Part shown: positions 1 through 64,000 of the stretch, piece after piece
How positions within the stretch are numbered: the first letter of the stretch is position 1
Layout of the letters: every line of letters begins with the position of its first letter
Assembly (NCBI RefSeq): GCF_003633715.1
Contig: NZ_RBIE01000004.1
Span: forward strand, 16,641-80,640
Reading direction: 5' to 3'
Length of the DNA stretch: 64,000 nt
Source of the DNA: Thermovibrio guaymasensis
GTDB lineage: Bacteria; Aquificota; Aquificia; Desulfurobacteriales; Desulfurobacteriaceae
Program-made: the position numbers and the translations under genes
Notes under the pieces: generated by a model
Seen by the model: the letters and a program-made list of their open reading frames with translations, nothing else
Database searches by the model: none
What the model was told of the DNA's origin: nothing

Positions 1-816
1 GAGTACTACCTTCCAGACCTTTTAAAAGTTTTTAAAAGGAAGGATTATAAAGTTACTGCTGTAAAGGGTAGGGATTTTGACTCTCTTAGGGGGGTCAATA
101 ACAGGTACGAACTTTTGGTAGTTGAAGGGATTTTGAGGGATAGAATTGTTAAGGAGCTCCAGCTTTCAGGAGTAACCGTTCACCAGCCTCAAACCGTTTA
201 CGTTGAGCCTGAGGTTGAAGTCGGTAGGGATTCTGAACTCTTTGGACCTCTATACTTGAGGGGGAAAACGAGGATAGGTCAGGGGTGTTATATAGGTCCT
301 TACTGCGATATAGCCGATTCTACAATCTCTGACGGAGTTAGAGTTGAGAGCCACTGCTGGATTAGGGGGGCGAGGTTAGAGGAAAGTTCTTCCGTTGGAC
401 CTTTTGCAAAACTGAGGCCGGGGACAGTTCTAAAGAGTGGAGCGAAAGTAGGGACTTTCGTTGAGACTAAGAACGCCCTCCTTGAAGAGGGAGCAAAGGC
501 AAACCATCTTTCCTACTTGGGGGACTGTAGAGTTGGTAAAAACACAAATATCGGTGCTGGTACAATTACCTGTAACTACGACGGTTTCAATAAGTGGTTT
601 ACAGATATAGGGAACAACGTCTTCGTTGGGAGTAACACCCTCTTTATTGCTCCGGTCAAAGTTTGTGATAATTCAATAACTGCTGCCGGTTCGGTGATAA
701 CTTTTGACGTTCCTGAGAGTACTCTAGCAGTTGCCCGCTCAAGGCAGGTTAACTACCCTGGAAAGGCGGAAGTTATAAGGGAAAAAGCAAGGAAAAGGAA
801 GGAGGAAAGGAGTTGA
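1..816 (+). CDS. glmU: GlmU, bifunctional UDP-GlcNAc pyrophosphorylase / GlcN-1-P acetyltransferase (C-terminal part)
   Basis: Makes UDP-N-acetylglucosamine for peptidoglycan and LPS in the cytoplasm. The frame is open from base 1 and runs off the left edge, so the gene starts upstream. The first residues carry the end of the uridyltransferase domain, with the GVNNR motif at about bases 88-102. A left-handed beta-helix acetyltransferase domain of imperfect hexapeptide repeats follows. The NHLSYLGD segment near bases 508-531 holds the family's catalytic His, and GAGTITCNYDG follows near 553-585. The stop overlaps the trpC start by 4 nt (TTGA), so the two genes are translationally coupled. Identity is very sure; the true start lies outside the window. 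Confidence 0.95.
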   Translation, partial: EYYLPDLLKVFKRKDYKVTAVKGRDFDSLRGVNNRYELLVVEGILRDRIVKELQLSGVTVHQPQTVYVEPEVEVGRDSELFGPLYLRGKTRIGQGCYIGPYCDIADSTISDGVRVESHCWIRGARLEESSSVGPFAKLRPGTVLKSGAKVGTFVETKNALLEEGAKANHLSYLGDCRVGKNTNIGAGTITCNYDGFNKWFTDIGNNVFVGSNTLFIAPVKVCDNSITAAGSVITFDVPESTLAVARSRQVNYPGKAEVIREKARKRKEERS

Positions 817-1592
817 ACATCCTTAATAGGATAGTTGAGCATAAAAGAGCTGAGGTTGAGGAGAAGAAGAGGGAATTTAACCTTTCCCTTTTGAGGGAGG
901 AGGCTGAAAGGTTAAAGGTTCCCCACGACTTTAAGAGGGCAATCTCTGGAGAAGGTATTAACGTAATAGCTGAAGTTAAGAAGGCTTCTCCTTCAAAGGG
1001 CGTTATTAGGGAGGACTTTGATCCTGTAAGTATTGCAAAGGCCTATGAGAGGGGAGGGGCAAAGGCGATATCGGTTTTAACCGATAGAGAATTTTTCAAA
1101 GGTTCACCCTTTTACCTAAGACAGGTGGCTGAAGAGGTTAACCTTCCCGTTTTGAGGAAAGACTTTATCATTGATCCATTCCAGATTTACGGTGCCAAAG
1201 TTCTAGGAGCTTCCTCCTTTCTCCTAATAGTCTCAATCCTTTCAGATTCTCAGCTTAGGGACTTTATAGAGCTCGGTAGGGAGCTTGGAATGGAGCCCCT
1301 AGTTGAAACCCACGATGAAGGGGAGGTTGAGAGAGCCCTTAAGGCAGGGGCTGAAATAGTAGGTATTAATAACCGTAACCTAAAGACTTTTGAAGTAAAC
1401 CTCTCTACGACTCTCAGGCTTTTGCCAATAATTAAAGCTGAAGAGAAAGTTGCAGTTTCTGAAAGTGGAATAAAGGGAAAAGAGGATATTCAAAAGCTAA
1501 AGCAAGCTGGAGTTGATGCTTTCCTTGTTGGGGAAACTTTGATGAGATCTAAGAAACCTGAGGAGGTTTTAAGAAGTTGGCTTTCCGTCTGA
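813..1592 (+). CDS. trpC: Indole-3-glycerol phosphate synthase
   Basis: Catalyses ring closure of CdRP to indole-3-glycerol phosphate in tryptophan biosynthesis. At 259 aa it matches a stand-alone TrpC, a TIM barrel. Visible family motifs are IAEVKKASPSKG (about residues 52-63, catalytic Lys and phosphate loop), PVLRKDFIIDPFQIY, LVETHDE, GINNRNLKTFEV and VSESGI. The TTG start sits directly behind a GGAGGAAAGG ribosome binding site and overlaps the glmU stop. No other trp gene lies nearby, so the pathway genes are dispersed. Confidence 0.95.
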   Translation: MNILNRIVEHKRAEVEEKKREFNLSLLREEAERLKVPHDFKRAISGEGINVIAEVKKASPSKGVIREDFDPVSIAKAYERGGAKAISVLTDREFFKGSPFYLRQVAEEVNLPVLRKDFIIDPFQIYGAKVLGASSFLLIVSILSDSQLRDFIELGRELGMEPLVETHDEGEVERALKAGAEIVGINNRNLKTFEVNLSTTLRLLPIIKAEEKVAVSESGIKGKEDIQKLKQAGVDAFLVGETLMRSKKPEEVLRSWLSV

Positions 1593-2191
1593 TAGTTTAT
1601 TTTCTAGTTTTTCTCATATCCTCTCCAGCCTTTGCCGACTGGTACATTCTCTTACCGAAAGAGAGGAAAGAGAGGAGAGTTCCTCCAAAGGAAGTTCATA
1701 TCCAAGTTTTAAAGAAGAAGAAAACTCCACTAAAACCATATTCTGTTGAAGTTAGGAAAATCCTTGCTCCCTCTTTCGTTATTCACACTTCTAATAGAAA
1801 GTTAAAGAAGGAGGAACTGCTAGGAAAGAACGTTGTTATCCTCTTTGTTGATGAACTCTTTTCACCTGGTACAGAAAAGCTTGCTAAAGAGTTTGAAGAA
1901 CTTAGTAGAAAAGAAGGAAACGTTTTTATTATAGTTGACGTTAATGACTCAGACTTTGCATATTTAAGGAAGTTTAAAAAGCTTCTTTCACTGAAGAGAG
2001 TGGTGGTAACAGCAGATAGTTACATTTTTGAACAGTTTAGGAAAAACGTTAAAGAGCTCTCCCTTCCTTCAATAGTAATTATTGATAAACACGGCTTTAT
2101 CAGGTTCTTCTCTCCAAAACTTTCGGTGGATAAACCGGAGATCGTAAAGGCTGAAATAAAAGGGATTTTAAAAACTCTGAGTAAGGCCTAA
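1577..2191 (+). CDS. Exported thioredoxin-fold-like protein, function unknown
   Basis: A 204-aa protein with an N-terminal signal peptide (hydrophobic residues 4-20, Ala-rich cleavage region SSPAFA). The mature part alternates hydrophobic strands (NVVILFVDELF, VFIIVDVND, SIVIIDKHGFIRFF) in the manner of a thioredoxin/redoxin fold. There is no CxxC, so it would not be an active thiol oxidoreductase. The TTG start is chosen because AGGAGG lies just upstream at 1561; it overlaps the trpC end by 16 nt. The fold assignment is inference from pattern only. It is likely periplasmic. Confidence 0.6.
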   Translation: MAFRLIVYFLVFLISSPAFADWYILLPKERKERRVPPKEVHIQVLKKKKTPLKPYSVEVRKILAPSFVIHTSNRKLKKEELLGKNVVILFVDELFSPGTEKLAKEFEELSRKEGNVFIIVDVNDSDFAYLRKFKKLLSLKRVVVTADSYIFEQFRKNVKELSLPSIVIIDKHGFIRFFSPKLSVDKPEIVKAEIKGILKTLSKA

Positions 2192-2192
2192 A

Positions 2193-2214
2193 GGCCAGCT
2201 GTTTGTAGCTGGCC
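2193..2214. terminator. Hairpin between convergent genes
   Basis: A perfect 8-bp inverted repeat, GGCCAGCT / AGCTGGCC, with a 6-base loop. It fills the gap between the exported protein gene and convergent rpmB. There is no clean T-tract on either side, so termination is inferred mainly from position. Confidence 0.5.
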
Positions 2215-2403
2215 CTATATAGCTTTTTGAACCTTACCGGCCTTTAGGCACTTAGTACATACCCAGATTCTCTTCTTCTCACCGTTTACAATCGCCCTTA
2301 CTTTCTGTAAGTTTGCCTTCTGCTTTTTGCTTGTAACCCTGTGGGAGTGGCTGACTTTGTTTACGAAAATAGTTGTCTTTCCACATATTGCACACCTTGC
2401 CAT
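2215..2403 (-). CDS. rpmB: 50S ribosomal protein L28
   Basis: A 62-aa ribosomal protein starting MARCAICGK. It carries two CxxC pairs (CAIC near the N-terminus, CTKC near the C-terminus), the zinc-binding form of bL28. The start is placed at the MARC methionine, not further upstream, because GGTAAGGAGGAGAGCT lies directly before it and bL28 proteins begin there. It is transcribed alone, divergent from the DUF2062 gene. Confidence 0.95.
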   Translation of the reverse strand: MARCAICGKTTIFVNKVSHSHRVTSKKQKANLQKVRAIVNGEKKRIWVCTKCLKAGKVQKAI

Positions 2404-2477
2404 AGCTCTCCTCCTTACCTTAAAGTGCAGTGGCAAATTTAACACCCTTTCTTTGAAGTTTCAAGGAGAACTTTCTA

Positions 2478-3035
2478 TTGATTTTCTTATTTTTATTCAA
2501 TAAACTTAAATATGTTATGAAGAACATAGTAAAGAGGCTCTTCTCCTTCAAGTTCTACGTTGACAAGCTTTTAGAGATGAGAGACAGGCCCGACGAGACC
2601 GCTAAGGGCCTTGCCTTAGGGGTATTTATAGGCTTTCTTCCAGTTAACGGTTTTCAGGTTCTTATTGCTGTTACAATTGCAGCTATAACCAGGGTTAGTA
2701 AGGTAGCAGCTGCTATCGGTACCCACGTTACTAATCCATGGACGACAATTCCGATTCTAATCCTTGATTACTACGTAGGTTGTCTTCTTTTGGGGAGGGA
2801 TTTAAGATTTCCCCACGTTAACTTCTCCTCTTTCTCATCAATACTTGAGTCGGGAAAGGAAATAATAGTTCCCATGTTTGTTGGTGGGATTCTTCTAGGT
2901 ACGGTCTTCTCTGTTCTTTCCTACTTTGGAGTTAAGAGACTCCTAAAAAGAGAGGTCGGTCTAATAAGGGGCTACGTAGGGAGGTTAAAGGAGGATTTTG
3001 GAAGGAAAGAAAGAGAAGTTAAAAGAGGTTCTTAA
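2478..3035 (+). CDS. DUF2062 membrane protein
   Basis: A 185-aa integral membrane protein matching the DUF2062 family. The conserved block GLALGVFIGFLPVNGFQ is followed by THVTNPWTTIPI and further hydrophobic segments. The molecular role of the family is not established. The TTG start is taken because AAGGAG lies 9 nt upstream; the next ATG, 39 nt downstream, has no ribosome binding site. It overlaps the next gene by 38 nt, so the pair is probably co-translated. Confidence 0.75.
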   Translation: MIFLFLFNKLKYVMKNIVKRLFSFKFYVDKLLEMRDRPDETAKGLALGVFIGFLPVNGFQVLIAVTIAAITRVSKVAAAIGTHVTNPWTTIPILILDYYVGCLLLGRDLRFPHVNFSSFSSILESGKEIIVPMFVGGILLGTVFSVLSYFGVKRLLKREVGLIRGYVGRLKEDFGRKEREVKRGS

Positions 3036-3705
3036 GAAGTTTTCTTTAGAGGATGTTGAAAAGGTTGAAGAGATTGACAGGCAGTTTAGGGCTCTTAAGG
3101 AACTTTACGAGGAGGTTAAAAATCCGGAGAGGTTTTTAAAGCTTGTAATTATAAATGCTCTTCTTTCCTATCAGCTTCAAATGAAAGGTGAAGAGTACTG
3201 GGAAGCTTTCTCTGAGTTTTTCAAGAAGGGGAAAGATATAGGCGATTTTCAGGAGTTCCTTTCCGTCTACAATAGGCGGTTTCTAAGTGCAAAGCTCAAG
3301 AGGTTTCAGAAGGCTAAAAGGTGTGTAGAGGAACTCTTTAAGGAGTTTTCTGTTGATGACTTAGGGAAGGACTTGAAACTCCTTGTTGATTATCTATCAA
3401 AGTGTATGGGGCAGAAAAAGGAGGCAAAGACTGTTGTCTTTGCGGCAAAGATGTTTATGTACGGATATAGAATCGTTTTCGGAAAGTACCCGGAAGGCCT
3501 CTGGGAGATAGAGATACCTCTTGATTCAAGGCTTAAGAAGGTTATACCTACCGTTAGGGAGTGGAGGGAGCTTTCTAGAGAAGTTAACATTCCTCCAATT
3601 CACCTTGATGCTCTTGTTTGGGTTCCGATGGGAAACCTTACACCTTTTCCAGAGGATTTGAAGGATAAGCTGAACGAGTTAAAAGGAGTTCTAATTGAAA
3701 GTTAG
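2998..3705 (+). CDS. Unrecognised charged helical protein
   Basis: A 235-aa cytoplasmic protein with no signal peptide or membrane segment. It is strongly charged and predicted helical in the first half (repeated Lys/Glu with Phe and Leu). A more globular C-terminal part includes the stretch MFMYGYRIVFGKYPEG and ends in a Pro-rich tail. I do not recognise the family. The TTG start follows AAAGGAGG and overlaps the DUF2062 gene by 38 nt. It ends against convergent tlyA with no gap. Confidence 0.6.
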   Translation: MEGKKEKLKEVLKKFSLEDVEKVEEIDRQFRALKELYEEVKNPERFLKLVIINALLSYQLQMKGEEYWEAFSEFFKKGKDIGDFQEFLSVYNRRFLSAKLKRFQKAKRCVEELFKEFSVDDLGKDLKLLVDYLSKCMGQKKEAKTVVFAAKMFMYGYRIVFGKYPEGLWEIEIPLDSRLKKVIPTVREWRELSREVNIPPIHLDALVWVPMGNLTPFPEDLKDKLNELKGVLIES

Positions 3706-4497
3706 CTATTCGTGAGAGATAACCTCTTTAACTTTCTCTGTATCTACTTTATCGTCATCTCTGTTCTGGGAGAGTAGAACGAGGAACTCCTTGTTTCCCT
3801 TGGGACCTCTTGGCTTTGAAAGTGTTAAGTCTTCAGGGTAAAGTCCGATTCCCCTTGAAAAGGAAAGAATTTTCTCTATCGCTTTTCTGTGGAGTTCCGG
3901 GTTTCTAACAACTCCCTTTCCCCTGTCAACTTCCCTCTTTGTAAGCTCAAACTGAGGTTTAATGAGTGCAACTATTTTTGCTTGGGACTTTAGGAAATTC
4001 TTTACTACCGGTAGGATTTTCGTAAGTGATATGAAGGAAACGTCAATAACTGCCAAGTCAACCTTCTCTGGAACTTCCTTTTCTGTTAAATACCTTGCGT
4101 TAAATCCTTCAATGGACACTACCCTTTCGTCTTTCCTTAACTTCCAGTCTAGCTGACCCCTTCCAACGTCAACTGCGTAAACCTTTTTAGCACCGTGTTT
4201 TAAGAGACAATCTGTAAACCCTCCGGTTGATGCTCCTACGTCAAGGCAGGTAAATCCATCAACTTTAAGGCCGAACTCCTTAATGGCGGTTTCAAGCTTC
4301 AAACCGCCCCTTGATACGTAAGGGATGTCCTCCCCTTTTAACTCAATCTTTGAGTCAACAGGAACGGAAGTTCCTGCTTTATCTATAACTTTACCGTCAA
4401 CCAAGACCTTACCTGCCATTATTAAGGCTTTAGCCCTTTCTCTGCTCTTTACTAGTCCCTTTTCAACTAGGAGTTTGTCAAGCCTTTCCTTCTTCAC
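3706..4497 (-). CDS. tlyA: TlyA-family rRNA 2'-O-ribose methyltransferase
   Basis: A 263-aa protein. An N-terminal S4 RNA-binding domain (about residues 4-60) is followed by an FtsJ-type Rossmann methyltransferase with the SAM loop DVGASTGGFTD at 86-96. VDVG, AVIDVSFISL and ALIKPQFE are further family blocks. Members 2'-O-methylate cytidines of 16S and 23S rRNA; the historic name is haemolysin A. The GTG start shares a base with the rseP stop, so the two are coupled. The family is very sure; which rRNA positions are modified is not visible. Confidence 0.9.
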   Translation of the reverse strand: MKKERLDKLLVEKGLVKSRERAKALIMAGKVLVDGKVIDKAGTSVPVDSKIELKGEDIPYVSRGGLKLETAIKEFGLKVDGFTCLDVGASTGGFTDCLLKHGAKKVYAVDVGRGQLDWKLRKDERVVSIEGFNARYLTEKEVPEKVDLAVIDVSFISLTKILPVVKNFLKSQAKIVALIKPQFELTKREVDRGKGVVRNPELHRKAIEKILSFSRGIGLYPEDLTLSKPRGPKGNKEFLVLLSQNRDDDKVDTEKVKEVISHE

Positions 4498-5780
4498 TAC
4501 CTGATTACCCTCATAATGTCGTTGTAGAAGACTATAATCATTAAAAGGGCAAGTAGGAAGAGTCCTACCTGCTGGAACTTCTCTCTAAAGAAGGGAGAGA
4601 GTGGTCTCCTCCTCATCATTTCAACTAAGAACATTAAAATCAACCCTCCGTCAAGGACCGGTAAAGGCAGTAGGTTAAAGTAGCCAAGCTGTAAGCTTAT
4701 AAAGCCCATGAAGTAGATGAAGTTTGATATCCCTGCTTTTGCCGCCTTTCCAGCTACTTCGGCTATTAAAATTGGTCCTCCGAGGCTCTTTATAGAGGCT
4801 TGACCCGTTATTAGCTTGAGAAGGAAAGTGAAGAAGAGTGCAGTTTGGTTTTTAAACTCCTCTATACCCTTTTTGAAGGCTTCCGGTAGGGGATACTTTA
4901 TGTAGACCATCTCAAACTTTGGAACTATTCCTATCGTATACCTTCCAACTTCCTCGTTGAACTTTGGTTTTATCTTTACCCTTAATTTCTTTTTACCCCT
5001 CAGTACTAAAAGTTCTACCTCTTTTCCCTTGCTGTTTCCAATTATCTCAACAACTTGTCTCCAGCTGGTTATATCCTGACCGTTGATCTTTAGTATTACA
5101 TCCCCGGGCTTAAGGCCTGCTTTCTGGGCAGGAGAGCCCTCTATAACCTTTCCGATTTTCGGTTTTATCGCCGGAACTACGTCTAGGGTTCCTATTCCGT
5201 TTTCCTCATCTATTCCAGTTTTTACCGTTAACTCCTCAACTCTTTCATCCCTTTTAACTTTTACCTTAATTTCCCTGTTTGGGTTTAGGGCAACTATTTG
5301 ATTGAACTCCTTCCAGTTTTTAACCTTTTCACCGTTAACGGAAATTATCGTGTCTCCCGGCTTTAAGGGTATCTGAGTTGAAGCTACTGCCCCTATTTTT
5401 ACTTTCTCAACTTGGTAGGACGGAACGTAGCGTCCAAGGTTGTACGATAGGGTAAAGAAAAGGACTGCGAGTAAGAGGTTCATCATAGGTCCTGCTAAAG
5501 CTATAACTATCCTCTGCCAGGGAGGTTTTGCGTAGAACTCGTCAGGGGACTTGGGAGGTTTATCGGGGTCCTCACCTGCCATCTTTACGTAGCCACCGAG
5601 TGGAATGAGGCTTACTGCAAACTCAGTCTGGCAACAATTGAACTTAAACAGTTTTGGTCCAAATCCAATTGAGAATGTTTCAACTCTGACTCCAAATAAC
5701 CTTGCTGCCAAGAAGTGACCGAGCTCGTGGACGAAAATTAGGATACCTAGAGCTATTACAAAGTAGAGGATAGTCTGCAT
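4497..5780 (-). CDS. rseP: Site-2 zinc metalloprotease RseP
   Basis: An intramembrane protease that cleaves anti-sigma factors and remnant signal peptides within the membrane. The 427 aa show HELGH at residues 18-22 in the first membrane segment, two PDZ domains in the middle (visible as the repeated GLKPGDVILKING-type pattern), and the second metal site NLLPLPVLDGG in a late membrane segment. This is the full-length RseP architecture. It lies between holA (8-nt gap) and tlyA (1-nt overlap) in a minus-strand operon. The substrate here is unknown. Confidence 0.93.
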   Translation of the reverse strand: MQTILYFVIALGILIFVHELGHFLAARLFGVRVETFSIGFGPKLFKFNCCQTEFAVSLIPLGGYVKMAGEDPDKPPKSPDEFYAKPPWQRIVIALAGPMMNLLLAVLFFTLSYNLGRYVPSYQVEKVKIGAVASTQIPLKPGDTIISVNGEKVKNWKEFNQIVALNPNREIKVKVKRDERVEELTVKTGIDEENGIGTLDVVPAIKPKIGKVIEGSPAQKAGLKPGDVILKINGQDITSWRQVVEIIGNSKGKEVELLVLRGKKKLRVKIKPKFNEEVGRYTIGIVPKFEMVYIKYPLPEAFKKGIEEFKNQTALFFTFLLKLITGQASIKSLGGPILIAEVAGKAAKAGISNFIYFMGFISLQLGYFNLLPLPVLDGGLILMFLVEMMRRRPLSPFFREKFQQVGLFLLALLMIIVFYNDIMRVIR

Positions 5781-5788
5781 GTAACCTC

Positions 5789-6748
5789 CTAGCGGTTTTG
5801 AGAGAAATTTATTCTACTTTCTTCTCTTTTAAAGGCAAGCTCAGTTAGAGCTTCTCTTCCTCCTTTTAACCCAATCTTTATTGAGAACTCAGCTTCGTGG
5901 AGCTCCTTCAAAATCTTTAGAAGTTCTAAGAGCCCTACCTTTTTAGCGCTCTTTTTATACGTTCCGATTACCTCTTTTGGTAGCCTAACGCTCCTTCCAC
6001 ATGCAACTTCAATCATGTTCCTTACTTGACTTTGAAGGAGTCCTACTATCTGTAGGGGTTCACTACCCTCCGTTAGGAGGTGATTGACGTTTTTAATGAA
6101 CTCCCTACTCCTTCCCTCAACCAACGAGAAGACAACTTCAAATGGGTCTACCCTTCCACTTGAGAAAAGGAGGGACTCTACAGCCTCCTTTGTCAGTTTG
6201 CCGGGGTAGAGGAGCAGTTTGTCGGTTTCGTGTTTTAGCTCAGTTAAGTCTGTTCCTACTAATTTAACTATGTATTTAATGAGTTCTGGAGTGATTTCCT
6301 TACCTGCACTTTTAAATTTCTTGGCTATTAACCCGTAAATCTGCTTTTCACTGTAGGGCTCAGATTCAACTACTAAGTTTGATAGTTCAAGGATTCCCTT
6401 AAATATCTCGCTTTTTAAACTCTTCCAGTCAAGTTTTCCAAAGGCTGCAACTATGAAGGAGTTTAGGCTTTTTAGTTTCTTGATGAAGGCCTCTTTTTGG
6501 GATTTTTTCCTAAGCTTTGAAGGGAGCTCCTCAGCGTGAAGCAGGACGGGAACGACTTCTCCGTCAAAAAGGGTAGAGCCTGTAAATTCCATGAACTCCT
6601 CTAAAGAGTCCGGGTAGAAGAGCTGGTGTTTTACTCCATTAAGAACCCTCTTAAGGAACTGCCTCGTTAAGTACTCTTCGCTACCGTAGATGAAAACTCT
6701 TCCCGGTTTAATCTCTCTCTTGAGAGCTTCCTGAACCTTTATCTTCAT
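5789..6748 (-). CDS. holA: DNA polymerase III delta subunit
   Basis: A 319-aa clamp-loader delta subunit, which opens the beta sliding clamp. The N-terminal block VFIYGSEEYLTRQFLKRV and the middle segment with LTELKHETDKLLLYPG match the HolA family. The C-terminal collar has the usual helical pattern (EPLQIVGLLQSQVRNM). Its start lies 41 nt inside the preceding ferredoxin gene, so it is coupled to it. Length is normal for the family. Confidence 0.88.
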   Translation of the reverse strand: MKIKVQEALKREIKPGRVFIYGSEEYLTRQFLKRVLNGVKHQLFYPDSLEEFMEFTGSTLFDGEVVPVLLHAEELPSKLRKKSQKEAFIKKLKSLNSFIVAAFGKLDWKSLKSEIFKGILELSNLVVESEPYSEKQIYGLIAKKFKSAGKEITPELIKYIVKLVGTDLTELKHETDKLLLYPGKLTKEAVESLLFSSGRVDPFEVVFSLVEGRSREFIKNVNHLLTEGSEPLQIVGLLQSQVRNMIEVACGRSVRLPKEVIGTYKKSAKKVGLLELLKILKELHEAEFSIKIGLKGGREALTELAFKREESRINFSQNR

Positions 6749-7289
6749 TCTTCTCCTTTACCAATTCAATAGCTTTAGGATTGGTAGGACAGGCGTGAAT
6801 ACACCTTCCGCATCCTGTACACTCTTGACTGTTAAATTCAGGGTAAGCGAAGTCCTTTAGCGTTATGGCTTTATCAATTTTTGGACACGACCAGTAACAG
6901 CTCTGGCAGAAGACGTCCTGGTAGGCAACGCACCTTTGAACAATTAACTTTGCGTAAACTCTGTACTTCTCAAGGTTTTCCTTTTTGAGAGCTCCGCTTT
7001 TGCAGGCCTCTATGCAGGAGTAACACCTTTCGCAGTAGTTATTATCAAAGTTCATCACCGGAGTTTCAAAAACTACTGGGTGCATCTCCTTAACCGTTTC
7101 AAGAACTCCGGTAGGACAAGCAGAGATACAGGTTTTACACTTTGTACAAAGCTTTAAAAACTCATCCTCTTCTCCGCTTCCAGGTGGCCTTAAGTAAACT
7201 CTGTTTGGTTTTGTTGCCTCGTAAGTAAACTCTGCTGCCGCCTGTGCTATTGATTTTCCTAGTAATTTAAAGAAACTCCTTCTGCTCAA
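6708..7289 (-). CDS. Tat-type periplasmic polyferredoxin (NapF/NapG-like)
   Basis: A 193-aa protein with a short twin-arginine-like N-terminus (SRRSFFKLLG) and four Cys-rich clusters. These are CTKCKTCISACP, CERCYSCIEACK, a variant CVAYQDVFCQSCYWSCP and CTGCGRCIHACP. This is the pattern of NapF/NapG/MauM ferredoxins that pass electrons to periplasmic reductases such as nitrate reductase. No nap gene is next to it. It sits between a DedA-like gene and holA, with overlaps on both sides. The electron-transfer role is sure; the partner is unknown. Confidence 0.8.
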   Translation of the reverse strand: MSRRSFFKLLGKSIAQAAAEFTYEATKPNRVYLRPPGSGEEDEFLKLCTKCKTCISACPTGVLETVKEMHPVVFETPVMNFDNNYCERCYSCIEACKSGALKKENLEKYRVYAKLIVQRCVAYQDVFCQSCYWSCPKIDKAITLKDFAYPEFNSQECTGCGRCIHACPTNPKAIELVKEKNEDKGSGSSQERD

Positions 7290-7870
7290 GGTAGGACTCC
7301 TTTCCTGTACCTTCTGTAAATTAAGAAGGCTATCGCCAAGAGAATTCCAAATGCTAAGGATATTAGGTTTAAGTTTTTAGTAATGGAAGTGGAAATCTGT
7401 GTTCCGAAGAAGTAAAAGAGGGAAGCTTCTGCAAAGAACCTTATTCCTCTTCCAAGGAGGGAAAAGACGATGAGCTTCCACAGGGAGGCAAAGAGGACTC
7501 CGGAGGTTATTGTAAATACCTTATAGGGTAGCGGAGTAAAACCTGCAAGTAGGATAATAAGGGATTCGTAGGACTCGTAGAGCCTGTGGACCCTGTTTAC
7601 TTTCTCTTTACCGAAGAACTTCTTTGCAAGTGGCTTACCTCCTAAGTACCCCAGGTAGTACCCTACAACTCCTCCGAGGGTTGAGAAGATGGTAGTCACT
7701 AGGGCGTAAAAGAAGCTCCTTTCAGGGTTAACCGAACACAGGGTTATTAACAGGACGTCAGGGGGAATTGGGAAGAATATTGCCTCAATGAAGGCATTAA
7801 AGGCAAGGGCGTAAACTCCATATTTAAGGGTTAAGCTTTTCCAGAAAGCAACCGTTAGGAGTTCTACCAT
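7286..7870 (-). CDS. DedA/VTT-family membrane protein (YqaA-like)
   Basis: A 194-aa inner-membrane protein with four to five hydrophobic segments. It carries the DedA/VTT signature features: a Pro-rich re-entrant stretch EAIFFPIPPDVLL, Gly-rich GGVVGYYLGYLGGKPL, and FTPLPYKVFTITSGV near the middle. The length fits the short YqaA-like branch. Members of the superfamily act as lipid scramblases or lipid-carrier transporters; which one applies cannot be read here. The stop overlaps the ferredoxin start by 4 nt. Confidence 0.8.
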   Translation of the reverse strand: MVELLTVAFWKSLTLKYGVYALAFNAFIEAIFFPIPPDVLLITLCSVNPERSFFYALVTTIFSTLGGVVGYYLGYLGGKPLAKKFFGKEKVNRVHRLYESYESLIILLAGFTPLPYKVFTITSGVLFASLWKLIVFSLLGRGIRFFAEASLFYFFGTQISTSITKNLNLISLAFGILLAIAFLIYRRYRKGVLP

Positions 7871-8632
7871 TTACCACTCGTAGCTTTTGAGGATTTCAAG
7901 GGCTCTGTAGTCTGTTAGGTCAAGGTGGATAGGTGTAACTGAAACGTAGCCGTTCTTTACTGCCCAGTAATCCGTTCCCGGCTCTGGAATCCAGTCTGGT
8001 TCCTCTCCACCTATCCAGTAGTAAACCCTTCCCCAAGGGTCTTTCCTTGCCTCAACTTTCTCGGTGTAGTTCTTCTTCCCCTGCCTTGTAACCTTTACTC
8101 CTCTAACTTCTCTGTAGGGAATGTTCGGTATGTTAACGTTTAAGCAGCACCCTTCAGGTAGGCCTTTTTCGTAAACTCTCACTGCTATTCTCTTTGCCCA
8201 CGTGGCTGCGTCTTTCCAGAGGAAGTCTTTAAAAGTTGCTAAGGAGAAAGCTATACTTGGTATTCCGAGGAGGGCTCCTTCCATTGCGATTGAGACTGTT
8301 CCTGAATAGGTGATGTCCTCCCCGAGGTTAGGTCCTCTGTTTATCCCTCCAATTACCATATCTGGTTTTTTCCCCTTCATGATTGCGTGGATTCCGATGT
8401 AGACGCAGCTGGTTGGGGTCCCGTCAACTGCAAACCAGTTCTCTGCAACTTGCTCGCACCTTAAAGGTCTGTGGAGGGTTAATGCCCTACCTACTGCGCT
8501 CCTTTCCCTGTCTGGTGCAACGACAACAACATCTGCAAACTCTGAAAGTGCCTCATAGAGGGCCTTTAGACCTTCAGAGCGAATTCCATCGTCGTTTGAT
8601 AGGAGAATTTTCGGTCTTTCTCTATGCTCCAT
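7871..8632 (-). CDS. surE: 5'/3'-nucleotidase SurE
   Basis: A 253-aa metal-dependent nucleotidase that removes phosphate from nucleoside 5' and 3' monophosphates. The metal site ILLSNDDGI is at residues 9-17 (D14 and D15). [51 protein letters not shown]-like and GIPSIAFSL are all family blocks. The start overlaps the small membrane protein gene. Full length. Confidence 0.95.
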   Translation of the reverse strand: [253 protein letters not shown]

Positions 8633-8873
8633 GGCCTTTTCCCATAAAAACCCACCTTATTATACCTATCACTTCAACAGTTCCGTAGATTAGAGAGCTC
8701 ACCATTATTCCGTACTGTTTTGTAAGGTAGCCGTAGACGGCATACAACATTGAGGCAAACAGGGCTACAACGAAACCTACCTGGGGGAAGCCAATTGCCG
8801 TTATGAAGAGGGCCACTACTCCAACGATAGATGCAACTATCTCAAGGGCTTTCTGAAACCTTGTCCTTTCCAT
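8622..8873 (-). CDS. Small three-helix membrane protein, unknown
   Basis: An 83-aa protein when started at the MERTRF methionine, chosen because CAGAAAGGGGAGTTTA lies just upstream; an open frame continues 63 nt further without support. It has three hydrophobic segments (IVASIVGVVALFITAIGF, VGFVVALFASMLYAVYGYL, SLIYGTVEVIGIIRWVFM). The size and pattern recall single-bundle half-transporters such as SemiSWEET or PnuC-like proteins, but no diagnostic motif is clear. It is first gene of the minus-strand run and is divergent from the WYL regulator. Confidence 0.6.
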   Translation of the reverse strand: MERTRFQKALEIVASIVGVVALFITAIGFPQVGFVVALFASMLYAVYGYLTKQYGIMVSSLIYGTVEVIGIIRWVFMGKGHGA

Positions 8874-8929
8874 TAAACTCCCCTTTCTGTATAATCGTGC
8901 AGCCTTAAAATAGACCAAAGGGGAGGGTT

Positions 8930-10030
8930 TTGCCAAAGTATTTGGAAAAGAGGTTATATCTAGCTATTGAGGTTCTTAAGTACCTTTCAGAAAACGGGAG
9001 CTCCTTTATTTCAACCACAGAAATTCAGGATAAGTTAACCTTAAGAGGGGTTCTTTCCGGAACCAATCCTTCGGCCGATAGGAAGAAGTTGAACAGAACT
9101 CTCTCAGATCTCCTTCAGGCGGGCTACGTTGAGTCAAGGTTTGATAACGTTAAGGGAAGAAAGCCCCAGATGTGGCGGCTCAAAGTTAAGGCCGTTCCTT
9201 ACTTAGTTTCTCTTTCCGAAGAAGAACTCCTCTCCCTCTTTACTTTAATCTCTTTTGTTCCAAGGAAATATAGGAATTTAGAGGTTTTAGAGCCCGGATT
9301 GCGGGCAGTTAATAGATTGGGAAAGCTGCTTGATAGGGAGAAGAAAGAAGTTGCTATGGAATCGTTTGATTATCTACCTGTTCCAGTAGAGAGGTTTACA
9401 AACATTGCTCCAGAAACTCTAAAGATGATCTTTAGGGGAATTGTTGAAAGGAGGGAGCTCTTTATTAACTATGAAGGGAATCAGTTTACTGTTTACCCGA
9501 TAAAAGTCTTTAACTACAATGGGATTTTCTACCTCTCTTCCTACCTTCCTCAGGAAAGGAAGTATAGGCACCTCCACATCGTAAAGATGAGGGTTTACGG
9601 TTTGGGGAGAGAGTATCCCCTCTACTACTGGAAGAGGTATAAGGATAAGTTCTTCTCATTCTCTGAAGAACCCTTTATTATGAAGGTGGAGCTTCCGGCC
9701 GATTACATGGCCAACCTCAAAAGAGAACACTCGGTTTTTCTCTACCCTACGCAGTTTCATATTGAGTGGGATAACCAGAAGGTAACAGTTTGGCTTGTAG
9801 CCTTTAGCAGCTACCGTTTCGCAAGCTGGATAATACTTGACGAGTTGAAGGCTGTTTATCCTCCTTCTTTGGAAGATATAGAGATTGCTAAAGAAAGGAA
9901 GTTAAAGGAACTTTATGAAGGTTTAACTTATAACCCTAAAGAGAACATAAGGAGGTTTAGTCACTTTAAAAAGGCATTAAAAAATTTTCTTGAAAAGAGA
10001 ATGGAGTTTTACTCTTCTCTTGTTAACTAG
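8930..10030 (+). CDS. WYL-domain transcriptional regulator (stand-alone copy)
   Basis: A 366-aa protein. The N-terminal winged-helix region (about residues 8-85) ends in the pattern GRKPQMWRL. A WYL-type beta domain follows (VYPIKVFNYNGIFYLSSYL, then HIVKMRVYGL) and then a C-terminal WCX-like extension. WYL proteins are DNA-binding regulators that sense nucleic-acid or nucleotide ligands, often controlling defence genes. This copy shares architecture with the two WYL genes near 16-19 kb but sits in a core region. The TTG start follows AAAGGGGAGGG. It overlaps the convergent DUF1232 gene by 8 nt. Confidence 0.75.
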   Translation: MPKYLEKRLYLAIEVLKYLSENGSSFISTTEIQDKLTLRGVLSGTNPSADRKKLNRTLSDLLQAGYVESRFDNVKGRKPQMWRLKVKAVPYLVSLSEEELLSLFTLISFVPRKYRNLEVLEPGLRAVNRLGKLLDREKKEVAMESFDYLPVPVERFTNIAPETLKMIFRGIVERRELFINYEGNQFTVYPIKVFNYNGIFYLSSYLPQERKYRHLHIVKMRVYGLGREYPLYYWKRYKDKFFSFSEEPFIMKVELPADYMANLKREHSVFLYPTQFHIEWDNQKVTVWLVAFSSYRFASWIILDELKAVYPPSLEDIEIAKERKLKELYEGLTYNPKENIRRFSHFKKALKNFLEKRMEFYSSLVN

Positions 10031-10424
10031 TTTTCTCTTCCTTTCGTTCTTCCCTCCATACCTTATACTTGTTTAGGTCCTTTTCAATTAACGTTAGACA
10101 AAGACCTAAGACGAAAGCATCGTCAATCTGGCCTACTACGGATATAAAGTCAGGTATAACGTCTAAGGGATTTAATACGTATAAAAGAGCAGCAATAGTT
10201 GCTGCTATGGTATGCCAAGGGACTTCTCTGTACTTTCCACCTTTAAAGTCAGATAGGAGTTCAAATAAGAGTTTTATTTCATAGATAAACTTCCTTAACT
10301 GACCTTTTAACTTTTCCTCTATCTCCTCTCTCTTCTTTAACACTTTTTCAACGTCTTCTGATTTTACTTTCTTTATCTGATCCTCAAATTTCCTTTGGGC
10401 TTTTCTCTTCTTTCTTTCATCCAT
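10023..10424 (-). CDS. DUF1232 (YkvA-like) membrane protein
   Basis: A 133-aa protein. The first 50 residues are charged and probably coiled-coil. They are followed by the DUF1232 core, with the hallmark LLYVLNPLDVIPDFI, then GQIDDAFVLGLCL. The family is membrane-associated and has no established function. It is transcribed alone, convergent and overlapping by 8 nt with the WYL regulator gene. Confidence 0.85.
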   Translation of the reverse strand: MDERKKRKAQRKFEDQIKKVKSEDVEKVLKKREEIEEKLKGQLRKFIYEIKLLFELLSDFKGGKYREVPWHTIAATIAALLYVLNPLDVIPDFISVVGQIDDAFVLGLCLTLIEKDLNKYKVWREERKEEKTS

Positions 10425-10464
10425 GGGAATCTCTCCGTTTTAGGTTTATACTATTCTACTTGAG

Positions 10465-11562
10465 TTAAAGAGCGGATAGGAGTTCCCCTATTACGGCGTT
10501 AGAGATGAAGAGTCCCTTCTTCCCTAACCGGACCCTTCCTTCTGACACCTCTAAATAGCCCTCTTCAATTAACCTCCTTACTCTCTCACTCTCTAAGGCT
10601 CTTTCAGGAATAAGTTTTCTCTCTATCCCTTCTGTTAAGCGTAGGCCCATCGTTATTTTAAGCTCAATCAGTTCCTTACCTTTAAACTCTTCTCTCTCTT
10701 CAATGGGTAACTTTCCCCTTTCAAGGGACTCTTTATATTTACTGTAGTTTGAGTAGTTCCTCCAGAAGAGACCGCCTTTAAAGGAAGCTGCTGAGGGTCC
10801 AAGTCCTAAGTAGTTCTCCAGTTTCCAGTAAATTAAGTTGTGCTTGCTTTCAAAGCCTTTTACGGCGAAGTTTGATATTTCGTAGTGTGTAAACCCTTTC
10901 TCTTTTAGTATCTCTACAGCTTCATAGTAAGACTTTCTAACTTCCTCTTCATGTGGAAGTTCCAACTTTTTCTCCTTAACCAGCTGAGAGAGAGGGGTTT
11001 CCTCGTAAACAGTAAGAGCGTATAGGGATAAGTGTTTTATCGGGTATTCAGTTATTTTGTCTACTTCCTCTAAGATTTCATCTGCTTTTTGACCTGGAGC
11101 CCCGTAAATAAGGTCAACAGATACGTTTGAAAATACTGAAAGTACACTTTCTAAGGCTTTGAGGTTGTCCTCTGGACTTTGAGTTCTTCCGAGCTTCCTC
11201 AGAACTTTACTTGATAAACTCTGAATTCCTAAGCTAATCCTGTTTACTCCTATCTCCTTTAGGGCCTTTAACTTTTCTGATGTAACGTCTTCAGGGTTAA
11301 ACTCAACCGTAACTTCTGAGAACTGGCCAACCTTTGATAAGATGGCCTCAAAGAAGTCGGGGGTTAGTAAAGAGGGAGTTCCTCCTCCAAAGTAAACTGT
11401 TGGAAATTGGGAAAGGTTAGGATTAAGGAGGGATAGTTCAGATAATACCAGCTTCTTTAGATCTTTTTCATTTAAGACTTTAGATTCAGAGTAAAAATCG
11501 CAGTAAAGGCACTTCCTTCTGCAGAAAGGAGTGTGGATGTACAGAGCTTTAAACCTGTTCAT
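10465..11562 (-). CDS. hemW: HemW, radical SAM haem chaperone
   Basis: A 365-aa radical SAM protein. C14, C18 and C21 form the CxxxCxxC cluster in the context CRRKCLYCDFYS, which is HemW-type; HemN has an extra Cys directly after it. YFGGGTPSLL, FNPEDV, NRISLGIQS and HYEISNFA are shared family blocks. HemW is often annotated as oxygen-independent coproporphyrinogen III oxidase but is a haem-binding chaperone in characterised bacteria. Its start lies 14 nt inside the TPR gene. Confidence 0.88.
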   Translation of the reverse strand: MNRFKALYIHTPFCRRKCLYCDFYSESKVLNEKDLKKLVLSELSLLNPNLSQFPTVYFGGGTPSLLTPDFFEAILSKVGQFSEVTVEFNPEDVTSEKLKALKEIGVNRISLGIQSLSSKVLRKLGRTQSPEDNLKALESVLSVFSNVSVDLIYGAPGQKADEILEEVDKITEYPIKHLSLYALTVYEETPLSQLVKEKKLELPHEEEVRKSYYEAVEILKEKGFTHYEISNFAVKGFESKHNLIYWKLENYLGLGPSAASFKGGLFWRNYSNYSKYKESLERGKLPIEEREEFKGKELIELKITMGLRLTEGIERKLIPERALESERVRRLIEEGYLEVSEGRVRLGKKGLFISNAVIGELLSAL

Positions 11563-13048
11563 TACTTTGAAGTTTCTCTATTTTCTCCTCTAAATCTTTA
11601 TCACTCAGGATTTTATTTGCTTCTCTGTACCATACTAGCGCCCTCTCTCTATCTCCCAGTTTTTCATGGATTTTCCCTATTAGGGCTTTAAGTTTTGCCT
11701 TTTCTTCTTCTGATAGTTTGGGATTTTTAATTTGGTCAAAGAGGAAAGATAGTGCTTTTTTCTCTTCACCTTTCTTTCTGTAAGATTCTGCTATTATTGT
11801 TGCGGCTTTAAAGGCCTCCTCAGTGTTAAGTGCTTTTTCTGCTATTTTTATGGCCTCATCGTAATTTCCTAATCCAAAGAGAGCTTCAGCAGAGGAGATA
11901 GACCGCTTTCCATCCTTTTCTAGTTCTTTTAGAGCATTAACTTCTTTTGCTATTTTTTCTGACTTCTCTTCAGTATCAACTTTATTAATGTATTCAGTTA
12001 CTACCTTATTAAGGTCAAGGACCTGGTCAAGTACTTCAAGGATTTCCTCAGCTTCAGGTATTTCCTCTTCTTTGGAAGTTAATGGAAGTTCTGGTATAGA
12101 AGTTTCGTGTTTCGTTTTTATAAGTATTAATGCTTGTTCGTACATATTTCTATCAATCAAACGCAGTTTGTTGAGGTAATCTTGAGCTTCTTCAATTTCC
12201 CCAAGTTCAAAGTTTATGAGCGCAAGTAAGGCATATTTTAACTTAGGTACTTTAATGTTTTCAGCTATACTCTTTAAGATCTCAAGTTTTCCAACTTCTC
12301 TGAATGTATCAATTACATATTTAATGAAATTAACATTTTCCTTGTAGTTAGTTAGGAGAGTAATCAAAAGGTCTGTTATTTGAGGTTCAGTACCGATAAG
12401 GTGAGCTAAAACTTCAATAAGTTGTTTATCAAGATTTTCATTTCTTTTAATTTTTTGTGCTTTTAAAAGGGATCGGAGTGCAGACTTATAATTTTTAAGG
12501 TTTATATACATGTTAGCTGCAAGAACGTAGTTTACTAATGCTTTTTCTTTGTTTCCTTCTTCTAAAAGGAGGTCTGCATACTTTTCGTAAAATAGAGGAT
12601 GAAATTGTTCCTGTATAAATTCTTCTAAATACTCCTTTATTATTTCAGTGCTTAAGTTTGCTTCTTTATATTTTTTTAAGCTTTCTATAAAGGTCTTAAA
12701 TGCATCGTAATAAAGTTCTTTCTTTTTATATGCGGTTGCCAGTAATTTTATAACCTTTAAGTTTAGGGGATCAATTTTCAAGGCCTTTTTAAGGACTGGA
12801 ATTGCTATGTCGTAATACTCCTCTCTTATTTTTTTTTCACCAAAGTCAGCTAAAATTTGAACGGCTTTTTCCTTTTTTCCTAATTTAACTAAAGCATCTA
12901 CGTAAGGATTGAGAATGGATAGGTTATCCGGATACTTTTGTAGTAGCTTTTCTCCTAGTTTGGCTATCTCCATGTAATCTTGGTTAGAAACAGCTTCCTG
13001 AAATAGCTCTTCTTCGGACTTTTTCTTGAAGAGGTCAAAAAGTCCCAA
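11549..13048 (-). CDS. Tetratricopeptide-repeat protein
   Basis: About 499 aa of helical repeats. Several 34-residue TPR-like units are visible from residue 30 onward (for example ALKIDPLNLKVIKLLATAYKK) and again near the C-terminus (ALFGLGNYDEAIKIAEKAL). They are separated by a Glu-rich linker. There is no signal peptide. The TTG start at 13048 is preferred because ACGGAGGAAAG stands immediately before it; a longer open frame to 13099 has no ribosome binding site. It is a protein-protein scaffold of unknown partner and overlaps hemW by 14 nt. Confidence 0.75.
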   Translation of the reverse strand: MGLFDLFKKKSEEELFQEAVSNQDYMEIAKLGEKLLQKYPDNLSILNPYVDALVKLGKKEKAVQILADFGEKKIREEYYDIAIPVLKKALKIDPLNLKVIKLLATAYKKKELYYDAFKTFIESLKKYKEANLSTEIIKEYLEEFIQEQFHPLFYEKYADLLLEEGNKEKALVNYVLAANMYINLKNYKSALRSLLKAQKIKRNENLDKQLIEVLAHLIGTEPQITDLLITLLTNYKENVNFIKYVIDTFREVGKLEILKSIAENIKVPKLKYALLALINFELGEIEEAQDYLNKLRLIDRNMYEQALILIKTKHETSIPELPLTSKEEEIPEAEEILEVLDQVLDLNKVVTEYINKVDTEEKSEKIAKEVNALKELEKDGKRSISSAEALFGLGNYDEAIKIAEKALNTEEAFKAATIIAESYRKKGEEKKALSFLFDQIKNPKLSEEEKAKLKALIGKIHEKLGDRERALVWYREANKILSDKDLEEKIEKLQSNEQV

Positions 13049-13126
13049 CTTTCCTCCGTTTGTAAGGAAGTAAGAAAATTTAAAGGTATTATAATACACC
13101 AGAACGTAATTATAATGGAGTTTTTA

Positions 13127-14005
13127 ATGAAGGTTAAGCTTAAACTTCATCCCGATAGGGGAAGGACTCTTGCTTACCATTTAAGAGAGATCTATAAAAA
13201 AGAAGGAATTTTTGGTCATAGGGAACTTCCCGATGATGCAGTGAGGGAAATTATAGATGGGCTGAAAGATGAGGAAATTTTATTACTTGTAACTCTCACA
13301 ACAGCTTTAGACTATATGAGAAATGCTGATGAGTTGTGGAAGAGTTCCATTGCCACTTTCAGGGATGAAGAGATAAAGTGGGTTTTTAACCCGAACGAGG
13401 TTGTTCGTAAGGGAAAAGAGGAACTATCAAAGGCCCTTCAAAAGTACAGATTAGCTAAGAAGAAAGTTAGAGACGTTGAAATCTGGCACTCAATATCTAA
13501 GACTCTTTCGGAGAAGTACAGAGGGAATTTGAAAGAGCTCTTTGCCGAGTACGATTACGATGTTGATAAGATGTTTAAGGATTTCCAGACCAATAGAAAG
13601 GAAGAGTTTCCGAGTATTTCGGGAATAAAATTGTTTCCCCACTGGATAAGGAGTTTAAGAGATAAATTGAATATTCCCTTTAAAAACGTTGAAAAGTTAC
13701 CAATCCCTGTTGATGTTCACGTTGCTAGAGCCACGTTTACGACGGGTTGTATAACTGGGAAGTATACTTCAAAGGGAATTAATGAAACTGTAAGGAAGAG
13801 AGTTATAGAGCTCTGGGAACAAGCCCTTAGGGGGACAGGAATTGCTCCTATAGAGATGTTTAGGCCCCTTTGGCTTTTGAGTAAGTACGGTTGCCATTAC
13901 AGGAAAAACGATGAAAGGCCGAAGCTAAATCAGTGCCCGGCTAAGGAGTTCTGCATAGAGGGTAAAGTTGTAGTTACCTCAAGTAGGGTGGAGATTGATA
14001 CCTGA
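13127..14005 (+). CDS. Unrecognised protein with C-terminal Cys cluster, possibly a HhH-type DNA glycosylase relative
   Basis: A 292-aa protein started at the ATG with GGAG six bases upstream; a second ATG 12 nt earlier lacks one. The segment FKNVEKLPIPVDVHVARATF resembles the stretch around the catalytic Asp in helix-hairpin-helix base-excision glycosylases. The C-terminus carries Cys residues (YGCHYRK, then NQCPAKEFC) that could hold an iron-sulfur cluster. Both points are resemblance, not proof. The stop overlaps the pilin gene start (TGATG). Confidence 0.55.
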   Translation: MKVKLKLHPDRGRTLAYHLREIYKKEGIFGHRELPDDAVREIIDGLKDEEILLLVTLTTALDYMRNADELWKSSIATFRDEEIKWVFNPNEVVRKGKEELSKALQKYRLAKKKVRDVEIWHSISKTLSEKYRGNLKELFAEYDYDVDKMFKDFQTNRKEEFPSISGIKLFPHWIRSLRDKLNIPFKNVEKLPIPVDVHVARATFTTGCITGKYTSKGINETVRKRVIELWEQALRGTGIAPIEMFRPLWLLSKYGCHYRKNDERPKLNQCPAKEFCIEGKVVVTSSRVEIDT

Positions 14006-14490
14006 TGAGGGCTTTTACTTTACTTGAGCTGGTTATAGTTTTGGCGATAGTTAGTGTCGTCCTTACTTTAGTATTCCCAGTTTTCTACTCAAAGAACCTA
14101 TCTTCTCCTGATTTGTTTGAGAATAGAGTTAAAAGCCTTCTACAGAGTTCTTTTTCCTTTGGTAAGGGGAAGGAAATCTGTGTGGACTTTAGAAAAAACA
14201 AAGTATCGGTTGACAAAGAAACTTTAGACCTTCCTTTCCCTCCAGAAACTTTAGTCCTTCCAGGGAAAGTTGTTAGCAAGGAACTTTTCAGTCGCTACTG
14301 TTTTACTCCTTCAGGATTTACCTATTTTGTCTTGAATCTAAAGAGAAAAGAGGGATATCTTATCCTATTTACAATTTTTCCATCGGGTCAAACTCAAGTT
14401 CTGAACCTTAAGGAATCTGAAGAAGAAACCCTCAAGGATAAGGTGGAAAAGGGGAGGGTAACAGAATGGTTCAGCTATTACTCGTACTGA
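14005..14490 (+). CDS. Type IV prepilin / pseudopilin-like protein
   Basis: A 161-aa protein with a very short leader (MRA) followed by FTLLELVIVLAIVSVV. This is the prepilin peptidase site with Phe+1 and Glu+5. The globular part is small and most like minor pilins of the GspH/FimT kind. It would be processed by PilD and built into a type IV pilus or secretion pseudopilus. A pilT gene is at 30.4 kb; no other pilus gene is adjacent. It overlaps both neighbours. Confidence 0.75.
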   Translation: MRAFTLLELVIVLAIVSVVLTLVFPVFYSKNLSSPDLFENRVKSLLQSSFSFGKGKEICVDFRKNKVSVDKETLDLPFPPETLVLPGKVVSKELFSRYCFTPSGFTYFVLNLKRKEGYLILFTIFPSGQTQVLNLKESEEETLKDKVEKGRVTEWFSYYSY

Positions 14491-14699
14491 ACCTTATTGC
14501 TATTTTGATTCTATTTCTCTTTTTAGTAAATTTATACTCTCTAGTTAAGGACCTTGACGAGAGAAATGAGGAGCTGGAAAGAGAGATAGTTAAGGAGATG
14601 AGCACCGTTTCGGACCTCAAGACTAAAGTAGAACAGCTTGAGGTTAAGGTTTCCCTCCTTCATAAGGATTTGACTAAATATCGGGAGGATTTGGAATGA
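14466..14699 (+). CDS. Small single-pass membrane protein with coiled coil
   Basis: A 77-aa protein. One strongly hydrophobic segment (about residues 3-26) is followed by a Glu/Lys-rich heptad pattern to the end (VSDLKTKVEQLEVKVSLLHK), typical of a coiled coil. No family is recognised. It overlaps the pilin gene by 25 nt and argF by 4 nt (ATGA), so it belongs to the same operon. It could assist pilus assembly or divisome-like scaffolding; that is inference only. Confidence 0.6.
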   Translation: MVQLLLVLNLIAILILFLFLVNLYSLVKDLDERNEELEREIVKEMSTVSDLKTKVEQLEVKVSLLHKDLTKYREDLE

Positions 14700-15625
14700 A
14701 AGATTTTATTTCTATGCTTGATGCAGATAGACTCTTTATAGAAAACATAATTTCTCTATCGGCCTTTTTGAAGGAGAAGAATAAAAGAGGAGAACTCTAC
14801 AGGCCCCTTGAAGGGTTTAAAGCTGCTCTCATTTTTGAAAAACCCTCAACGAGAACCAGGGTTTCTTTTGAAGTGGGAGTTTTCGAGCTTGGTGGACATG
14901 GGGTTTATATGGATAACAGGAGCTCGCAACTTGGTAGAGGTGAGCCTATTAAGGATACAGCAAGGGTTCTTTCCCGCTACGTTGACCTGATAGTGATTAG
15001 GACTTTCGGCCAAGAAAGGGTTAATGAGCTTGCGCGTTACTCAACAGTTCCGGTTATAAACGCTTTAACCGATGAGGAACATCCCTGCCAGGTCCTTGCT
15101 GACCTTTTTACGATTTGGGAGTACAAAGGGAAACTGGAAGGCCTTAAAGTTGCCTACCTTGGGGATGGGAACAATATGTGTAACTCTTGGCTTATCGGTG
15201 CTGCCTATATGGGTATGAAGTTCTACACTGCAACTCCTAAAGGCTACGAGCCCCTACCGTTCTACGTAGAAAGGGCAAAGGAAATAGCTAAGGAAACGGG
15301 TGCTGAAATAGTTGTAACTCATGATCCTGTTGAGGCTGTTAAAGACGCAGACGTTGTCTATACCGATGTCTGGGCAAGTATGGGGCAGGAAGAAGAAGCT
15401 GAGGAGAGGAGAAAAGTCTTTATGCCCTATCAAGTTAACTCTGAACTTGTAAAGCACGCAAAGCCCGATTATCTCTTTATGCACTGCCTGCCTGCCCACA
15501 GGGGAGAGGAAGTAAGTGAGGAAGTTTTAGAAGGTGAGCGTTCGGTTGTCTGGGACCAGGCTGAAAACCGCCTCCACACCCAGAAAGCCTTAATTCTGAA
15601 GCTGGTAAGGAAGCCTAAGCCGTAG
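14696..15625 (+). CDS. argF: Ornithine carbamoyltransferase
   Basis: Forms citrulline from ornithine and carbamoyl phosphate in arginine biosynthesis. The 309 aa are full length. STRTR (51-55) binds carbamoyl phosphate. HPCQVLADL, DGNNMCNSW and HCLPAHRGEEV (catalytic Cys) are all present. The ATG start overlaps the preceding small gene by 4 nt. It is the last core gene before the accessory island; the island's dead WYL gene ends 2 bases after its stop. Confidence 0.96.
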   Translation: MKDFISMLDADRLFIENIISLSAFLKEKNKRGELYRPLEGFKAALIFEKPSTRTRVSFEVGVFELGGHGVYMDNRSSQLGRGEPIKDTARVLSRYVDLIVIRTFGQERVNELARYSTVPVINALTDEEHPCQVLADLFTIWEYKGKLEGLKVAYLGDGNNMCNSWLIGAAYMGMKFYTATPKGYEPLPFYVERAKEIAKETGAEIVVTHDPVEAVKDADVVYTDVWASMGQEEEAEERRKVFMPYQVNSELVKHAKPDYLFMHCLPAHRGEEVSEEVLEGERSVVWDQAENRLHTQKALILKLVRKPKP

Positions 15626-15626
15626 G

Positions 15627-16800
15627 TTACAGAGATTCAAGGGCCCTATTAAGGGCCTTTTCCTGTATTTTTATCCTCTTTTCCATGCATTTCAGGAAGA
15701 ACTTTAGGTTATTCTGGTTCTTTGTATAGTCTGAATTTGGTAAGGGTAGGGGAATCTTTTCCCCTTCAAAAAGCTTTTTTAAACTCTTTGGCGGTTAACG
15801 GAGTGATTTCTACAAAGTCTTTCTGTATAAACTCTGTGCAAAACCTCGGTTCTGCGTAGCCAACGAGGGTAATTTCGTGGTTTTCGTCCTCCCTCTTCTG
15901 ACTCTCAATCTGGGTCAGGAAAACTCTAGCCTTTGAGCTACATTCCAAAATCCTTCCACTGCTTTTAGTTAGAACTACTTTGAAAATAAAGGGTTTAGGG
16001 TCTGGGTGATCTATTCCGCTTCTCAGTTTCTCTTCTGCAAGTTCTTTAAATTCTTTGTCTTGGGGTTGAGGGAGCTCCTCTTCTGAGGGGTAGAGGTCAA
16101 GGCTACCTAACAAGTAACTTCTGTAGGTCCAACTCCCTTAGTGTTTTCTCAGAGCTCCCACGTAGAGGTTACCCTCATAAGAAAAGAGACTTATCGGAAA
16201 AACCTCTCTCCAGCCGTGAATTTTTGGACTCTCTTTGTAGTCCTCTTCTATGTAGAGCTCCTTCCTTCTTACTCTAAGTCCTTTCTTAGTTATTATCGCT
16301 TTTATTATTTTTTCTAAAATTCGCTCTTCTATGGGACAGTAAACGGCAGTGTAGGGTTTCTGATAGTAAAAATTGTTTGTAATCTCTTTTTCAGAAATAG
16401 GGGTATTTGGAATGGCAATTTTTATAAAATTACTAATCCACCTTATAAATTTGTTTAATTTCTTCAAAATCCTAAACTCGTCAGGAATAAAAGAGAAAAT
16501 AGATAGTGCTAAAGTTAGTTCTTCACTGAAGTGATAAAACTTTGAAAGTCCCAGTTTGCTTATTCTCCACCTTTTACCACTTCTTCCTACTCCTCCTTTT
16601 GAGTTAACTAACTCTTCATCTTCAAGCCAACTCAGGGCTCTTGTAGTGGCTTTTTGATTCTTTTGCGAATTTGGAGAGTCTATGATTCCTCTCTTGTAAA
16701 GCTCCTTTAACAGTTGATAAGTTTTCATCTCTTTTAAATCTTTTAAACTTCTTGCCAGGATAGTAAGGAGTTCTATTTTCAGTCTACTCTGTTTACTCAT
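15627..16800 (-). pseudogene. WYL-domain regulator, inactivated by a nonsense codon and a frameshift
   Basis: It aligns from end to end with the intact WYL gene at 17870-19054: winged helix, then FSYEGNLYVGALRKH, then GYAEPRFCTEFIQKDFVEI. One in-frame TAA at 16138-16140 falls after ALRKH, where the intact copy continues HGNGWRYRTYLLGS. The broken frame goes on in phase with GSWTYRSYLLGS. A second lesion near 15766-15780 shifts the frame, and the C-terminal tail (IPLPLPNSDYTKNQNNLKFF, parallel to VNLPLPPRSFKQNTKNFRKF) is read in another phase to a stop at 15627. The start follows TTTTAGGGAGGG. Both lesions were read directly; loss of function is inferred. Confidence 0.85.
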
Positions 16801-16817
16801 ATCCCTCCCTAAAAGGT

Positions 16818-16835
16818 AGGGGCGGAAGCGCCTCT
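16818..16835 (-). terminator. Hairpin after the 276-aa gene
   Basis: A 7-bp stem (AGGGGCG / CGCCTCT, one G-U pair) with a 4-base loop sits between the stop of the 276-aa gene and the start of the WYL pseudogene. On the minus strand TACCTTTT follows, a modest T-rich tail. It is a plausible terminator or partial attenuator. Confidence 0.45.
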
Positions 16836-16839
16836 AAAC

Positions 16840-17670
16840 TTAAACTATTACTATTCCTCTTAATACTTTTATTGAGTTGTTTCTGTTTATTCCGAGTCTA
16901 CCTGCTATCAAAGGGTTCAATTCTTTTGAGCCGTTGGGATTCCGGATTAAAAAATCAAGTTCGAGGGGAGTAATAGGGGTAAATTTGCCATTGGGAGCCG
17001 AGTTTATTACTCTCTCTATTTCGTCTTTCAAACTGAGGTAAGAGCTTCTATCCATCTTTGACCAGGTTTTTCCGCTATAGGTATAAGCGCCATTTACTCT
17101 TCTTATTCCCCTGAAGTGATGGGTTCCACTGTAAATAAAGGATAGGTTTTTAAGAACTATCCCGTCTATAGGACAGTGAAACCAGTCGTAAGCGCTGTTT
17201 GGAATGGTAACTATCCCATTGTTGTGTTCAACAAACAGGTATTTTAGAGCCATGTTCAGCAGTTTTTGTGCAATTCCGTAGGTAACTTGACCTTTGCCTC
17301 TCTTTCCGCTCTTGGTATATTGGTAATTTCCAACGAGGCTAGTGCATAGGGCATTGTGGCGGTTATCAAAATCTCTCTTGGATTTAATTGAACCGTTGCA
17401 CACGTCAATTAAAAACCTCGCTACTTCGTTAAACATTATCTGCTTTACAGACTGTTCTCTAAAGTTTCCGCTTGTGTAAACTGCGTTATTTCCTATCCCC
17501 CTGCAGACTCTAGCCACAGAGCTCCCAGAATAAGCTCTGTTTATGCATATTCCTATTACTCCGAGGCCGGTCGGTAATCTAACTGGCACCGGCTTTTTAA
17601 TTCTGCAGGCCCTATCCACGTTTTGGAAGTAGTTTACGATCGGATCGTTAGGTGGAGTAATTACTTTCAT
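16840..17670 (-). CDS. Unrecognised 276-aa protein between the two WYL genes
   Basis: Family not recognised. It is basic, has no signal peptide or membrane segment, and is rich in Asn, Gly and Arg. A central segment, GIAQKLLNMALKYLFVE, is followed by FHCPIDGIVL. This pairing recalls small hypothetical proteins found near phage-related or restriction genes, but that is memory only. The start follows GAGGAGGAGAAA. A GGACA-N5-TGTCC palindrome lies 50-64 bases upstream. It is flanked by the intact and the dead WYL genes, so it is probably a WYL target or effector. Confidence 0.65.
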   Translation of the reverse strand: MKVITPPNDPIVNYFQNVDRACRIKKPVPVRLPTGLGVIGICINRAYSGSSVARVCRGIGNNAVYTSGNFREQSVKQIMFNEVARFLIDVCNGSIKSKRDFDNRHNALCTSLVGNYQYTKSGKRGKGQVTYGIAQKLLNMALKYLFVEHNNGIVTIPNSAYDWFHCPIDGIVLKNLSFIYSGTHHFRGIRRVNGAYTYSGKTWSKMDRSSYLSLKDEIERVINSAPNGKFTPITPLELDFLIRNPNGSKELNPLIAGRLGINRNNSIKVLRGIVIV

Positions 17671-17719
17671 TTTCTCCTCCTCTAATTTTTCGTTGTTCTT
17701 TTATGTTAATCCCTAAATG

Positions 17720-17734
17720 GGACATATTTTGTCC
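17720..17734. promoter_or_regulatory. Palindromic operator candidate upstream of the 276-aa gene
   Basis: GGACATATTTTGTCC, inverted half-sites GGACA and TGTCC five bases apart. It lies 50 bases before the start of the 276-aa gene. It shares the half-sites, the spacing and a following ATTTA (minus-strand reading) with the site at 20582. The intergenic stretch 17671-17869 otherwise shows only a short hairpin near 17829-17843. Confidence 0.65.
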
Positions 17735-17869
17735 AATTTGATAAAAAGGAATTTCAAAGTTCGAAGAGTATCTTCAAAACCTATACTGCTTAGTCTCTTG
17801 CTGTTAAGTGAAAGGGTGGGAGGTTTTTCTCTTGCCTCAAGAGTAAGAGTATTTCAACTGTTAAATGCC

Positions 17870-19054
17870 TTAGTTTAAGTTTTTGAGTGCTAATTTTACT
17901 GCGTTGTCTTTTTTACTTGTTAGAGCCCTTAGATACTTCAAGAATTTCCTAAAATTTTTAGTATTTTGCTTAAAACTTCTCGGCGGTAGGGGAAGGTTTA
18001 CTCCCCTTCTCTTAAACATTTCTTTAATGAGCTCATGGTCTATCCTCTCAAACTCCTCCTCAGTTAGAGATATTATTTCTATAAAGTCTTTCTGGAGGAA
18101 CTCGTTACAGAAGCGGGGCTCTGCGTAGCCAACCAGTAAGGCCTCAAAGGTTCCGTCGCTTCTTTTCTTTGCTTCTATCTGGGTTGTAAATGCTAAAGCT
18201 CCCTCTATCTTCAGCTCCCTTCCCCCTATTTCTGAAAGGACCACCTTAAAGAGGAAGGGTTTGGGCTCGGGGAAGTCCATTCCCGTCTTTCTCTTCTTCT
18301 CAACCAGTTTTACGAACTCTCTATCACGAGGGAAGCTTTCGTAGAGTACTCCGTAGAGACTTAAACTTCCCAGTAGGTACGTTCTGTACCTCCACCCGTT
18401 TCCGTGTCTTCTGATGGCCCCTACGTAGAAGTTTCCATCGTAGTAGAAGAGGCTTATCGGGTAGATTTTTCTCAGGTTGCTCATTCCTGGAAGGTTCTCC
18501 CTAAAGGGCCGGTCTATTGGGAGGTCTTTTCTTATTACCTCTACAGGACGTTCCTCAATTATTGCCTTGACTATTTCTGCAATCTTGCTATCTAAAATGG
18601 GAGCGAACCTCATTGTGTAGGGCTTTTGGTAGAAAAACCTTTCCTTTAGGTCTTTTACTCTCTTCTCTCCCAGCCTTTTTGAGATGCTCAGAGCAATTCT
18701 CTCCACGGAACTAAAAATCGGGAGCCCCCTGTACTCGTCCGGAAGGAGGGCCAGGAGAACGAGTAGCCCTATTCCGTCCTCGTCGTTAATCTGGCTGAAC
18801 ATCTCCTCGGTTTCGGGGGTGAGCTCCCACCTTTTACCGCTCCTTCCCCTTCCCCCTTCCGAGATAATCAGGCCCAGCTCTTCAAGCCTGTTAAGGGCTC
18901 TGATTAAGCTCTTCTTATCTCCCTCGCTCCTATTGAGTATCCCCTCCCTTGCAAGGGCTTCTAAAATCTTCTTTGTTGAAAGTGGCTCGGGCTTCTCTAA
19001 TAAAAGTTGAATTACTTTTATATAGATTCTGTCTATCCGCTTACCCCTATTCAT
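17870..19054 (-). CDS. WYL-domain transcriptional regulator (intact island copy)
   Basis: A 394-aa regulator. The N-terminal winged helix spans about residues 5-75 (RSEGDKKSLIRALNRLEELG, then GRGRSGKRWELT). The WYL-like core follows (RKIYPISLFYYDGNFYVGAI, then YRTYLLGSLSLYG), and then a ligand-type C-terminal domain with VGYAEPRFCNEFLQKDFIEI. It is the last gene of a four-gene operon with 4-nt overlaps (NADAR, FGase-like, GGCT-like, WYL). The operon's first gene has a perfect 15-bp palindrome upstream, so it probably controls its own operon and the island. Confidence 0.8.
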   Translation of the reverse strand: MNRGKRIDRIYIKVIQLLLEKPEPLSTKKILEALAREGILNRSEGDKKSLIRALNRLEELGLIISEGGRGRSGKRWELTPETEEMFSQINDEDGIGLLVLLALLPDEYRGLPIFSSVERIALSISKRLGEKRVKDLKERFFYQKPYTMRFAPILDSKIAEIVKAIIEERPVEVIRKDLPIDRPFRENLPGMSNLRKIYPISLFYYDGNFYVGAIRRHGNGWRYRTYLLGSLSLYGVLYESFPRDREFVKLVEKKRKTGMDFPEPKPFLFKVVLSEIGGRELKIEGALAFTTQIEAKKRSDGTFEALLVGYAEPRFCNEFLQKDFIEIISLTEEEFERIDHELIKEMFKRRGVNLPLPPRSFKQNTKNFRKFLKYLRALTSKKDNAVKLALKNLN

Positions 19055-19419
19055 TCCCCTTCCCAGACGAAGAATTTGCCCTTAGGTGGAACGGGAGTTC
19101 CCTTGGGCTCCTTCCTATAATACATGAGGGCTTCAACTTCCTTTCTCGTATTTAATTTAACCTTTACTCTCTTTCTTTTGTAGTGAATCGGGTAGCCCTC
19201 AAGGTTGTCAAGCTCAAGGAGTGTTTTCTCGTCAACCTCATAGACCTCACCCTTTAAGGGAAGTCCCTCTTCGTCAGGTACCGCGTAAGGGAAGCCCACA
19301 GTATAGAGCTTAAACTTCTCAAGAGTAATACCCTTACCGATAAACCTCGCCCTCTTTAAAAGTGCGTTGTTCCAGAAGCCTCTCTTTAAGGTTCCGTAAA
19401 CAAAGACAAGCTCTCTCAT
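19051..19419 (-). CDS. Gamma-glutamylcyclotransferase-fold protein (GGCT/AIG2-like)
   Basis: A 122-aa protein with the family's N-terminal signature VFVYGTLKRG, binding loop YAVPDEEG and LDNLEGYPIHYKRKRV. The last holds the usual acidic residue and the GYP motif. The fold releases 5-oxoproline from gamma-glutamyl compounds. Members also occur in phages and island cassettes, where their substrates are unknown. It overlaps both neighbours by 4 nt, tying it to the NADAR and FGase-like genes. The fold is sure; the substrate is not. Confidence 0.82.
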   Translation of the reverse strand: MRELVFVYGTLKRGFWNNALLKRARFIGKGITLEKFKLYTVGFPYAVPDEEGLPLKGEVYEVDEKTLLELDNLEGYPIHYKRKRVKVKLNTRKEVEALMYYRKEPKGTPVPPKGKFFVWEGE

Positions 19420-20075
19420 CTTAGCTCCCTTAAAGTTCCTTTTACTGCAAGGAATAAAGATGAGATAATCTCGTCAGTAAACCTTTCTCTGAGCTCTTTT
19501 GAGAGCTCAAGTTGAATCAAGTAAAACTTCTCACCGAAGAGTCTCTTTATTTCTATTAACGAAGGGTCTCCCGAATATCTGACCTCTTTCACTCCTCTGT
19601 GGGGAGCTCCGCAGGTTTTAAGGGCTTGGCTGAGCCTTTGAGTGAACCCGTCTCTGAACTCTGGCGGGCACAGCTGTCCGTTGATTGTTCCTACGATGAA
19701 ATCTCCGCCGCAACTGTTTGCGTTTTCATCGCTTACGCCGTGAAGCGTAAGATAGAGGAGGGGCGAGCTTCCCTCCCGATTAAGCCTGTTAACAAGCTTT
19801 TTAAGAGCTCCGTTCCTGGCTTCTATTCCCTCTCTCTGATAGCTCCCGAACTTTGCTCTAAACTCTTCATCTCTGTTAAAGTCAACAATTAATCTTGAAG
19901 TTCTTGAGATAATTCCTCCCCAGCCGTACCTACCGCAGAGCTCCACGGCTATGTAGCCGGTGTAGTACTCCCTTTTTGGGCCCCCAGCGTGGGGAGCCTC
20001 AATGATTACTCTATCTTCTGAAACGGGGTAGATTACGTCAAAGAATCTCTTTTCCTCAAGCCGGCCTCTTATCAT
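19416..20075 (-). CDS. N-formylglutamate amidohydrolase-like protein
   Basis: A 219-aa protein. VIIEAPHAGG near residue 24, RTSRLIVDFNRDEEF around 58-72 and LYLTLHGVSD around 107-116 match the metal-binding and substrate blocks of the N-formylglutamate amidohydrolase (FGase) fold (P-H-S/A-G, sR-x-x-x-D-x-N-R, H-G). It would be a zinc amidohydrolase acting on an acyl-amino-acid or gamma-glutamyl type bond. In this operon it sits between NADAR and GGCT-like genes, so the three may handle one modified molecule; that link is inference. Confidence 0.65.
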   Translation of the reverse strand: MIRGRLEEKRFFDVIYPVSEDRVIIEAPHAGGPKREYYTGYIAVELCGRYGWGGIISRTSRLIVDFNRDEEFRAKFGSYQREGIEARNGALKKLVNRLNREGSSPLLYLTLHGVSDENANSCGGDFIVGTINGQLCPPEFRDGFTQRLSQALKTCGAPHRGVKEVRYSGDPSLIEIKRLFGEKFYLIQLELSKELRERFTDEIISSLFLAVKGTLRELR

Positions 20076-20536
20076 ATTTCCTCCCTTAACTCTTGTCTGA
20101 TTTTCATGAGAATCTGTCCCAGCATGTTCTTTCCCTTATAACCCCACGGAGAGTCAGGGTCGGGCTTTCTGAGGTTTACCCCCCAGAACTCATCTCCCCA
20201 CCTGTTTCCCTCAATTAAGAGGGCATCTTCCGTCTCAAGGAGCTTCTCCTTTAAATCGAGGTTCTGATTAAACTTCCTCCTTACGAGCTCCTCCATTACC
20301 TTTACCTTCCTGCTCTCCCAGTGGCCGACCCCTCCCAAGAGGAGAACCTTCCTTCCCATCTTCTTTGCCTCTTTCGGGAAGACCCTCGTAAAGGGCATTC
20401 TCCTGTGGGGAGCCGTCTTTGCAGCCTGAAAGGCATTCTCAACACTGGGGTAAACGAGACCTTCATACTCAACCTTGCAGGGGTAGAAGTTTGAAAGGAA
20501 AAAGTACTTACCCCTGAAGTTCAAAATCTTTTCCAA
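20072..20536 (-). CDS. NADAR-domain protein (YbiA-like N-glycosidase)
   Basis: A 154-aa single-domain protein. FFLSNFYPCKVEYEGLVYPS, ENAFQAAKT, KVMEELVRRKF and the C-terminal NRWGDEFWGVN / GKNMLGQILMKIR are the NADAR hallmarks. NADAR enzymes cleave N-glycosidic bonds of riboflavin intermediates or ADP-ribosylated guanine, and family members sit in toxin and phage-conflict loci. It is first gene of the NADAR/FGase/GGCT/WYL operon. A perfect palindrome, GGACAAAATTTGTCC, lies 46 bases upstream of its start. The family is sure. Confidence 0.88.
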   Translation of the reverse strand: MEKILNFRGKYFFLSNFYPCKVEYEGLVYPSVENAFQAAKTAPHRRMPFTRVFPKEAKKMGRKVLLLGGVGHWESRKVKVMEELVRRKFNQNLDLKEKLLETEDALLIEGNRWGDEFWGVNLRKPDPDSPWGYKGKNMLGQILMKIRQELREEI

Positions 20537-20581
20537 AATCCCCTCCTAATCGGGTTCAAATCTGAAGATATCAGATTAAAT

Positions 20582-20596
20582 GGACAAAATTTGTCC
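20582..20596. promoter_or_regulatory. Perfect palindromic operator upstream of the NADAR operon
   Basis: GGACAAAATTTGTCC is a perfect 15-bp inverted repeat around a central A. It lies 46-60 bases before the start of the NADAR gene and 13 bases past the stop of the 283-aa gene. It is the best member of the family of sites found before four genes of this island. The proposed binder is the WYL protein encoded at the end of this operon. Confidence 0.72.
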
Positions 20597-20608
20597 TTTA
20601 AAACTCCT

Positions 20609-21460
20609 CTAAGTGGAATCGGGGCTCTTTGAAAAAAGGGGGTAGAATCCGGCTTTTCTCCACTGCTCTTCAAGGTCTTTAACTCTGAGCTCCCACTCCT
20701 TGATTCTCTCTCTCTTTGATTCAGGGTAGAACTTGTCAATCAGTTTCTCTTCGTTGTAGATGTTTTTTGAGAGCTCCTTGTGGAGCCTTTTGAGGAACTC
20801 CTCAAGCTCCAAATCCCGGTCTAAGTGGGGAAAGTCTCTCGGAACTCCTCCCTCCAAGAGGAAGTGGTAAAAGGCCAGCTCCCTCTTTGCCTCCCTATAA
20901 ATCTTTACCAAGGCAGCTAAAACAGGAAGAGCCCTTCTGTCATTCCTGTGTAGGGCTGCAAACTGAGCAACCAGCCCGGGGAAGAGGTTATCTATCATCT
21001 CCATAAGCCTGTTTCCCCAAAAGAGGGGATCTTCTCCTAAGTCTCCCTGATAGCTAACGTAGAGGACTCCCTCAAAGGCAAGGCCTTTTAAGGTGGCTTC
21101 TCTTAACTTCCTTTTCCTTGAGAGCCCCGGAACCCTTAAGAAGGCAGTGGTTAGGAAGGAGAGAACTTGAGCGGTAGGAACCCTTACAATTCCCAAGAAC
21201 TCGTTTAAGAAACCTCCCCAGAATTTCTCAATCTGCCAAAAGCCTCCGTGTTTAACGAATCTGTTTTTCTTCTGCTGTTTTCTCATTAGGAATTTTGTTA
21301 ACTTCTTAAGCTCTTCAACTACTTCGTCTGTGAGGGGGAGCTCCCTGCGTTTTAAGAGAGAGGTTAATCGGTTTAGGGAATAAAGCCCTGACTCGTTTAT
21401 GCACCCCCTCCTATTTCCTAATTCTTCCCTCGTTTTACTTACGAGCTCTACGGCCTCCAC
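20609..21460 (-). CDS. Unrecognised 283-aa helical protein of the McrBC island
   Basis: Family not recognised. It is cytoplasmic and mostly helical by pattern, with a basic stretch (LMRKQQKKNRFVKHGG), an aromatic segment FWQIEKFWGGFLNEFLG and a charged C-terminal tail. The GTG start follows AGGAGGAGCAG. It lies downstream of mcrC on the same strand, about 160 bases on, and carries its own weak operator-like site at 21505. It could belong to the restriction module or be a separate WYL-controlled gene. Confidence 0.6.
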   Translation of the reverse strand: MEAVELVSKTREELGNRRGCINESGLYSLNRLTSLLKRRELPLTDEVVEELKKLTKFLMRKQQKKNRFVKHGGFWQIEKFWGGFLNEFLGIVRVPTAQVLSFLTTAFLRVPGLSRKRKLREATLKGLAFEGVLYVSYQGDLGEDPLFWGNRLMEMIDNLFPGLVAQFAALHRNDRRALPVLAALVKIYREAKRELAFYHFLLEGGVPRDFPHLDRDLELEEFLKRLHKELSKNIYNEEKLIDKFYPESKRERIKEWELRVKDLEEQWRKAGFYPLFSKSPDST

Positions 21461-21504
21461 CTGCTCCTCCTGAAGTGGTTTAACCTTAATGTGGCCACTT
21501 AAAA

Positions 21505-21519
21505 GGACAAAAAAAGTCT
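21505..21519. promoter_or_regulatory. Degenerate operator-like site upstream of the 283-aa gene
   Basis: GGACAAAAAAAGTCT keeps the GGACA half-site, but the other half is AGTCT in place of TGTCC. It lies 45 bases before the start of the 283-aa gene, the same distance as the other three sites. The matching minus-strand reading is TTTTGTCCTTTTAA. It is weaker than the sites at 17720 and 20582. Confidence 0.4.
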
Positions 21520-21623
21520 TATTGGAGGAGCCGTAGGAGTTTCTCCCTTACCTTCTGTCTCAGGCTCTCCAGTTGCTCGTCTAAGGGGAGTTCCCTACTT
21601 ATACTCTCCATAATTTCCCTCAT
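21519..21623 (-). CDS. 34-aa peptide coupled to mcrC
   Basis: A short open frame whose ATG overlaps the mcrC stop in an ATGA junction, the usual mark of coupled translation. The peptide is amphipathic and charged (LPLDEQLESLRQKVREKLL), probably one helix. It ends in TAA at 21519, directly next to the operator-like site. No family is known. It may be a real small component of the McrBC module or a chance frame; the junction is its main support. Confidence 0.4.
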   Translation of the reverse strand: MREIMESISRELPLDEQLESLRQKVREKLLRLLQ

Positions 21624-22702
21624 GTTGAGGTTTCCCTTATGTCCCAGGTTAACTGCTCCCTGCTCTCTATTTCCGGGTAGACGAGAAGGGGCTTTCTTAT
21701 CGGCCTTCTGAACCTCTTTTCAAGGAGGTAGGCGTAGGAGATAACTTGAAAGCAGTCGTTATTGGGTATTTCGTCTACTCTTTTCCACTTTGCGTCTATT
21801 ACTGCGTCTTTAAAGAGTATGTCCGGCCTTATTTTGAAACCCTCTCCGACGGAAAACTCCTTCTGGTACTCGGATTCGGGAAGAGCAGTGCTTATTAACC
21901 TTTCAAAGAGGAAGTCCATATTGTAAAGCCAAGTTATGGCCCCTCCCCTTCTGCCCCTTCCTCTTCCCTCTTTCAGCAGTTTTGCCAACTCAACTATAGG
22001 CTCGTAGTGGGCGTTCATTCTGTTTAGCTTTATCCGGCCGGGGCTCTCTCCTGTCGGCCAGTTTTCAACTTCAAGGTCTTTCAGATAGAGGATTATCCTT
22101 CCCGCGAGGCTTTTGAGCTTCTTAAAGGTAGCTCTCTTCCCCACAAGCTCGGCTACTTTTAAAAGAAGCCTGTTTACCGGGACGTCTGCAGTTAAGAGCT
22201 CCCTCTCAATAAAAAGCTTTTCTCTGTTAAAAGGATTTCTCGTTAGGTTCTTTGAAACTAGAACCCTTCCCGACAGGTTCCTTGACAGGAGCTCTTGTCT
22301 TTCGTAGCTTCTGTAAATTCCGGGGATGACGATTTTCCTCTCTGCGTAGAGAAGAGTTGCGTACATAACAAGCTCAAGGAAAGGAACTTTAAGGTCGAGA
22401 GCTCCCGCAACTCCCTTTAGTTGGCGGAGGTTTCTCTCAATCAGGTTAACCATTAGTAGAGTAGCAAGGCGCCTGCCCTCTTCTTTACTCTCGCTGTAGT
22501 AGATTTTCGGGAGAATTTCAATAACCGTTCCGTCTGATAGGCTTATAAGGCCTATGTGGCTTGAGAGTTTTACTCCTTTCTTTCTCAGCTTGAACTGGAA
22601 CTTCTCCCTTTTAACTACTTCCTGAAGCTCCTCCCACCCTTCCCGGCTCAGCTCATCCTTTTCAATCAACTGGTGCTCAAACTTGGTTAGTACTTTGCTC
22701 AT
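21620..22702 (-). CDS. mcrC: McrC-type restriction endonuclease subunit
   Basis: The nuclease partner of the McrB motor in a type IV, modification-dependent restriction system. The 360 aa include HIGLISLSDGTVIEILPKI in the N-terminal part and the nuclease core RPDILFKDAVIDAKWK at 292-307. D294, D303 and K305 form the PD-(D/E)xK site, and Q318 lies in FQVISYAY. The catalytic residues are intact. Its start lies 26 nt inside the McrB C-terminal fragment gene. Activity depends on whether a working McrB is made. Confidence 0.88.
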   Translation of the reverse strand: MSKVLTKFEHQLIEKDELSREGWEELQEVVKREKFQFKLRKKGVKLSSHIGLISLSDGTVIEILPKIYYSESKEEGRRLATLLMVNLIERNLRQLKGVAGALDLKVPFLELVMYATLLYAERKIVIPGIYRSYERQELLSRNLSGRVLVSKNLTRNPFNREKLFIERELLTADVPVNRLLLKVAELVGKRATFKKLKSLAGRIILYLKDLEVENWPTGESPGRIKLNRMNAHYEPIVELAKLLKEGRGRGRRGGAITWLYNMDFLFERLISTALPESEYQKEFSVGEGFKIRPDILFKDAVIDAKWKRVDEIPNNDCFQVISYAYLLEKRFRRPIRKPLLVYPEIESREQLTWDIRETST

Positions 22703-23045
22703 TGTTATTCCTTTCCGTGAAGTTGATTAATATCTCAACTATCTCGTAGGTTTTATCCTTAGGGAGCTTTATCTCGCCGTACTTGTCAATTATTAACTTG
22801 CTTATCTTATCCCTTTGAGAACTTCCTCCGGTAAGTATGGAGATTAGAGTTTCCCAGTCGTCGTAGAAGTACTCCTGAAGCAGGGGAAATACCGATTTTC
22901 TCAAGATTTCTACAAACCTCTCCGGCGTCATGTCTTCTTTTAAGGGCAGAAAGTAAGCGTGGCCGATTGTGAAGTCTTTACCCTTTTTTTCTTTTATTTC
23001 GTTGTTTAGCTTTTCAAAGAATTTCCACACCTTTAACTCGCTCAT
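22677..23045 (-). CDS. Separate McrB C-terminal (AAA+ lid) piece
   Basis: A 122-aa protein that matches the tail of McrB-type AAA+ proteins: a FEKLNNEIKEKKGKDFTIGH block (normally KINERI-x-RD-x-IGHSYF), AYFLPLKEDM, then PLLQEYFYDDWETL. In ordinary McrB this segment directly follows the RRRFEF arginine-finger region in one polypeptide. Here it is its own gene, separated from that region by a 334-aa gene. It has an ATG start 1 base after the stop of that gene, and overlaps mcrC by 26 nt. Confidence 0.75.
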   Translation of the reverse strand: MSELKVWKFFEKLNNEIKEKKGKDFTIGHAYFLPLKEDMTPERFVEILRKSVFPLLQEYFYDDWETLISILTGGSSQRDKISKLIIDKYGEIKLPKDKTYEIVEILINFTERNNNEQSTNQV

Positions 23046-23046
23046 A

Positions 23047-24051
23047 CTACTCCTCCTTTTCCGGTAGGTATGTCAGCTGCTCTTTAAAGGAGGTTCTCGT
23101 CTCCTTTAACTCCTCCTTAGAAACTCCGTACCTCTTAAAGAAGAAGCTCAGCTCTTTAAAGGCTTTGTCGTAATCCCCTCCAGAATCGGCTATAAACTCA
23201 ACGAGGGCTTTTACTACAAAAAGGAGCTGAGGTCTTGCTGCGTCGGACGGGAGCTCCCTGTCTAAAACGCTCTCAAAGAACTCTGTAAACTCCTCGGAAA
23301 ACTTGAGGAGAAAATCCTTTAAGAGAATTCCTACTTGAAGGAGTTCCTTTGAGGGTTTAAAAATCATGGGAATTTCTATTAAAGGGTAGGTAAGTTTCGT
23401 TAGAAAGAGCTTTCCCTTCGGCCTCTCTTTTGAGGATATTGCCTCGGTTAAGAGCTCTTTGAGGAAGAGGATTTCTCCTTCCAAGTATGGAGCCTCCACC
23501 CTTTCTAAGGCCTTGAACCACTTCGTAAGGCCGAAGAGGGCTTCTGCTGTTAACCGAAGGCTTTTGTCGGCCGTAGAGTAGAGCTTTCTTGCAGATAGAT
23601 AGTTTCCCCACTCAACGGAAGTTCTTGTAAATGCCTCAATTACCTCCTTCTCTTCTTCCTCTACCCAGTAGTGAAAGAGCTCCTTTTCCTGGTCGTGGTA
23701 GTTTATTAAAATTCCGGCCATTGCAGTAATTTCAACGAAGTTGGCCTCTGCGTAGGCTATGGCGTCGGCAATCCTTTCAAGGAATTTTTCGTTAAAGCCT
23801 ATCCCTTCGTCCGTGAGCTCCGCTGCCTTCTCCTTTTCCAGCAGAAGGTGGTAGAGAGTGAGGAGTTCCTCAAGAAGACTTAAAACCGCTTCCCAGTTCT
23901 CCTGGTTAAGTCCCTCCTCTAAGTTTTTAAGAAGGAGCCCCTTTGTCTGCTCAAAGGCTCTCTTTAGCCCCTCCTCTGCCCCTTCTTTGTTTCCCTTTAT
24001 ACCCTCCCTTACTATCGAAGGATAGACGAAAAACTCCTTGGGATTACTCAT
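23047..24051 (-). CDS. Unrecognised 334-aa helical protein lying between the McrB pieces
   Basis: A strongly acidic, Leu/Glu-rich and apparently all-helical protein with no membrane segment or signal peptide. Segments such as [20 protein letters not shown] and [18 protein letters not shown] suggest helical repeats. No known domain was recognised. It starts 8 nt inside the AAA+ core frame and stops 1 base before the lid-piece gene, so all three are coupled. Its position inside what is normally one McrB gene suggests a structural partner of the motor. The function is unknown. Confidence 0.65.
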
Positions 24052-24796
24052 TTTCTTCCTCCTGGGAACTCTGTGAAGAAGGAAGAACGACTTTTATGTT
24101 TTCCTTTCTAAGAAGTTCGGTATCGGGAAGGAGTTCTTCAAACTCAAACCTCCTTCTTAAGGCTGCGTCAAGGAGGACAATGCTTCTGTCTGTCGTGTTC
24201 ATCGTTCCGATTATGTGAAGGTTTAGGGGAACTGCAAAGGTTTCCCTTGAGTAGGGAAGGACTGCGTGGAGCTCCTCTTTCTTATTTCCTGACTTACTAC
24301 CTAATCGTTTGTTATTTTCAATTAGACTTATAAGCTCCCCGAAAATAGAAGGGATATTCCTCCTGTTAATCTCGTCAATAATAACTACCACCCTGTCTGC
24401 ATCGTCAAAGTTGAAGAGCTCCTTCTCTCCGTTCAGGTACTTTTTGATAGCCTCTTTTAGCTCCTCCTTTCTTCCTTCGTAGTCCGGCGTTTTCTCGGGC
24501 TTTTGGGTGTAGGCCAGCCAGAGGGCCTGATAGACTGCAACTTTGAAGAGGCCGTCTCTGACTTTGTAGGTTAACTGACCGTTTTCAACTTCAGCCCAGA
24601 TGCCCTCAATAAACGTTTCGTAGGAGGTTGAGGGATGAAATGTCGTGAAGATTACCCTCCAGTCGGTCTTGTCGGGATTTGTAAACAGGTACTTGGAAAG
24701 GTCCTTCTCCTCCACTCCAACTATTTTTGCGGCAATCTGTTTTGCCTTAAACGTTTTTCCGGTTCCCGGCGGTCCGTAGAAGATGAGATTTAAAGA
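24044..24796 (-). pseudogene. mcrB: McrB AAA+ core without its own start codon
   Basis: It carries the McrB GTPase core. The Walker A GPPGTGKT is at 24752-24775, Walker B is [12 protein letters not shown], and the sensor/finger region is [21 protein letters not shown]. The frame continues directly, in phase, from the 353-aa gene upstream but is cut off from it by a single TAA at 24797-24799. Between that TAA and the Walker A there is no ATG, GTG or TTG; the first GTG falls after it and would give a protein without a nucleotide site. It is either dead or made by readthrough. It ends [11 protein letters not shown], with no lid. Confidence 0.7.
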
Positions 24797-25858
24797 TTAG
24801 TTTTCTTTATTGCGGTTCACGTTACACGTAAACGAGAGACAGTCTTCAGGATGGGGACTGTTGTAATGTCTTATTTTAGGTTCGTGGCTGCGGAGTTTGC
24901 TAAGTCCCCACGCTACTTCGGTCAGTTTGAGATCTCCTTCTAATCTTATTCTATTTAGTTCGCTCAGGAATTTTTTAAGACAGTCGGTATTTCGTGAGTC
25001 ACTTCCTATGCACCTCTCTTTTTGTCCCTTGTAGTTTGGATTAAGTTCGTTTGTTATTTCCCACCACCTTTTCATAACAGTCGTAGATATCGCTTCAGAT
25101 ATCGGTATAAAAAAGTCGAGGTTGATTACGTGAGCGAAGGTTGTAAGAAAGGTATTTAGTTTTGCTTTATTTGTTTCACTTCCCAGCTCTTTATTTATTT
25201 CGTCTACTTTTGTAGCGTATCTTTCTATTACTTCTTTATAGTTGTTCTCGTTACAGGTGTTTATTATCTCTAAAAGCTCTTCAATTTTTTCTGTCTGTGA
25301 GGTGATAAGATTCTTTACTCTTTCTCTTCCCCGTCCCTGCCCCAACCAATATTTTACGTACGGAATGGGCTCTGATAGTTCTCTGAGGCGTTCTCCGTCA
25401 AAGCTTCTGGCGTTAATCTGGTTTAGGAGTTCTCTCCTGATCTCCTCCAAACTCTGCTTGATTTCCTCGTCGCTCTTTCCTGATAGTTGGGCTACCCACT
25501 TTAGGTACTTCTTAAGTTCTGGAAGTTTCTTTAGGCATGGTCGCTTTCTTTCATTGTTTAACTCCCATCTTCCATGTTTTTCCGGATTGTAGGGCTCAAG
25601 TTTGGCTTGATCTGGGAGCTCCTCATCTATTCTGTTCTCCGTTACTACAAAAATACAACCTTGAGACTTTGTTCCGAGATTACTTCTACCGCAGTAATTT
25701 ACAGTTTCCTTGTGGATGCATTCCCTTAGTACTTCGCGATTTTCCTCTCCGAGCTCTTGAGACAGTAGGCTCAAAAGTTCTCCCAGTGTAATTCCTTGGG
25801 GGTAATTCTCAATAATGCGGCATAGAGTTTCTCTACATTCCTCCATTAATCCTTCCAT
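24797..25858 (-). CDS. N-terminal region of an McrB-like protein, ended by an in-frame TAA
   Basis: 353 aa. It begins with a winged-helix-like region (about residues 5-75, ITLGELLSLLSQELG). A Cys-containing segment follows, then a long helical region (LKKYLKWVAQLSGKSDEEIK onward), ending in NVNRNKEN. The next codons after the TAA read [15 protein letters not shown] in the same frame. This is how McrB proteins enter their AAA+ domain, so it was probably the target-recognition part of a 600-residue McrB. The ATG start follows AAGGAGAAAGAA. A half operator lies 48 bases upstream. It may be made alone as a truncated protein. Confidence 0.65.
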   Translation of the reverse strand: MEGLMEECRETLCRIIENYPQGITLGELLSLLSQELGEENREVLRECIHKETVNYCGRSNLGTKSQGCIFVVTENRIDEELPDQAKLEPYNPEKHGRWELNNERKRPCLKKLPELKKYLKWVAQLSGKSDEEIKQSLEEIRRELLNQINARSFDGERLRELSEPIPYVKYWLGQGRGRERVKNLITSQTEKIEELLEIINTCNENNYKEVIERYATKVDEINKELGSETNKAKLNTFLTTFAHVINLDFFIPISEAISTTVMKRWWEITNELNPNYKGQKERCIGSDSRNTDCLKKFLSELNRIRLEGDLKLTEVAWGLSKLRSHEPKIRHYNSPHPEDCLSFTCNVNRNKEN

Positions 25859-25905
25859 TTCTTTCTCCTTGCTGAAATTTTTTTCTTAATTATCTCCTTT
25901 AAATA

Positions 25906-25916
25906 GGACAAAATCC
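25906..25916. promoter_or_regulatory. Operator half-site upstream of the mcrB locus
   Basis: GGACAAAATCC keeps the left half of the GGACAAAATTTGTCC palindrome but not the right half. The minus-strand reading TTTTGTCCTATTTAAA matches the flank of the better sites. It lies 48 bases before the start of the mcrB N-terminal gene, the same geometry as the others. Weak alone; the shared position is the support. Confidence 0.4.
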
Positions 25917-25943
25917 GGTAGATAAAGCGGAATTTTTGAAGGA

Positions 25944-25964
25944 CGGAGCCCACGGAGGGCTCCG
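25944..25964 (-). terminator. Hairpin after valS
   Basis: A 7-bp stem, CGGAGCC / GGCTCCG, with a 7-base loop, 5 bases after the valS stop. The following minus-strand bases are TCCTTCAAAAATT, so the T-tract is poor. It marks the boundary between valS and the island. Confidence 0.5.
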
Positions 25965-25968
25965 AGCT

Positions 25969-28596
25969 TTATTCCATGTTCTTAAGCTGCTCTAAGGTAG
26001 AGGAGAGTTTGGCGTGGAGTTCCTTGAGCTCCTTTAGCTCCTCTCTGTTCTTCTCAACAACTTCTTTTGGAGCTCTCTTTAAGAAGTTCTCATTTGAGAG
26101 CTTCTTTCCCAGCTTCTCAATTTCCTTTGCCATCTTCTCAAGCTTCTTCTTAATCCTCTCAATCTCTTTTGCTACGTCTATCAGCTGGCCGACCTTTACG
26201 TAAACTTCAACTCCTGGAAGGAAGAAGGAGACTGAACCTGAAGGAGCTTTATCTGTTTTGTGAATTTGTGAAACCCTTGCCATCTGCTTAATTGCAGGTG
26301 CCATCTTCGCAACGGTCTCAAGGAGTTTTTCGTCCTCTGTTTTAACGAATACTTCAACTTCAGTTGACGGAGGAATTGAGAGTTCTGCCTTAACGTTCCT
26401 AATTCCCCTTATTAGCTCTTTAACAGATTCAACGAGTCTTGCAATTTCTGGGAAGGCGCAGCACTCCTTGTCCGGCCAGGGAGAAATAACTATTGACTCA
26501 GAATCCTTGTTTGGGAGTTTCTGATAGATTTCCTCACTTATGAATGGCATTATTGGGTGCAGGAGTTTTAAAGAGTCCCTTAGAACCTTTAGTAGAGTGT
26601 GGGCTGCGGTCCTCTTTTCCTCTTCTGTTCCTTTGTAGATCCTGTGCTTTGTGAACTCTAAGTACCAGTCGGCAAGTTCGTTCCATATGAACTGATAGAC
26701 AGCCTTTGCGGCATCGTTAAACCTGTAGCTTTCTAGGGCCCTATCGTACTCTTCAACGGCTTCGGAGAGTTTGGTTAGGATCCACATATCCTCTGGAGCG
26801 TACGCTACAGAACCTTCTGTTTTTATATTCTTTGTAGCGTTTAAGACGAACCTTCCAACGTTCCAAACTTTGTTTGCAAAGTGGCGGTAACCCTCAATAA
26901 TTTTCTCTGAGAGCCTTATATCCCTACCCTGTGCGGCCAAGGCAGTTAAGGTAAACCTTAAGGTATCTGCCCCGTACTTCTCCACCATTTCAAGGGGGTC
27001 TATGACGTTCCCCTTGGTCTTACTCATCTTCTGGCCCTTTTCATCCCTTACGAGGGCGTGAACGTAAACGTCTGCAAAGGGCCTCTTACCTGTAAAGTGG
27101 TAGCCCATCATCATCATCCTGGCTACCCAGAAGAAGATAATGTCAAAGCCGGTGACCAGAAGGTCTGTAGGGTAAAAGGCCTTAAGGTCATCAGTTTCCA
27201 CAGGCCAGCCGAATACTCCGAAAGGCCAAAGTGAGGAACTAAACCAAGTGTCAAGGACGTCCTCGTCCTGCTTTAGGTTGGAGCTCCCGCAGTTTTCACA
27301 CTTTTCTGGTGCCTCTTCTGCAACGTTAACGTGGCCACACTCAAGGCAGTACCATGCAGGAATTCTGTGTCCCCACCAGATTTGCCTTGATATGCACCAG
27401 TCCCTTATGTTGTACATCCAGTCAAAGAATGTGTTTTCCCACTGTTTCGGTATAAACTTTACTTCGTTTGTCTTAACTGCCTCTATTGCTTTTTCTGCTA
27501 GTGGCTTTGTCTTTACGAACCACTGTTCTGTTAGGTAAGGCTCTATTACTGTTTTACACCTGTAGCAGTGGCCTACAGAGTGGATGTGAGGTTCAACTTT
27601 CTCTAGGAGTTCCTCATCCTTTAACATCGTCACTATGGCTTCCCTTGCCTCAAACCTGTCCATTCCTTTAAAAGGAGGGACCGTAATCCTTCCCCAGTCG
27701 TCCATTATCTGGATTTCAGGCAGGCCGTGTCTCTGAGCAACTTCATAGTCGTTAAAATCATGGGCTGGAGTAATCTTTACTGCTCCAGTTCCAAACTCAG
27801 GGTCAACGTACTCATCGGCGATTATAGGAATCTCCCTTCCTACGATAGGTAGGCGAACTCTCTTTCCTACAAGGTGTGAATATCTTTCATCCTTTGGATT
27901 TACCGCTACTGCAACGTCTCCGAGGAGAGTTTCAGGTCTAGTCGTGGCAACGACTATGTAGCCGTCCTCTCCAACTATAGGGTATCGGATGTACCAGAGG
28001 TTGCCCTGTTCCTCTTCGTGTTCTACCTCTAGGTCGGAAAGAGCCGTATGGCACCTCGGACACCAGTTTATTAACCTCTTTCCCTTGTAGATGAGTCCCT
28101 CTTTGTAAAGTCTGACGAAGGCCCTTCTAACCGCCTTTGAGAAGCCTTCGTCCATAGTAAACCTTTCCCTCTCCCAGTCACAGGAAGTTCCCAGCTTTTT
28201 AAGCTGGTTTATTATCCTGCTTCCGTACTTTTCCTTCCACTCCCACACTCTCTTTAAGAACTCCTCCCTTCCAACATCGTGTCTTGTAAGGCCCTCTTTT
28301 GCAAGCTCCCTCTCTACTACCCACTGGGTTGCAATCCCCGCATGGTCAGTTCCTGGAACCCAGCAGACCTCGTACCCTTTCATTCTCTTCCAGCGACATA
28401 TAACGTCCTGAAGGGTTGAGTTAAGGGCGTGGCCAACGTGTAGAACTCCTGTAACGTTTGGTGGAGGGAGAACTACGCTGAATTTCTCCTTTTCTCCCCT
28501 TAAGACTTTCTTTTCGTCTGCGTGGAAGTATCCCTTTTCAAGCCACTTCCTATACCACTTATCCTCAAAGAGAGATGGATTGTACGTTGGTTCCAT
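25969..28596 (-). CDS. valS: Valyl-tRNA synthetase
   Basis: An 875-aa class I synthetase charging tRNA-Val. The HIGH-type motif is HVGHALNST near residue 53, and GTDHAGIATQ follows. TTRPETLLGDVAVAVNP marks the editing domain, and KMSKTKGNVIDP is the KMSKS-type loop (Thr in place of the last Ser). A zinc-binding CxxC pair set (CLEC, CENC) lies in the middle. The C-terminal coiled coil typical of ValRS is present. Full length; the start follows a GGAGGAGG site. Confidence 0.97.
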   Translation of the reverse strand: MEPTYNPSLFEDKWYRKWLEKGYFHADEKKVLRGEKEKFSVVLPPPNVTGVLHVGHALNSTLQDVICRWKRMKGYEVCWVPGTDHAGIATQWVVERELAKEGLTRHDVGREEFLKRVWEWKEKYGSRIINQLKKLGTSCDWERERFTMDEGFSKAVRRAFVRLYKEGLIYKGKRLINWCPRCHTALSDLEVEHEEEQGNLWYIRYPIVGEDGYIVVATTRPETLLGDVAVAVNPKDERYSHLVGKRVRLPIVGREIPIIADEYVDPEFGTGAVKITPAHDFNDYEVAQRHGLPEIQIMDDWGRITVPPFKGMDRFEAREAIVTMLKDEELLEKVEPHIHSVGHCYRCKTVIEPYLTEQWFVKTKPLAEKAIEAVKTNEVKFIPKQWENTFFDWMYNIRDWCISRQIWWGHRIPAWYCLECGHVNVAEEAPEKCENCGSSNLKQDEDVLDTWFSSSLWPFGVFGWPVETDDLKAFYPTDLLVTGFDIIFFWVARMMMMGYHFTGKRPFADVYVHALVRDEKGQKMSKTKGNVIDPLEMVEKYGADTLRFTLTALAAQGRDIRLSEKIIEGYRHFANKVWNVGRFVLNATKNIKTEGSVAYAPEDMWILTKLSEAVEEYDRALESYRFNDAAKAVYQFIWNELADWYLEFTKHRIYKGTEEEKRTAAHTLLKVLRDSLKLLHPIMPFISEEIYQKLPNKDSESIVISPWPDKECCAFPEIARLVESVKELIRGIRNVKAELSIPPSTEVEVFVKTEDEKLLETVAKMAPAIKQMARVSQIHKTDKAPSGSVSFFLPGVEVYVKVGQLIDVAKEIERIKKKLEKMAKEIEKLGKKLSNENFLKRAPKEVVEKNREELKELKELHAKLSSTLEQLKNME

Positions 28597-28690
28597 TTCC
28601 TCCTCCTATTATCCTTTAAAGCTTTGCAAATTTTAGCCCTTTTTGAGGTTGAAAACTTATACTGCGGGGATAAATTTATTCCCGAAATCC

Positions 28691-28767
28691 GCGCCCGTAG
28701 CTCAACTGGATAGAGCGTGGGACTACGGATCCCAAGGTTGCAGGTTCGACTCCTGCCGGGCGCGCCA
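28691..28767 (+). tRNA. tRNA-Arg (anticodon ACG)
   Basis: A complete 77-base cloverleaf with encoded CCA. The acceptor stem GCGCCCG pairs with CGGGCGC. The anticodon stem TGGGA / TCCCA frames loop CTACGGA, giving ACG. The T arm contains GGTTCGACTCC. The wobble A34 of this tRNA is the substrate of TadA, whose gene starts 20 bases downstream. Confidence 0.95.
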
Positions 28768-28787
28768 TTCTTGATCAGAGTTAGCTA

Positions 28788-29231
28788 ATGGAAGACCTTC
28801 TCTTCCTCAGGGAAGCTCTCAAAGAGGCTGAAAAGGCCTTTTCTTACGGCGAAGTTCCTATTGGAGCTGTTGTTGTTAAGGACGGGCAGGTAATTTCCAG
28901 AGCTTTCAACAGAAAGGAGTTCCTTCAGGATCCTACCGCCCACGCTGAAATCCTTGCAATCAGAGAAGCCTCAAGGAAATTAAACTCCTGGAGGTTAGAG
29001 GGCTGTACCCTCTACTCCACCGTTGAGCCGTGCGTTATGTGTGCTGGTGCTATAATCCAATCAAGGGTTGATAGGGTCGTTTACTCCGTTCCCGACCCAA
29101 AGTTTGGAGGGGTAGAGAGTATATTTAAAATCCTTTCGGATAAGAGGGTAAACCACAGGCCTGAAGTTTTAAAGTTGGAGTTACCAGAGGCCCTTAAGCT
29201 TTTAAAGGAATTTTTTAAGCTTTTACGCTAA
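28788..29231 (+). CDS. tadA: tRNA-specific adenosine deaminase TadA
   Basis: Deaminates A34 to inosine in tRNA-Arg(ACG). The 147 aa match the family. HAEILA holds the zinc His and the proton-shuttle Glu, and PCVMCAGAI gives the two zinc Cys. GAVVVKDG and NRKEF are further family blocks. It lies between the tRNA-Arg(ACG) gene (20 bases upstream) and a tRNA-Ser gene (4 bases downstream), so all three are likely on one transcript. Confidence 0.94.
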   Translation: MEDLLFLREALKEAEKAFSYGEVPIGAVVVKDGQVISRAFNRKEFLQDPTAHAEILAIREASRKLNSWRLEGCTLYSTVEPCVMCAGAIIQSRVDRVVYSVPDPKFGGVESIFKILSDKRVNHRPEVLKLELPEALKLLKEFFKLLR

Positions 29232-29235
29232 TTAA

Positions 29236-29331
29236 GGAGAGGTGGCCGAGCCCGGCTTAAGGCGCCCGACTCGAAATCGGGTGTGGAGGCAAAAACCTCC
29301 ACCGCGGGTTCAAATCCCGCCCTCTCCGCCA
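29236..29331 (+). tRNA. tRNA-Ser (anticodon CGA)
   Basis: A 96-base class II tRNA with encoded CCA. The acceptor stem GGAGAGG pairs with CCTCTCC. The anticodon stem CCCGA / TCGGG has loop CTCGAAA, giving CGA. The long variable arm (TGGAGGC AAAAA CCTCCA) is typical of tRNA-Ser. It starts 4 bases after the tadA stop. Confidence 0.95.
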
Positions 29332-29363
29332 CATTCTTAAAACCCCTTTTCTGAGGAGTACCT

Positions 29364-30359
29364 ATGCAAGAAGAGAGGAAAAGAGTACTAGAGGACGCGT
29401 TAAAGAGAATTAAGAAGGAGTACGGCGAAGGATCTGTAATGTTCCTCGGCGAGAGGCCCGTAGAGAAGGTTCCGGCAATATCTACCGGTTCAATTGCGAT
29501 TGACAGGATAACGGGAATCGGAGGAATTCCCAGGGGAAGGATTACCGAAATATACGGTCCAGAGTCCTCAGGTAAAACAACTCTAGCCCTTCACGTTATC
29601 TCCAACGCTCAGAAGGAAGGAGGAATTGCAGCTTTTATAGACGCAGAACACGCCCTTGACCCTACTTACGCTAAGAAGTTGGGGATAAACCTTGAGGAGC
29701 TCCTCGTTTCTCAGCCAGACAGTGGAGAGCAGGCCCTTGAGATCGCTGAAACTTTAGTGAGGAGCGGAGCTATTGACGTTATAGTTGTTGATTCTGTTGC
29801 TGCTTTAGTCCCCGAAGCTGAGATAAAGGGGGATATGGGAGATTCACACGTTGGTCTTCAGGCTAGGTTGATGTCCCAAGCTTTAAGGAAGTTGACTGCT
29901 GCAGTCAGTAAGAGTAACTGTGCTTTGATCTTCATTAACCAGGTAAGAGAAAAGATTGGAATGATGGGATACGGGGGGCCTCAGGAGACAACTACAGGTG
30001 GAAGGGCTCTGAAGTTCTACTCTTCAATGAGGATGGAGATAAGGAATGTAGGTCAGATTAAGGGTAAAGGTGATGAGAGGATCGGTCATAAGGCAAAAGT
30101 TAAAATAGTTAAGAACAAGCTGGCTCCTCCTTTTAGAGAAGCTGTAGTAGAGATCTACTACGGTGAAGGAATTTCCAGTGAGGCTGACCTCCTTAACCTT
30201 GGGGAAGAACTGGGCCTTGTTAAGAAAAGTGGTTCTTGGTACTCGTTTGGGGATATGAGGTTGGGACAGGGAAAAGAGAATGCAAGGCAGTTCCTTAAGG
30301 AGAATCCAGAAGTGGCCAAGGAGATAGAAGAGAAGATACTGGAGGCTTTAGGTGGCTAA
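29364..30359 (+). CDS. recA: Recombinase RecA
   Basis: 331 aa. The Walker [14 protein letters not shown] is near residues 65-77. Walker [13 protein letters not shown], loop 1 [20 protein letters not shown] and [16 protein letters not shown] are all typical RecA. It performs strand exchange and triggers LexA cleavage. The ATG follows GAGGAG. The stop overlaps the pilT start by 8 nt. Confidence 0.97.
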
Positions 30360-31449
30360 GGTTGACCTTGATCAGCTTTTAACTAGGGCCTATGAACTTG
30401 GGGCTTCCGACCTTCACCTTAGGGTTAAGGCCCCACCTATACTAAGGATTAATGGAAAACTGGTAAAGTTAGACCTTCCTCCTTTAGAGGTTAGTGATAT
30501 TGATGCATTCGTTAAGAAGATCCTTCCGATAGAGAAGAGAAAGGAGCTCCCGTACATAAAGAACCTTGACTTTGCCTACTCTCTCCCGGGAGTTTGTAGG
30601 TTTAGAGTTAACCTTTTCAGACAGAGGGGAACACTTGCAATTGTCATGAGGGCAATTCCGGTTGAGGTTCCAAAGATAGAGGACCTTAACCTTCCGGAAG
30701 TTGTTAAGGAGATAGCCCTTTACCAAAGGGGCCTCGTACTCGTTACAGGTACTACAGGTTCTGGTAAGTCAACAACTCTTGCTGCAATGCTGGAGGAATT
30801 AAACGAAAAGGATTCAAGGGTCGTTATAACTATTGAAGACCCCATAGAGTACCTACATAAGGATAAGAGGTGTCTCTTCTACCAGAGGGAAATAGGGAAC
30901 GACGCGGATGACTTCTTTACCGCTCTAAGGGCAGCCCTTCGTGAGGACCCAGACGTTATTCTCGTTGGTGAGATGAGAGATCCTGAAACGGTTAGGACTG
31001 CCCTTGACGCTGCAGAAACTGGTCATATGGTCTTCTCAACTCTTCACACCCTTGACGCTAAGGAAACTATAAACAGGATAGTTTCCTTCTTCCCCCTTGA
31101 CCAGCAGCAGGCTATAAGGTTTCAGTTGGCCTCTGTCCTTAAAGCTACCATATCCCAGAGGTTGCTACCTAGGGCAGACGGGAAGGGAAGGGTTCCTGCA
31201 GTTGAAATTATGATTGTTACTGAGGCAATAAGGGAAAGGATAATGAATCCTGAGCTTACCGATGAAATTCCTGAGTTTATTGAGAAAGGGCACGAGGTTT
31301 ACGGTTCCCAGACCTTTGACCAGTCCCTCTATGAACTCTGGAAGAAGGGTCTAATTACTAAGGAAGATGCCCTTAAGTATGCAACAAGACCTGATGACTT
31401 GAGGCTTAAGATGGAAGGTATCTTTTCAGGCGGAGCTGATGAGTTTTAA
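30352..31449 (+). CDS. pilT: Type IV pilus retraction ATPase PilT
   Basis: A 365-aa hexameric ATPase that powers pilus retraction. [21 protein letters not shown] is the N-terminal PAS-like region (split here as GASDLHLR and PPILRING). Walker A is [14 protein letters not shown], the Asp box is EDPIEYLH, Walker B is [12 protein letters not shown], and the His box is [14 protein letters not shown]. The [12 protein letters not shown] segment fits PilT rather than PilB. The GTG start follows GGAGG and overlaps recA by 8 nt. The C-terminus overlaps recX by 11 nt. Confidence 0.93.
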
Positions 31450-31879
31450 AGACCTCACTTCCTATGCCTTTAAGTTACTCCTTAGGAAGGATTACTCAGA
31501 AAGAGCTCTAGCTGAAAAGCTAAAGGAGAAGTTCCCTGAAGTTCCAGACAAGGAAATTTCAAAGGTTGTAGGGGAAATATCGTCTCAAGGTTTCATTAAC
31601 GAGTATAGGAGCGTTTGGAACTACTTTGAGTCAAAGGTTAAAAAGGGATGGGGAAGGAGGAAAATAGTTTACAGTCTAAGACAGAAGGGTTTTAAGTCTG
31701 AAGTTATAAGGGAAGTGGAACTCTCCTTTCCCTACGACTACTCGTTCATCATTAAAGAGGTTAAGAAAAAGTACCCAGGGGATAAGTTTAAGGCCAAGAG
31801 GTTTTTACTTCAGAGGGGTTTTTCCTTCCTTGAGGTTGAAAAGATCCTGAGTTTGGCACAGGGTAATCAACTATCTTAA
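31439..31879 (+). CDS. recX: RecX regulatory protein
   Basis: A 146-aa protein of three-helix repeats, the size and pattern of RecX, which binds RecA filaments and limits them. Family blocks are YAFKLLLRKDYSERALAEKL, ISSQGFINEYRSVWNYFESK and GWGRRKIVYSLRQKGF. It normally follows recA directly; here pilT stands between. It is coupled to pilT by an 11-nt overlap. Confidence 0.85.
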   Translation: MSFKDLTSYAFKLLLRKDYSERALAEKLKEKFPEVPDKEISKVVGEISSQGFINEYRSVWNYFESKVKKGWGRRKIVYSLRQKGFKSEVIREVELSFPYDYSFIIKEVKKKYPGDKFKAKRFLLQRGFSFLEVEKILSLAQGNQLS

Positions 31880-34597
<2,718 letters not shown>

Positions 34598-34651
34598 GTT
34601 TGGAAGTTGAATAAAAAATTCCGAATATATGCCTCCTCCACTTAACTAAAT

Positions 34652-34681
34652 TTGCTAAAATACTGAATCCTGCATTATAAA
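34652..34681 (+). promoter_or_regulatory. Sigma-70-type promoter for the cytochrome gene
   Basis: TTGCTA and TATAAA, 18 bases apart, 28 bases before the cytochrome start. A ribosome binding site TTAGGAGG lies between. The same -35 hexamer occurs before rimP. It is recognised by pattern only. Confidence 0.55.
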
Positions 34682-34708
34682 TTAATTGGGATTCTTAGGA
34701 GGTAGTCT

Positions 34709-37700
34709 ATGGGAAGAAAGTGGAGGAGGCAGAAATTAACTCTCTCAACTGGTTTTATACTATCTGCCATTTTAACTTCTCAGGCCCTTGCTCAGCACCC
34801 TGCCGTTAAGCTTATTGACGTTGACGGAAATCCTGTTTCTGAAAACCTAGACACTTCAAAGACCGTAACTGTTCAAAGTAGAAGCGGTAGTTCGGTAACC
34901 CTTCCTAGGGGAACTCCCGTTAGTTTTGAGAAGACCTGTAGCCAGTGTCACGAAGGTATAGTAGATGATGTAAGGGCTTCTCACCACGGTGCAGTTGGCC
35001 TACACGATATGGGCTGGATGGATAACCACGAAACGAAGGGAGACGATACAGGAACTAAGGATTTCGTTACAAACGCTGTTCTTAAAATGCGCTACTTCAG
35101 GAGTAAGTCCCACTACGGAGGTTGGTGACCGCCCTCTTACCGCCAGTTGGCGGCAAAGAAACCTCTAAAGGACCCTGCAGTTCCAGATGGCTCTGTTGAC
35201 GGCGTAAATCCTGCAAATATGTCTTCCTACAAAGGTTTTAACTTTGACATGGGAACTATGAATCACAACATAACCTGTAACTCGTGTCACGCTGGAGGGG
35301 GAGCAGCCCAGTTTGGAAGGGAGGAAGAGGACCTTGATAAGGTTCTTGAAGAGAAATTAGGAGCGGACCTTTGGGAAGACCTTAAGGATAAAGATTGGTT
35401 TATTCACGATGAAGAGTACTTGTCTAAGACGGGTATAGATGGAGATCTACTGGGATATTCGGAGTATGAAGTAGGAGCAGGTTACATTGGAAAGCCGGGC
35501 GTTTTCAACTACAAAAGGTCAGGAGTTAACGATACAGACTGCTTTATGTGCCATGCAGATGCCTCATCAGATAAGAGGATTTACTCTGAAGTTAACGGTA
35601 CGAAAGTTTACCCAATAATGCCTGCTAACCCGAGAGTTATGGTTTTCAAGGGGATGACCTCCGATGGTGAAACAATCGTTATATCCCTTGGTTTTCCACC
35701 GAAGATTGGGGAGGTTATAAACGGAAAGAAAGTTGAGAAAGTTGACTCAGCTTATTACAACTCAGTTCCCCTTTCGGTTCTAAATAGCGTCTATAACGAT
35801 TCTAACCTTAAGAGTAGGATAACGGATAAGGACAATCAAGAGCTTAAGTTCTACCTCTATCCGAACAATCCTAACGGTGCAACTAGGGAAGTTGCAAGGG
35901 TTACCTACTTTGAACACCCCGAAACTACTAAGGATAAGGATGGTGGAGAGGTCTACGTAAACGGAGGTTCTGTAACCTTTAAGGACGATAACGGGAGTGT
36001 TGTCTATAGAACCTTTGCTGGATTCTTCTTTAAGTACATCTCTACAGCCTCCCTCATGGGAGTTGATACTGATGGAGATGGCGTTCCACTTGCCTACGTA
36101 AGGTTTGTTAAAGATGAAAAGGGTTTCTGGAGACCGGAAGTTTACTACGATTCTGATGAGTTTAACTCTAAAGGAGAGGTTGATCTACCAATCCTTGAAA
36201 ATAGGGTAGGGGATAAGAACGTTCCATCTACAGAAGTTCATCCTCAGGACTACACCTATTCTGTTCCAACGAAACTGGGAGACGCTAATAATCCTTACCC
36301 CAGTATGACTAACGGTAATAAGGATAGGGAATGGGGATACGTCTGTTCCTACTGTCATATGGCGATTCCTTATAAGAGTGGGGAGACCTCTAACGGTGAC
36401 ATCTATACGTGGGTTACGAGGAAGGGAACTTTAGGGGTTGCTGCTGAGGTAGTTAAGAGGGGAGACGTCTTCTCCTACGATCTTCACAGGGGTGGAGAGA
36501 ATAAAGGGAACCTACCCCACGATGCTTTCGTTAATACAGACTTTAGTGATCAAAATCAGAAACAACAGGCCTTTGGAAGGATGTTGACAGCCAAGTCGGT
36601 AGTTTCCTTTGATGACATTCCTATCGGTTACGATGTTCACTTTGACAGTGAAAAGGGAAGTATGACTTGTCTGTCTTGCCACGGTGAAGGTTCACTGTCT
36701 ACCGAGGAGAAGGAATATCACCCAATCCACCATGACTTCCTTAAGGGGAACGACTGGGGTGGTCACTGGGATCAGTCCCTTGACTATAACCCATCACTTA
36801 AGACCTGTTTAGACTGTCACTTTGGCGGTTCAAGGCAGCTTGCGGCTGAAGTTCACTTAAACGCTTTCGGGCCAAACGGAGTTTCTGCTGTCCATATGGA
36901 GAAAGTTGCTTGTGAGGTCTGCCACATTCCGTTTAAGACCCACTGGACTTTTAGGACTTTCTACGACGTTCTCGGGTACTCCTATAACTTTGATAACAGA
37001 ATGCTCGGCTATGATTTAGAAAATGGAACTGTTAGAAAGCTACCAGAGAGTATGTTTACTCCTGGGTTTGGTCCGTTTATGCCAATTGGTGGTTATGGAG
37101 CTCCCCAACCCTTCTGCATAGTTAGAACGGAAAATGGAAAGGATACTGTAGTTCCGATTTACCAGGTTGACTTTGATCCAAGGCAGGCTGCACTCAGGTA
37201 TAAGCAGAGCGTGTTTGGTATATGGAAGATTCCTGAAAACGCCTTCCCGTGGGCTTGGGCTCCTGTAATTATCAACAACGGCTTCAGGCCCGATTCTCCT
37301 GGAGGCCAGAAGTTTATGTACAGGATTGCCGATCCACTTACACTTGTAACTTGGTACGACAAGTCAACAGGAAAGGTCTTGTACACTAGGGAGATGGCAG
37401 CTGCACTTGACGGTGCCGTTAAGTCGGATTCAGCTTCAAAGGGAGTTCTTCCAGCCGGCCAGAGTGAAAAGAGAGTCCCAGCCTACTTCATCCACGACGG
37501 TAAGGTCTGTGTAAAGACTATCCTCGGTAAGTACATCTGTGATGACAATGGAGACTACCTACCTGAAATTGATACCGATTCCGAGTATCAGGATATGAAG
37601 GCAGCTATAACTGAAGTTCTTAAAGCTGAAGGAGTTAAGAATCCAGACCCAGTCTTCTACCTGTGGATTGCTCCCTTTAGCATTGATCACGGAGTTCTCC

Positions 37701-39241
37701 CTAAGGAGTATGCTCTCGGTTCAGGAAAAGTTGTGAACGGTGAAGAGCTTAACTGTTCGTCCTGTCACGATGCAAAGGAGGGAAGACTTCCTCAGGCTAA
37801 CATGGCTGATATTAACTCAAGTAGCCTAAAGGAGCTCATTGAAAGGGATGAGAAAGGAAACGTTAAGTACTTTGGACTCGGTAGGGAAATCGTAACAGTT
37901 CCGGTTAAGATTCCTCCTTCTGCTTACAAGGAGGCTGTTAAGGTCTTCTTTAACTCTCCGGAGAACCCCGACGGTTCACCTAAGTATGGAAGTATGAACG
38001 GTAGAGAGGTTATGGTTACAACTGCTGGAGACATTCTCGTTAACGCCCTTACAAATGGAGTTGATGTTGATAGACATTTAGTTCCTATTCCCGTTGAAAG
38101 TTCAGGAATAGATGGAGTTGCTTTTGCCCTTCCTGGTAAGAAGGCCCAGTGGAAGATGAGGTTTGACGGAATTGAGGCAGAGGTTGAAACGGAAGCTCTC
38201 CACGGTGATGAAGTTCCAAGGAGAGCTATTGTCTTAAGACTTAAGAATGAACTTCCAGAACTTCTCGGCTTTGAACATCACGCTGAGGAAATCCTTGATG
38301 CTGGGGGTGAAACCCTCGTTCCAGTATTTACTCCGATAATTCCCTCTGAGTTTATAGAGAAGATCAAGTTTAACCTTGCTAAACTTCAAGTTGTAGGTCC
38401 TGAGGGTCTCTATATCAACTGTGCAAAAATCCACAAGGTAAGGAAATCTGAAGGTGAGAATGTCTACTACGAACTTGACAAGGATAACTTTAAGCCAACG
38501 TCAATTTCTGTGAGTGAAGCTATAAGTAGAGGTTGGGCTTCGTACGACTCCTACACAAAGGAACTTACAGTTAACGTTGCAGCTTTAAGGGAAGGTGTTT
38601 CAGGAGAGGGAGAGCTCGTCTTTGCCCTCATGAGAGCTCCGGAATCTACAGTAGTTATTCCGGAAAGGATTACTCTAGTTTCCCAACCTTCTGCTTTAGA
38701 GGTGAAGGTTAAGGTAACTGTTAGTGGCAAAGAGCATACAGTTGATATAGCAGTTGAGGATGATGGAACTTCAATTTCTGAAGTTCTCGGAAAAGAGCCC
38801 CAAACCTACAGGGAGCTCCTTGACCTTGCCAAGGAGTTTGAACTCAGTAAAGTTATTCTCGGAGTTAAGTTAACTTCAACTTCAGAGAAGTTTAAGTTGA
38901 CGTTCAAGGGTGCAGCTTCCTTGGTTGACCCTGATAAGGCTGTTGTTGCTGTTAAGAAGGGAGAGGGAACGGAGGTTGAAGTTAAACCTTCTGTTTCCGG
39001 AAATGACCTTGTAGCTGAGGTTGATTTAACAACCAGGTCTGAAGAGAACGGAGAGGCGGTAGTTGCAGTTCTTGGTGAGAAATCCTCTACTCCGACTGCT
39101 GAAGTTTCCTCTTCCGGTGGAGGCGGTGGAGGAGGATGTTCAATGGGAGCTCCTCAAAGTGCTGCAAACGGTCTAGTTAACCTTGGAGCTCTCTTAACCG
39201 GCCTACTTGGCCTCTTCAGATTTAGAAGGAAGAAGCATTAA
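34709..39241 (+). CDS. Octaheme cytochrome c with a predicted selenocysteine (in-frame UGA)
   Basis: A reading frame of 1510 residues broken only by UGA at codon 140 (35126-35128). Translation continues in phase as W-U-PPSYRQLAAKKP, and a SECIS-like stem-loop follows the UGA. A signal peptide ends near LTSQALAQ. Eight CxxCH haem motifs lie at residues 77, 190, 278, 546, 654, 700, 735 and 1016; one precedes the UGA and seven follow. A 400-residue beta-rich region without haem follows. The tail SSSGGGGGGGCSMG (Cys1477), a hydrophobic segment and FRFRRKKH form a surface-sorting signal. It is probably a surface redox protein. Sec decoding is inferred; a broken gene is the alternative. Confidence 0.75.
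35126..35153 (+). promoter_or_regulatory. Predicted bacterial SECIS element at the in-frame UGA
   Basis: UGA (35126-35128), an 11-base spacer, then stem CCGCC (35140-35144), loop AGTT and stem GGCGG (35149-35153). Bacterial SECIS elements lie inside the coding region with the SelB-binding hairpin about 11 bases after the UGA and a GU in the apical loop, as in E. coli fdhF. This element has the spacing, a fully GC stem and the GU. The stem could extend by one A-U pair. Confidence 0.78.
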
Positions 39242-39265
39242 GTACTAAAATTGATTCCTGTGGGA

Positions 39266-39290
39266 GGGGGCCTTGCGCCCCCTTTTATAA
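39266..39290 (+). terminator. Terminator after the cytochrome gene
   Basis: A 6-bp stem, GGGGGC / GCCCCC, with loop CTTGC, followed by TTTTATAATTTT. It lies 25 bases after the cytochrome stop and 30 before the lipoprotein gene, which may be expressed by partial readthrough. Confidence 0.85.
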
Positions 39291-39318
39291 TTTTGGCTCA
39301 CCTAAATTTGGAGGAAAT

Positions 39319-40602
39319 ATGAGAGGTAAACTTGGAATTCTCCTGACGGCTACGCTCTTCCTTCTTTCCTGTTCTAACGGTGAAAAAGTTTCAAAAGCTG
39401 AAAAAGTTAAAAAGGAAAAGGGCCTTCAAAGTAGAGTGTGTTCAGATGATACGGTTTTGGCTAAAGGGAAGAACATTAAGGTGACCCTTGCCGATTACAG
39501 GAGCACGTGGAAACTCCTAAACCCTAAAGCTAAGGAGTTCTTTAAAAACCATCCTGAAGAGCTCTTAAGGAGGATGGTTAACCGCCGCCTCGTTCTGGCT
39601 TACGTTAAGGATAGCGGTCTTGCCAAAGAGTACGGTCTTGATAGGGAGATGGAGGAGTTTAAGAAGGAATACCTCTCCAGGAAGTTTGTTTCAGACCTTG
39701 CCAGGAAGAGAGTTAAACCGATAAGCGAGGAGGAGATAGAGAAGAGGTTTAGAGAGCTCTTTCCCAACAAAGACCCTAAGGAGATTAGTCAGGGAGATAG
39801 GGAGTTTATAAAAAACGAACTTCAAGTTAAAGCTTATGATAGGGCCGTCTCTTCGGTGTATTCGGAGATTGAGAAGAAGTTAAAGGTAGTTAAGAAGGAC
39901 GGTAAATTAACAATTGAGTGTTGCGGTATAAAGGTCTCTGAGAAGTTGGGGAAAGACCCTAAGAAGCAGGAGGAGAAGTTAAAGGAGAGGTTCTTAACTG
40001 AATACTTCTACAGTCAGGCTTTAAAGGCAGGTTACGATAAAGACCCTGAATTTAAGAGGATGTTTACAGAGTACTTTGCCGGTAAGGCAATAGAAGTTTT
40101 CAAGAGGGAGCTCTCAAAGAAAATAGAGGTAAAGCCTGAAGAGGTTGAGGATTACTACCGGAGAAATAAGGAAAAGTTTAAGATGCCTGAGAGGGTCAAG
40201 GCAGTCGTTTTCTACTTCTCAGACGAAAGGAGAGCAAAAGAGGCTAAAGAACTCTTAGATAAGGGAAAGTCTTGGCAGGAAGTTGCTAAGAGGTTTGGGC
40301 AGTTTAACGCTAGAGAGAGGGTTTACTATAAGGACGCTAAAGACCCTATAGGGGTAGCTATCTTCTCAATAGGTAATCCAAAGGGCAAGGAAGCTATAAT
40401 TATTTCACTTTCAGAAAACAGGTACGCTTTGGCTTATCCGGTTCAGTATATTCTCGGTGGACCAATTCCTTTTGAGAAGGCAAAGAAGTTTATTGAGTTA
40501 AAGCTGAAAGAGAGAAAGCTTAGAGAGGCTGAAGAGAAAGAACTTTCTAAGCTCTGGAAGGAGTACAAAGTCAAGCTTGAGAACCTGTCCTGCTTAAGAT
40601 AG
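39319..40602 (+). CDS. PpiC/SurA-like lipoprotein, probable periplasmic foldase
   Basis: A 427-aa protein with a lipobox LFLLSC near residue 18, so it is lipid-anchored. The N-terminal region (HPEELLRRMVNRRLVLAYVK) resembles the SurA/PrsA chaperone domain. KPEEVEDYYRRNKEKFKMPE leads into a parvulin-like segment (VKAVVFYFSDERRAKEAKEL). Key parvulin residues are not all clear. It directly follows the multiheme cytochrome and may help fold or mature it; that role is inference. The start follows TTTGGAGGAAAT. Confidence 0.7.
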   Translation: MRGKLGILLTATLFLLSCSNGEKVSKAEKVKKEKGLQSRVCSDDTVLAKGKNIKVTLADYRSTWKLLNPKAKEFFKNHPEELLRRMVNRRLVLAYVKDSGLAKEYGLDREMEEFKKEYLSRKFVSDLARKRVKPISEEEIEKRFRELFPNKDPKEISQGDREFIKNELQVKAYDRAVSSVYSEIEKKLKVVKKDGKLTIECCGIKVSEKLGKDPKKQEEKLKERFLTEYFYSQALKAGYDKDPEFKRMFTEYFAGKAIEVFKRELSKKIEVKPEEVEDYYRRNKEKFKMPERVKAVVFYFSDERRAKEAKELLDKGKSWQEVAKRFGQFNARERVYYKDAKDPIGVAIFSIGNPKGKEAIIISLSENRYALAYPVQYILGGPIPFEKAKKFIELKLKERKLREAEEKELSKLWKEYKVKLENLSCLR

Positions 40603-41580
40603 GAGTTCCTCTTTTATCTCTTCCCAGCTCTTTTGGGGCTGGGGGAAGGGCTCTTTAAAGAAGTTCTCGTACCTCTTGACTACTTGTTCCCATCTGGGAA
40701 GGCTCTTTTGGGCTCCTTCTGCCTCTATGGTGAAAGAGGCAACAGTTGAGGCGATCTTTGCAGCTGTCTCAATCGTGTAACCCTTAAGGAGGGCTGAGAT
40801 AAATCCTGCCCTGTGGGAGTCTCCTGCTCCAGTTGGGTCTACCACCTTTTCCGGTTTAACTGCCGGAACTCTGAAGCTCTTACACTTAAATAAAACTACA
40901 GAGCCTTGGGCTCCTAAGGAGATGCAGATTAGGTTTGGTCCCTTTTCTTCCTTAATTAGCTCTTTGATACTCCGTATCTTTAAAATCTCCTTTATCCTCT
41001 TCGCCTCGTGGTTGTTCATAAAGAGCATGTGGCACTTCGGGATTAATCTTTTTACTCTGTACGGGTAACTAAAGGTTTCTTGACCGGGGTCAAAGCTTAC
41101 AACGCTTTTAATGGAGCTCTTTTTAAGTATGTGGTAGTAAAACTCAAAGTGTCCGGTTGAGAAGTGGCAGACTTCGTGGTTGTTTGCAAGTTTAATAGCC
41201 TTTTTCCAGTTTTCAAAAAGGATTTTTGAAGTTCCCCTCTTGTTCTCGTAGTAGTAGAGGACCTGATCGTCGCTTCCCTCCTTGCTTATTATGAAGCTCC
41301 TTGGCATTAGGAAAGGAGCCGGCAAGAGGCCGCTAATGTCAACGCCTTCTCTCTTTAAGTGTTTTTCGTAGTTCATTCTCTTAAAGTCGCTTCCTGCCAC
41401 TGCAAAGAGGGAGCTCTTAACCCCTAACCTTGCAGCTGCAACTGCAACGTTTGCCCCCGCCCCTCCGTAGGTGTAACGGTACTTTTCGGCCTGAACTGTC
41501 TCGTTTACGGCGGCAAACTTCTTAACTACTAACACGTTATCTATGACGATACTTCCGAAGGCTAAAATCTCCCTCCTCAC
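40594..41580 (-). CDS. PfkB-family carbohydrate or nucleoside kinase
   Basis: A 328-aa ribokinase-fold kinase. The N-terminal Gly-rich YGGAGANVAVAAARLG and the C-terminal DPTGAGDSHRAGF (catalytic Asp and anion hole) are PfkB signatures. The N-terminal FGSIVIDNVLVVKKF and the absence of phosphofructokinase-specific blocks fit the adenosine kinase/ribokinase branch. The substrate cannot be told. It overlaps the convergent lipoprotein gene by 9 nt. Confidence 0.85.
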   Translation of the reverse strand: MRREILAFGSIVIDNVLVVKKFAAVNETVQAEKYRYTYGGAGANVAVAAARLGVKSSLFAVAGSDFKRMNYEKHLKREGVDISGLLPAPFLMPRSFIISKEGSDDQVLYYYENKRGTSKILFENWKKAIKLANNHEVCHFSTGHFEFYYHILKKSSIKSVVSFDPGQETFSYPYRVKRLIPKCHMLFMNNHEAKRIKEILKIRSIKELIKEEKGPNLICISLGAQGSVVLFKCKSFRVPAVKPEKVVDPTGAGDSHRAGFISALLKGYTIETAAKIASTVASFTIEAEGAQKSLPRWEQVVKRYENFFKEPFPQPQKSWEEIKEELLS

Positions 41581-41615
41581 TTAAACTCCCTTTAATGTAG
41601 CTTGGTGTCATATTA

Positions 41616-42143
41616 TCATTTTGATAGTAAAGATTTAAGTTTTCTAACGTTCTCGTAGACTTTTCTTCCAAGGCCTACTCTTTCTACAAAGAGAGCTCCT
41701 ACCCTCCTCTCTCTCCTTAAGGCGTTCCCAATCTCTTCGCTGTTGAAAACGTCTTCAAGGGTGAGCCACTCTTCTCTTTTAAGCCTTTCCTTAGTCTTAG
41801 GGCTTAGGTCCTCTGCAAGGATTAAAGTTCCTTCACAGCTTCTAAGTTTTTTTATCTCATCCTGGCCAATTACCGTTATGCCGGTTTTGTGGGAGAGGGA
41901 AATCAGGTGAAGGATGTAGTCCTTTAAGGCCTTAACTGTTCTTTCGTATATTTCGTCAGGGTTCTTCCTTCCTCTAAACTTCCTCTTTATGAAGTCTTTA
42001 ATACACTTGTAAGTCGGGCAGACGTTGTAGCCCCTTCCCGGTAGTTTCCTCGTTAGGTCGGGAAGGAGCTCCCCCTCAAACTCAACGAACCTGATGAATT
42101 CCTCAGTTTCATCCCTTCTCTTACACCCGGCGCAGGCCCTCAT
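41616..42143 (-). CDS. ylxR: YlxR-family RNA-binding protein with a C-terminal L7Ae-like part
   Basis: A 175-aa protein. RACAGCKRRDETEEFIRFV and LPGRGYNVCP make the YlxR (DUF448) domain. The second half (TGITVIGQDEIKKL, GTLILAEDLSPKTKERL) resembles an L7Ae/YlxQ ribosomal-type RNA-binding domain. In many bacteria the two are separate genes behind nusA; here they are fused. It shares one base with the nusA stop. Confidence 0.8.
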   Translation of the reverse strand: MRACAGCKRRDETEEFIRFVEFEGELLPDLTRKLPGRGYNVCPTYKCIKDFIKRKFRGRKNPDEIYERTVKALKDYILHLISLSHKTGITVIGQDEIKKLRSCEGTLILAEDLSPKTKERLKREEWLTLEDVFNSEEIGNALRRERRVGALFVERVGLGRKVYENVRKLKSLLSK

Positions 42144-43282
42144 TACTCCTCATCCTCAAATCCTTCTTCCAGCTCTTCCAACTTCCTGTAGTCGCTCTCT
42201 TTTATTATGTCTATACCTACTACCTGGCCTGCCTGGGCTGCTAGTTTTGAGGCAAGCCTTGCATTTACTCCCCTCTTTCCTATTGCAAGGGACAGCTGGT
42301 CGTCGGGAACAACTACCTCTACCCTGAGGTCTCCGTTTTCGTCCTCGTAGCTCTCAGCGTGGACTACTTTTGCAGGAGAGAGGGCTTCTGCTACGAGCTT
42401 TGCAACGTCGTCGTGCCACCTTATTATCTCTATTTTCTCCCCTGATAGTTCTTTTGAGATGGGAAGGATCCTACTTCCCTTTACTCCAATGCACGCTCCT
42501 ACAGGGTCTATGTAGTCCTCTTTAGCATCAACTGCTACTTTAGCTCTCACTCCCGGTTCCCTTGCAACAGCCTTTATCTCAACTAATCCCTCTGCAACCT
42601 CAGGAATTTCAATCTCCATTAACCTCTTAAGGAGTTTAGGGTGGGTCCTTGAAAGAATTACGTAGGGAGGTGGGTAATCATCTACTCTTGAGGGCTTTTT
42701 CCTGTTGTACCTTCTGTAGTCAAAAACGACGTCGTAGATGTAGGCCCTTACCCTATCACCGATTTTATACTTTTCCTTTGGTATCTGTTCCTCTTTAGGG
42801 AGGATTCCAACAACCCTTCCAAGGTCTACTACTATATCTCCGTTCCTCTTTATCTCCTTAACTGTTCCGGAGATTACGTCTCCTATCTTCTCTTTAAAGT
42901 AGTCGTAGAGGGCTTTCCTCTCGGCCTCTGTTATCTTTTCATGGATTACCTGGGCTGCAGCCTTTGCTGCAATCCTACCAAGCTCCTCCGTCTTTATTTC
43001 AACCAATACCTTATCTCCGGGCTTTACATCCTGGCCAAAGAGCTCCCTTGCTTCCTCTATAGAGATTTCCGTATCTGGGTCTTTTACCTCTTCTACTACC
43101 GTTTTTTCTTGGAATATTCCAAAGTCCTTTCCGTCCTCATCTATCTTAACTACTAAGTTCCCTCTATATCCTGCTTTTTTAGCAGCGTTAATTATTCCAA
43201 CCTTTACTGCCTCAATTACGTCCTCTTTTGATATGCCCTTTTCTCTGCAAAGGAGCTCTATAGTTTTACCTAAACTTTCCAT
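42143..43282 (-). CDS. nusA: Transcription factor NusA
   Basis: 379 aa. NusA N-terminal domain (about 1-125), S1 domain (GDVISGTVKEIKRNGDIVVD), then KH domains with DPVGACIGVKGSRI and LAIGKRGVNARLA. It binds RNA polymerase and affects pausing, termination and antitermination. It is the middle gene of rimP-nusA-ylxR, whose leader contains a terminator-like hairpin that NusA itself could act on. Confidence 0.95.
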   Translation of the reverse strand: MESLGKTIELLCREKGISKEDVIEAVKVGIINAAKKAGYRGNLVVKIDEDGKDFGIFQEKTVVEEVKDPDTEISIEEARELFGQDVKPGDKVLVEIKTEELGRIAAKAAAQVIHEKITEAERKALYDYFKEKIGDVISGTVKEIKRNGDIVVDLGRVVGILPKEEQIPKEKYKIGDRVRAYIYDVVFDYRRYNRKKPSRVDDYPPPYVILSRTHPKLLKRLMEIEIPEVAEGLVEIKAVAREPGVRAKVAVDAKEDYIDPVGACIGVKGSRILPISKELSGEKIEIIRWHDDVAKLVAEALSPAKVVHAESYEDENGDLRVEVVVPDDQLSLAIGKRGVNARLASKLAAQAGQVVGIDIIKESDYRKLEELEEGFEDEE

Positions 43283-43302
43283 CTAATTGGCCTCCTTATT
43301 TA

Positions 43303-43788
43303 CTAGTCAAAGAGGGAGTCAAGGTCAACCCTAGCGCTCTTTATCTTCTCGTAAGGGATTTCAACCTCTGCATTCCTTGATACATCGTGGAGGGTTACTC
43401 CCCTTTCTGAGGTTGAGACTACCTCACCTTTAAAGTTCCTCTGGTTATCAAGGGGTTCTGTAGTCTTAATCTTTACTACAATTCCTCTGTGCTTCTCAAA
43501 GTCTTTCTGGTTCTTTAAAGGTCTGTCTAGACCTGGAGAGGAAACCTCAAGGTTGTAGGAGTAAGGAATAATATCCTCAACGTCTAAAACCGTTCCAATC
43601 CTCTCGCTGATCCATTGGCAGTCTGAGATTGTAATCCCTCCTTTAGGCCTGTCTGCATATATCCTCAAAACCCAGCCTGCAGGTTCCCTAACAAACTCTA
43701 TATCAACCAGATCAAAGCCACCTTCTTCAAGGATTGGCTGTAGGAGCTCCTTTACTTTCTCTACTATCTCCTTAGCTCTCTCTTCCAT
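43303..43788 (-). CDS. rimP: Ribosome maturation factor RimP
   Basis: A 161-aa factor needed for 30S assembly. ELLQPILEEGGFDLVDIEFV, GITISDCQWISERI and NLEVSSPGLDRPLK are the family blocks. The ATG at 43788 is chosen since GAGGT lies just upstream; two codons earlier a GTG gives MVMEER. It heads the operon with nusA and ylxR. Confidence 0.92.
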   Translation of the reverse strand: MEERAKEIVEKVKELLQPILEEGGFDLVDIEFVREPAGWVLRIYADRPKGGITISDCQWISERIGTVLDVEDIIPYSYNLEVSSPGLDRPLKNQKDFEKHRGIVVKIKTTEPLDNQRNFKGEVVSTSERGVTLHDVSRNAEVEIPYEKIKSARVDLDSLFD

Positions 43789-43810
43789 GACCACCTCAAA
43801 AGTGGGGTTA

Positions 43811-43842
43811 AATAAAAAGGAGCGGTTCCGAAGAACCGCTCT
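43811..43842 (-). terminator. Terminator-like hairpin in the rimP leader (possible attenuator)
   Basis: On the minus strand AGCGGTTC, a TTCG tetraloop, GAACCGCT, then TTTTTATTT. It is a textbook intrinsic terminator, 10-bp stem with flanking pairs. It ends only about 22 bases before the rimP start, leaving no room for a promoter after it. Confidence 0.8.
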
Positions 43843-43895
43843 AAAGGTAAAGTATGAGTGCGATGAACACAGACAGCTTCTAACCGCCGATTCTA

Positions 43896-43924
43896 AATTT
43901 AAGGCACCTTTGGGAATTTAGCAA
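43896..43924 (-). promoter_or_regulatory. Promoter for rimP-nusA-ylxR
   Basis: Minus-strand TTGCTA (43919-43924) and TAAATT (43896-43901), 17 bases apart, starting 10 bases after the smpB stop. Transcription would begin near 43889 and give a leader of about 100 bases containing the hairpin at 43811-43842. Confidence 0.5.
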
Positions 43925-43933
43925 ACGGAGGGG

Positions 43934-44395
43934 TTAACGGTAGTACTTCATAGCTTTCTGAGCTTCCCTCTCAAGCTCCCGTCTCTTTATTGCTTCTCTC
44001 TTATCGTACTTCTTCTTACCCTTAACTAAGGCTATCTCAACTTTAGCCTTTCCCCTCTTGTTAAAGTATATCCTTAAGGGGACTATTGTTAATCCTTTCT
44101 CTGCGACTTTCCCCGCAAGCCTTTTTATTTCCCTCTTGTGAAGGAGGAGCTTTCTCCTCCTTGTAGGTTCGTGGTTAAAGAGGTTCCCATGGGTGTAGGG
44201 AGCTATGTATGCGTTAAAGAGGTATGCCTCTCCGTTTTCAATTCTAACGAAGGCATCCCTTATGTTGGCCTTACCTTCCCTTAAAGACTTGACTTCCGTT
44301 CCTTTCAGCTCTATTCCAGCCTCATACTTTTCTAGGATCTCGTAGTCAAAGTAAGCCTTCTTGTTCTTTATTTCTGGAGCGTTTCCTCCGGCCAT
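43934..44395 (-). CDS. smpB: SsrA-binding protein SmpB
   Basis: A 153-aa partner of tmRNA in ribosome rescue. YEAGIELKGTEVKSLREGKA, RDAFVRIENGEAYLFNAYI and the C-terminal KKYDKREAIKRRE match the family. The start lies 28 nt inside the S1-protein gene. No ssrA gene was found in the window. Confidence 0.95.
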   Translation of the reverse strand: MAGGNAPEIKNKKAYFDYEILEKYEAGIELKGTEVKSLREGKANIRDAFVRIENGEAYLFNAYIAPYTHGNLFNHEPTRRRKLLLHKREIKRLAGKVAEKGLTIVPLRIYFNKRGKAKVEIALVKGKKKYDKREAIKRRELEREAQKAMKYYR

Positions 44396-45387
44396 TTCAG
44401 AACTACTCTCCTTTTCTCCTTGTCTATTGAGTCAACGATAAATTTATACCTGTAGTTGTACTTTAGCTTTACTCCCTTTGGAAGGCTTTTAGCCGGAAGG
44501 TAGCCTGCAACGTCTTGAGGTAGGTATATCCAGTAGCCCTTTTTATCTTCCTTTACTACCTCCCCTTCAACCTCCATCCCCGGCTTTATCAGTTCGTCTA
44601 TCTTCTCCCATGGGTCGGGTCTAACGTCTTTAAGGGAGAGAACGAGTCTCTCTTTATCCCTCTCTATTTTCTTAATTTTTACTTTTATCCTATCCCCTAT
44701 CTTTGCAACGTCAAATGGGGTTTTTAGGCCGCTCCATGAGATGTCGCTCTTGTGAACAAGGCCATCAACTCCGTCAACGTCAACGAATATCCCAAAATCA
44801 ACGATGTTTTTAACCGTTCCTTCTACAATATCCCCTTCCTTTAACCTTTTGAGTGTCTCTTCCCTCTTTTTGGCCCTCTCTTCCTCTAAGAGCTTCCTCC
44901 TTGAGATAACTATACTCCTTCTCTTTCTGTCAACTGAGAGGACTTTTGCTTCAATTTCTTTATCAAGCCACTGGTCCGGCTGAGTTACCGGCATTATGTC
45001 AACTTGAGACATTGGAAGGAAGACCGTTAAACCCTCTTCAAGTTTGACTTTGTATCCCCCTCTGACTCTCTGTTTTATCCTTCCCCTTACTATTCCCTTC
45101 TTCTCTATCTCGTCTGCTAGCCTTTCCCACTCCTTTATGGAACGGGCACAGTTGACAGAAAGGAGGGCGTAACCCTCTTCAGTTTCAGGTTCAACTACGC
45201 AGACCTCTATCTTGTCCCCAACTTTTGGTTTATAACCGAGCTCCTTAAGGGGAACTACCCCTTCAGATTTCCAGCCAAAGTCAACGAAAGCTTCCCTGTC
45301 TGTAACCTTAACAACGGTTCCAGTTATTACTTCCTGATTAAGCTTTTTAAAGCTTTCCTCCAGTAGTTTGGCAAACTCCCCTTCCAC
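44368..45387 (-). CDS. rpsA: Ribosomal protein S1-type protein (four S1 domains)
   Basis: A 339-aa protein of four S1 domains at about residues 20-70, 97-165, 187-260 and 274-335. The third is the most canonical (EGTVKNIVDFGIFVDVDGVD, LVHKSDISW). It binds mRNA on the 30S subunit; the length fits the short S1 of many non-proteobacteria. The GTG start follows GGGGGAG and lies 41 nt inside ispH. Confidence 0.85.
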   Translation of the reverse strand: MEGEFAKLLEESFKKLNQEVITGTVVKVTDREAFVDFGWKSEGVVPLKELGYKPKVGDKIEVCVVEPETEEGYALLSVNCARSIKEWERLADEIEKKGIVRGRIKQRVRGGYKVKLEEGLTVFLPMSQVDIMPVTQPDQWLDKEIEAKVLSVDRKRRSIVISRRKLLEEERAKKREETLKRLKEGDIVEGTVKNIVDFGIFVDVDGVDGLVHKSDISWSGLKTPFDVAKIGDRIKVKIKKIERDKERLVLSLKDVRPDPWEKIDELIKPGMEVEGEVVKEDKKGYWIYLPQDVAGYLPAKSLPKGVKLKYNYRYKFIVDSIDKEKRRVVLKWPEETLQK

Positions 45388-46234
45388 TTAACTCTCCCCC
45401 TTTGTAAAGAGTAGATAGGTAATTGACAACTTCATCTATAACCCACTTAGGGGTGGAGGCTCCTGCCGTAATGCCTATTGACTCAGCCTCCCTAAACCAC
45501 TCTTCTTTTATGTCTTCCTTTGACTCTATGTGGTAACTCCTTGGGTTAACGCTCTTTGATATCTGGTAAAGCTTTGTAGTGTTTGAGCTGTTTTTACCTC
45601 CTATTATTAACATAACGTCAACCTTACTTGCCAGCTTCCTGGCCTCTTTCTGCCTTATTGATGTTGCACTACAGATAGTATTATAAACTTTAAGTTCCTT
45701 AACCTTTGATGCCAAGGTGGATATTGCTTCTCTAAAGAAGTTTAAGTTAAGGGTCGTTTGGCAAACTACTCCTAGTTTCGCCATTTTTGGAATAGCCTCA
45801 ACTTCCTCCAGCGTACTGGCTATTAGAGGAGACTTTAAGTGGCCCGCTATTCCTATAACTTCTGGATGGTTAGGGTTTCCCAAGATTAGAACGGGATATC
45901 CTTCCTTTTCAAGCTTCATAGCCTTTTCATGAACGTCTTTAACGAAGGGACATGTAGCATCAACTATAGAGGTTCCCTTATTTTTGAGCTCTTTTATTAT
46001 CCTCGGAGATACCCCATGGGAGCGTATGATTACCGTATCCCCCCTTTTTAAGTTTTCCATGTTATCTATAAACTTCATTCCCAGTCTCTTTAGTCTCTCT
46101 ATTTCTCTCCTGTTGTGGATGAGTTCCCCTAAACAGTAGGTATTTTTCCCCTTTCTAAGAGTATCTATGGCCATATTAACGGCTCTCTTTACTCCCCAGC
46201 AAAAACCTGCACTCTTTGCAACTTTAATTTCCAC
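45347..46234 (-). CDS. ispH: 4-hydroxy-3-methylbut-2-enyl diphosphate reductase IspH
   Basis: A 295-aa iron-sulfur enzyme of the MEP isoprenoid pathway. The three cluster Cys are in AGFCWGVKRAV (near residue 12), DATCPFVKDVH and YNTICSATSIRQ. GNPNHPEVIGIAGH and ITAGASTPKWVIDEV complete the family pattern. It overlaps plsC by 11 nt and the S1 gene by 41 nt. Confidence 0.95.
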   Translation of the reverse strand: MEIKVAKSAGFCWGVKRAVNMAIDTLRKGKNTYCLGELIHNRREIERLKRLGMKFIDNMENLKRGDTVIIRSHGVSPRIIKELKNKGTSIVDATCPFVKDVHEKAMKLEKEGYPVLILGNPNHPEVIGIAGHLKSPLIASTLEEVEAIPKMAKLGVVCQTTLNLNFFREAISTLASKVKELKVYNTICSATSIRQKEARKLASKVDVMLIIGGKNSSNTTKLYQISKSVNPRSYHIESKEDIKEEWFREAESIGITAGASTPKWVIDEVVNYLSTLYKGGELSGRGVCQTTGGKL

Positions 46235-46871
46235 TTTTGAGCTCCTTTATCCTCTCCATCATAATGTCTACTGCTCTCTGGTAGTTTTCCTTTTTATCAT
46301 CTAAATCTATGGTGAAGGGTTTGCCAAATGTAACGTTTACCTTAGGGATTCCGCTTATGAGTCTCTCTTTTCCTATTATGGCTTCACTTCCCTCTATCAG
46401 ACACGGGACTATGGGAGCTCCTGCCTTTATAGCTACCATTCCTGCTCCCCACTTCCCCCTGAGGAACTTTCCTTTTGGAGCTCTCTGTCCCTCTGGGAAT
46501 ATACAGACGAGTTCACCTTTGTTTAAGATTTCCAGTGCAGTTTTAAGGGCCGTTAAGTCCAGCTTTCCCCTCTTTACGGGGAAGGCGTTTCCCCAGTGCT
46601 TTATGAGGGAACCGAGAATAGGCGTGTCAAAGAGCTCCGACTTTGCCATGAAGAAAACGGGTCTTTTCTTTACTGCGTAGGCTACGAGGGGAGGATCTAG
46701 GTAACTTCTGTGGTTTGCTACAAGTAGGACTTTCCCCTCCTTTGGAATATTTTCCCTTCCCCTTACTTTTAGCCTACAGATGGTTCCAATTAAGCGAGCA
46801 ACTGTATTTAACCAGACCCAGTAAGCTCTTTTTCTTTTAACCCACGGATATTTTGTAGTAAGGGCATTCAT
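46224..46871 (-). CDS. plsC: 1-acyl-sn-glycerol-3-phosphate acyltransferase
   Basis: A 215-aa acyltransferase making phosphatidic acid. The catalytic HX4D is in VANHRSYLDPPL, and FPEGQRAPKGKF is the substrate block. An N-terminal hydrophobic stretch anchors it to the membrane. It heads the plsC-ispH-S1-smpB run, all overlapping. Confidence 0.88.
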   Translation of the reverse strand: MNALTTKYPWVKRKRAYWVWLNTVARLIGTICRLKVRGRENIPKEGKVLLVANHRSYLDPPLVAYAVKKRPVFFMAKSELFDTPILGSLIKHWGNAFPVKRGKLDLTALKTALEILNKGELVCIFPEGQRAPKGKFLRGKWGAGMVAIKAGAPIVPCLIEGSEAIIGKERLISGIPKVNVTFGKPFTIDLDDKKENYQRAVDIMMERIKELKSGN

Positions 46872-46914
46872 GAACTAATTTTATCAAAAGATATTAACCT
46901 ATTGGGAGTTAGGT

Positions 46915-47799
46915 ATGAGTGAAATTTACCATCCTCCTGTTCTCCTTGATGAGAGTATCAGTATGTTAAAGGCTAGAGAGGGAGGAATTTTCGTTGATGC
47001 TACCTTAGGTGGCGGAGGCCATACGGAGGCGATTTTAAAGGCTAACCCTAAAAATAGGGTAATTGGTATAGATAGGGATGAAGAGGCCATAGAAAGGGCA
47101 ATTAAAAGGTTAGAGCCTTACGGCGATAGGGTTTCAATCTACCACGCAAACTTCTCTCAGATAGGGGAAGTTCTTGAAGCTGAAGGAATAGGTGAAGTTA
47201 ACGGAGTGCTTTTTGACCTTGGAGTTTCCCACTTCCACTTAAGGGGAGAGAGGGGCTTTACAGTTTGGAAGGAGCAGCCCCTTGATATGAGGATGGATAG
47301 GCGTCAGAAGTTGACTGCAAGGGATGTTGTAAATGAACTTTCTGAGAGGGAGCTTGCAGACGTAATATTTAAGTACGGTCAGGAGCGATTTGCGAGGAAG
47401 ATAGCAAGGGAGATAGTAAGGAGGAGGAAAGAAAAGCCAATAGAGACTACTACCGAACTTGCTCAGATAGTTGAAGAGGTTATTCCAAAGAAGTTATGGG
47501 CTGGAAGGAAGAAACACCCTGCAATAAAGACGTTTCAAGCTATAAGAATCTTTGTAAATAAGGAGTTTGAAGAGATAGAGAAGGGAATCCCTTCTGCTGC
47601 AGAGTTTATAAAGTCCGGTGGGAGGATTGTTGTCATAACCTTCCACTCTCTGGAGGATAGGCTGGTTAAGAATATCCTTAGGAGCCTTCAAGGTTTTAAG
47701 GTAGTGACTAAAAAGCCGATAGAGCCGAGCCCTGAGGAGGTTAGGGAAAATCCGGCATCAAGGAGCGCAAAGTTAAGGGCTGCTGAGAGGGAGGAGTAA
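46915..47799 (+). CDS. rsmH: 16S rRNA (cytosine-1402-N4)-methyltransferase RsmH
   Basis: A 294-aa methyltransferase. YHPPVLLDESI, DATLGGGGHTEAIL (SAM site), FDLGVSHFHL, DMRMDRRQKLTA and HPAIKTFQAIRIFVN are all family blocks. It usually opens the division and cell-wall cluster; here it stands alone, convergent with the proA side. Confidence 0.95.
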   Translation: MSEIYHPPVLLDESISMLKAREGGIFVDATLGGGGHTEAILKANPKNRVIGIDRDEEAIERAIKRLEPYGDRVSIYHANFSQIGEVLEAEGIGEVNGVLFDLGVSHFHLRGERGFTVWKEQPLDMRMDRRQKLTARDVVNELSERELADVIFKYGQERFARKIAREIVRRRKEKPIETTTELAQIVEEVIPKKLWAGRKKHPAIKTFQAIRIFVNKEFEEIEKGIPSAAEFIKSGGRIVVITFHSLEDRLVKNILRSLQGFKVVTKKPIEPSPEEVRENPASRSAKLRAAEREE

Positions 47800-47806
47800 C
47801 CCTCCC

Positions 47807-47929
47807 TCACTTTAGCCTTATCTTCAGCATCTTATAGCCCTTTATAAGGATGGCTATGACGGTCCAGGCTATCGTAACTATAAAGAAAAACCAGAAGAAA
47901 AAGTTTCCAACGACTGAGCTGTTTATCAC
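47807..47929 (-). CDS. 40-aa single-pass membrane peptide after proA
   Basis: A short frame with GTG start three bases after the proA stop and GGGAG five bases upstream. The peptide has a strong hydrophobic segment (VVGNFFFWFFFIVTIAWTVI) and a basic tail (KGYKMLKIRLK), a classic small membrane protein. No family is recognised. The coupled position and the ribosome binding site support it. It fills most of the gap between proA and convergent rsmH. Confidence 0.5.
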   Translation of the reverse strand: MINSSVVGNFFFWFFFIVTIAWTVIAILIKGYKMLKIRLK

Positions 47930-47931
47930 CT

Positions 47932-49185
47932 TTACTCCCTTATCTGACCGTTTCCGAGGATTATGTACTTTGGAATTGTTAAGTCTTCAAGCCCCATAGG
48001 ACCTCTAACGTGAACTTTATCAGTTGAGATCCCCATCTCCGCTCCAAGGCCAAAGACGTTCCCATCTGTAAACCTAGTTGACGCGTTGACGTAGACGGCT
48101 GCTGAGTCTACTCTGTTTAGGAACTTCATGGAGTTTGTGTAGTTTTCGGTAACTATTGCATCGCTGTGGTGAGAACCGTAAGTGTTTATGTGGTCTATAG
48201 CCTCATCCAGGGAATCAACGACTCTTACGGCAAGGATTAGGTCTAGGTATTCTGCGTACCAGTCCTCTTCAGTTGCCGGCTTTATGTACTCTGGATCGTA
48301 ACTCCTTGCCCTTTCATCCCCCCTAAGCTCAACCTTAGCCTTTTTGAAGAGCTCCACCATTTTAGGCATAAAGGCATCTGCAATCTTTGAGTGGACTAGC
48401 ATTGTCTCCATTGCGTTACAGACTCCCGGCCTTTGAACCTTTGCGTTGAAACAGATGTTCCACGCCTTTTCAAGGTCTGCAAACTCGTCAACGAAGACGT
48501 GGCAGACTCCCTTGTAGTGCTTTATTACGGGCATCCTTGCGTTCTCTGAAACGAACCTGATTAGACCTTCCCCGCCCCGTGGTATTACAACGTCAATGTA
48601 CTGGTCAAGCTTTAGGAGTTCTCTAACTGCTCTTCTGTCTGTTGTATCTATAAACTGGATTGCCTCAGGTGGGTAACCTTCCCTCTCTGCTGCCTCTTTT
48701 AATATTTCTACTAAAACCCTGTTTGAGTTTATAGCCTCACTTCCTCCCTTTAGGATAACTGCGTTGGAGCTCTTTATACACAGGGAACCTGCTTCAACTG
48801 TTACGTTTGGTCTTGACTCGTAAATGATAGAAACAACCCCAAGAGGAACCCTCATCTTCCCAATTCTTAACCCGTTGGGCCTCGTCCACATCTTTATAAC
48901 TTCGCCAACAGGGTCTGGAAGGTTTGCAACGTCCTTTAAAACATCAACCATTCCTTTTATTCTCTTCTCGTTAAGGAGGAGCCTGTCAAGCATAGCCTTT
49001 GATAGACCTTTTTCCTCTCCAGCGATTAGGTCCTTTCTATTTTCCTTTTCAATGATTTCCCTTTTTTCCTCTATTAGCTTGGCAGCAGTTAAAAGCGTTC
49101 TATTTTTTACTTCCGTTGATAGGTCTATGAGAGAGTAGCTTACCTCCTTTGCCCTTTTTGCAACTTCCTCTACGCTAAAACTCAT
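47932..49185 (-). CDS. proA: Gamma-glutamyl phosphate reductase
   Basis: A 417-aa aldehyde-dehydrogenase-fold enzyme of proline biosynthesis. IYESRPNVTVEAGSLCIKSS, NAVILKGGSEA, VIPRGGEGLI and PGVCNAMETML (catalytic Cys) match ProA. HVRGPMGLEDLTI near the end is typical. No proB gene is adjacent. Confidence 0.95.
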   Translation of the reverse strand: MSFSVEEVAKRAKEVSYSLIDLSTEVKNRTLLTAAKLIEEKREIIEKENRKDLIAGEEKGLSKAMLDRLLLNEKRIKGMVDVLKDVANLPDPVGEVIKMWTRPNGLRIGKMRVPLGVVSIIYESRPNVTVEAGSLCIKSSNAVILKGGSEAINSNRVLVEILKEAAEREGYPPEAIQFIDTTDRRAVRELLKLDQYIDVVIPRGGEGLIRFVSENARMPVIKHYKGVCHVFVDEFADLEKAWNICFNAKVQRPGVCNAMETMLVHSKIADAFMPKMVELFKKAKVELRGDERARSYDPEYIKPATEEDWYAEYLDLILAVRVVDSLDEAIDHINTYGSHHSDAIVTENYTNSMKFLNRVDSAAVYVNASTRFTDGNVFGLGAEMGISTDKVHVRGPMGLEDLTIPKYIILGNGQIRE

Positions 49186-49242
49186 GAAAAACCTCCAATT
49201 TGGTTTTAAATTGTAGATTACGAACGCTAAAGGGGGGCGGTT

Positions 49243-49983
49243 ATGAGGAAAATTTTAGCATTACTTACTATAACTAGCTTTTTAACTGTTGGTTGTGCGA
49301 CGACTCAGAGCTCTCAGAAAACAGGGCCCAGTAAAACTGCAACCGGAGCAGCAATTGGAGCGGTAGCTGGAGGAATATTGGGGGCAGTGACTGGTCCAAA
49401 GCATGCAAATAAGGGAAAGAGAGTCCTTCTTGGTGCAGCTGCAGGAGCTCTAATCGGAGGGGCTATCGGTTACATCCTTGACCAGCAGGCCAAGTCTCTC
49501 GGTAAGGACCTTGGAGTTCAGCCAATTGATAATACAAACCCTGAAGTAAAACCAACCGAACCTCCAATTACAGAAGCTAAACCTGTTGCTGTAGTTAAGG
49601 AGCCCGAAAAGGTAAGAGTTGTGATGAAGGATACAGTCCTGTTTGACTTTAACAGCTACCAGCTTAAGCCTGAAGCGAAGGAGATGTTGAGGAGGGTTGC
49701 AAGGACTCTTAACGAAAATCCGGATACTGTTGTAGTCGTTGTAGGTTATACCGACAGTACCGGTTCTTTTAACTACAACGTTAAGCTCTCAGAGAAGAGG
49801 GCAGAGGCTGTAAGGAACGAACTTATTTTAAACGGAGTAGACCCATCTAGAGTTGTAACTTTTGGGTGTGGTCCGAAACACCCGATAGCTCCAAACGATA
49901 CTCCTGAAGGTCGTTTCCTCAACAGGAGGGTTGAGATACTCATATATCCAAAGGGCCAGACAATACCTAATCCCTGCGATTAA
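49243..49983 (+). CDS. OmpA-family lipoprotein with a glycine-zipper domain
   Basis: A 246-aa protein. The lipobox LTVGC is at residues 14-18. A Gly/Ala-rich glycine zipper (ATGAAIGAVAGGILGAV, then AAGALIGGAIGY) spans about 33-82. A C-terminal OmpA domain binds peptidoglycan, with VVVGYTDSTGSFNYNVKLS and LSEKRAEAVRNELI. It probably tethers the outer membrane to the wall, like Pal but with an extra zipper. Confidence 0.85.
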   Translation: MRKILALLTITSFLTVGCATTQSSQKTGPSKTATGAAIGAVAGGILGAVTGPKHANKGKRVLLGAAAGALIGGAIGYILDQQAKSLGKDLGVQPIDNTNPEVKPTEPPITEAKPVAVVKEPEKVRVVMKDTVLFDFNSYQLKPEAKEMLRRVARTLNENPDTVVVVVGYTDSTGSFNYNVKLSEKRAEAVRNELILNGVDPSRVVTFGCGPKHPIAPNDTPEGRFLNRRVEILIYPKGQTIPNPCD

Positions 49984-50020
49984 AAACTATATTAAAGTAA
50001 AACTTTTTAAGTGGAGTTAG

Positions 50021-51343
50021 ATGGGAAAGTACTTCATTAAGACCTTTGGATGTCAAATGAACGTTAACGACTCAGAGAAGATGGCTGGCCTCCTTGAGGG
50101 AATGGGCTACGAAAGGGCCGAAAACCCTGAGGAGGCCGATATTATTATCGTTAATACTTGCTCCGTTAGGGCAAAGCCCGACAATAAGGCTTACTCATTT
50201 ATAGGAAACCTTAAGAGGTTGAAGAAGAAAAAACCTGAGACTATAGTTGCAGTTGCAGGTTGTATTCCACAGAAGGAGAAGGAACACATCTTAAGGTTTC
50301 CCCACGTTGACTTGGTCTTTGGAACCTTCAACTTTGTGAAGCTTCCACAGTTCCTTGAGAAGGTTAAGAAGGAAGGGAAGGTAGTAGAAGTTCTAAACTC
50401 TAAAATTCCTGAGGAAGATAGAGTTCCCCTAATAGACTCTTCCCTTGAAAATCCCTTTGTGGCCTACGTTACCGTTCAAAGGGGGTGTAACAGGTTCTGT
50501 ACTTACTGCATCGTTCCATTTACGAGGGGAAGGGAGAGGAGCGTAAAGCCGGAGCTCGTTTTGGAGGAGGTAAGAAGGCTTGCAGAGAGGGGAGTCAAAG
50601 AAGTTCACCTCCTAGGTCAGAACGTTGACTTTTACAGGTATGGAAGTACCGACCTGGCAGACCTTTTATACATGGTCTCTGAAGTTCCTGGGATTGAGAG
50701 GGTGAGGTTTACAACTTCCCATCCTGCAGGCTTTAGCCGTGAGATAGCTGAGGCTATTAGGGACATTCCAAAGGTGTGTCCTTACGTTCACCTTCCTCCC
50801 CAGAGCGGTTCAAACGAAGTTCTTAAGAGGATGAACAGGGGTTATACAAGAGAAGAGTATATTGAAAAAGTAAAGATGCTGAAGGAGATCGTTCCTGAAG
50901 TTGCCCTCTCTGGTGACTTCATCGTCGGTTTCCCCGGGGAAACTGAGAAGGACTTTGAGGATACCATCTCCCTAGTTGAGGAGTGCGTTTTTGACCAGGG
51001 GTTTGTCTTTGAGTATTCTCCCCGTCCCTTTACTAAGGCTGCTACTTTCCTAGACGATGTCCCTAAGGAAGTAAAGAACAGGAGGTTAAGGGAACTCCAG
51101 GACTTAATTAAGAAACAGGCCTTGGAGAGGAACAGGGAGAGGCTTGGGAAAGTTGAAGAGGTCTTGATTGAAGGTTACAGTCCGAAGGGAACGGAGCTCT
51201 ACGGAAGGACTCCAGATAATAAGCCCGTTGCAGTAACGGGTGGAGAGGACTTAATTGGAAAAACTGTAAAGGTTGAGATAACTGAAGTCTCTCCCTTCTT
51301 CCTGAAGGGAAAACCGGTAGAAAAGGAGCAGAGCCATGGTTGA
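50021..51343 (+). CDS. miaB: tRNA-2-methylthio-N6-dimethylallyladenosine synthase MiaB
   Basis: A 440-aa radical SAM methylthiotransferase acting on A37 of tRNAs. The UPF0004 domain has FGCQMNVNDSEKM, NTCSVRAKPDNK and AGCIPQKEK. The radical SAM cluster is GCNRFCTYCIVPFTRGRE, and a TRAM domain ends it. The combination is MiaB rather than MtaB or RimO. It overlaps the next gene by 8 nt. Confidence 0.93.
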   Translation: MGKYFIKTFGCQMNVNDSEKMAGLLEGMGYERAENPEEADIIIVNTCSVRAKPDNKAYSFIGNLKRLKKKKPETIVAVAGCIPQKEKEHILRFPHVDLVFGTFNFVKLPQFLEKVKKEGKVVEVLNSKIPEEDRVPLIDSSLENPFVAYVTVQRGCNRFCTYCIVPFTRGRERSVKPELVLEEVRRLAERGVKEVHLLGQNVDFYRYGSTDLADLLYMVSEVPGIERVRFTTSHPAGFSREIAEAIRDIPKVCPYVHLPPQSGSNEVLKRMNRGYTREEYIEKVKMLKEIVPEVALSGDFIVGFPGETEKDFEDTISLVEECVFDQGFVFEYSPRPFTKAATFLDDVPKEVKNRRLRELQDLIKKQALERNRERLGKVEEVLIEGYSPKGTELYGRTPDNKPVAVTGGEDLIGKTVKVEITEVSPFFLKGKPVEKEQSHG

Positions 51344-51821
51344 GGTTTCTGTAATTGGAATTACCCAAGATAGGTTCAGCGGTTTACCGATAATTATCCT
51401 GGGGAACGAGAAGGAGAGGTTTGCCGTTCCGATATGGATTGGAAACTGGGAGGCAGAGCTCCTTGAAACGGAGCTCCTTGGAGCAGTTCCACCGAGACCT
51501 TTCCCTTACGACCTGATAAGGGAGCTCCTTTCCGTTTTCGGCGGAGAGGTTGAGAGGGTTGTGATAAACGACTTTGATAAGGGAATCTACTTTGCAGTGA
51601 TTGAGGTAAAGAGGCCAGATGGAGAGGTCATAAGGATAGATTCAAGGCCGAGTGATGCAATTAACTTAGCTGTAAGGGTGAACGCTCCCATTTTCGTTGA
51701 TAGGTCGGTAATTGAGAAGGCTTCCGTTATTCCACTTGATCCCTGTGAAGGTAACGAGTGTCAGGAGCAGTGGGAGAGGTTAATAAGAGAGCTCTTTGAA
51801 GGTGATGAGCAAAGTTCTTAA
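51336..51821 (+). CDS. Bifunctional nuclease (BFN/DUF151) family protein
   Basis: A 161-aa protein. LPIIILGNEKERFAVPIWIGNWEA, RPFPYDLIRELL, and RPSDAINLAVRVNAPIFV are the family's conserved blocks. A few members have reported DNase and RNase activity, but the in vivo role is unclear. It is coupled to miaB by an 8-nt overlap. Confidence 0.85.
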   Translation: MVEVSVIGITQDRFSGLPIIILGNEKERFAVPIWIGNWEAELLETELLGAVPPRPFPYDLIRELLSVFGGEVERVVINDFDKGIYFAVIEVKRPDGEVIRIDSRPSDAINLAVRVNAPIFVDRSVIEKASVIPLDPCEGNECQEQWERLIRELFEGDEQSS

Positions 51822-52665
51822 GACGGCTGACGGCTCATCTACTCTCTTTTCACCTTACTTTAAGGAGCCCTACCACTCTGTAACTGCCGGAGCCTTTACA
51901 GAGGCTTTAGAGAAGTTCTGTAAACCAGCCAAGGTAAGGGAGAAGGCAAGGAGGGGGAAGGTTAGCCTCTTTGATTCCTGCTTTGGTCTCGGTTATAACA
52001 CTTTTACCTTTGTTAGTGAGGTAACTTCTGAAAACCCAAGTGCAGAAGTTGAAGTAGTCGGCTACGAGTTTGACATTAAGGTTATAGAGAGTTCCCTCTC
52101 CCTCAACTGGGGAAAGCTGGAGAGGTGGAAGGAAGTTTTGAGGGAGCTCTTAAGGAATAAAGCCTGCCAGTTTGGCTTTTTAACCCTCAACTACTTTAGG
52201 CCGAAGCTAAGAATAAAGGTATTCATAGGGGAGGGGAGGGAAGTCTTAAAGAGAATTTCTCCAGTTTACGAAGGTTTTGCAGACGCAGTTTTTCACGATC
52301 CCTTCTCCCCTAAGGTTAACCCGGAGCTCTGGACTTACGACTTCTTTCTCCTCCTCCGAAGAGTAATTAAGGACGAGGGAATCTTAGCTACCTACTCTGC
52401 TTCAACTCCTGTAAGGAAAGCCCTTCACATGGCAGGGTTTGGGGTGGTAGAGGGAGTTGCAGTTGGAAGGAAGTCTAAGTCAACGGTTGCATCTCCCTCT
52501 TTTAAAACGGAAGAGAGGCTTTTGAGGAAGTTTGAGCTTCCCGAATCTGTTCCCTACAGAGACCCTACCCTTAATCAACCCCACTGGTTGATTAAAGCCA
52601 GACGACAAGGGTGCATAAGACTTTTAAAAACTCCTTACAGGCCGATACCCGTTTACCACCTGTGA
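51805..52665 (+). CDS. MnmC-like methyltransferase-domain protein
   Basis: A 286-aa protein. TADGSSTLFSPYFKEPYHSV and GAFTEALEKF match the N-terminal block of the MnmC methyltransferase (MnmC2/DUF752) domain. FDSCFGLGYNTF is the SAM loop, and FHDPFSPKVNPELWT carries the catalytic Asp. It would methylate the wobble uridine 5-aminomethyl group. The oxidase half of E. coli MnmC is absent. The ATG at 51805 is preferred, though TTG at 51796 or GTG at 51802 are possible. Confidence 0.82.
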   Translation: MSKVLKTADGSSTLFSPYFKEPYHSVTAGAFTEALEKFCKPAKVREKARRGKVSLFDSCFGLGYNTFTFVSEVTSENPSAEVEVVGYEFDIKVIESSLSLNWGKLERWKEVLRELLRNKACQFGFLTLNYFRPKLRIKVFIGEGREVLKRISPVYEGFADAVFHDPFSPKVNPELWTYDFFLLLRRVIKDEGILATYSASTPVRKALHMAGFGVVEGVAVGRKSKSTVASPSFKTEERLLRKFELPESVPYRDPTLNQPHWLIKARRQGCIRLLKTPYRPIPVYHL

Positions 52666-52719
52666 AATTGAAAAATAAGCCTTAAATTAAAAGAAGAAGC
52701 CCAAAAAGAGGAGGAGAGA

Positions 52720-53229
52720 ATGGGAAGGAACAACTACGTCCCAGCAGGAAGGAAAGAGTACACTTGGGAGAGTGACAACCCTTACTATGAGAAGAAAAAG
52801 TACCCTGAGCCGACCGTCTGTGAGGAGTGTGGAGCCGTCTTTAAGGATGGAAGGTGGCAGTGGCCAGAGCAGCTCCCTGAGCCGGTGCCTGCAGATGCCA
52901 ATAAGGCTCTCTGTCCTGCCTGTAGGAGGAAGAGGGACAGGTACCCTGGAGGCTTTGTCTACCTAAGCGGAAAGTTCTTCCAGGATCACAGGGAAGAGAT
53001 ATTAAACAGGATAAAGAACGTTGTTGATGAGGTTATGGGTTTAAGGCCTCTTCAGAGGATTCTATGGATAGAGGAGAAAGAGGACGGAGTAACAGAGATA
53101 GCTACAACCAGTGAGCACCTTGCCCGCCACATTGGAGAGGCTGTTCAAAAGGCCTTTAAGGGTAACTTTGAGGTCAAGTACAACGAAGGGGAGAAATTGG
53201 CACGGGTATTCTGGAGTAGAGAGGTTTAA
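52720..53229 (+). CDS. Nmd3-like zinc-ribbon protein (BCAM0308 family)
   Basis: A 169-aa protein. VCEECGAVF and ALCPACRRKRDRYPGG supply a four-Cys zinc ribbon; the second half (LQRILWIEEKEDGVTEIATT, SEHLARHIGEAVQKAF) resembles the Nmd3-related family of bacteria. Its function is not established; ribosome or RNA contact is suspected. It follows the MnmC-like gene and is closed by a strong terminator. Confidence 0.7.
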   Translation: MGRNNYVPAGRKEYTWESDNPYYEKKKYPEPTVCEECGAVFKDGRWQWPEQLPEPVPADANKALCPACRRKRDRYPGGFVYLSGKFFQDHREEILNRIKNVVDEVMGLRPLQRILWIEEKEDGVTEIATTSEHLARHIGEAVQKAFKGNFEVKYNEGEKLARVFWSREV

Positions 53230-53235
53230 ATAAAA

Positions 53236-53260
53236 AGCCCCGGCTTGCCGGGGCTTTCGT
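53236..53260. terminator. Bidirectional terminator
   Basis: A 9-bp perfect stem, AGCCCCGGC / GCCGGGGCT, with a 2-base loop. T-rich sequence follows on both strands (TTTCGTTT forward, TTTTTATTT reverse). It serves the Nmd3-like gene and convergent atpE. Confidence 0.9.
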
Positions 53261-53602
53261 TTAGACGAGTGGGTTAGCGTAAAGGAGAATGAGGGCAATG
53301 ACAAGACCGTAGATAGCAAGTGCTTCAATGATAGCTAAACCGATAAACATTGTAGTTGTTAGTTTACCAGCCATCTGTGGGTTCCTTGCCATTCCTTCAC
53401 AGGCACCCCTTACTGCCTGACCCTGTCCAGCACCAGCACCACCAGCAGCAGGGCCGATAGCAAGGCCTGCACCGATTGCTGAAAGACCAAGGATTAGAGC
53501 TTTTCCAGACTCAGCTCCTCCCTCTCCTGCCATTGCTGGAAGAGCTCCAACGGCAAGGAGGAAGAGTGTAAAGAGGATGTTCTTGAGATAACTCTTTTTC
53601 AT
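53261..53602 (-). CDS. atpE: ATP synthase Fo subunit c, with an N-terminal signal-like extension
   Basis: A 113-residue-class subunit c. The first 26 residues look like a signal peptide ending in GALPAMAGE. The hairpin follows: AIGAGLAIGPAAGGAGAGQG, the polar loop RNPQ, and the ion-binding Glu in LAIIEALAIYGLV. The start is placed at MKKSYL, preceded by GGGAGG. The ion-site Glu without nearby Gln/Ser sodium ligands suggests protons. It is the last gene of the atpZ-I-B-E run. Confidence 0.92.
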   Translation of the reverse strand: MKKSYLKNILFTLFLLAVGALPAMAGEGGAESGKALILGLSAIGAGLAIGPAAGGAGAGQGQAVRGACEGMARNPQMAGKLTTTMFIGLAIIEALAIYGLVIALILLYANPLV

Positions 53603-53630
53603 CAGTACCTCCCGTCCTGAATTCTTTCTA

Positions 53631-54314
53631 TTAGTATCCAACGTGTTCTTCCTCGTGTTCTTCAATAGCTGTGGCTATGTAGACCACTGTTAGTATGCAG
53701 AAAATAAATGTTTGTAGGAAACTGTTTGCAAAGACTATGAACTCTCCAGCTACAGGAACTAGGAAAGGAACGAGCATTAGGGCAACTAGGACTACCATTT
53801 CATCACCGAACATGTTTCCAAAGAGACGGAAAGAGAGGGAGAGAATCCTTGAAATGTGGGAGACGACCTCAATTGGGAACATTATAGGAGCCATCCACGG
53901 AACCGGACCTGCAAAGTGCTTTATGTAGTTAATGAGACCGTGTTTCTTTATTCCCTCATAGTTGTAAACGAGGAAGGATATTATAGCCAGGGCTAAAGTT
54001 GTGTTAAGGTTGGCAGTTGGCTGGGTAAAGCCAGGTATGAGTCCCATTAAGTTTCCGCAGAGGATGAAAACTGCAAGGCCTGAGATTAAGGGGAAGAACT
54101 TCCTACCGTAACTTCCCATAGCGTCTTCAAGTGTGTAAACGATGAATGACGTTAAGGCTTCAAATACGTACTGAACCCTATCTGGAAACTTCTTCAAGTT
54201 CTTACCGAGGATGTAGGCAAATACGAGAACGACTGCCATCATTAACCAGGTCATAGTTACGTGGTCGGGTATTCCTACTATCTTGATTATGCTTCCGTGT
54301 TCCATTTCTCCCAC
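53631..54314 (-). CDS. atpB: ATP synthase Fo subunit a
   Basis: A 227-aa membrane protein. FPLISGLAVFILCGNLMGLIPG and FGNMFGDEMVV are the family blocks, and the essential Arg lies in RILSLSFRLFGNM. It pairs with the c-ring to pass protons. It overlaps the subunit-I-like gene by 28 nt. Confidence 0.93.
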   Translation of the reverse strand: MGEMEHGSIIKIVGIPDHVTMTWLMMAVVLVFAYILGKNLKKFPDRVQYVFEALTSFIVYTLEDAMGSYGRKFFPLISGLAVFILCGNLMGLIPGFTQPTANLNTTLALAIISFLVYNYEGIKKHGLINYIKHFAGPVPWMAPIMFPIEVVSHISRILSLSFRLFGNMFGDEMVVLVALMLVPFLVPVAGEFIVFANSFLQTFIFCILTVVYIATAIEEHEEEHVGY

Positions 54315-54673
54315 TCCTTCCGGCTTAGTATAACTGCTAAAAAGAGGCCGAAGTTGGCCGTCGCAACCGCCGAAATTATAGCAAAGAAGTCAACTTGAGT
54401 AAACAAAGAGATGCCAAAGAGTATAAGGGCTACGGCTAAGAAGCGCCAGAGGAATCCGGAACGAGGAAAGTGCCCCAGAGAGACTAACTGGGGAACTTTC
54501 TTTGAGAACCTTGCAAGGAGGAAGAGGTCAAAGGCCATGACCGAATAGCCGACTAGGAAGGAGGAAGTAAAGTTTGAAATTCCCTTTGTAAATAGCAGGG
54601 TAAGGGTTGAGATTAAAAAGAGGGATACTTCTGTGACCAGTAATGTCTTAAGGAAAGAGTTAAACTCCTTCAT
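54287..54673 (-). CDS. ATP synthase subunit I-like membrane protein
   Basis: A 128-aa protein with four hydrophobic segments and little sequence conservation. The position between AtpZ and AtpB is the usual place of AtpI-type c-ring assembly proteins. It shares a 4-nt junction with atpZ and overlaps atpB by 28 nt. The assignment rests on context and topology. Confidence 0.7.
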   Translation of the reverse strand: MKEFNSFLKTLLVTEVSLFLISTLTLLFTKGISNFTSSFLVGYSVMAFDLFLLARFSKKVPQLVSLGHFPRSGFLWRFLAVALILFGISLFTQVDFFAIISAVATANFGLFLAVILSRKEWEKWNTEA

Positions 54674-54879
54674 TTTGAAATCTTCTTTAGCTCCCTATAG
54701 ACGTTCTTAAAGCCTGCGGCCAAACCTATGAAGAACCAGAAAATTGTCAACCAGGGAAAGGTTTTAAATTGTTTATCAAGCCAGTAACCTATTGCAAATC
54801 CTATAAAGATGGCCAGGGCAAACTGAACCCCGACCATCATGTAGGAAGTTCTCTCTATGTAGTCTTTTAGCTTTCCCAC
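54670..54879 (-). CDS. atpZ: AtpZ/AtpI-family small membrane protein
   Basis: A 69-aa two-helix protein. FAIGYWLDKQFKTFPWLTI and FIGLAAGFKNVYRELKK are the hallmark of the AtpZ family, encoded first in many Fo clusters. AtpZ with AtpI acts in c-ring assembly or Mg2+/Ca2+ uptake. Its start shares a base with the hemL stop. Confidence 0.8.
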   Translation of the reverse strand: MGKLKDYIERTSYMMVGVQFALAIFIGFAIGYWLDKQFKTFPWLTIFWFFIGLAAGFKNVYRELKKISK

Positions 54880-56180
54880 TACAGGAGCTCCCTAACCTCT
54901 TTAAAGGCAACCTCAGCAGCTTTAACAGTTTTCTCAATGTCCTCTTCTGTATGGGCTGTTGATACAAAGGCAACTTCAAACTGGGACGGTGCTAGGTAAA
55001 TTCCCTCTTTTAGCATTCTCCTGAAGAACTTTGCGTAGGCCTCTGTGTTTGCCGTTAGGGCGTCTTGGTAGTTCTTCACGTCAACCGGAGTAAAGTAGAT
55101 TATTGAGATACTTTCAATTTGCTTGAAGGATACTTTATCTGAAACCCCCGCCTCTTTAGCGGCTTCCTTTAGGCCCTCTGAGAGCTTCTGTGTTTTTTTC
55201 CTTAGTTCTTCGTAGACTCCAGGCTTTTGGAGCTCCTTAAGAGTAGCTATTCCAGCAGCCATTGCAAGGGGGTTTCCAGATAGGGTTCCTGCCTGGTAAA
55301 CCGGCCCTTCAGGAGCAAGGTGGTCCATTATCTCCTTCTTTCCTCCAAAGGCTCCGACCGGTAATCCTCCGCCGATAATCTTTCCAAAGCAGGATAGGTC
55401 AGGAGTCACTCCGAAGTACTCCTGAGCTCCTCCCAGTGAAAGCCTAAACCCTGTAATAACTTCATCAAATATTAGAACTATTCCCTTTTCAGCCGTAATT
55501 TCCCTAACTGCCTCAAGGAAGCTAGGTTCTGGAATAATCAGTCCAGCGTTTGCCATAACAGGTTCCATTATTACTGCAGCAACCTCATCTCCAACTTCGT
55601 CAATTACTTTTTTTAGGGCGTCAATATCGTTGAAAGGTACAGTAATTGTATGCTTTGCAAAGTCTTCAGGAATTCCAGGGCTTGTTGGAACTCCAAAGGT
55701 TGTAAGTCCTGAGCCAGCCTTTACGAGTAAGGCATCAACGTGACCGTGGTAACCTCCTTCAAACTTGATTACCTTGTTCCTTCCCGTATATCCCCTTGCA
55801 AGCCTTATGGCAGACATTGTAGCTTCGGTTCCTGAGTTAACCATTCTAACCTTCTCAACTGAAGGAACCAGCTCAACTATCATCTTTGCAAGTTCAACTT
55901 CAAGCTCGGTTGGAGCTCCGTAGCTCGTTCCCTTTTCAGCCTGATTCTTTATTACCTCGACGACTTTCGGGTGGGCGTGCCCTAAGATCATAGGTCCCCA
56001 TGAGCAGACGTAGTCAATGTACTCATTTCCGTCAACGTCCCAGATGTGGCTTCCCTTAGCCCTCTCTATGAACCTGGGAACGTCTCCAACGGACTTAAAA
56101 GCCCTTACGGGGCTGTTTACTCCTCCGGGTATGTACTTCTTAGCCTCTTCAAAGAGGGCCTTTGAACGTTCAACTTTCAT
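54879..56180 (-). CDS. hemL: Glutamate-1-semialdehyde 2,1-aminomutase
   Basis: A 433-aa PLP enzyme making 5-aminolevulinate for haem. IPGGVNSPVRAFKSV, VNSGTEATMSAIRLARG, IFDEVITGFR and FGKIIGGGLPVGAFGG (PLP Lys) match GSAM. Full length. Relevant to the haem demand implied by the octaheme cytochrome. Confidence 0.96.
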   Translation of the reverse strand: MKVERSKALFEEAKKYIPGGVNSPVRAFKSVGDVPRFIERAKGSHIWDVDGNEYIDYVCSWGPMILGHAHPKVVEVIKNQAEKGTSYGAPTELEVELAKMIVELVPSVEKVRMVNSGTEATMSAIRLARGYTGRNKVIKFEGGYHGHVDALLVKAGSGLTTFGVPTSPGIPEDFAKHTITVPFNDIDALKKVIDEVGDEVAAVIMEPVMANAGLIIPEPSFLEAVREITAEKGIVLIFDEVITGFRLSLGGAQEYFGVTPDLSCFGKIIGGGLPVGAFGGKKEIMDHLAPEGPVYQAGTLSGNPLAMAAGIATLKELQKPGVYEELRKKTQKLSEGLKEAAKEAGVSDKVSFKQIESISIIYFTPVDVKNYQDALTANTEAYAKFFRRMLKEGIYLAPSQFEVAFVSTAHTEEDIEKTVKAAEVAFKEVRELL

Positions 56181-56197
56181 CTTCCTCTACCTCCTCC

Positions 56198-56782
56198 TTA
56201 TAACTTTCCTTTTGTTGATGGAATTCCATTTACTCTGTCATCTATTGCCACTGCAACCCTTAAAGCCCTTGCAACGGCCTTGAAGGTCCCCTCAGCCATG
56301 TGGTGGAGGTTTAAACCGTAGTGGCAGTTTATGTGGAGGTTGCACTTGAGAGAGTGGGAGAAGGACTTCCAGAACTCCCTCAAGAGGTCAAACTCTATTC
56401 CCATTAAGGTCTTAAACTCTGGAAAACCTCTATAGACGAAGTAGGGGCGTCCGGACAAGTCAATTGCTGCAGAGATTAACGTTTCATCCATTGGAAGAGT
56501 GAAAAAGCCGTACCTGTTGATTCCCCTTTTATCTCTCAGGGCCTTTTCTAGGGCAGTTCCAAGGGTTATTCCAACGTCCTCAATTAGGTGATGGTGGTCA
56601 ACTTCAACGTCTCCAGTTGCAACTACTTCAAGGTCAAAGAGGGAATGGCGGGAAAAGAGCTCCAGCATGTGGGTTAAAAATGGAACGTCTGTTTTTACTG
56701 AGTAGTTTCCGCTTCCGTCAAGGTTTATTCTAACGTAAACAGAGGTCTCAGATGTTTTCCTCTCAACAATCCCTTCTCTCAT
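56198..56782 (-). CDS. hisB: Imidazoleglycerol-phosphate dehydratase
   Basis: A 194-aa monofunctional HisB. DHHHLIEDVGITLG and CHYGLNLHHMAEGTFKA are the two metal-binding His blocks. RNLDGSG-like ETSVYVRINLDGSG opens it. No HisB phosphatase domain is attached. It lies between pheA and hemL. Confidence 0.95.
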   Translation of the reverse strand: MREGIVERKTSETSVYVRINLDGSGNYSVKTDVPFLTHMLELFSRHSLFDLEVVATGDVEVDHHHLIEDVGITLGTALEKALRDKRGINRYGFFTLPMDETLISAAIDLSGRPYFVYRGFPEFKTLMGIEFDLLREFWKSFSHSLKCNLHINCHYGLNLHHMAEGTFKAVARALRVAVAIDDRVNGIPSTKGKL

Positions 56783-56784
56783 GT

Positions 56785-57861
56785 CTACTCCTTAAATCCA
56801 GCAGGATATGAGCCTAAGACTTTGAAGAAGGAGCAGTTCTCTTCAAGCTCCTTTAGAGCCTTTGCCACCCTATCCTCCTTCCTGTGTCCGTCAAGGTCAA
56901 CGAAAAATACGTACTCCCAGGGTTTTTTCTTTGTGGGCCTTGATTCAATCTTTGTGAGGTTAACATCGTAAACTGCAAAGGGCTGGAGGGCTTTAAAAAG
57001 GGCTCCAGCTCTGTGGCGGGTGCTAAACATTATTGAGGTCTTATCCCTTCCGCTTGGATAGTCTGAGTCCCTCTTTCCGATTATCAGGAAACGGGTAAAG
57101 TTCTTCGTTAGCTCCTGAATGTTCTTTGCAAGGATGTTTAGATCGTAAAGTAGTGCTGCAGCTTCACTGGCAACTGCAGCAGAGCCGGGTTCTGAACTAG
57201 CAATTTCAGCAGCTTTAGAAGTGCTTGAAACTTCCACTAAATCTGCCTTTGGAAGGTTTTCTGAGAGCCACTTCCTTGCCTGAGCTAGAGCGTGGCGGTG
57301 GGAGTAGACTTTTCTTATGTCTGATAGGGAGTTCTCTTTACTCATAAGGTGTAGGTTAACGGGAATAAAGACCTCTCCGCTTATCTTTAAGTCGGTATCA
57401 AGGAACATGTCTATCGTGTAGTTGACTATCCCCTCTATTGAGTTCTCAATAGGAACTACTCCGTAATCAACCCTTCCCTTTTCAACTTCATCAAAGACTT
57501 CAGTAATTGAGTCCTTAGGCCTTAAGTCTGAAGAAGTTCCAAAGTGTTTGATGGCTGCAAGGTGGGTGAAGGTTGCCTGAGGTCCTAAAAATACAACTCG
57601 TGTTGGCTCTTCTAAAGCCCTACAGGCCGAAATTATCTCCCTGAAGATCGCCCTTATACTCTCTGGAGGAAGAGGCCCTTGATTTAGCTCTTCAAGCTTT
57701 GAGAGGATCTTTGCCTCCCTTCCGGGTACGTAAAAGGGTAGTCCTTCCTTTTTCTTTATCTGACCTACTTCCTTTGCAAGTTCTGCTCTCCTGTTTAAGA
57801 GAGAGAGTATCTCCCTGTCAATCTGGTCAATCTCTTTCCTTAGAGTTTCCAGTCTCTTCAT
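56785..57861 (-). CDS. pheA: Bifunctional chorismate mutase / prephenate dehydratase (P-protein)
   Basis: A 358-aa protein of phenylalanine synthesis. The chorismate mutase AroQ helix (LRKEIDQIDREILSLLNRRA) opens it. The dehydratase domain has GPQATFTHLAA, YGVVPIENSIEGIVN and NFTRFLIIG. A C-terminal ACT domain with the ESRP motif (KIESRPTKKKPWEYVFF) gives Phe feedback. The ATG at 57861 follows AGGAGTTTG; a GTG 12 nt earlier is less likely. Confidence 0.94.
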   Translation of the reverse strand: MKRLETLRKEIDQIDREILSLLNRRAELAKEVGQIKKKEGLPFYVPGREAKILSKLEELNQGPLPPESIRAIFREIISACRALEEPTRVVFLGPQATFTHLAAIKHFGTSSDLRPKDSITEVFDEVEKGRVDYGVVPIENSIEGIVNYTIDMFLDTDLKISGEVFIPVNLHLMSKENSLSDIRKVYSHRHALAQARKWLSENLPKADLVEVSSTSKAAEIASSEPGSAAVASEAAALLYDLNILAKNIQELTKNFTRFLIIGKRDSDYPSGRDKTSIMFSTRHRAGALFKALQPFAVYDVNLTKIESRPTKKKPWEYVFFVDLDGHRKEDRVAKALKELEENCSFFKVLGSYPAGFKE

Positions 57862-57949
57862 CAAACTCCTCACAGTTACACTCTTTTGGCTTTAGACGGA
57901 GGAATACGAAAACAGCAAAGGCTAAGATAACAACTAACGATACAAACAT
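57827..57949 (-). CDS. 40-aa membrane peptide with a Cys pair, upstream of pheA
   Basis: A short frame between the HD-GYP stop and pheA. It has one hydrophobic segment (FVSLVVILAFAVFVFL) then a Cys-x-Cys and an acidic tail (KECNCEEFDEE). It overlaps pheA by 35 nt. There is no clear ribosome binding site, so it is a weak candidate; the membrane-plus-CxC design is what makes it worth listing. Confidence 0.3.
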   Translation of the reverse strand: MFVSLVVILAFAVFVFLRLKPKECNCEEFDEETGNSKERD

Positions 57950-57958
57950 TCAACTATT

Positions 57959-59545
57959 TTAACTTAATTTATCAGAGTCTGTCTTTTTTGGAAGGAGCTT
58001 CTCTATCTCTCTCCAGGCCTTTACGGCTGCTTCAACTACTTCTGGATCGTAAAGGGTTCCTTTATTTTCAACCAGGTGTTTGAGAACCTCCTCAGGAGAG
58101 TAACTCTTTTTGTAGGGCCTTTCTGCTGAAAGTGCTTCTATGACGTCTGCTACTGCAATTATCTTTGCAAAGGAGGGTATTTCTTTACACTTAAGCCCTT
58201 CCGGGTATCCGCTTCCGTTACACCTTTCGTGGTGGTATAAAACTGCAGGGAGAATATCGTTTAGTAGTTCTATAGGTCTTAAGATTTCATAGCCTATGGT
58301 TGAGTGCCTTTTAACCTCTTTATACTCCTTGGGAGTTAACTTACCGCGTTTATCAATTATCTCTTTGTCAACTCCTATTTTTCCGATATCGTGTAGGATT
58401 CCAGAAATCTTTAACTTTTCAAGCTCCTCTTCTTTGAGTCCCATTTCTTTCCCGATAAGGACCGAGATCTCAGCAACCCTCTGGCTGTGCCCTTTAGTCC
58501 ACGGAGATATTGCGTCAATAGCGTTTGCAAGGGCCGTTATTGTCTGTAAAAAGAGTTTTTCTTTCTCTATTCTTTCCCTGAAAGCTAGGAAAATCATGTC
58601 AATTATGTTTAGTAGAATACTTAAGAAATGATCAGGGATTTTCCCTTTAAAGCATATAACTATATCTTTGTTGTTAATTAAGGAAACTGAGTGTTTACAC
58701 TTTTCAATTTTGTTTCCCTTGATAACCTTAACTTCAACCCCCAAAATCTCCTTTAGCTTACTTTCCAAACTCTTGATAAAGGTATTCTCATCCTTTGTCT
58801 CTATTAAAAGTTTCAGTAAGTAAGACGTTAAGTTAAGGATTTTCTCATCTATTGAATGTTCTCTTTCAATTTCATCGTACATTTCAAGGAATTTATTTTC
58901 TATGATACTGAACTCATCTTTTCCTTTTGGTTTATACTTAGAAAAACCTCCGCCTTGCCAACTATCAAGGAGTTCTATAATTCTGGTAGTTCTCCTTTTT
59001 AGGAGGAAGTAGCTAACTAAAAAGGCTATAAAGAGAATGAGGAAGCTGGAAACTTCAACCGCAATGAGTCTTTTCCTTAGAAGTTCAAACTTTCTATGAA
59101 TCCTTTGGGTTGAGTAAAGGACCTCTACGTAAATGGGTAAAGTTGATGGGATTTTTTTAACTTCTCTGTAAAAGCAAGGGGATTCTAGGAGGTTGTGGTT
59201 ACAGAGCGGAAGTTCTATAAAAGGGTTCCTTTTAACTTCCAGTATTTTATTTGAAGGTGAGAACTGGTAGAGGGAGACTAAAGCTAAGTCTGGGTCACTC
59301 TTCAGTAGTGTGTTAACTGTTGAGAAAACCTCACTGTACTTGTAGTTTTTGAACTCTTGAATGAAGTTTTTTGTTAGGAGCTCCACTTCCGAACGGGTCT
59401 TTATCTTAAACTGATAGACGGTCATTCTTTCAAAGTTTTTCAATAGGAAGAAGTGGATAAATAGGAAGACGAAGAGGAGTATGAAAGAGAAGAAAGTGTA
59501 GATCTTAAAAAAAATAGAGTCTTTAACCTTTAGGCGATAGGGCAT
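57959..59545 (-). CDS. Membrane HD-GYP phosphodiesterase with periplasmic sensor
   Basis: A 528-aa protein. Two membrane segments (about 12-33 and 149-169) bracket a periplasmic sensor region with Cys residues (LCNHNLLESPCF). A cytoplasmic linker leads to HD-GYP: HSQRVAEIS, ILHDIGKIGV (HD) and YHHERCNGSGYPEGL (GYP). It would hydrolyse cyclic di-GMP in response to an outside signal. Its start overlaps the ferritin-like gene by 23 nt. Confidence 0.9.
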   Translation of the reverse strand: MPYRLKVKDSIFFKIYTFFSFILLFVFLFIHFFLLKNFERMTVYQFKIKTRSEVELLTKNFIQEFKNYKYSEVFSTVNTLLKSDPDLALVSLYQFSPSNKILEVKRNPFIELPLCNHNLLESPCFYREVKKIPSTLPIYVEVLYSTQRIHRKFELLRKRLIAVEVSSFLILFIAFLVSYFLLKRRTTRIIELLDSWQGGGFSKYKPKGKDEFSIIENKFLEMYDEIEREHSIDEKILNLTSYLLKLLIETKDENTFIKSLESKLKEILGVEVKVIKGNKIEKCKHSVSLINNKDIVICFKGKIPDHFLSILLNIIDMIFLAFRERIEKEKLFLQTITALANAIDAISPWTKGHSQRVAEISVLIGKEMGLKEEELEKLKISGILHDIGKIGVDKEIIDKRGKLTPKEYKEVKRHSTIGYEILRPIELLNDILPAVLYHHERCNGSGYPEGLKCKEIPSFAKIIAVADVIEALSAERPYKKSYSPEEVLKHLVENKGTLYDPEVVEAAVKAWREIEKLLPKKTDSDKLS

Positions 59546-60035
59546 TAATTAACCTCTGAAGTCTTTCCCTGTGAACCATCTCCCTCTTTAGAAAGGGATA
59601 GATAACGTCTCTGTAGGAGCTTGATTCTGGTAAGTCTAGTATTTGCTGGTAGAGTTCAATTGCAGCATTTTCACCTGCAATGTCCTCTTTTAGTAGGTGG
59701 ATTAGCCTCTTTCCCGTTTGAGGAGGCCAAGCTGCAACGGTAGGATTTGCTCCTTCCTTAATTAAAATTCTCGTTAACTCCCTTGCGTGAACAACTTCAT
59801 CGTTCATGTTTTCAAGGAGAACGGACCAAATTTTCCTCTTTTGAATAATTCCCGAATGGTTAATGTACTGAATAATTGCTCCGTATTCATGGGATATGGC
59901 AAGGTTACAGAGGTTTATAAACTGAGACTCACTGCTTATAGAGGAGTGGGCCTCAGAGGGTAAAGTTTTTAAGTTCACAAGGCCTGCTAAAGAGCCTAAC
60001 ATGAATTTTAGGATTTCTCGCCTTTTCTTATCCAT
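59523..60035 (-). CDS. Exported ferritin-like protein
   Basis: A 170-aa protein with an Arg-rich N-terminus before a hydrophobic stretch (KKRREILKFMLGSLAGLV), a possible Tat signal. The mature part is a four-helix bundle with iron-ligand pairs: EYGAIIQYINH, NDEVVHARE, GENAAIELY and REMVHRERL. Two ExxH motifs match bacterioferritin- and rubrerythrin-type diiron sites. It is probably periplasmic, which is unusual for the fold. Confidence 0.75.
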   Translation of the reverse strand: MDKKRREILKFMLGSLAGLVNLKTLPSEAHSSISSESQFINLCNLAISHEYGAIIQYINHSGIIQKRKIWSVLLENMNDEVVHARELTRILIKEGANPTVAAWPPQTGKRLIHLLKEDIAGENAAIELYQQILDLPESSSYRDVIYPFLKREMVHRERLQRLINALSPKG

Positions 60036-60112
60036 ATTTGCCCCTTATATTATGAGCTGATTTATATTATATACCGCTTTAAATTCTCAAAATATAGATT
60101 TGGAGGAGAGGA

Positions 60113-60301
60113 ATGCCGATTTATGAGTTTAAGTGTAAAGCCTGTGGAAATGAGTTTGAGAAGTTCGTCCTCTCTTACTCCCAGATTAAGGATGTAAAGT
60201 GTCCTAAGTGTGGTGGGGAAGTTGAGAAGAAAGTTTCTGCCTGTGCCGTTGGTGGGAGTTCTGGAACTTCTTCAAGTGGAAGCTGTACTTCTTTTGGCTG
60301 A
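60113..60301 (+). CDS. FmdB-family zinc-ribbon protein
   Basis: A 62-aa protein. MPIYEFKCKACGNEFE and VKCPKCGGEVEK form the FmdB putative regulatory zinc ribbon, followed by a Gly/Ser-rich tail with further Cys. The start follows TTTGGAGGAGAGG. Its role in the cell is not known. Confidence 0.88.
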   Translation: MPIYEFKCKACGNEFEKFVLSYSQIKDVKCPKCGGEVEKKVSACAVGGSSGTSSSGSCTSFG

Positions 60302-60306
60302 GGTAT

Positions 60307-60558
60307 CTAGCGGGCGGGGTTCCCGCCTTCAACGTTTACTTCCTTTCCACAGATTTCAACCTTTCCAAGCTCCCTTAAAATTTCGTCAGGTTTTAACTTC
60401 ATTCCAAACTCTCTGTCTAAGACTAGAGACAAGTTGATTGCAACTTCAGTCAAAAGTTCCTTTTCTGGGAGTTTAAGGAGCTCTTTACAGGTTTCCTCAG
60501 GAACTGGAATTTCTGAAATTAACTCGCCTTCTCTTGAAAAGAACCTAACCTTTTTCAC
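60307..60558 (-). CDS. Unrecognised 83-aa protein downstream of trmD
   Basis: A small acidic protein (KVRFFSREGELISEIPVP, then ELLKLPEKELLTEVAINL) with two Cys and no membrane segment. No family is recognised. The start lies 14 nt inside trmD, so it is coupled to the rimM-trmD operon. Confidence 0.6.
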   Translation of the reverse strand: MKKVRFFSREGELISEIPVPEETCKELLKLPEKELLTEVAINLSLVLDREFGMKLKPDEILRELGKVEICGKEVNVEGGNPAR

Positions 60559-61303
60559 TCCCTTTCTCCTTTTCTATTTTCTTTAAGATCTCAAGTTCCT
60601 CTTTAGTTAAGAGGCCTTTTCTCTTCAAATTTTCAATTATTTCTGGCCTCCTTTCAAGGGTTTTCCTTAGACTCTGTTCCTTTCTCCAGCTCTCTATCTT
60701 CTTGTGGTGACCGGAGAGTAGTACTTCAGGAACTTTCATTCCCCTAAACTCTGCAGGTCGGGTGTAGTTTGGATAGCCAAGTAATCCCCTATCTGAAAAT
60801 GAGTCTGCCCTTAAACTCTCTAAGTTCCCTAGAACTCCTGGAATCAGCCTTAAAACTGCGTCCATTATAACCATTGCTGGAAGTTCACCGCCGGTTAGAA
60901 CGTAGTCACCTATTGAAACTTCCCTGTCAACGAGTGACTTTACCCTTTCATCAACTCCTTCGTAACGGCCACAGATTATCATGAGGCGGGGCTTCTTTGA
61001 GAGCTCAACTGCCATCTCCTGATTGAACTTCTCTCCCCACGGTTCGGTTAGCAAAACGTAGGGTTTCTCTCCTTCTTTTGTTAGTTCATCGTAAGCTCTG
61101 AAGATAGGTTCAGGTTTTAAAACCATACCTGGACCACCGCCGTAGGGAACGTCGTCAACAACTCTATGTTTGTCCGTTGTAAAGTCTCTAATGTTGTGGA
61201 CTTTAACTTCAACCTTTCCTGAGGAGATAGCTTTCCCTATAACTCCTTCCTTTAAGAAGCAGTCAAATAGGCCTGGAAGGACTGTTAAAACGTCTATTCT
61301 CAT
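60545..61303 (-). CDS. trmD: tRNA (guanine-37-N1)-methyltransferase TrmD
   Basis: A 252-aa trefoil-knot (SPOUT) methyltransferase. RIDVLTVLPGLFDCF opens it, VDDVPYGGGPGMVLKPEPIF is the middle block, and IGDYVLTGGELPAMVIMDA forms the knot. It overlaps rimM by 4 nt. Confidence 0.95.
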   Translation of the reverse strand: MRIDVLTVLPGLFDCFLKEGVIGKAISSGKVEVKVHNIRDFTTDKHRVVDDVPYGGGPGMVLKPEPIFRAYDELTKEGEKPYVLLTEPWGEKFNQEMAVELSKKPRLMIICGRYEGVDERVKSLVDREVSIGDYVLTGGELPAMVIMDAVLRLIPGVLGNLESLRADSFSDRGLLGYPNYTRPAEFRGMKVPEVLLSGHHKKIESWRKEQSLRKTLERRPEIIENLKRKGLLTKEELEILKKIEKEKGSEKG

Positions 61304-61869
61304 TCCATTCCCTCAATTAGGGAAACGACTAGTTTCTTTCCTTTTAGGTCAACTTCCTTGACGAACTCTCCGATGAATGGAACTAGGATAACTTTTCCGT
61401 TTTCTTTTTCAATTTCAAGTATGTGGCTTGCAGGCTGTTCAAAGATTCCCTTTACCTTTCCTAATCTCTCTCCTTTCTCGTCGTAAACTTCAAGACCGAT
61501 TAGGTCTTCGTAGTAGAACTCTCCCTCTTCCAGTGGAGCTCTTTCCTCTTCTTTAATCCAGAGCTCTCCGCCGATTCTCTCCTCAGCCCCTGAGCGGTCC
61601 TCAATTCCCTTAAGCTTAAGCAGGTAGATGTCCTTGTAAGGTTTGAGCCCTTCAATGGGGAGCTCCTCCTTCCTTGTTCCTCTGTAAAGGGTAACCTTAT
61701 CTATGACCTCCATCTGCCTTTCAAATATGTCAGACTCAGATTTAACCTTGAGTTCACCTTTTAGACCGTGAACTCCGACAACTTTACCGATTAGTATTTC
61801 TCCTTCATGGCTAAAAGCTTTTCTTTTCCTCCTCTCAAGTATATCCTTTAAACTCCTCTTCCTTTTCAC
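61300..61869 (-). CDS. rimM: Ribosome maturation factor RimM
   Basis: A 189-aa 16S-processing factor. LIGKVVGVHGLKGELKVKS opens the RimM N-domain, and FYYEDLIGLEVYDEKGERLG begins the PRC barrel. A basic 20-residue N-terminal extension is present; an internal start near IGKVVG cannot be excluded. It is coupled to trmD. Confidence 0.9.
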   Translation of the reverse strand: MKRKRSLKDILERRKRKAFSHEGEILIGKVVGVHGLKGELKVKSESDIFERQMEVIDKVTLYRGTRKEELPIEGLKPYKDIYLLKLKGIEDRSGAEERIGGELWIKEEERAPLEEGEFYYEDLIGLEVYDEKGERLGKVKGIFEQPASHILEIEKENGKVILVPFIGEFVKEVDLKGKKLVVSLIEGME

Positions 61870-61991
61870 CCTCTTTCCTCCAGTCTCTTTGAGTAGACTT
61901 TAATAATTCTCCTTTTAACGATTTCATCACTGAATATATTCCTACAGATTTTCCTTTTCCTTAAGATTAAGATTTGTTTTTGTCCTTTCAA

Positions 61992-62017
61992 ATAAAAAAG
62001 GGGGCCGAAGCCCCCTT
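61992..62017 (-). terminator. Terminator after the porin gene
   Basis: On the minus strand GGGGGC, TTCG loop, GCCCCC, then TTTTTTATTT. A strong intrinsic terminator about 23 bases after the porin stop. Confidence 0.9.
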
Positions 62018-62039
62018 ATCGTTTCTTATAAAACTGACC

Positions 62040-63416
62040 TTAGAACTTGAGGTCAGCCTGAGCCCAGACGTGGTGCTCTTGCTCGTCGTCTCCCTTGATT
62101 GCCTTGAAGGCATCGTCTGGATCAAAGTAGTCATAACCAAGTGAGAGGCAGAGGTTCTTGCTGTACTTGTACTTAAGCTCAAGGTCTGCTTCCCAACCGA
62201 TGTCGTCACCGAGGTTCTTGTTGTCAGAAAGCCTGATAACGTCCTCAGCAGCTGTGAAGTAGTGGAGGTCAAGTCCTAGAGCTACTTTATCCATTGGCTT
62301 AGTATGAATCTTGAAGTAAAGGTCTTTGACTCCTGCAACGCTGTAGCCGTTCACTTGCTGTGAAGCTACGTGAACAAGTCCACCACCGTTAAACTGGTAG
62401 AAAGGAGTGTTTGCCCAAACTGTATCAGCGTGGCCGAGCCACTTGTGGGCAGTTGGAAGAACTGACCAGAATGCGTCAATGTCGTTGTCGTTTGGATTGT
62501 CATCACCAGAGTAGTAGTCGTATCCGATAAATACGCTTGGAGCCCATGCTACTTGATCAAATTCAGCACCTGCGCCAACGCTGAAGAAGTAACCGCCGAA
62601 GTCGGCATTTCCGTAATCGCCAGACTGGTATGCACCTTCAATGTTTACTTTAACTTTTGCAACGTCAAGTTCAAATGCAGGAGTTACACGTCCGTAGATT
62701 GTGTTAACGTCAGCATCGGCTCCGAGAGCACTTGATGTTGGGTTAACGTAGATGTCTGTAATTTCGTAAGTTCCACCGATTCCAAACGGCTTAAACTTAC
62801 CCTGCCATGTAGCTACGTAGAGGTCAATGTCGGGTTCTTTTTCTACGGTTGGCCTGAACCAAGCGTCCTGACTTCCATCATCCTTTAACTTTCCGTAGAA
62901 GAATCCGGCAAGTCCGTAGTCTCCAGCTGCGTATCCGACTAAGATACCGTCAATGCTCCTACCACCCTGAGACCATCCAACGGCACCAACTAGCCTTTGA
63001 TTACCGAGGTTAACTTCTTGGCGACCGAGCTTAACGATTACGTTGTCAATTCCAAATGGATTGGAAAGGAGCATGTAAGCTTCATGCATGTAAACGTTGC
63101 TTTTGTCGTTGTCTAGTCCAAGACCTTGTCCACCTTCACCCCATATACCTACAGCTTGAGGTGTAAATACGGCTGTTACGCCATCAGAAAGCTCAGCCTT
63201 GATGTTGAGCCTTGCCCTGTAAGTAGCACCAAGCTCAGCACCTTTACCTGTTCCTACTTCTTGAGCCCACCATTCAATCCTTTCTCTTAACTGACCGCCG
63301 ATTGTTACTTTTGTGCTGCCCATATCCATGTCGGCAGCTTTAGCACTTGGAGCAGCTGGTACTATAAGTGCAGCTGCAAGACCCATTAAGGTCGCTGCTT
63401 TCAGCGCTTTTCTCAT
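62040..63416 (-). CDS. Outer-membrane beta-barrel porin
   Basis: A 458-aa protein with a signal peptide (MRKALKAATLMGLAAALIVP, cleavage near SAKAADM). The mature part alternates short amphipathic strands rich in Gly, Asp and aromatics (TKVTIGGQLRERIEWW, NLCLSLGYDYFDPDD) and ends in the terminal-Phe motif ADLKF, which BamA recognises. It resembles alginate-export or maltoporin-type barrels. The start is placed at MRKALK, preceded by GGGGAGG. It has a near-consensus promoter and its own terminator, so it is probably abundant. Confidence 0.85.
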   Translation of the reverse strand: MRKALKAATLMGLAAALIVPAAPSAKAADMDMGSTKVTIGGQLRERIEWWAQEVGTGKGAELGATYRARLNIKAELSDGVTAVFTPQAVGIWGEGGQGLGLDNDKSNVYMHEAYMLLSNPFGIDNVIVKLGRQEVNLGNQRLVGAVGWSQGGRSIDGILVGYAAGDYGLAGFFYGKLKDDGSQDAWFRPTVEKEPDIDLYVATWQGKFKPFGIGGTYEITDIYVNPTSSALGADADVNTIYGRVTPAFELDVAKVKVNIEGAYQSGDYGNADFGGYFFSVGAGAEFDQVAWAPSVFIGYDYYSGDDNPNDNDIDAFWSVLPTAHKWLGHADTVWANTPFYQFNGGGLVHVASQQVNGYSVAGVKDLYFKIHTKPMDKVALGLDLHYFTAAEDVIRLSDNKNLGDDIGWEADLELKYKYSKNLCLSLGYDYFDPDDAFKAIKGDDEQEHHVWAQADLKF

Positions 63417-63484
63417 CGGGACCTCCCCATTTAAAGTTTTTTTCATCTAGAAGCCTTTTAATTGTTTGCCGTTTCAAGTTCAAA

Positions 63485-63513
63485 ATTTAACATCCTTATC
63501 TTATAAGTGTCAA
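63485..63513 (-). promoter_or_regulatory. Strong promoter of the porin gene
   Basis: Minus-strand TTGACA (63508-63513) and TTAAAT (63485-63490), 17 bases apart. The expected transcript starts near 63478 and gives a leader of about 60 bases. Confidence 0.65.
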
Positions 63514-63591
63514 GTATTCCTTTGGGCCATAAAGACTTTCATTTGCAACATTGCAAAAGTTTAACCTCAGACTTCATTATAAATTAGGCAC

Positions 63592-63620
63592 TTGCACATT
63601 CTATCAAATAAGGCTATATT
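63592..63620 (+). promoter_or_regulatory. Promoter of the tRNA-Thr/tuf unit
   Basis: TTGCAC (63592-63597) and TATATT (63615-63620), 17 bases apart. It lies about 20 bases before the tRNA-Thr gene. Confidence 0.65.
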
Positions 63621-63639
63621 TCTCCTGCGGAACTTCCGT

Positions 63640-63716
63640 GCCCACGTGGCTCAGGAGGTTAGAGCGCACCCTTGGTAAGGGTGAGGTCGGCGGTTCAACT
63701 CCGCCCGTGGGCACCA
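63640..63716 (+). tRNA. tRNA-Thr (anticodon GGT)
   Basis: A complete 77-base tRNA with encoded CCA. Acceptor GCCCACG / CGTGGGC, anticodon stem CACCC / GGGTG with loop TTGGTAA giving GGT, T arm GGCGG / CCGCC. It lies 108 bases before tuf, an arrangement seen in many bacterial tuf operons. Confidence 0.95.
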
Positions 63717-63824
63717 TTTCCCCTTGAATTTTTCCCCTCCTATGCTAAATTTCCTCTTCAGATTTTTTCCACTTTGCCTTTAAATTTGGAAATTCCTAAA
63801 ACTTTATCATTTGGAGGAAGCACC

Positions 63825-64000
63825 ATGGCAAAGCAGAAGTTTGAAAGGACGAAGCCCCACAAGAACGTGGGAACAATTGGCCACGTTGACCACGGAAAAA
63901 CAACTCTCACAGCAGCGATCACCCACTGCCTATCCTTAACAGGAAAGGCCCAAGAAGTATCCTACGACCAAATTGACAAAGCCCCAGAAGAGAGGGAAAG
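63825..64000 (+). CDS. tuf: Elongation factor Tu (N-terminal part)
   Basis: The first 58 codons of EF-Tu, cut by the right edge. [20 protein letters not shown] and GKTTLTAAI give the P-loop, and [13 protein letters not shown] is the usual switch I entry. The ATG follows TTTGGAGGAAG. It follows tRNA-Thr on the same strand. Confidence 0.97.

Follow-up and report, generated by a model that had tools for sequence, protein, structure and literature searches.

Does the UGA at codon 140 of a long cytochrome c gene in Thermovibrio guaymasensis end translation, or is it read as selenocysteine (Sec), and what might Sec do in such a protein? We examined this question in a window of 64,000 nucleotides (the whole stretch of DNA analysed, to which all positions refer; all features lie on its forward strand) and in related genes of other genomes.

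Reading frame and split annotation

The gene (34709..39241), placed in family A of three Sec families by its frame and homologues, encodes a predicted octahaem cytochrome c of 1510 aa with Sec at residue 140. ORF reading confirmed the original prediction of one frame, here 1511 codons counting the final stop, broken only by a UGA (35126..35128; context GGW-UGA-PPSYRQL), with the same frame on both sides; the frame, conservation and a Cys counterpart in relatives mark this codon as predicted Sec. A ribosome-binding-like AGGAGG, read directly from the sequence, lies 6 bases before the ATG (34697..34702). Residues 1-28 (34709..34792) form a signal-peptide-like stretch with a basic N-terminus, a hydrophobic core and ALA-Q, and homologues start alike. 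The frame holds eight CxxCH motifs, recognised from the sequence and homologues: CSQCH (residues 77-81; 34937..34951), CNSCH (35276..35290, then AGGG), CFMCH (35540..35554), CSYCH (36344..36358), CLSCH (36668..36682), CLDCH (36806..36820), CEVCH (36911..36925) and CSSCH (37754..37768).

Standard ORF calling divided the gene into two pieces, 34709-35128 (139 aa) and 35147-39241 (1364 aa, TTG start), as had been foreseen. None of 31 database homologues aligned upstream of query residue 147 (full-length search, best 7991 candidates scored), and in 28 of the 31 the sequence opens with M/LAAK, where translation could first start after the UGA. The T. ammonificans HB-1 orthologue, Theam_1684 in public records, is likewise cut at the UGA. 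The homologue entries thus start behind the UGA, and the signal peptide and haem motif 1 are therefore lost from the annotation, again as predicted. The same split in ORF calling and in the 31 homologues would agree with a true stop, that is, with two genes or a decayed gene whose downstream part starts from TTG 35147. We regard this as very improbable, since the downstream part has no signal-peptide-like start despite its seven haem motifs, and the conservation described below also argues against it. Because all 31 homologues lack the part before the UGA, the family is hidden in public annotation; Sec decoding would add to the known selenoproteins a family of three paralogous branches.

Conservation of the UGA and the hairpin behind it

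Profile searches of 22 Desulfurobacteriaceae genomes identified 36 distinct UGA genes, 14 in family A, 13 in B and 9 in C (after de-duplication, 27 A and B genes from one profile search and 9 C genes from another). Three of the Sec family genes are in the T. guaymasensis genome, namely the window gene and two paralogues located elsewhere, out of view of the original prediction. TGA stood at the site in the window gene and in 45/45 loci containing the site; the remaining 3 of the 48 loci examined (L067-L069) are C-terminal pieces without it. This retention of frame and TGA in 36 genes of three families speaks against a true stop. A fourth paralogue, family D, has Ser instead of Sec: one profile search for families C and D returned 15 genes covering the site, of which 9 have TGA and 6 (in 6 genomes) Ser. 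Families A, B and C were absent from genomes G007 and G010-G013 by profile and 15-mer searches.

The sequence behind the UGA agreed with the predicted 5-bp all-GC stem and AGUU loop. The SECIS-like hairpin (35140..35153; CCGCC-AGTT-GGCGG, stem CCGCC/GGCGG) begins 11 bases behind the UGA, with 16 nt from UGA to loop, and RNAfold gave -9.4 kcal/mol for the 24-nt hairpin stretch. Published bacterial SECIS criteria (PMC13188914) comprise a loop of 3-9 nt, a stem of 4-16 bp, a G at loop base 1 or 2, a UGA-to-loop distance of 16-37 nt and an MFE of -7.5 or lower. The family A hairpin (AGUU, 5 bp, 16 nt, -9.4 kcal/mol) lies within all of these ranges, and the family C stem has 4 bp. In a 61-nt context RNAfold preferred a different fold, as it did for one family C stretch.

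The hairpin overlaps the invariant 15 bases TACCGCCAGTTGGCG (35138..35152), which encode YRQLA, are identical in 36/36 distinct genes and in each of these have as their first base the 10th behind the UGA. The codons TAC CGC CAG TTG GCG were identical in 37/37 rows, representing 36 distinct genes as L091 duplicates L027; these rows were selected by [PA]P[SA]YRQLA behind TGA, so that the amino acids were preset and the codons free except for TA[CT]. The five hairpin codons were the only single-codon columns among 65 invariant degenerate columns of families A, B and C, and 5 of 7 such columns among 226 in families A and B. Three of them are rare elsewhere in these genes (CGC, 5.3% of Arg; TTG, 5.7% of Leu; GCG, 6.2% of Ala). 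The 15-mer occurred 36 times in 17 of 136 Aquificota genomes, always within this cytochrome family, while the reversed 15-mer used as a control had 0 occurrences in the same 136 genomes. This frozen five-codon hairpin, common to paralogues sharing about 25-40% identity, makes a very clean natural candidate for a SECIS and suggests that part of the YRQLA protein conservation is imposed by RNA. Such freezing behind the UGA also argues against a true stop.

A search of the genome for the Sec machinery found selA (609 bits), selB (431.5 bits), selC (80.8 bits) and selD (372.3 bits), all above cut-offs. SelB and Sec-tRNA would insert Sec at codon 140, since the hairpin follows the UGA. Alternatively, the ribosome could insert a different amino acid at the UGA, or bypass it by non-Sec recoding; we give this almost no weight, given the identical frame on either side, the four sel genes, a hairpin and spacing as in bacterial SECIS, and Cys, the usual Sec counterpart, as the residue that relatives most often have there. 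From these sequence comparisons we place the probability that UGA codon 140 is decoded as Sec at about 0.97. The original prediction had made the same reading, and the sel genes, the conserved UGA and hairpin, and Cys in most long relatives all support it.

The Sec site in relatives and other Sec cytochromes

In a diversity-selected alignment of 38 rows, of which 4 came from this genome and 34 from 120 listed matches, Cys occupied the Sec site in 26/35 non-Sec rows chosen and was replaced in 9/35. It also stood there in 120/120 listed best matches of 1251 in a Cys-family search, a set that includes members of the search's own query. Most of the long relatives in other phyla thus have Cys at this site, and Cys in place of the UGA is a further point against a true stop. 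Among 81 of 100 matches that were parsed, Cys between haems 1 and 2 was missing from 27/31 short relatives vs 5/50 long ones. Together with Ser in family D and the non-Cys rows, these Cys-less short relatives indicate that part of the superfamily can do without the residue.

The closest counterparts are uncurated octahaem Cys cytochromes of ~820 aa (GNYGGxW-C-SPAPLYRYL), which share the eight haem motifs in the same order, GGG after haem 2, and Cys exactly at the Sec position in the context W-[C/U]-xPx(x)YRxLA. They differ in having Cys for Sec, in a CX3CH haem 1 in some, and in cytochrome b or NapC-type domains in several. Named sources of these proteins include Bacteroidales, Planctomycetes and Ignavibacteriales. 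The window protein thus carries Sec at a site where members of a widespread octahaem family with no functional name mostly have Cys; this suggests that the Cys is reactive and provides a testable site for that family.

The Sec form was found only within Desulfurobacteriaceae by the 15-mer in 136 Aquificota genomes, and the 120 Cys-family matches listed, out of 1251, include no Sec form from outside Desulfurobacteriaceae. A peptide-pattern scan (two patterns, one genome per GTDB species) returned 18 loci, all titled Desulfurobacteriaceae, Thermovibrio or Desulfurobacterium; it was built on families A and B and would miss Sec forms that the Cys family may have elsewhere. We also considered whether eight Cys-family entries with 7 haems were UGA-truncated Sec proteins of other phyla, and rejected this because their N-termini show a CX3CH first haem.

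Two multihaem cytochromes proposed or annotated as Sec-bearing precede this one, whereas the original prediction knew of no such established family. ExtKL of Geobacter sulfurreducens, linked to selenite reduction, is a multihaem c-type cytochrome for which one Sec has been proposed, encoded by the two annotated genes gsu2937-gsu2936. A 2026 review (PMC13188914) lists ExtKL (NF040886) together with a GenBank-annotated Sec-bearing octahaem entry of TIGR04315, WP_331457571.1, whose Sec motif is given as '-' in its table. ExtKL differs from the window protein in its 5 haems, its size of 49.5 kDa and its place within the ext gene cluster, and NF040886 was not among the NCBIfam matches of the window protein at E up to 1e-3. 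WP_331457571.1, compared by its review entry alone, is likewise an octahaem cytochrome annotated with one Sec, but belongs to TIGR04315, for which the window protein scored 31.5 bits vs a curated cut-off of 375. Because the window protein matches neither model, the suggestion of novelty holds for the families, which look new, but not for the kind of protein.

Other known cytochrome profiles also matched the family A protein weakly, except PF14522, which was above its cut-off. Membership of the MtrC/OmcA outer-membrane cytochromes was rejected (PF22113, 28.9 bits vs a gathering score of 30); PF22113 is given for most homologues in precomputed tables.

Proposed active site, substrate and location

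The octahaem tetrathionate reductase (OTR) of Shewanella oneidensis (PDB 1sp3; TIGR04315), which we take to be the nearest solved structure, also has eight haems and a Cys between haems 1 and 2. This residue, Cys64, is presumably an active-site residue and not a haem ligand. OTR differs in having Cys64 for Sec, and family A in its 1510 aa with long insertions. Foldseek ranked OTR 1sp3 as the top match of the model with a probability of 0.98, but the similarity was weak (E 4.3e-3, TM 0.29 by target). The Cys-family profile matched 1sp3 with E 1.4e-9, most strongly over the haem 4-7 part, while the 1sp3 stretch with Cys64 scored weakly (9.9 bits, E 1.5). In a forced global profile alignment the Cys-family Cys fell on a Cys of the OTR-like protein L107, and L109, 79% identical to L107, aligned the same Cys to Cys64 of 1sp3; local profile alignments covered haem 1 alone. 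Neither the Sec-family profile nor a 23-row MAFFT alignment placed Sec on the OTR-like Cys. No match came from a viral fold search or from a sequence search of profile A1 against PDB chains, no useful fold match from the structure of the Cys-family protein P0088, and nothing from a literature search for Cys64 of octahaem proteins. We lean slightly towards Sec140 lying at a catalytic site equivalent to OTR Cys64, a correspondence built on two weak linked alignments.

Taken as a whole, the comparison somewhat favours a Sec octahaem cytochrome with an OTR-type selenium active site that reduces sulfur-like acceptors on the cell surface. The quinone pool would supply electrons, passed along the haems to a site lying between haems 1 and 2; there the selenolate would attack an S-S (or similar) bond and be regenerated by the neighbouring haem. 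As substrate we tentatively propose elemental sulfur, polysulfide or tetrathionate. Thiosulfate was rejected as a likely substrate, as T. ammonificans is reported to use neither thiosulfate nor sulfite. Sulfur reduction in these bacteria is called unclear or unknown in the literature, with Sqr, Nsr and TrxR as other enzymes proposed for sulfur; the Sec cytochromes are candidates for the sulfur-reducing step of these hydrothermal-vent chemolithoautotrophs. More speculatively, and with considerable doubt, all three Sec families of these deep-sea vent Desulfurobacteriaceae may hold a selenium-haem site, its selenolate perhaps bound to or facing iron, that carries out the missing surface reduction of sulfur or polysulfide.

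Sec could also be real in a protein that reduces nitrogen compounds (nitrite or hydroxylamine), or oxyanions of selenium or tellurium, instead of sulfur compounds, which we consider rather unlikely. OTR also reduces nitrite and hydroxylamine, ExtKL as another proposed Sec cytochrome is tied to selenite reduction, and T. ammonificans also reduces nitrate to ammonium, with the mechanism of the nitrite step awaiting experiment in the literature. A selenolate, however, would be chemically apt for attack on S-S or Se bonds, and the gene neighbours point to neither nitrogen nor selenium metabolism, nor to sulfur. These are alaS upstream and, directly downstream, a PPIC-type peptidyl-prolyl isomerase (39319..40602; PF13145, 35.1 bits), which stands beside the family A gene in 9/10 loci examined; the tenth (L031) ends within the cytochrome gene.

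Sec140 might also serve not as a free nucleophile but as an axial haem-iron ligand, forming a natural selenolate-ligated haem c that tunes electron transfer or catalysis. Six His residues outside the haem motifs were conserved in at least 21 of 23 alignment rows, vs eight haems, so two haems are without a conserved His partner, and other sulfur enzymes, TsdA among them, have Cys-ligated c haems. Ligands could nevertheless come from other residues or from His that do not align, and Cys64 is presumably no ligand in OTR; a ligand role for Sec140 thus seems improbable to us.

A surface location of the proposed reductase is suggested by its C-terminus. The protein would be exported, have its haems attached, and be anchored outside via a C-terminal Cys by a myxosortase-like protease. 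A C-terminal sorting-like signal (39116..39238) consists of GGGGGGGC-SM, a hydrophobic stretch and FRFRRKKH, and its five Gly and the Cys are invariant in 17 aligned rows; P0088 instead has long predicted helices at its end and lacks the Gly-rich Cys signal. The best-matching C-terminal models stayed below their cut-offs (LPXTG anchor, 15.2/15.9 bits; MYXO-CTERM, 10.7/20). The genome has one CPBP protease, adjoining lspA, with an Mrt core score of 80.4 bits vs a cut-off of 100.

Translation, hairpin and selenocysteine machinery

Re-translation of the octahaem cytochrome gene (34709-39241, + strand) yielded the same frame as the original prediction, 1510 codons with eight CxxCH motifs and a UGA at codon 140 (35126-35128, + strand) as the sole internal stop. 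The hairpin expected 11 bases 3' of this UGA was found at 35140-35153 (CCGCC-AGTT-GGCGG). Standard ORF calling split the frame, as had been anticipated, and the foreseen loss of the N-terminal part was evident among the 31 database homologues retrieved with the full-length protein, none of which aligned before residue 147. In 28 of them the first residues were M/LAAK, immediately 3' of the UGA. The homologues included Theam_1684 of Thermovibrio ammonificans HB-1, and one Desulfurobacteriaceae protein was 99% identical to the window protein.

The genome (1.62 Mb, 99.98% complete) was searched for selA (609 bits), selB (431.5 bits), tRNA-Sec (80.8 bits) and selD (372.3 bits), and all four were found above cut-off; judged by gene content, the organism is able to make selenocysteine (Sec). 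selB exceeded its cut-off in 20/22 family genomes, and tRNA-Sec is reported for T. ammonificans and Desulfurobacterium thermolithotrophum in PMC4227106. selD itself carries an in-frame TGA near its start (L017:1531-1533, context VRASG-U-GAKLSP), followed by a hairpin-like stretch unlike that of the cytochrome; on these two features, SelD is probably a selenoprotein.

The predicted SECIS hairpin was compared with four criteria quoted in PMC13188914, and agreed with all of them as quoted there: its loop is 4 nt with G second, its stem is 5 bp long (in family C, a paralogous group, 4 bp), the UGA lies 16 nt from the loop, and the energy is -9.4 kcal/mol. Two results count against the SECIS reading, namely that different folds were favoured in a 61-nt window and in one of two family C stretches. 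The codons TAC CGC CAG TTG GCG were identical in 37/37 rows (36 distinct genes), and the codons directly flanking them on both sides varied. Of 65 invariant degenerate amino-acid columns shared by families A, B and C, only these five used a single codon; over A and B only, they made up five of the seven such columns among 226 compared. Elsewhere in the same genes three of the five codons were rare, CGC making up 5.3% of Arg codons, TTG 5.7% of Leu codons and GCG 6.2% of Ala codons; TAC (75.6%) and CAG (70.9%) were common. Because the genes share ancestry, these counts are given without a probability. Among 136 Aquificota genomes the exact 15-mer had 36 occurrences, spread over 17 of them and every time in the Sec cytochrome family, and the reversed 15-mer was absent from the same 136 genomes.

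Conservation of the UGA and the residue in relatives

Profiles were searched against 22 family genomes, and a second search yielded families C and D. Families A, which holds the window gene, and B were present in 17/22 genomes. We inspected 48 loci, of which three were C-terminal pieces and 45 bore the site (18 and 27 from two overlapping searches); in 45/45, TGA stood exactly between [GA]W and PPSYRQLAAK. Family C read GKL-TGA-[PA]PAYRQLAP in nine genomes, and family D had Ser at this position in 6/6. De-duplication left 36 distinct UGA genes, of which 14 belong to family A, 13 to B and 9 to C.

The Thermovibrio guaymasensis genome holds three of them: the window gene, a family B gene (L076:6354-10307, - strand; contig C2 near 178.4-182.3 kb) about 39% identical to it in protein, and a family C gene (L074:7575-10034, - strand; contig C1, about 152.6-155.0 kb) reading GKL-UGA-PPAYRQLAP, with a 4-bp form of the hairpin. 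Genes named by eye as release-factor-like and FeoB-like flank the family B gene. The family D paralogue (L075:5695-8598, - strand) lacks the UGA and reads GMYNRV-S-VPHMFKLAP; a database protein, P0035, has Thr in place of this Ser. Judged from the sequences, the Sec/Ser exchange between paralogues is a natural difference. The search output for the family D match of another genome (L080, G003:C19:11683-14487) contained two internal TAG codons.

A combined A-D profile search gave 155 matches, with relatives from other phyla among the best 120. When 38 rows were aligned, the column of Sec140, the position that the original prediction proposed to compare, contained Cys in 26 of 35 non-Sec rows; S, V and G each occurred there twice, and I, L and a gap once each, and one V row had Cys one place off. 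The closest context was GNYGGNW-C-SPAPLYRQLA versus HYGGW-U-PPSYRQLA. The Cys family, used as query, retrieved 1251 matches, and Cys followed NYGGx[WYF] in all of the best 120 of 1251. Among 81 parsable A-D matches, 45 of 50 relatives longer than 680 residues and only 4 of 31 shorter ones had a Cys between haems 1 and 2; the long branch thus strongly retains Cys/Sec, and the short one mostly lacks it. Cys-family sources included Bacteroidales and Planctomycetes, some members carrying cytochrome b or NapC-type domains.

The original prediction knew of no established family of Sec multihaem cytochromes. This view was not supported, since ExtKL had already been proposed (PMC5877670) and a review table includes an annotated octahaem protein among such cytochromes (PMC13188914). 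In the accessible portions of the open-licence literature, no description of the Desulfurobacteriaceae Sec cytochromes or of the Cys/Sec pair was found.

Protein class and comparison with OTR

Curated models mostly missed the window protein. Only Cytochrome_C7 (PF14522) was passed (31.6 versus 24.8); TIGR04315, the model of octahaem tetrathionate reductase (OTR), was rejected at 31.5 bits against 375 and PF22113 at 28.9 against 30, and there was no match to the ExtKL model. None of eight scanned relatives, long and short, reached the multihaem NCBIfam cut-offs. The Cys-family profile matched the OTR structure 1sp3 (E 1.4e-9), which was also the only credible Foldseek match (probability 0.98, E 4.3e-3, TM 0.29 by target) of an AlphaFold model of residues 28-1110 (pLDDT 81.4, pTM 0.86). 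Near Sec this model was poor (model residues 87-112 below 50; mean of the Sec-holding block 53).

Three genus g4 genomes lacking A, B and C encode an OTR-like protein (L107, L108, L109; 189-193 bits). In these proteins NDYC stands between the first two haems and the C-terminal part includes a hydrophobic stretch; L108 is broken by TAA. The NDYC Cys of L109 aligned, by counting printed positions in a weak 9.9-bit stretch, with Cys64 of 1sp3, which we take to line the active site. The Cys-family Cys fell on the same Cys of L107 in a forced global profile alignment, the local alignments covering haem 1 only. The Sec families' own profile did not place Sec on the L107 Cys, nor did MAFFT place it on the OTR-like Cys. 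Six His kept in at least 21 of 23 rows are possible haem partners, leaving two of the eight haems without one.

Possible function and surface anchoring

We propose that the protein is a surface reductase whose selenolate would attack an S-S bond beside a haem. For T. ammonificans, which uses nitrate or sulfur and not thiosulfate or sulfite (PMC3570795), the route of sulfur reduction is described as unclear in PMC5441870, which proposes Sqr or Nsr for it and describes the nitrite step as awaiting experiment. How D. thermolithotrophum reduces thiosulfate is unknown according to PMC12724263, which considers TrxR and Nsr and raises the possibility that cytochromes hand electrons to polysulfide; porin-cytochrome clusters are described in both species (PMC4245776). 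Profile searches and the 15-mer scan did not find families A, B or C in genomes G007 and G010-G013, so the cytochrome cannot be the family's only route.

The N-terminus resembles a signal peptide; at the C-terminus, GGGGGGGC precedes a hydrophobic stretch that leads into basic residues. The five Gly and Cys of this end were invariant in 17 aligned rows, and the C and D paralogues end similarly. The best curated C-terminal matches stayed under cut-off (LPXTG anchor, 15.2 of 15.9; MYXO-CTERM, 10.7 of 20). The genome's sole matching CPBP protease (L110:1222-2261), directly before lspA and nearest to myxosortases at scores under their cut-offs, is a candidate enzyme for these shared Gly-rich Cys signals. 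As signals and protease alike stay under cut-offs, we can only infer, though reasonably, that the cytochrome would be lipid-anchored at the surface. A PPIC-type isomerase, perhaps a folding helper, lies 3' of family A in 9/10 loci, the tenth locus ending within the cytochrome gene.
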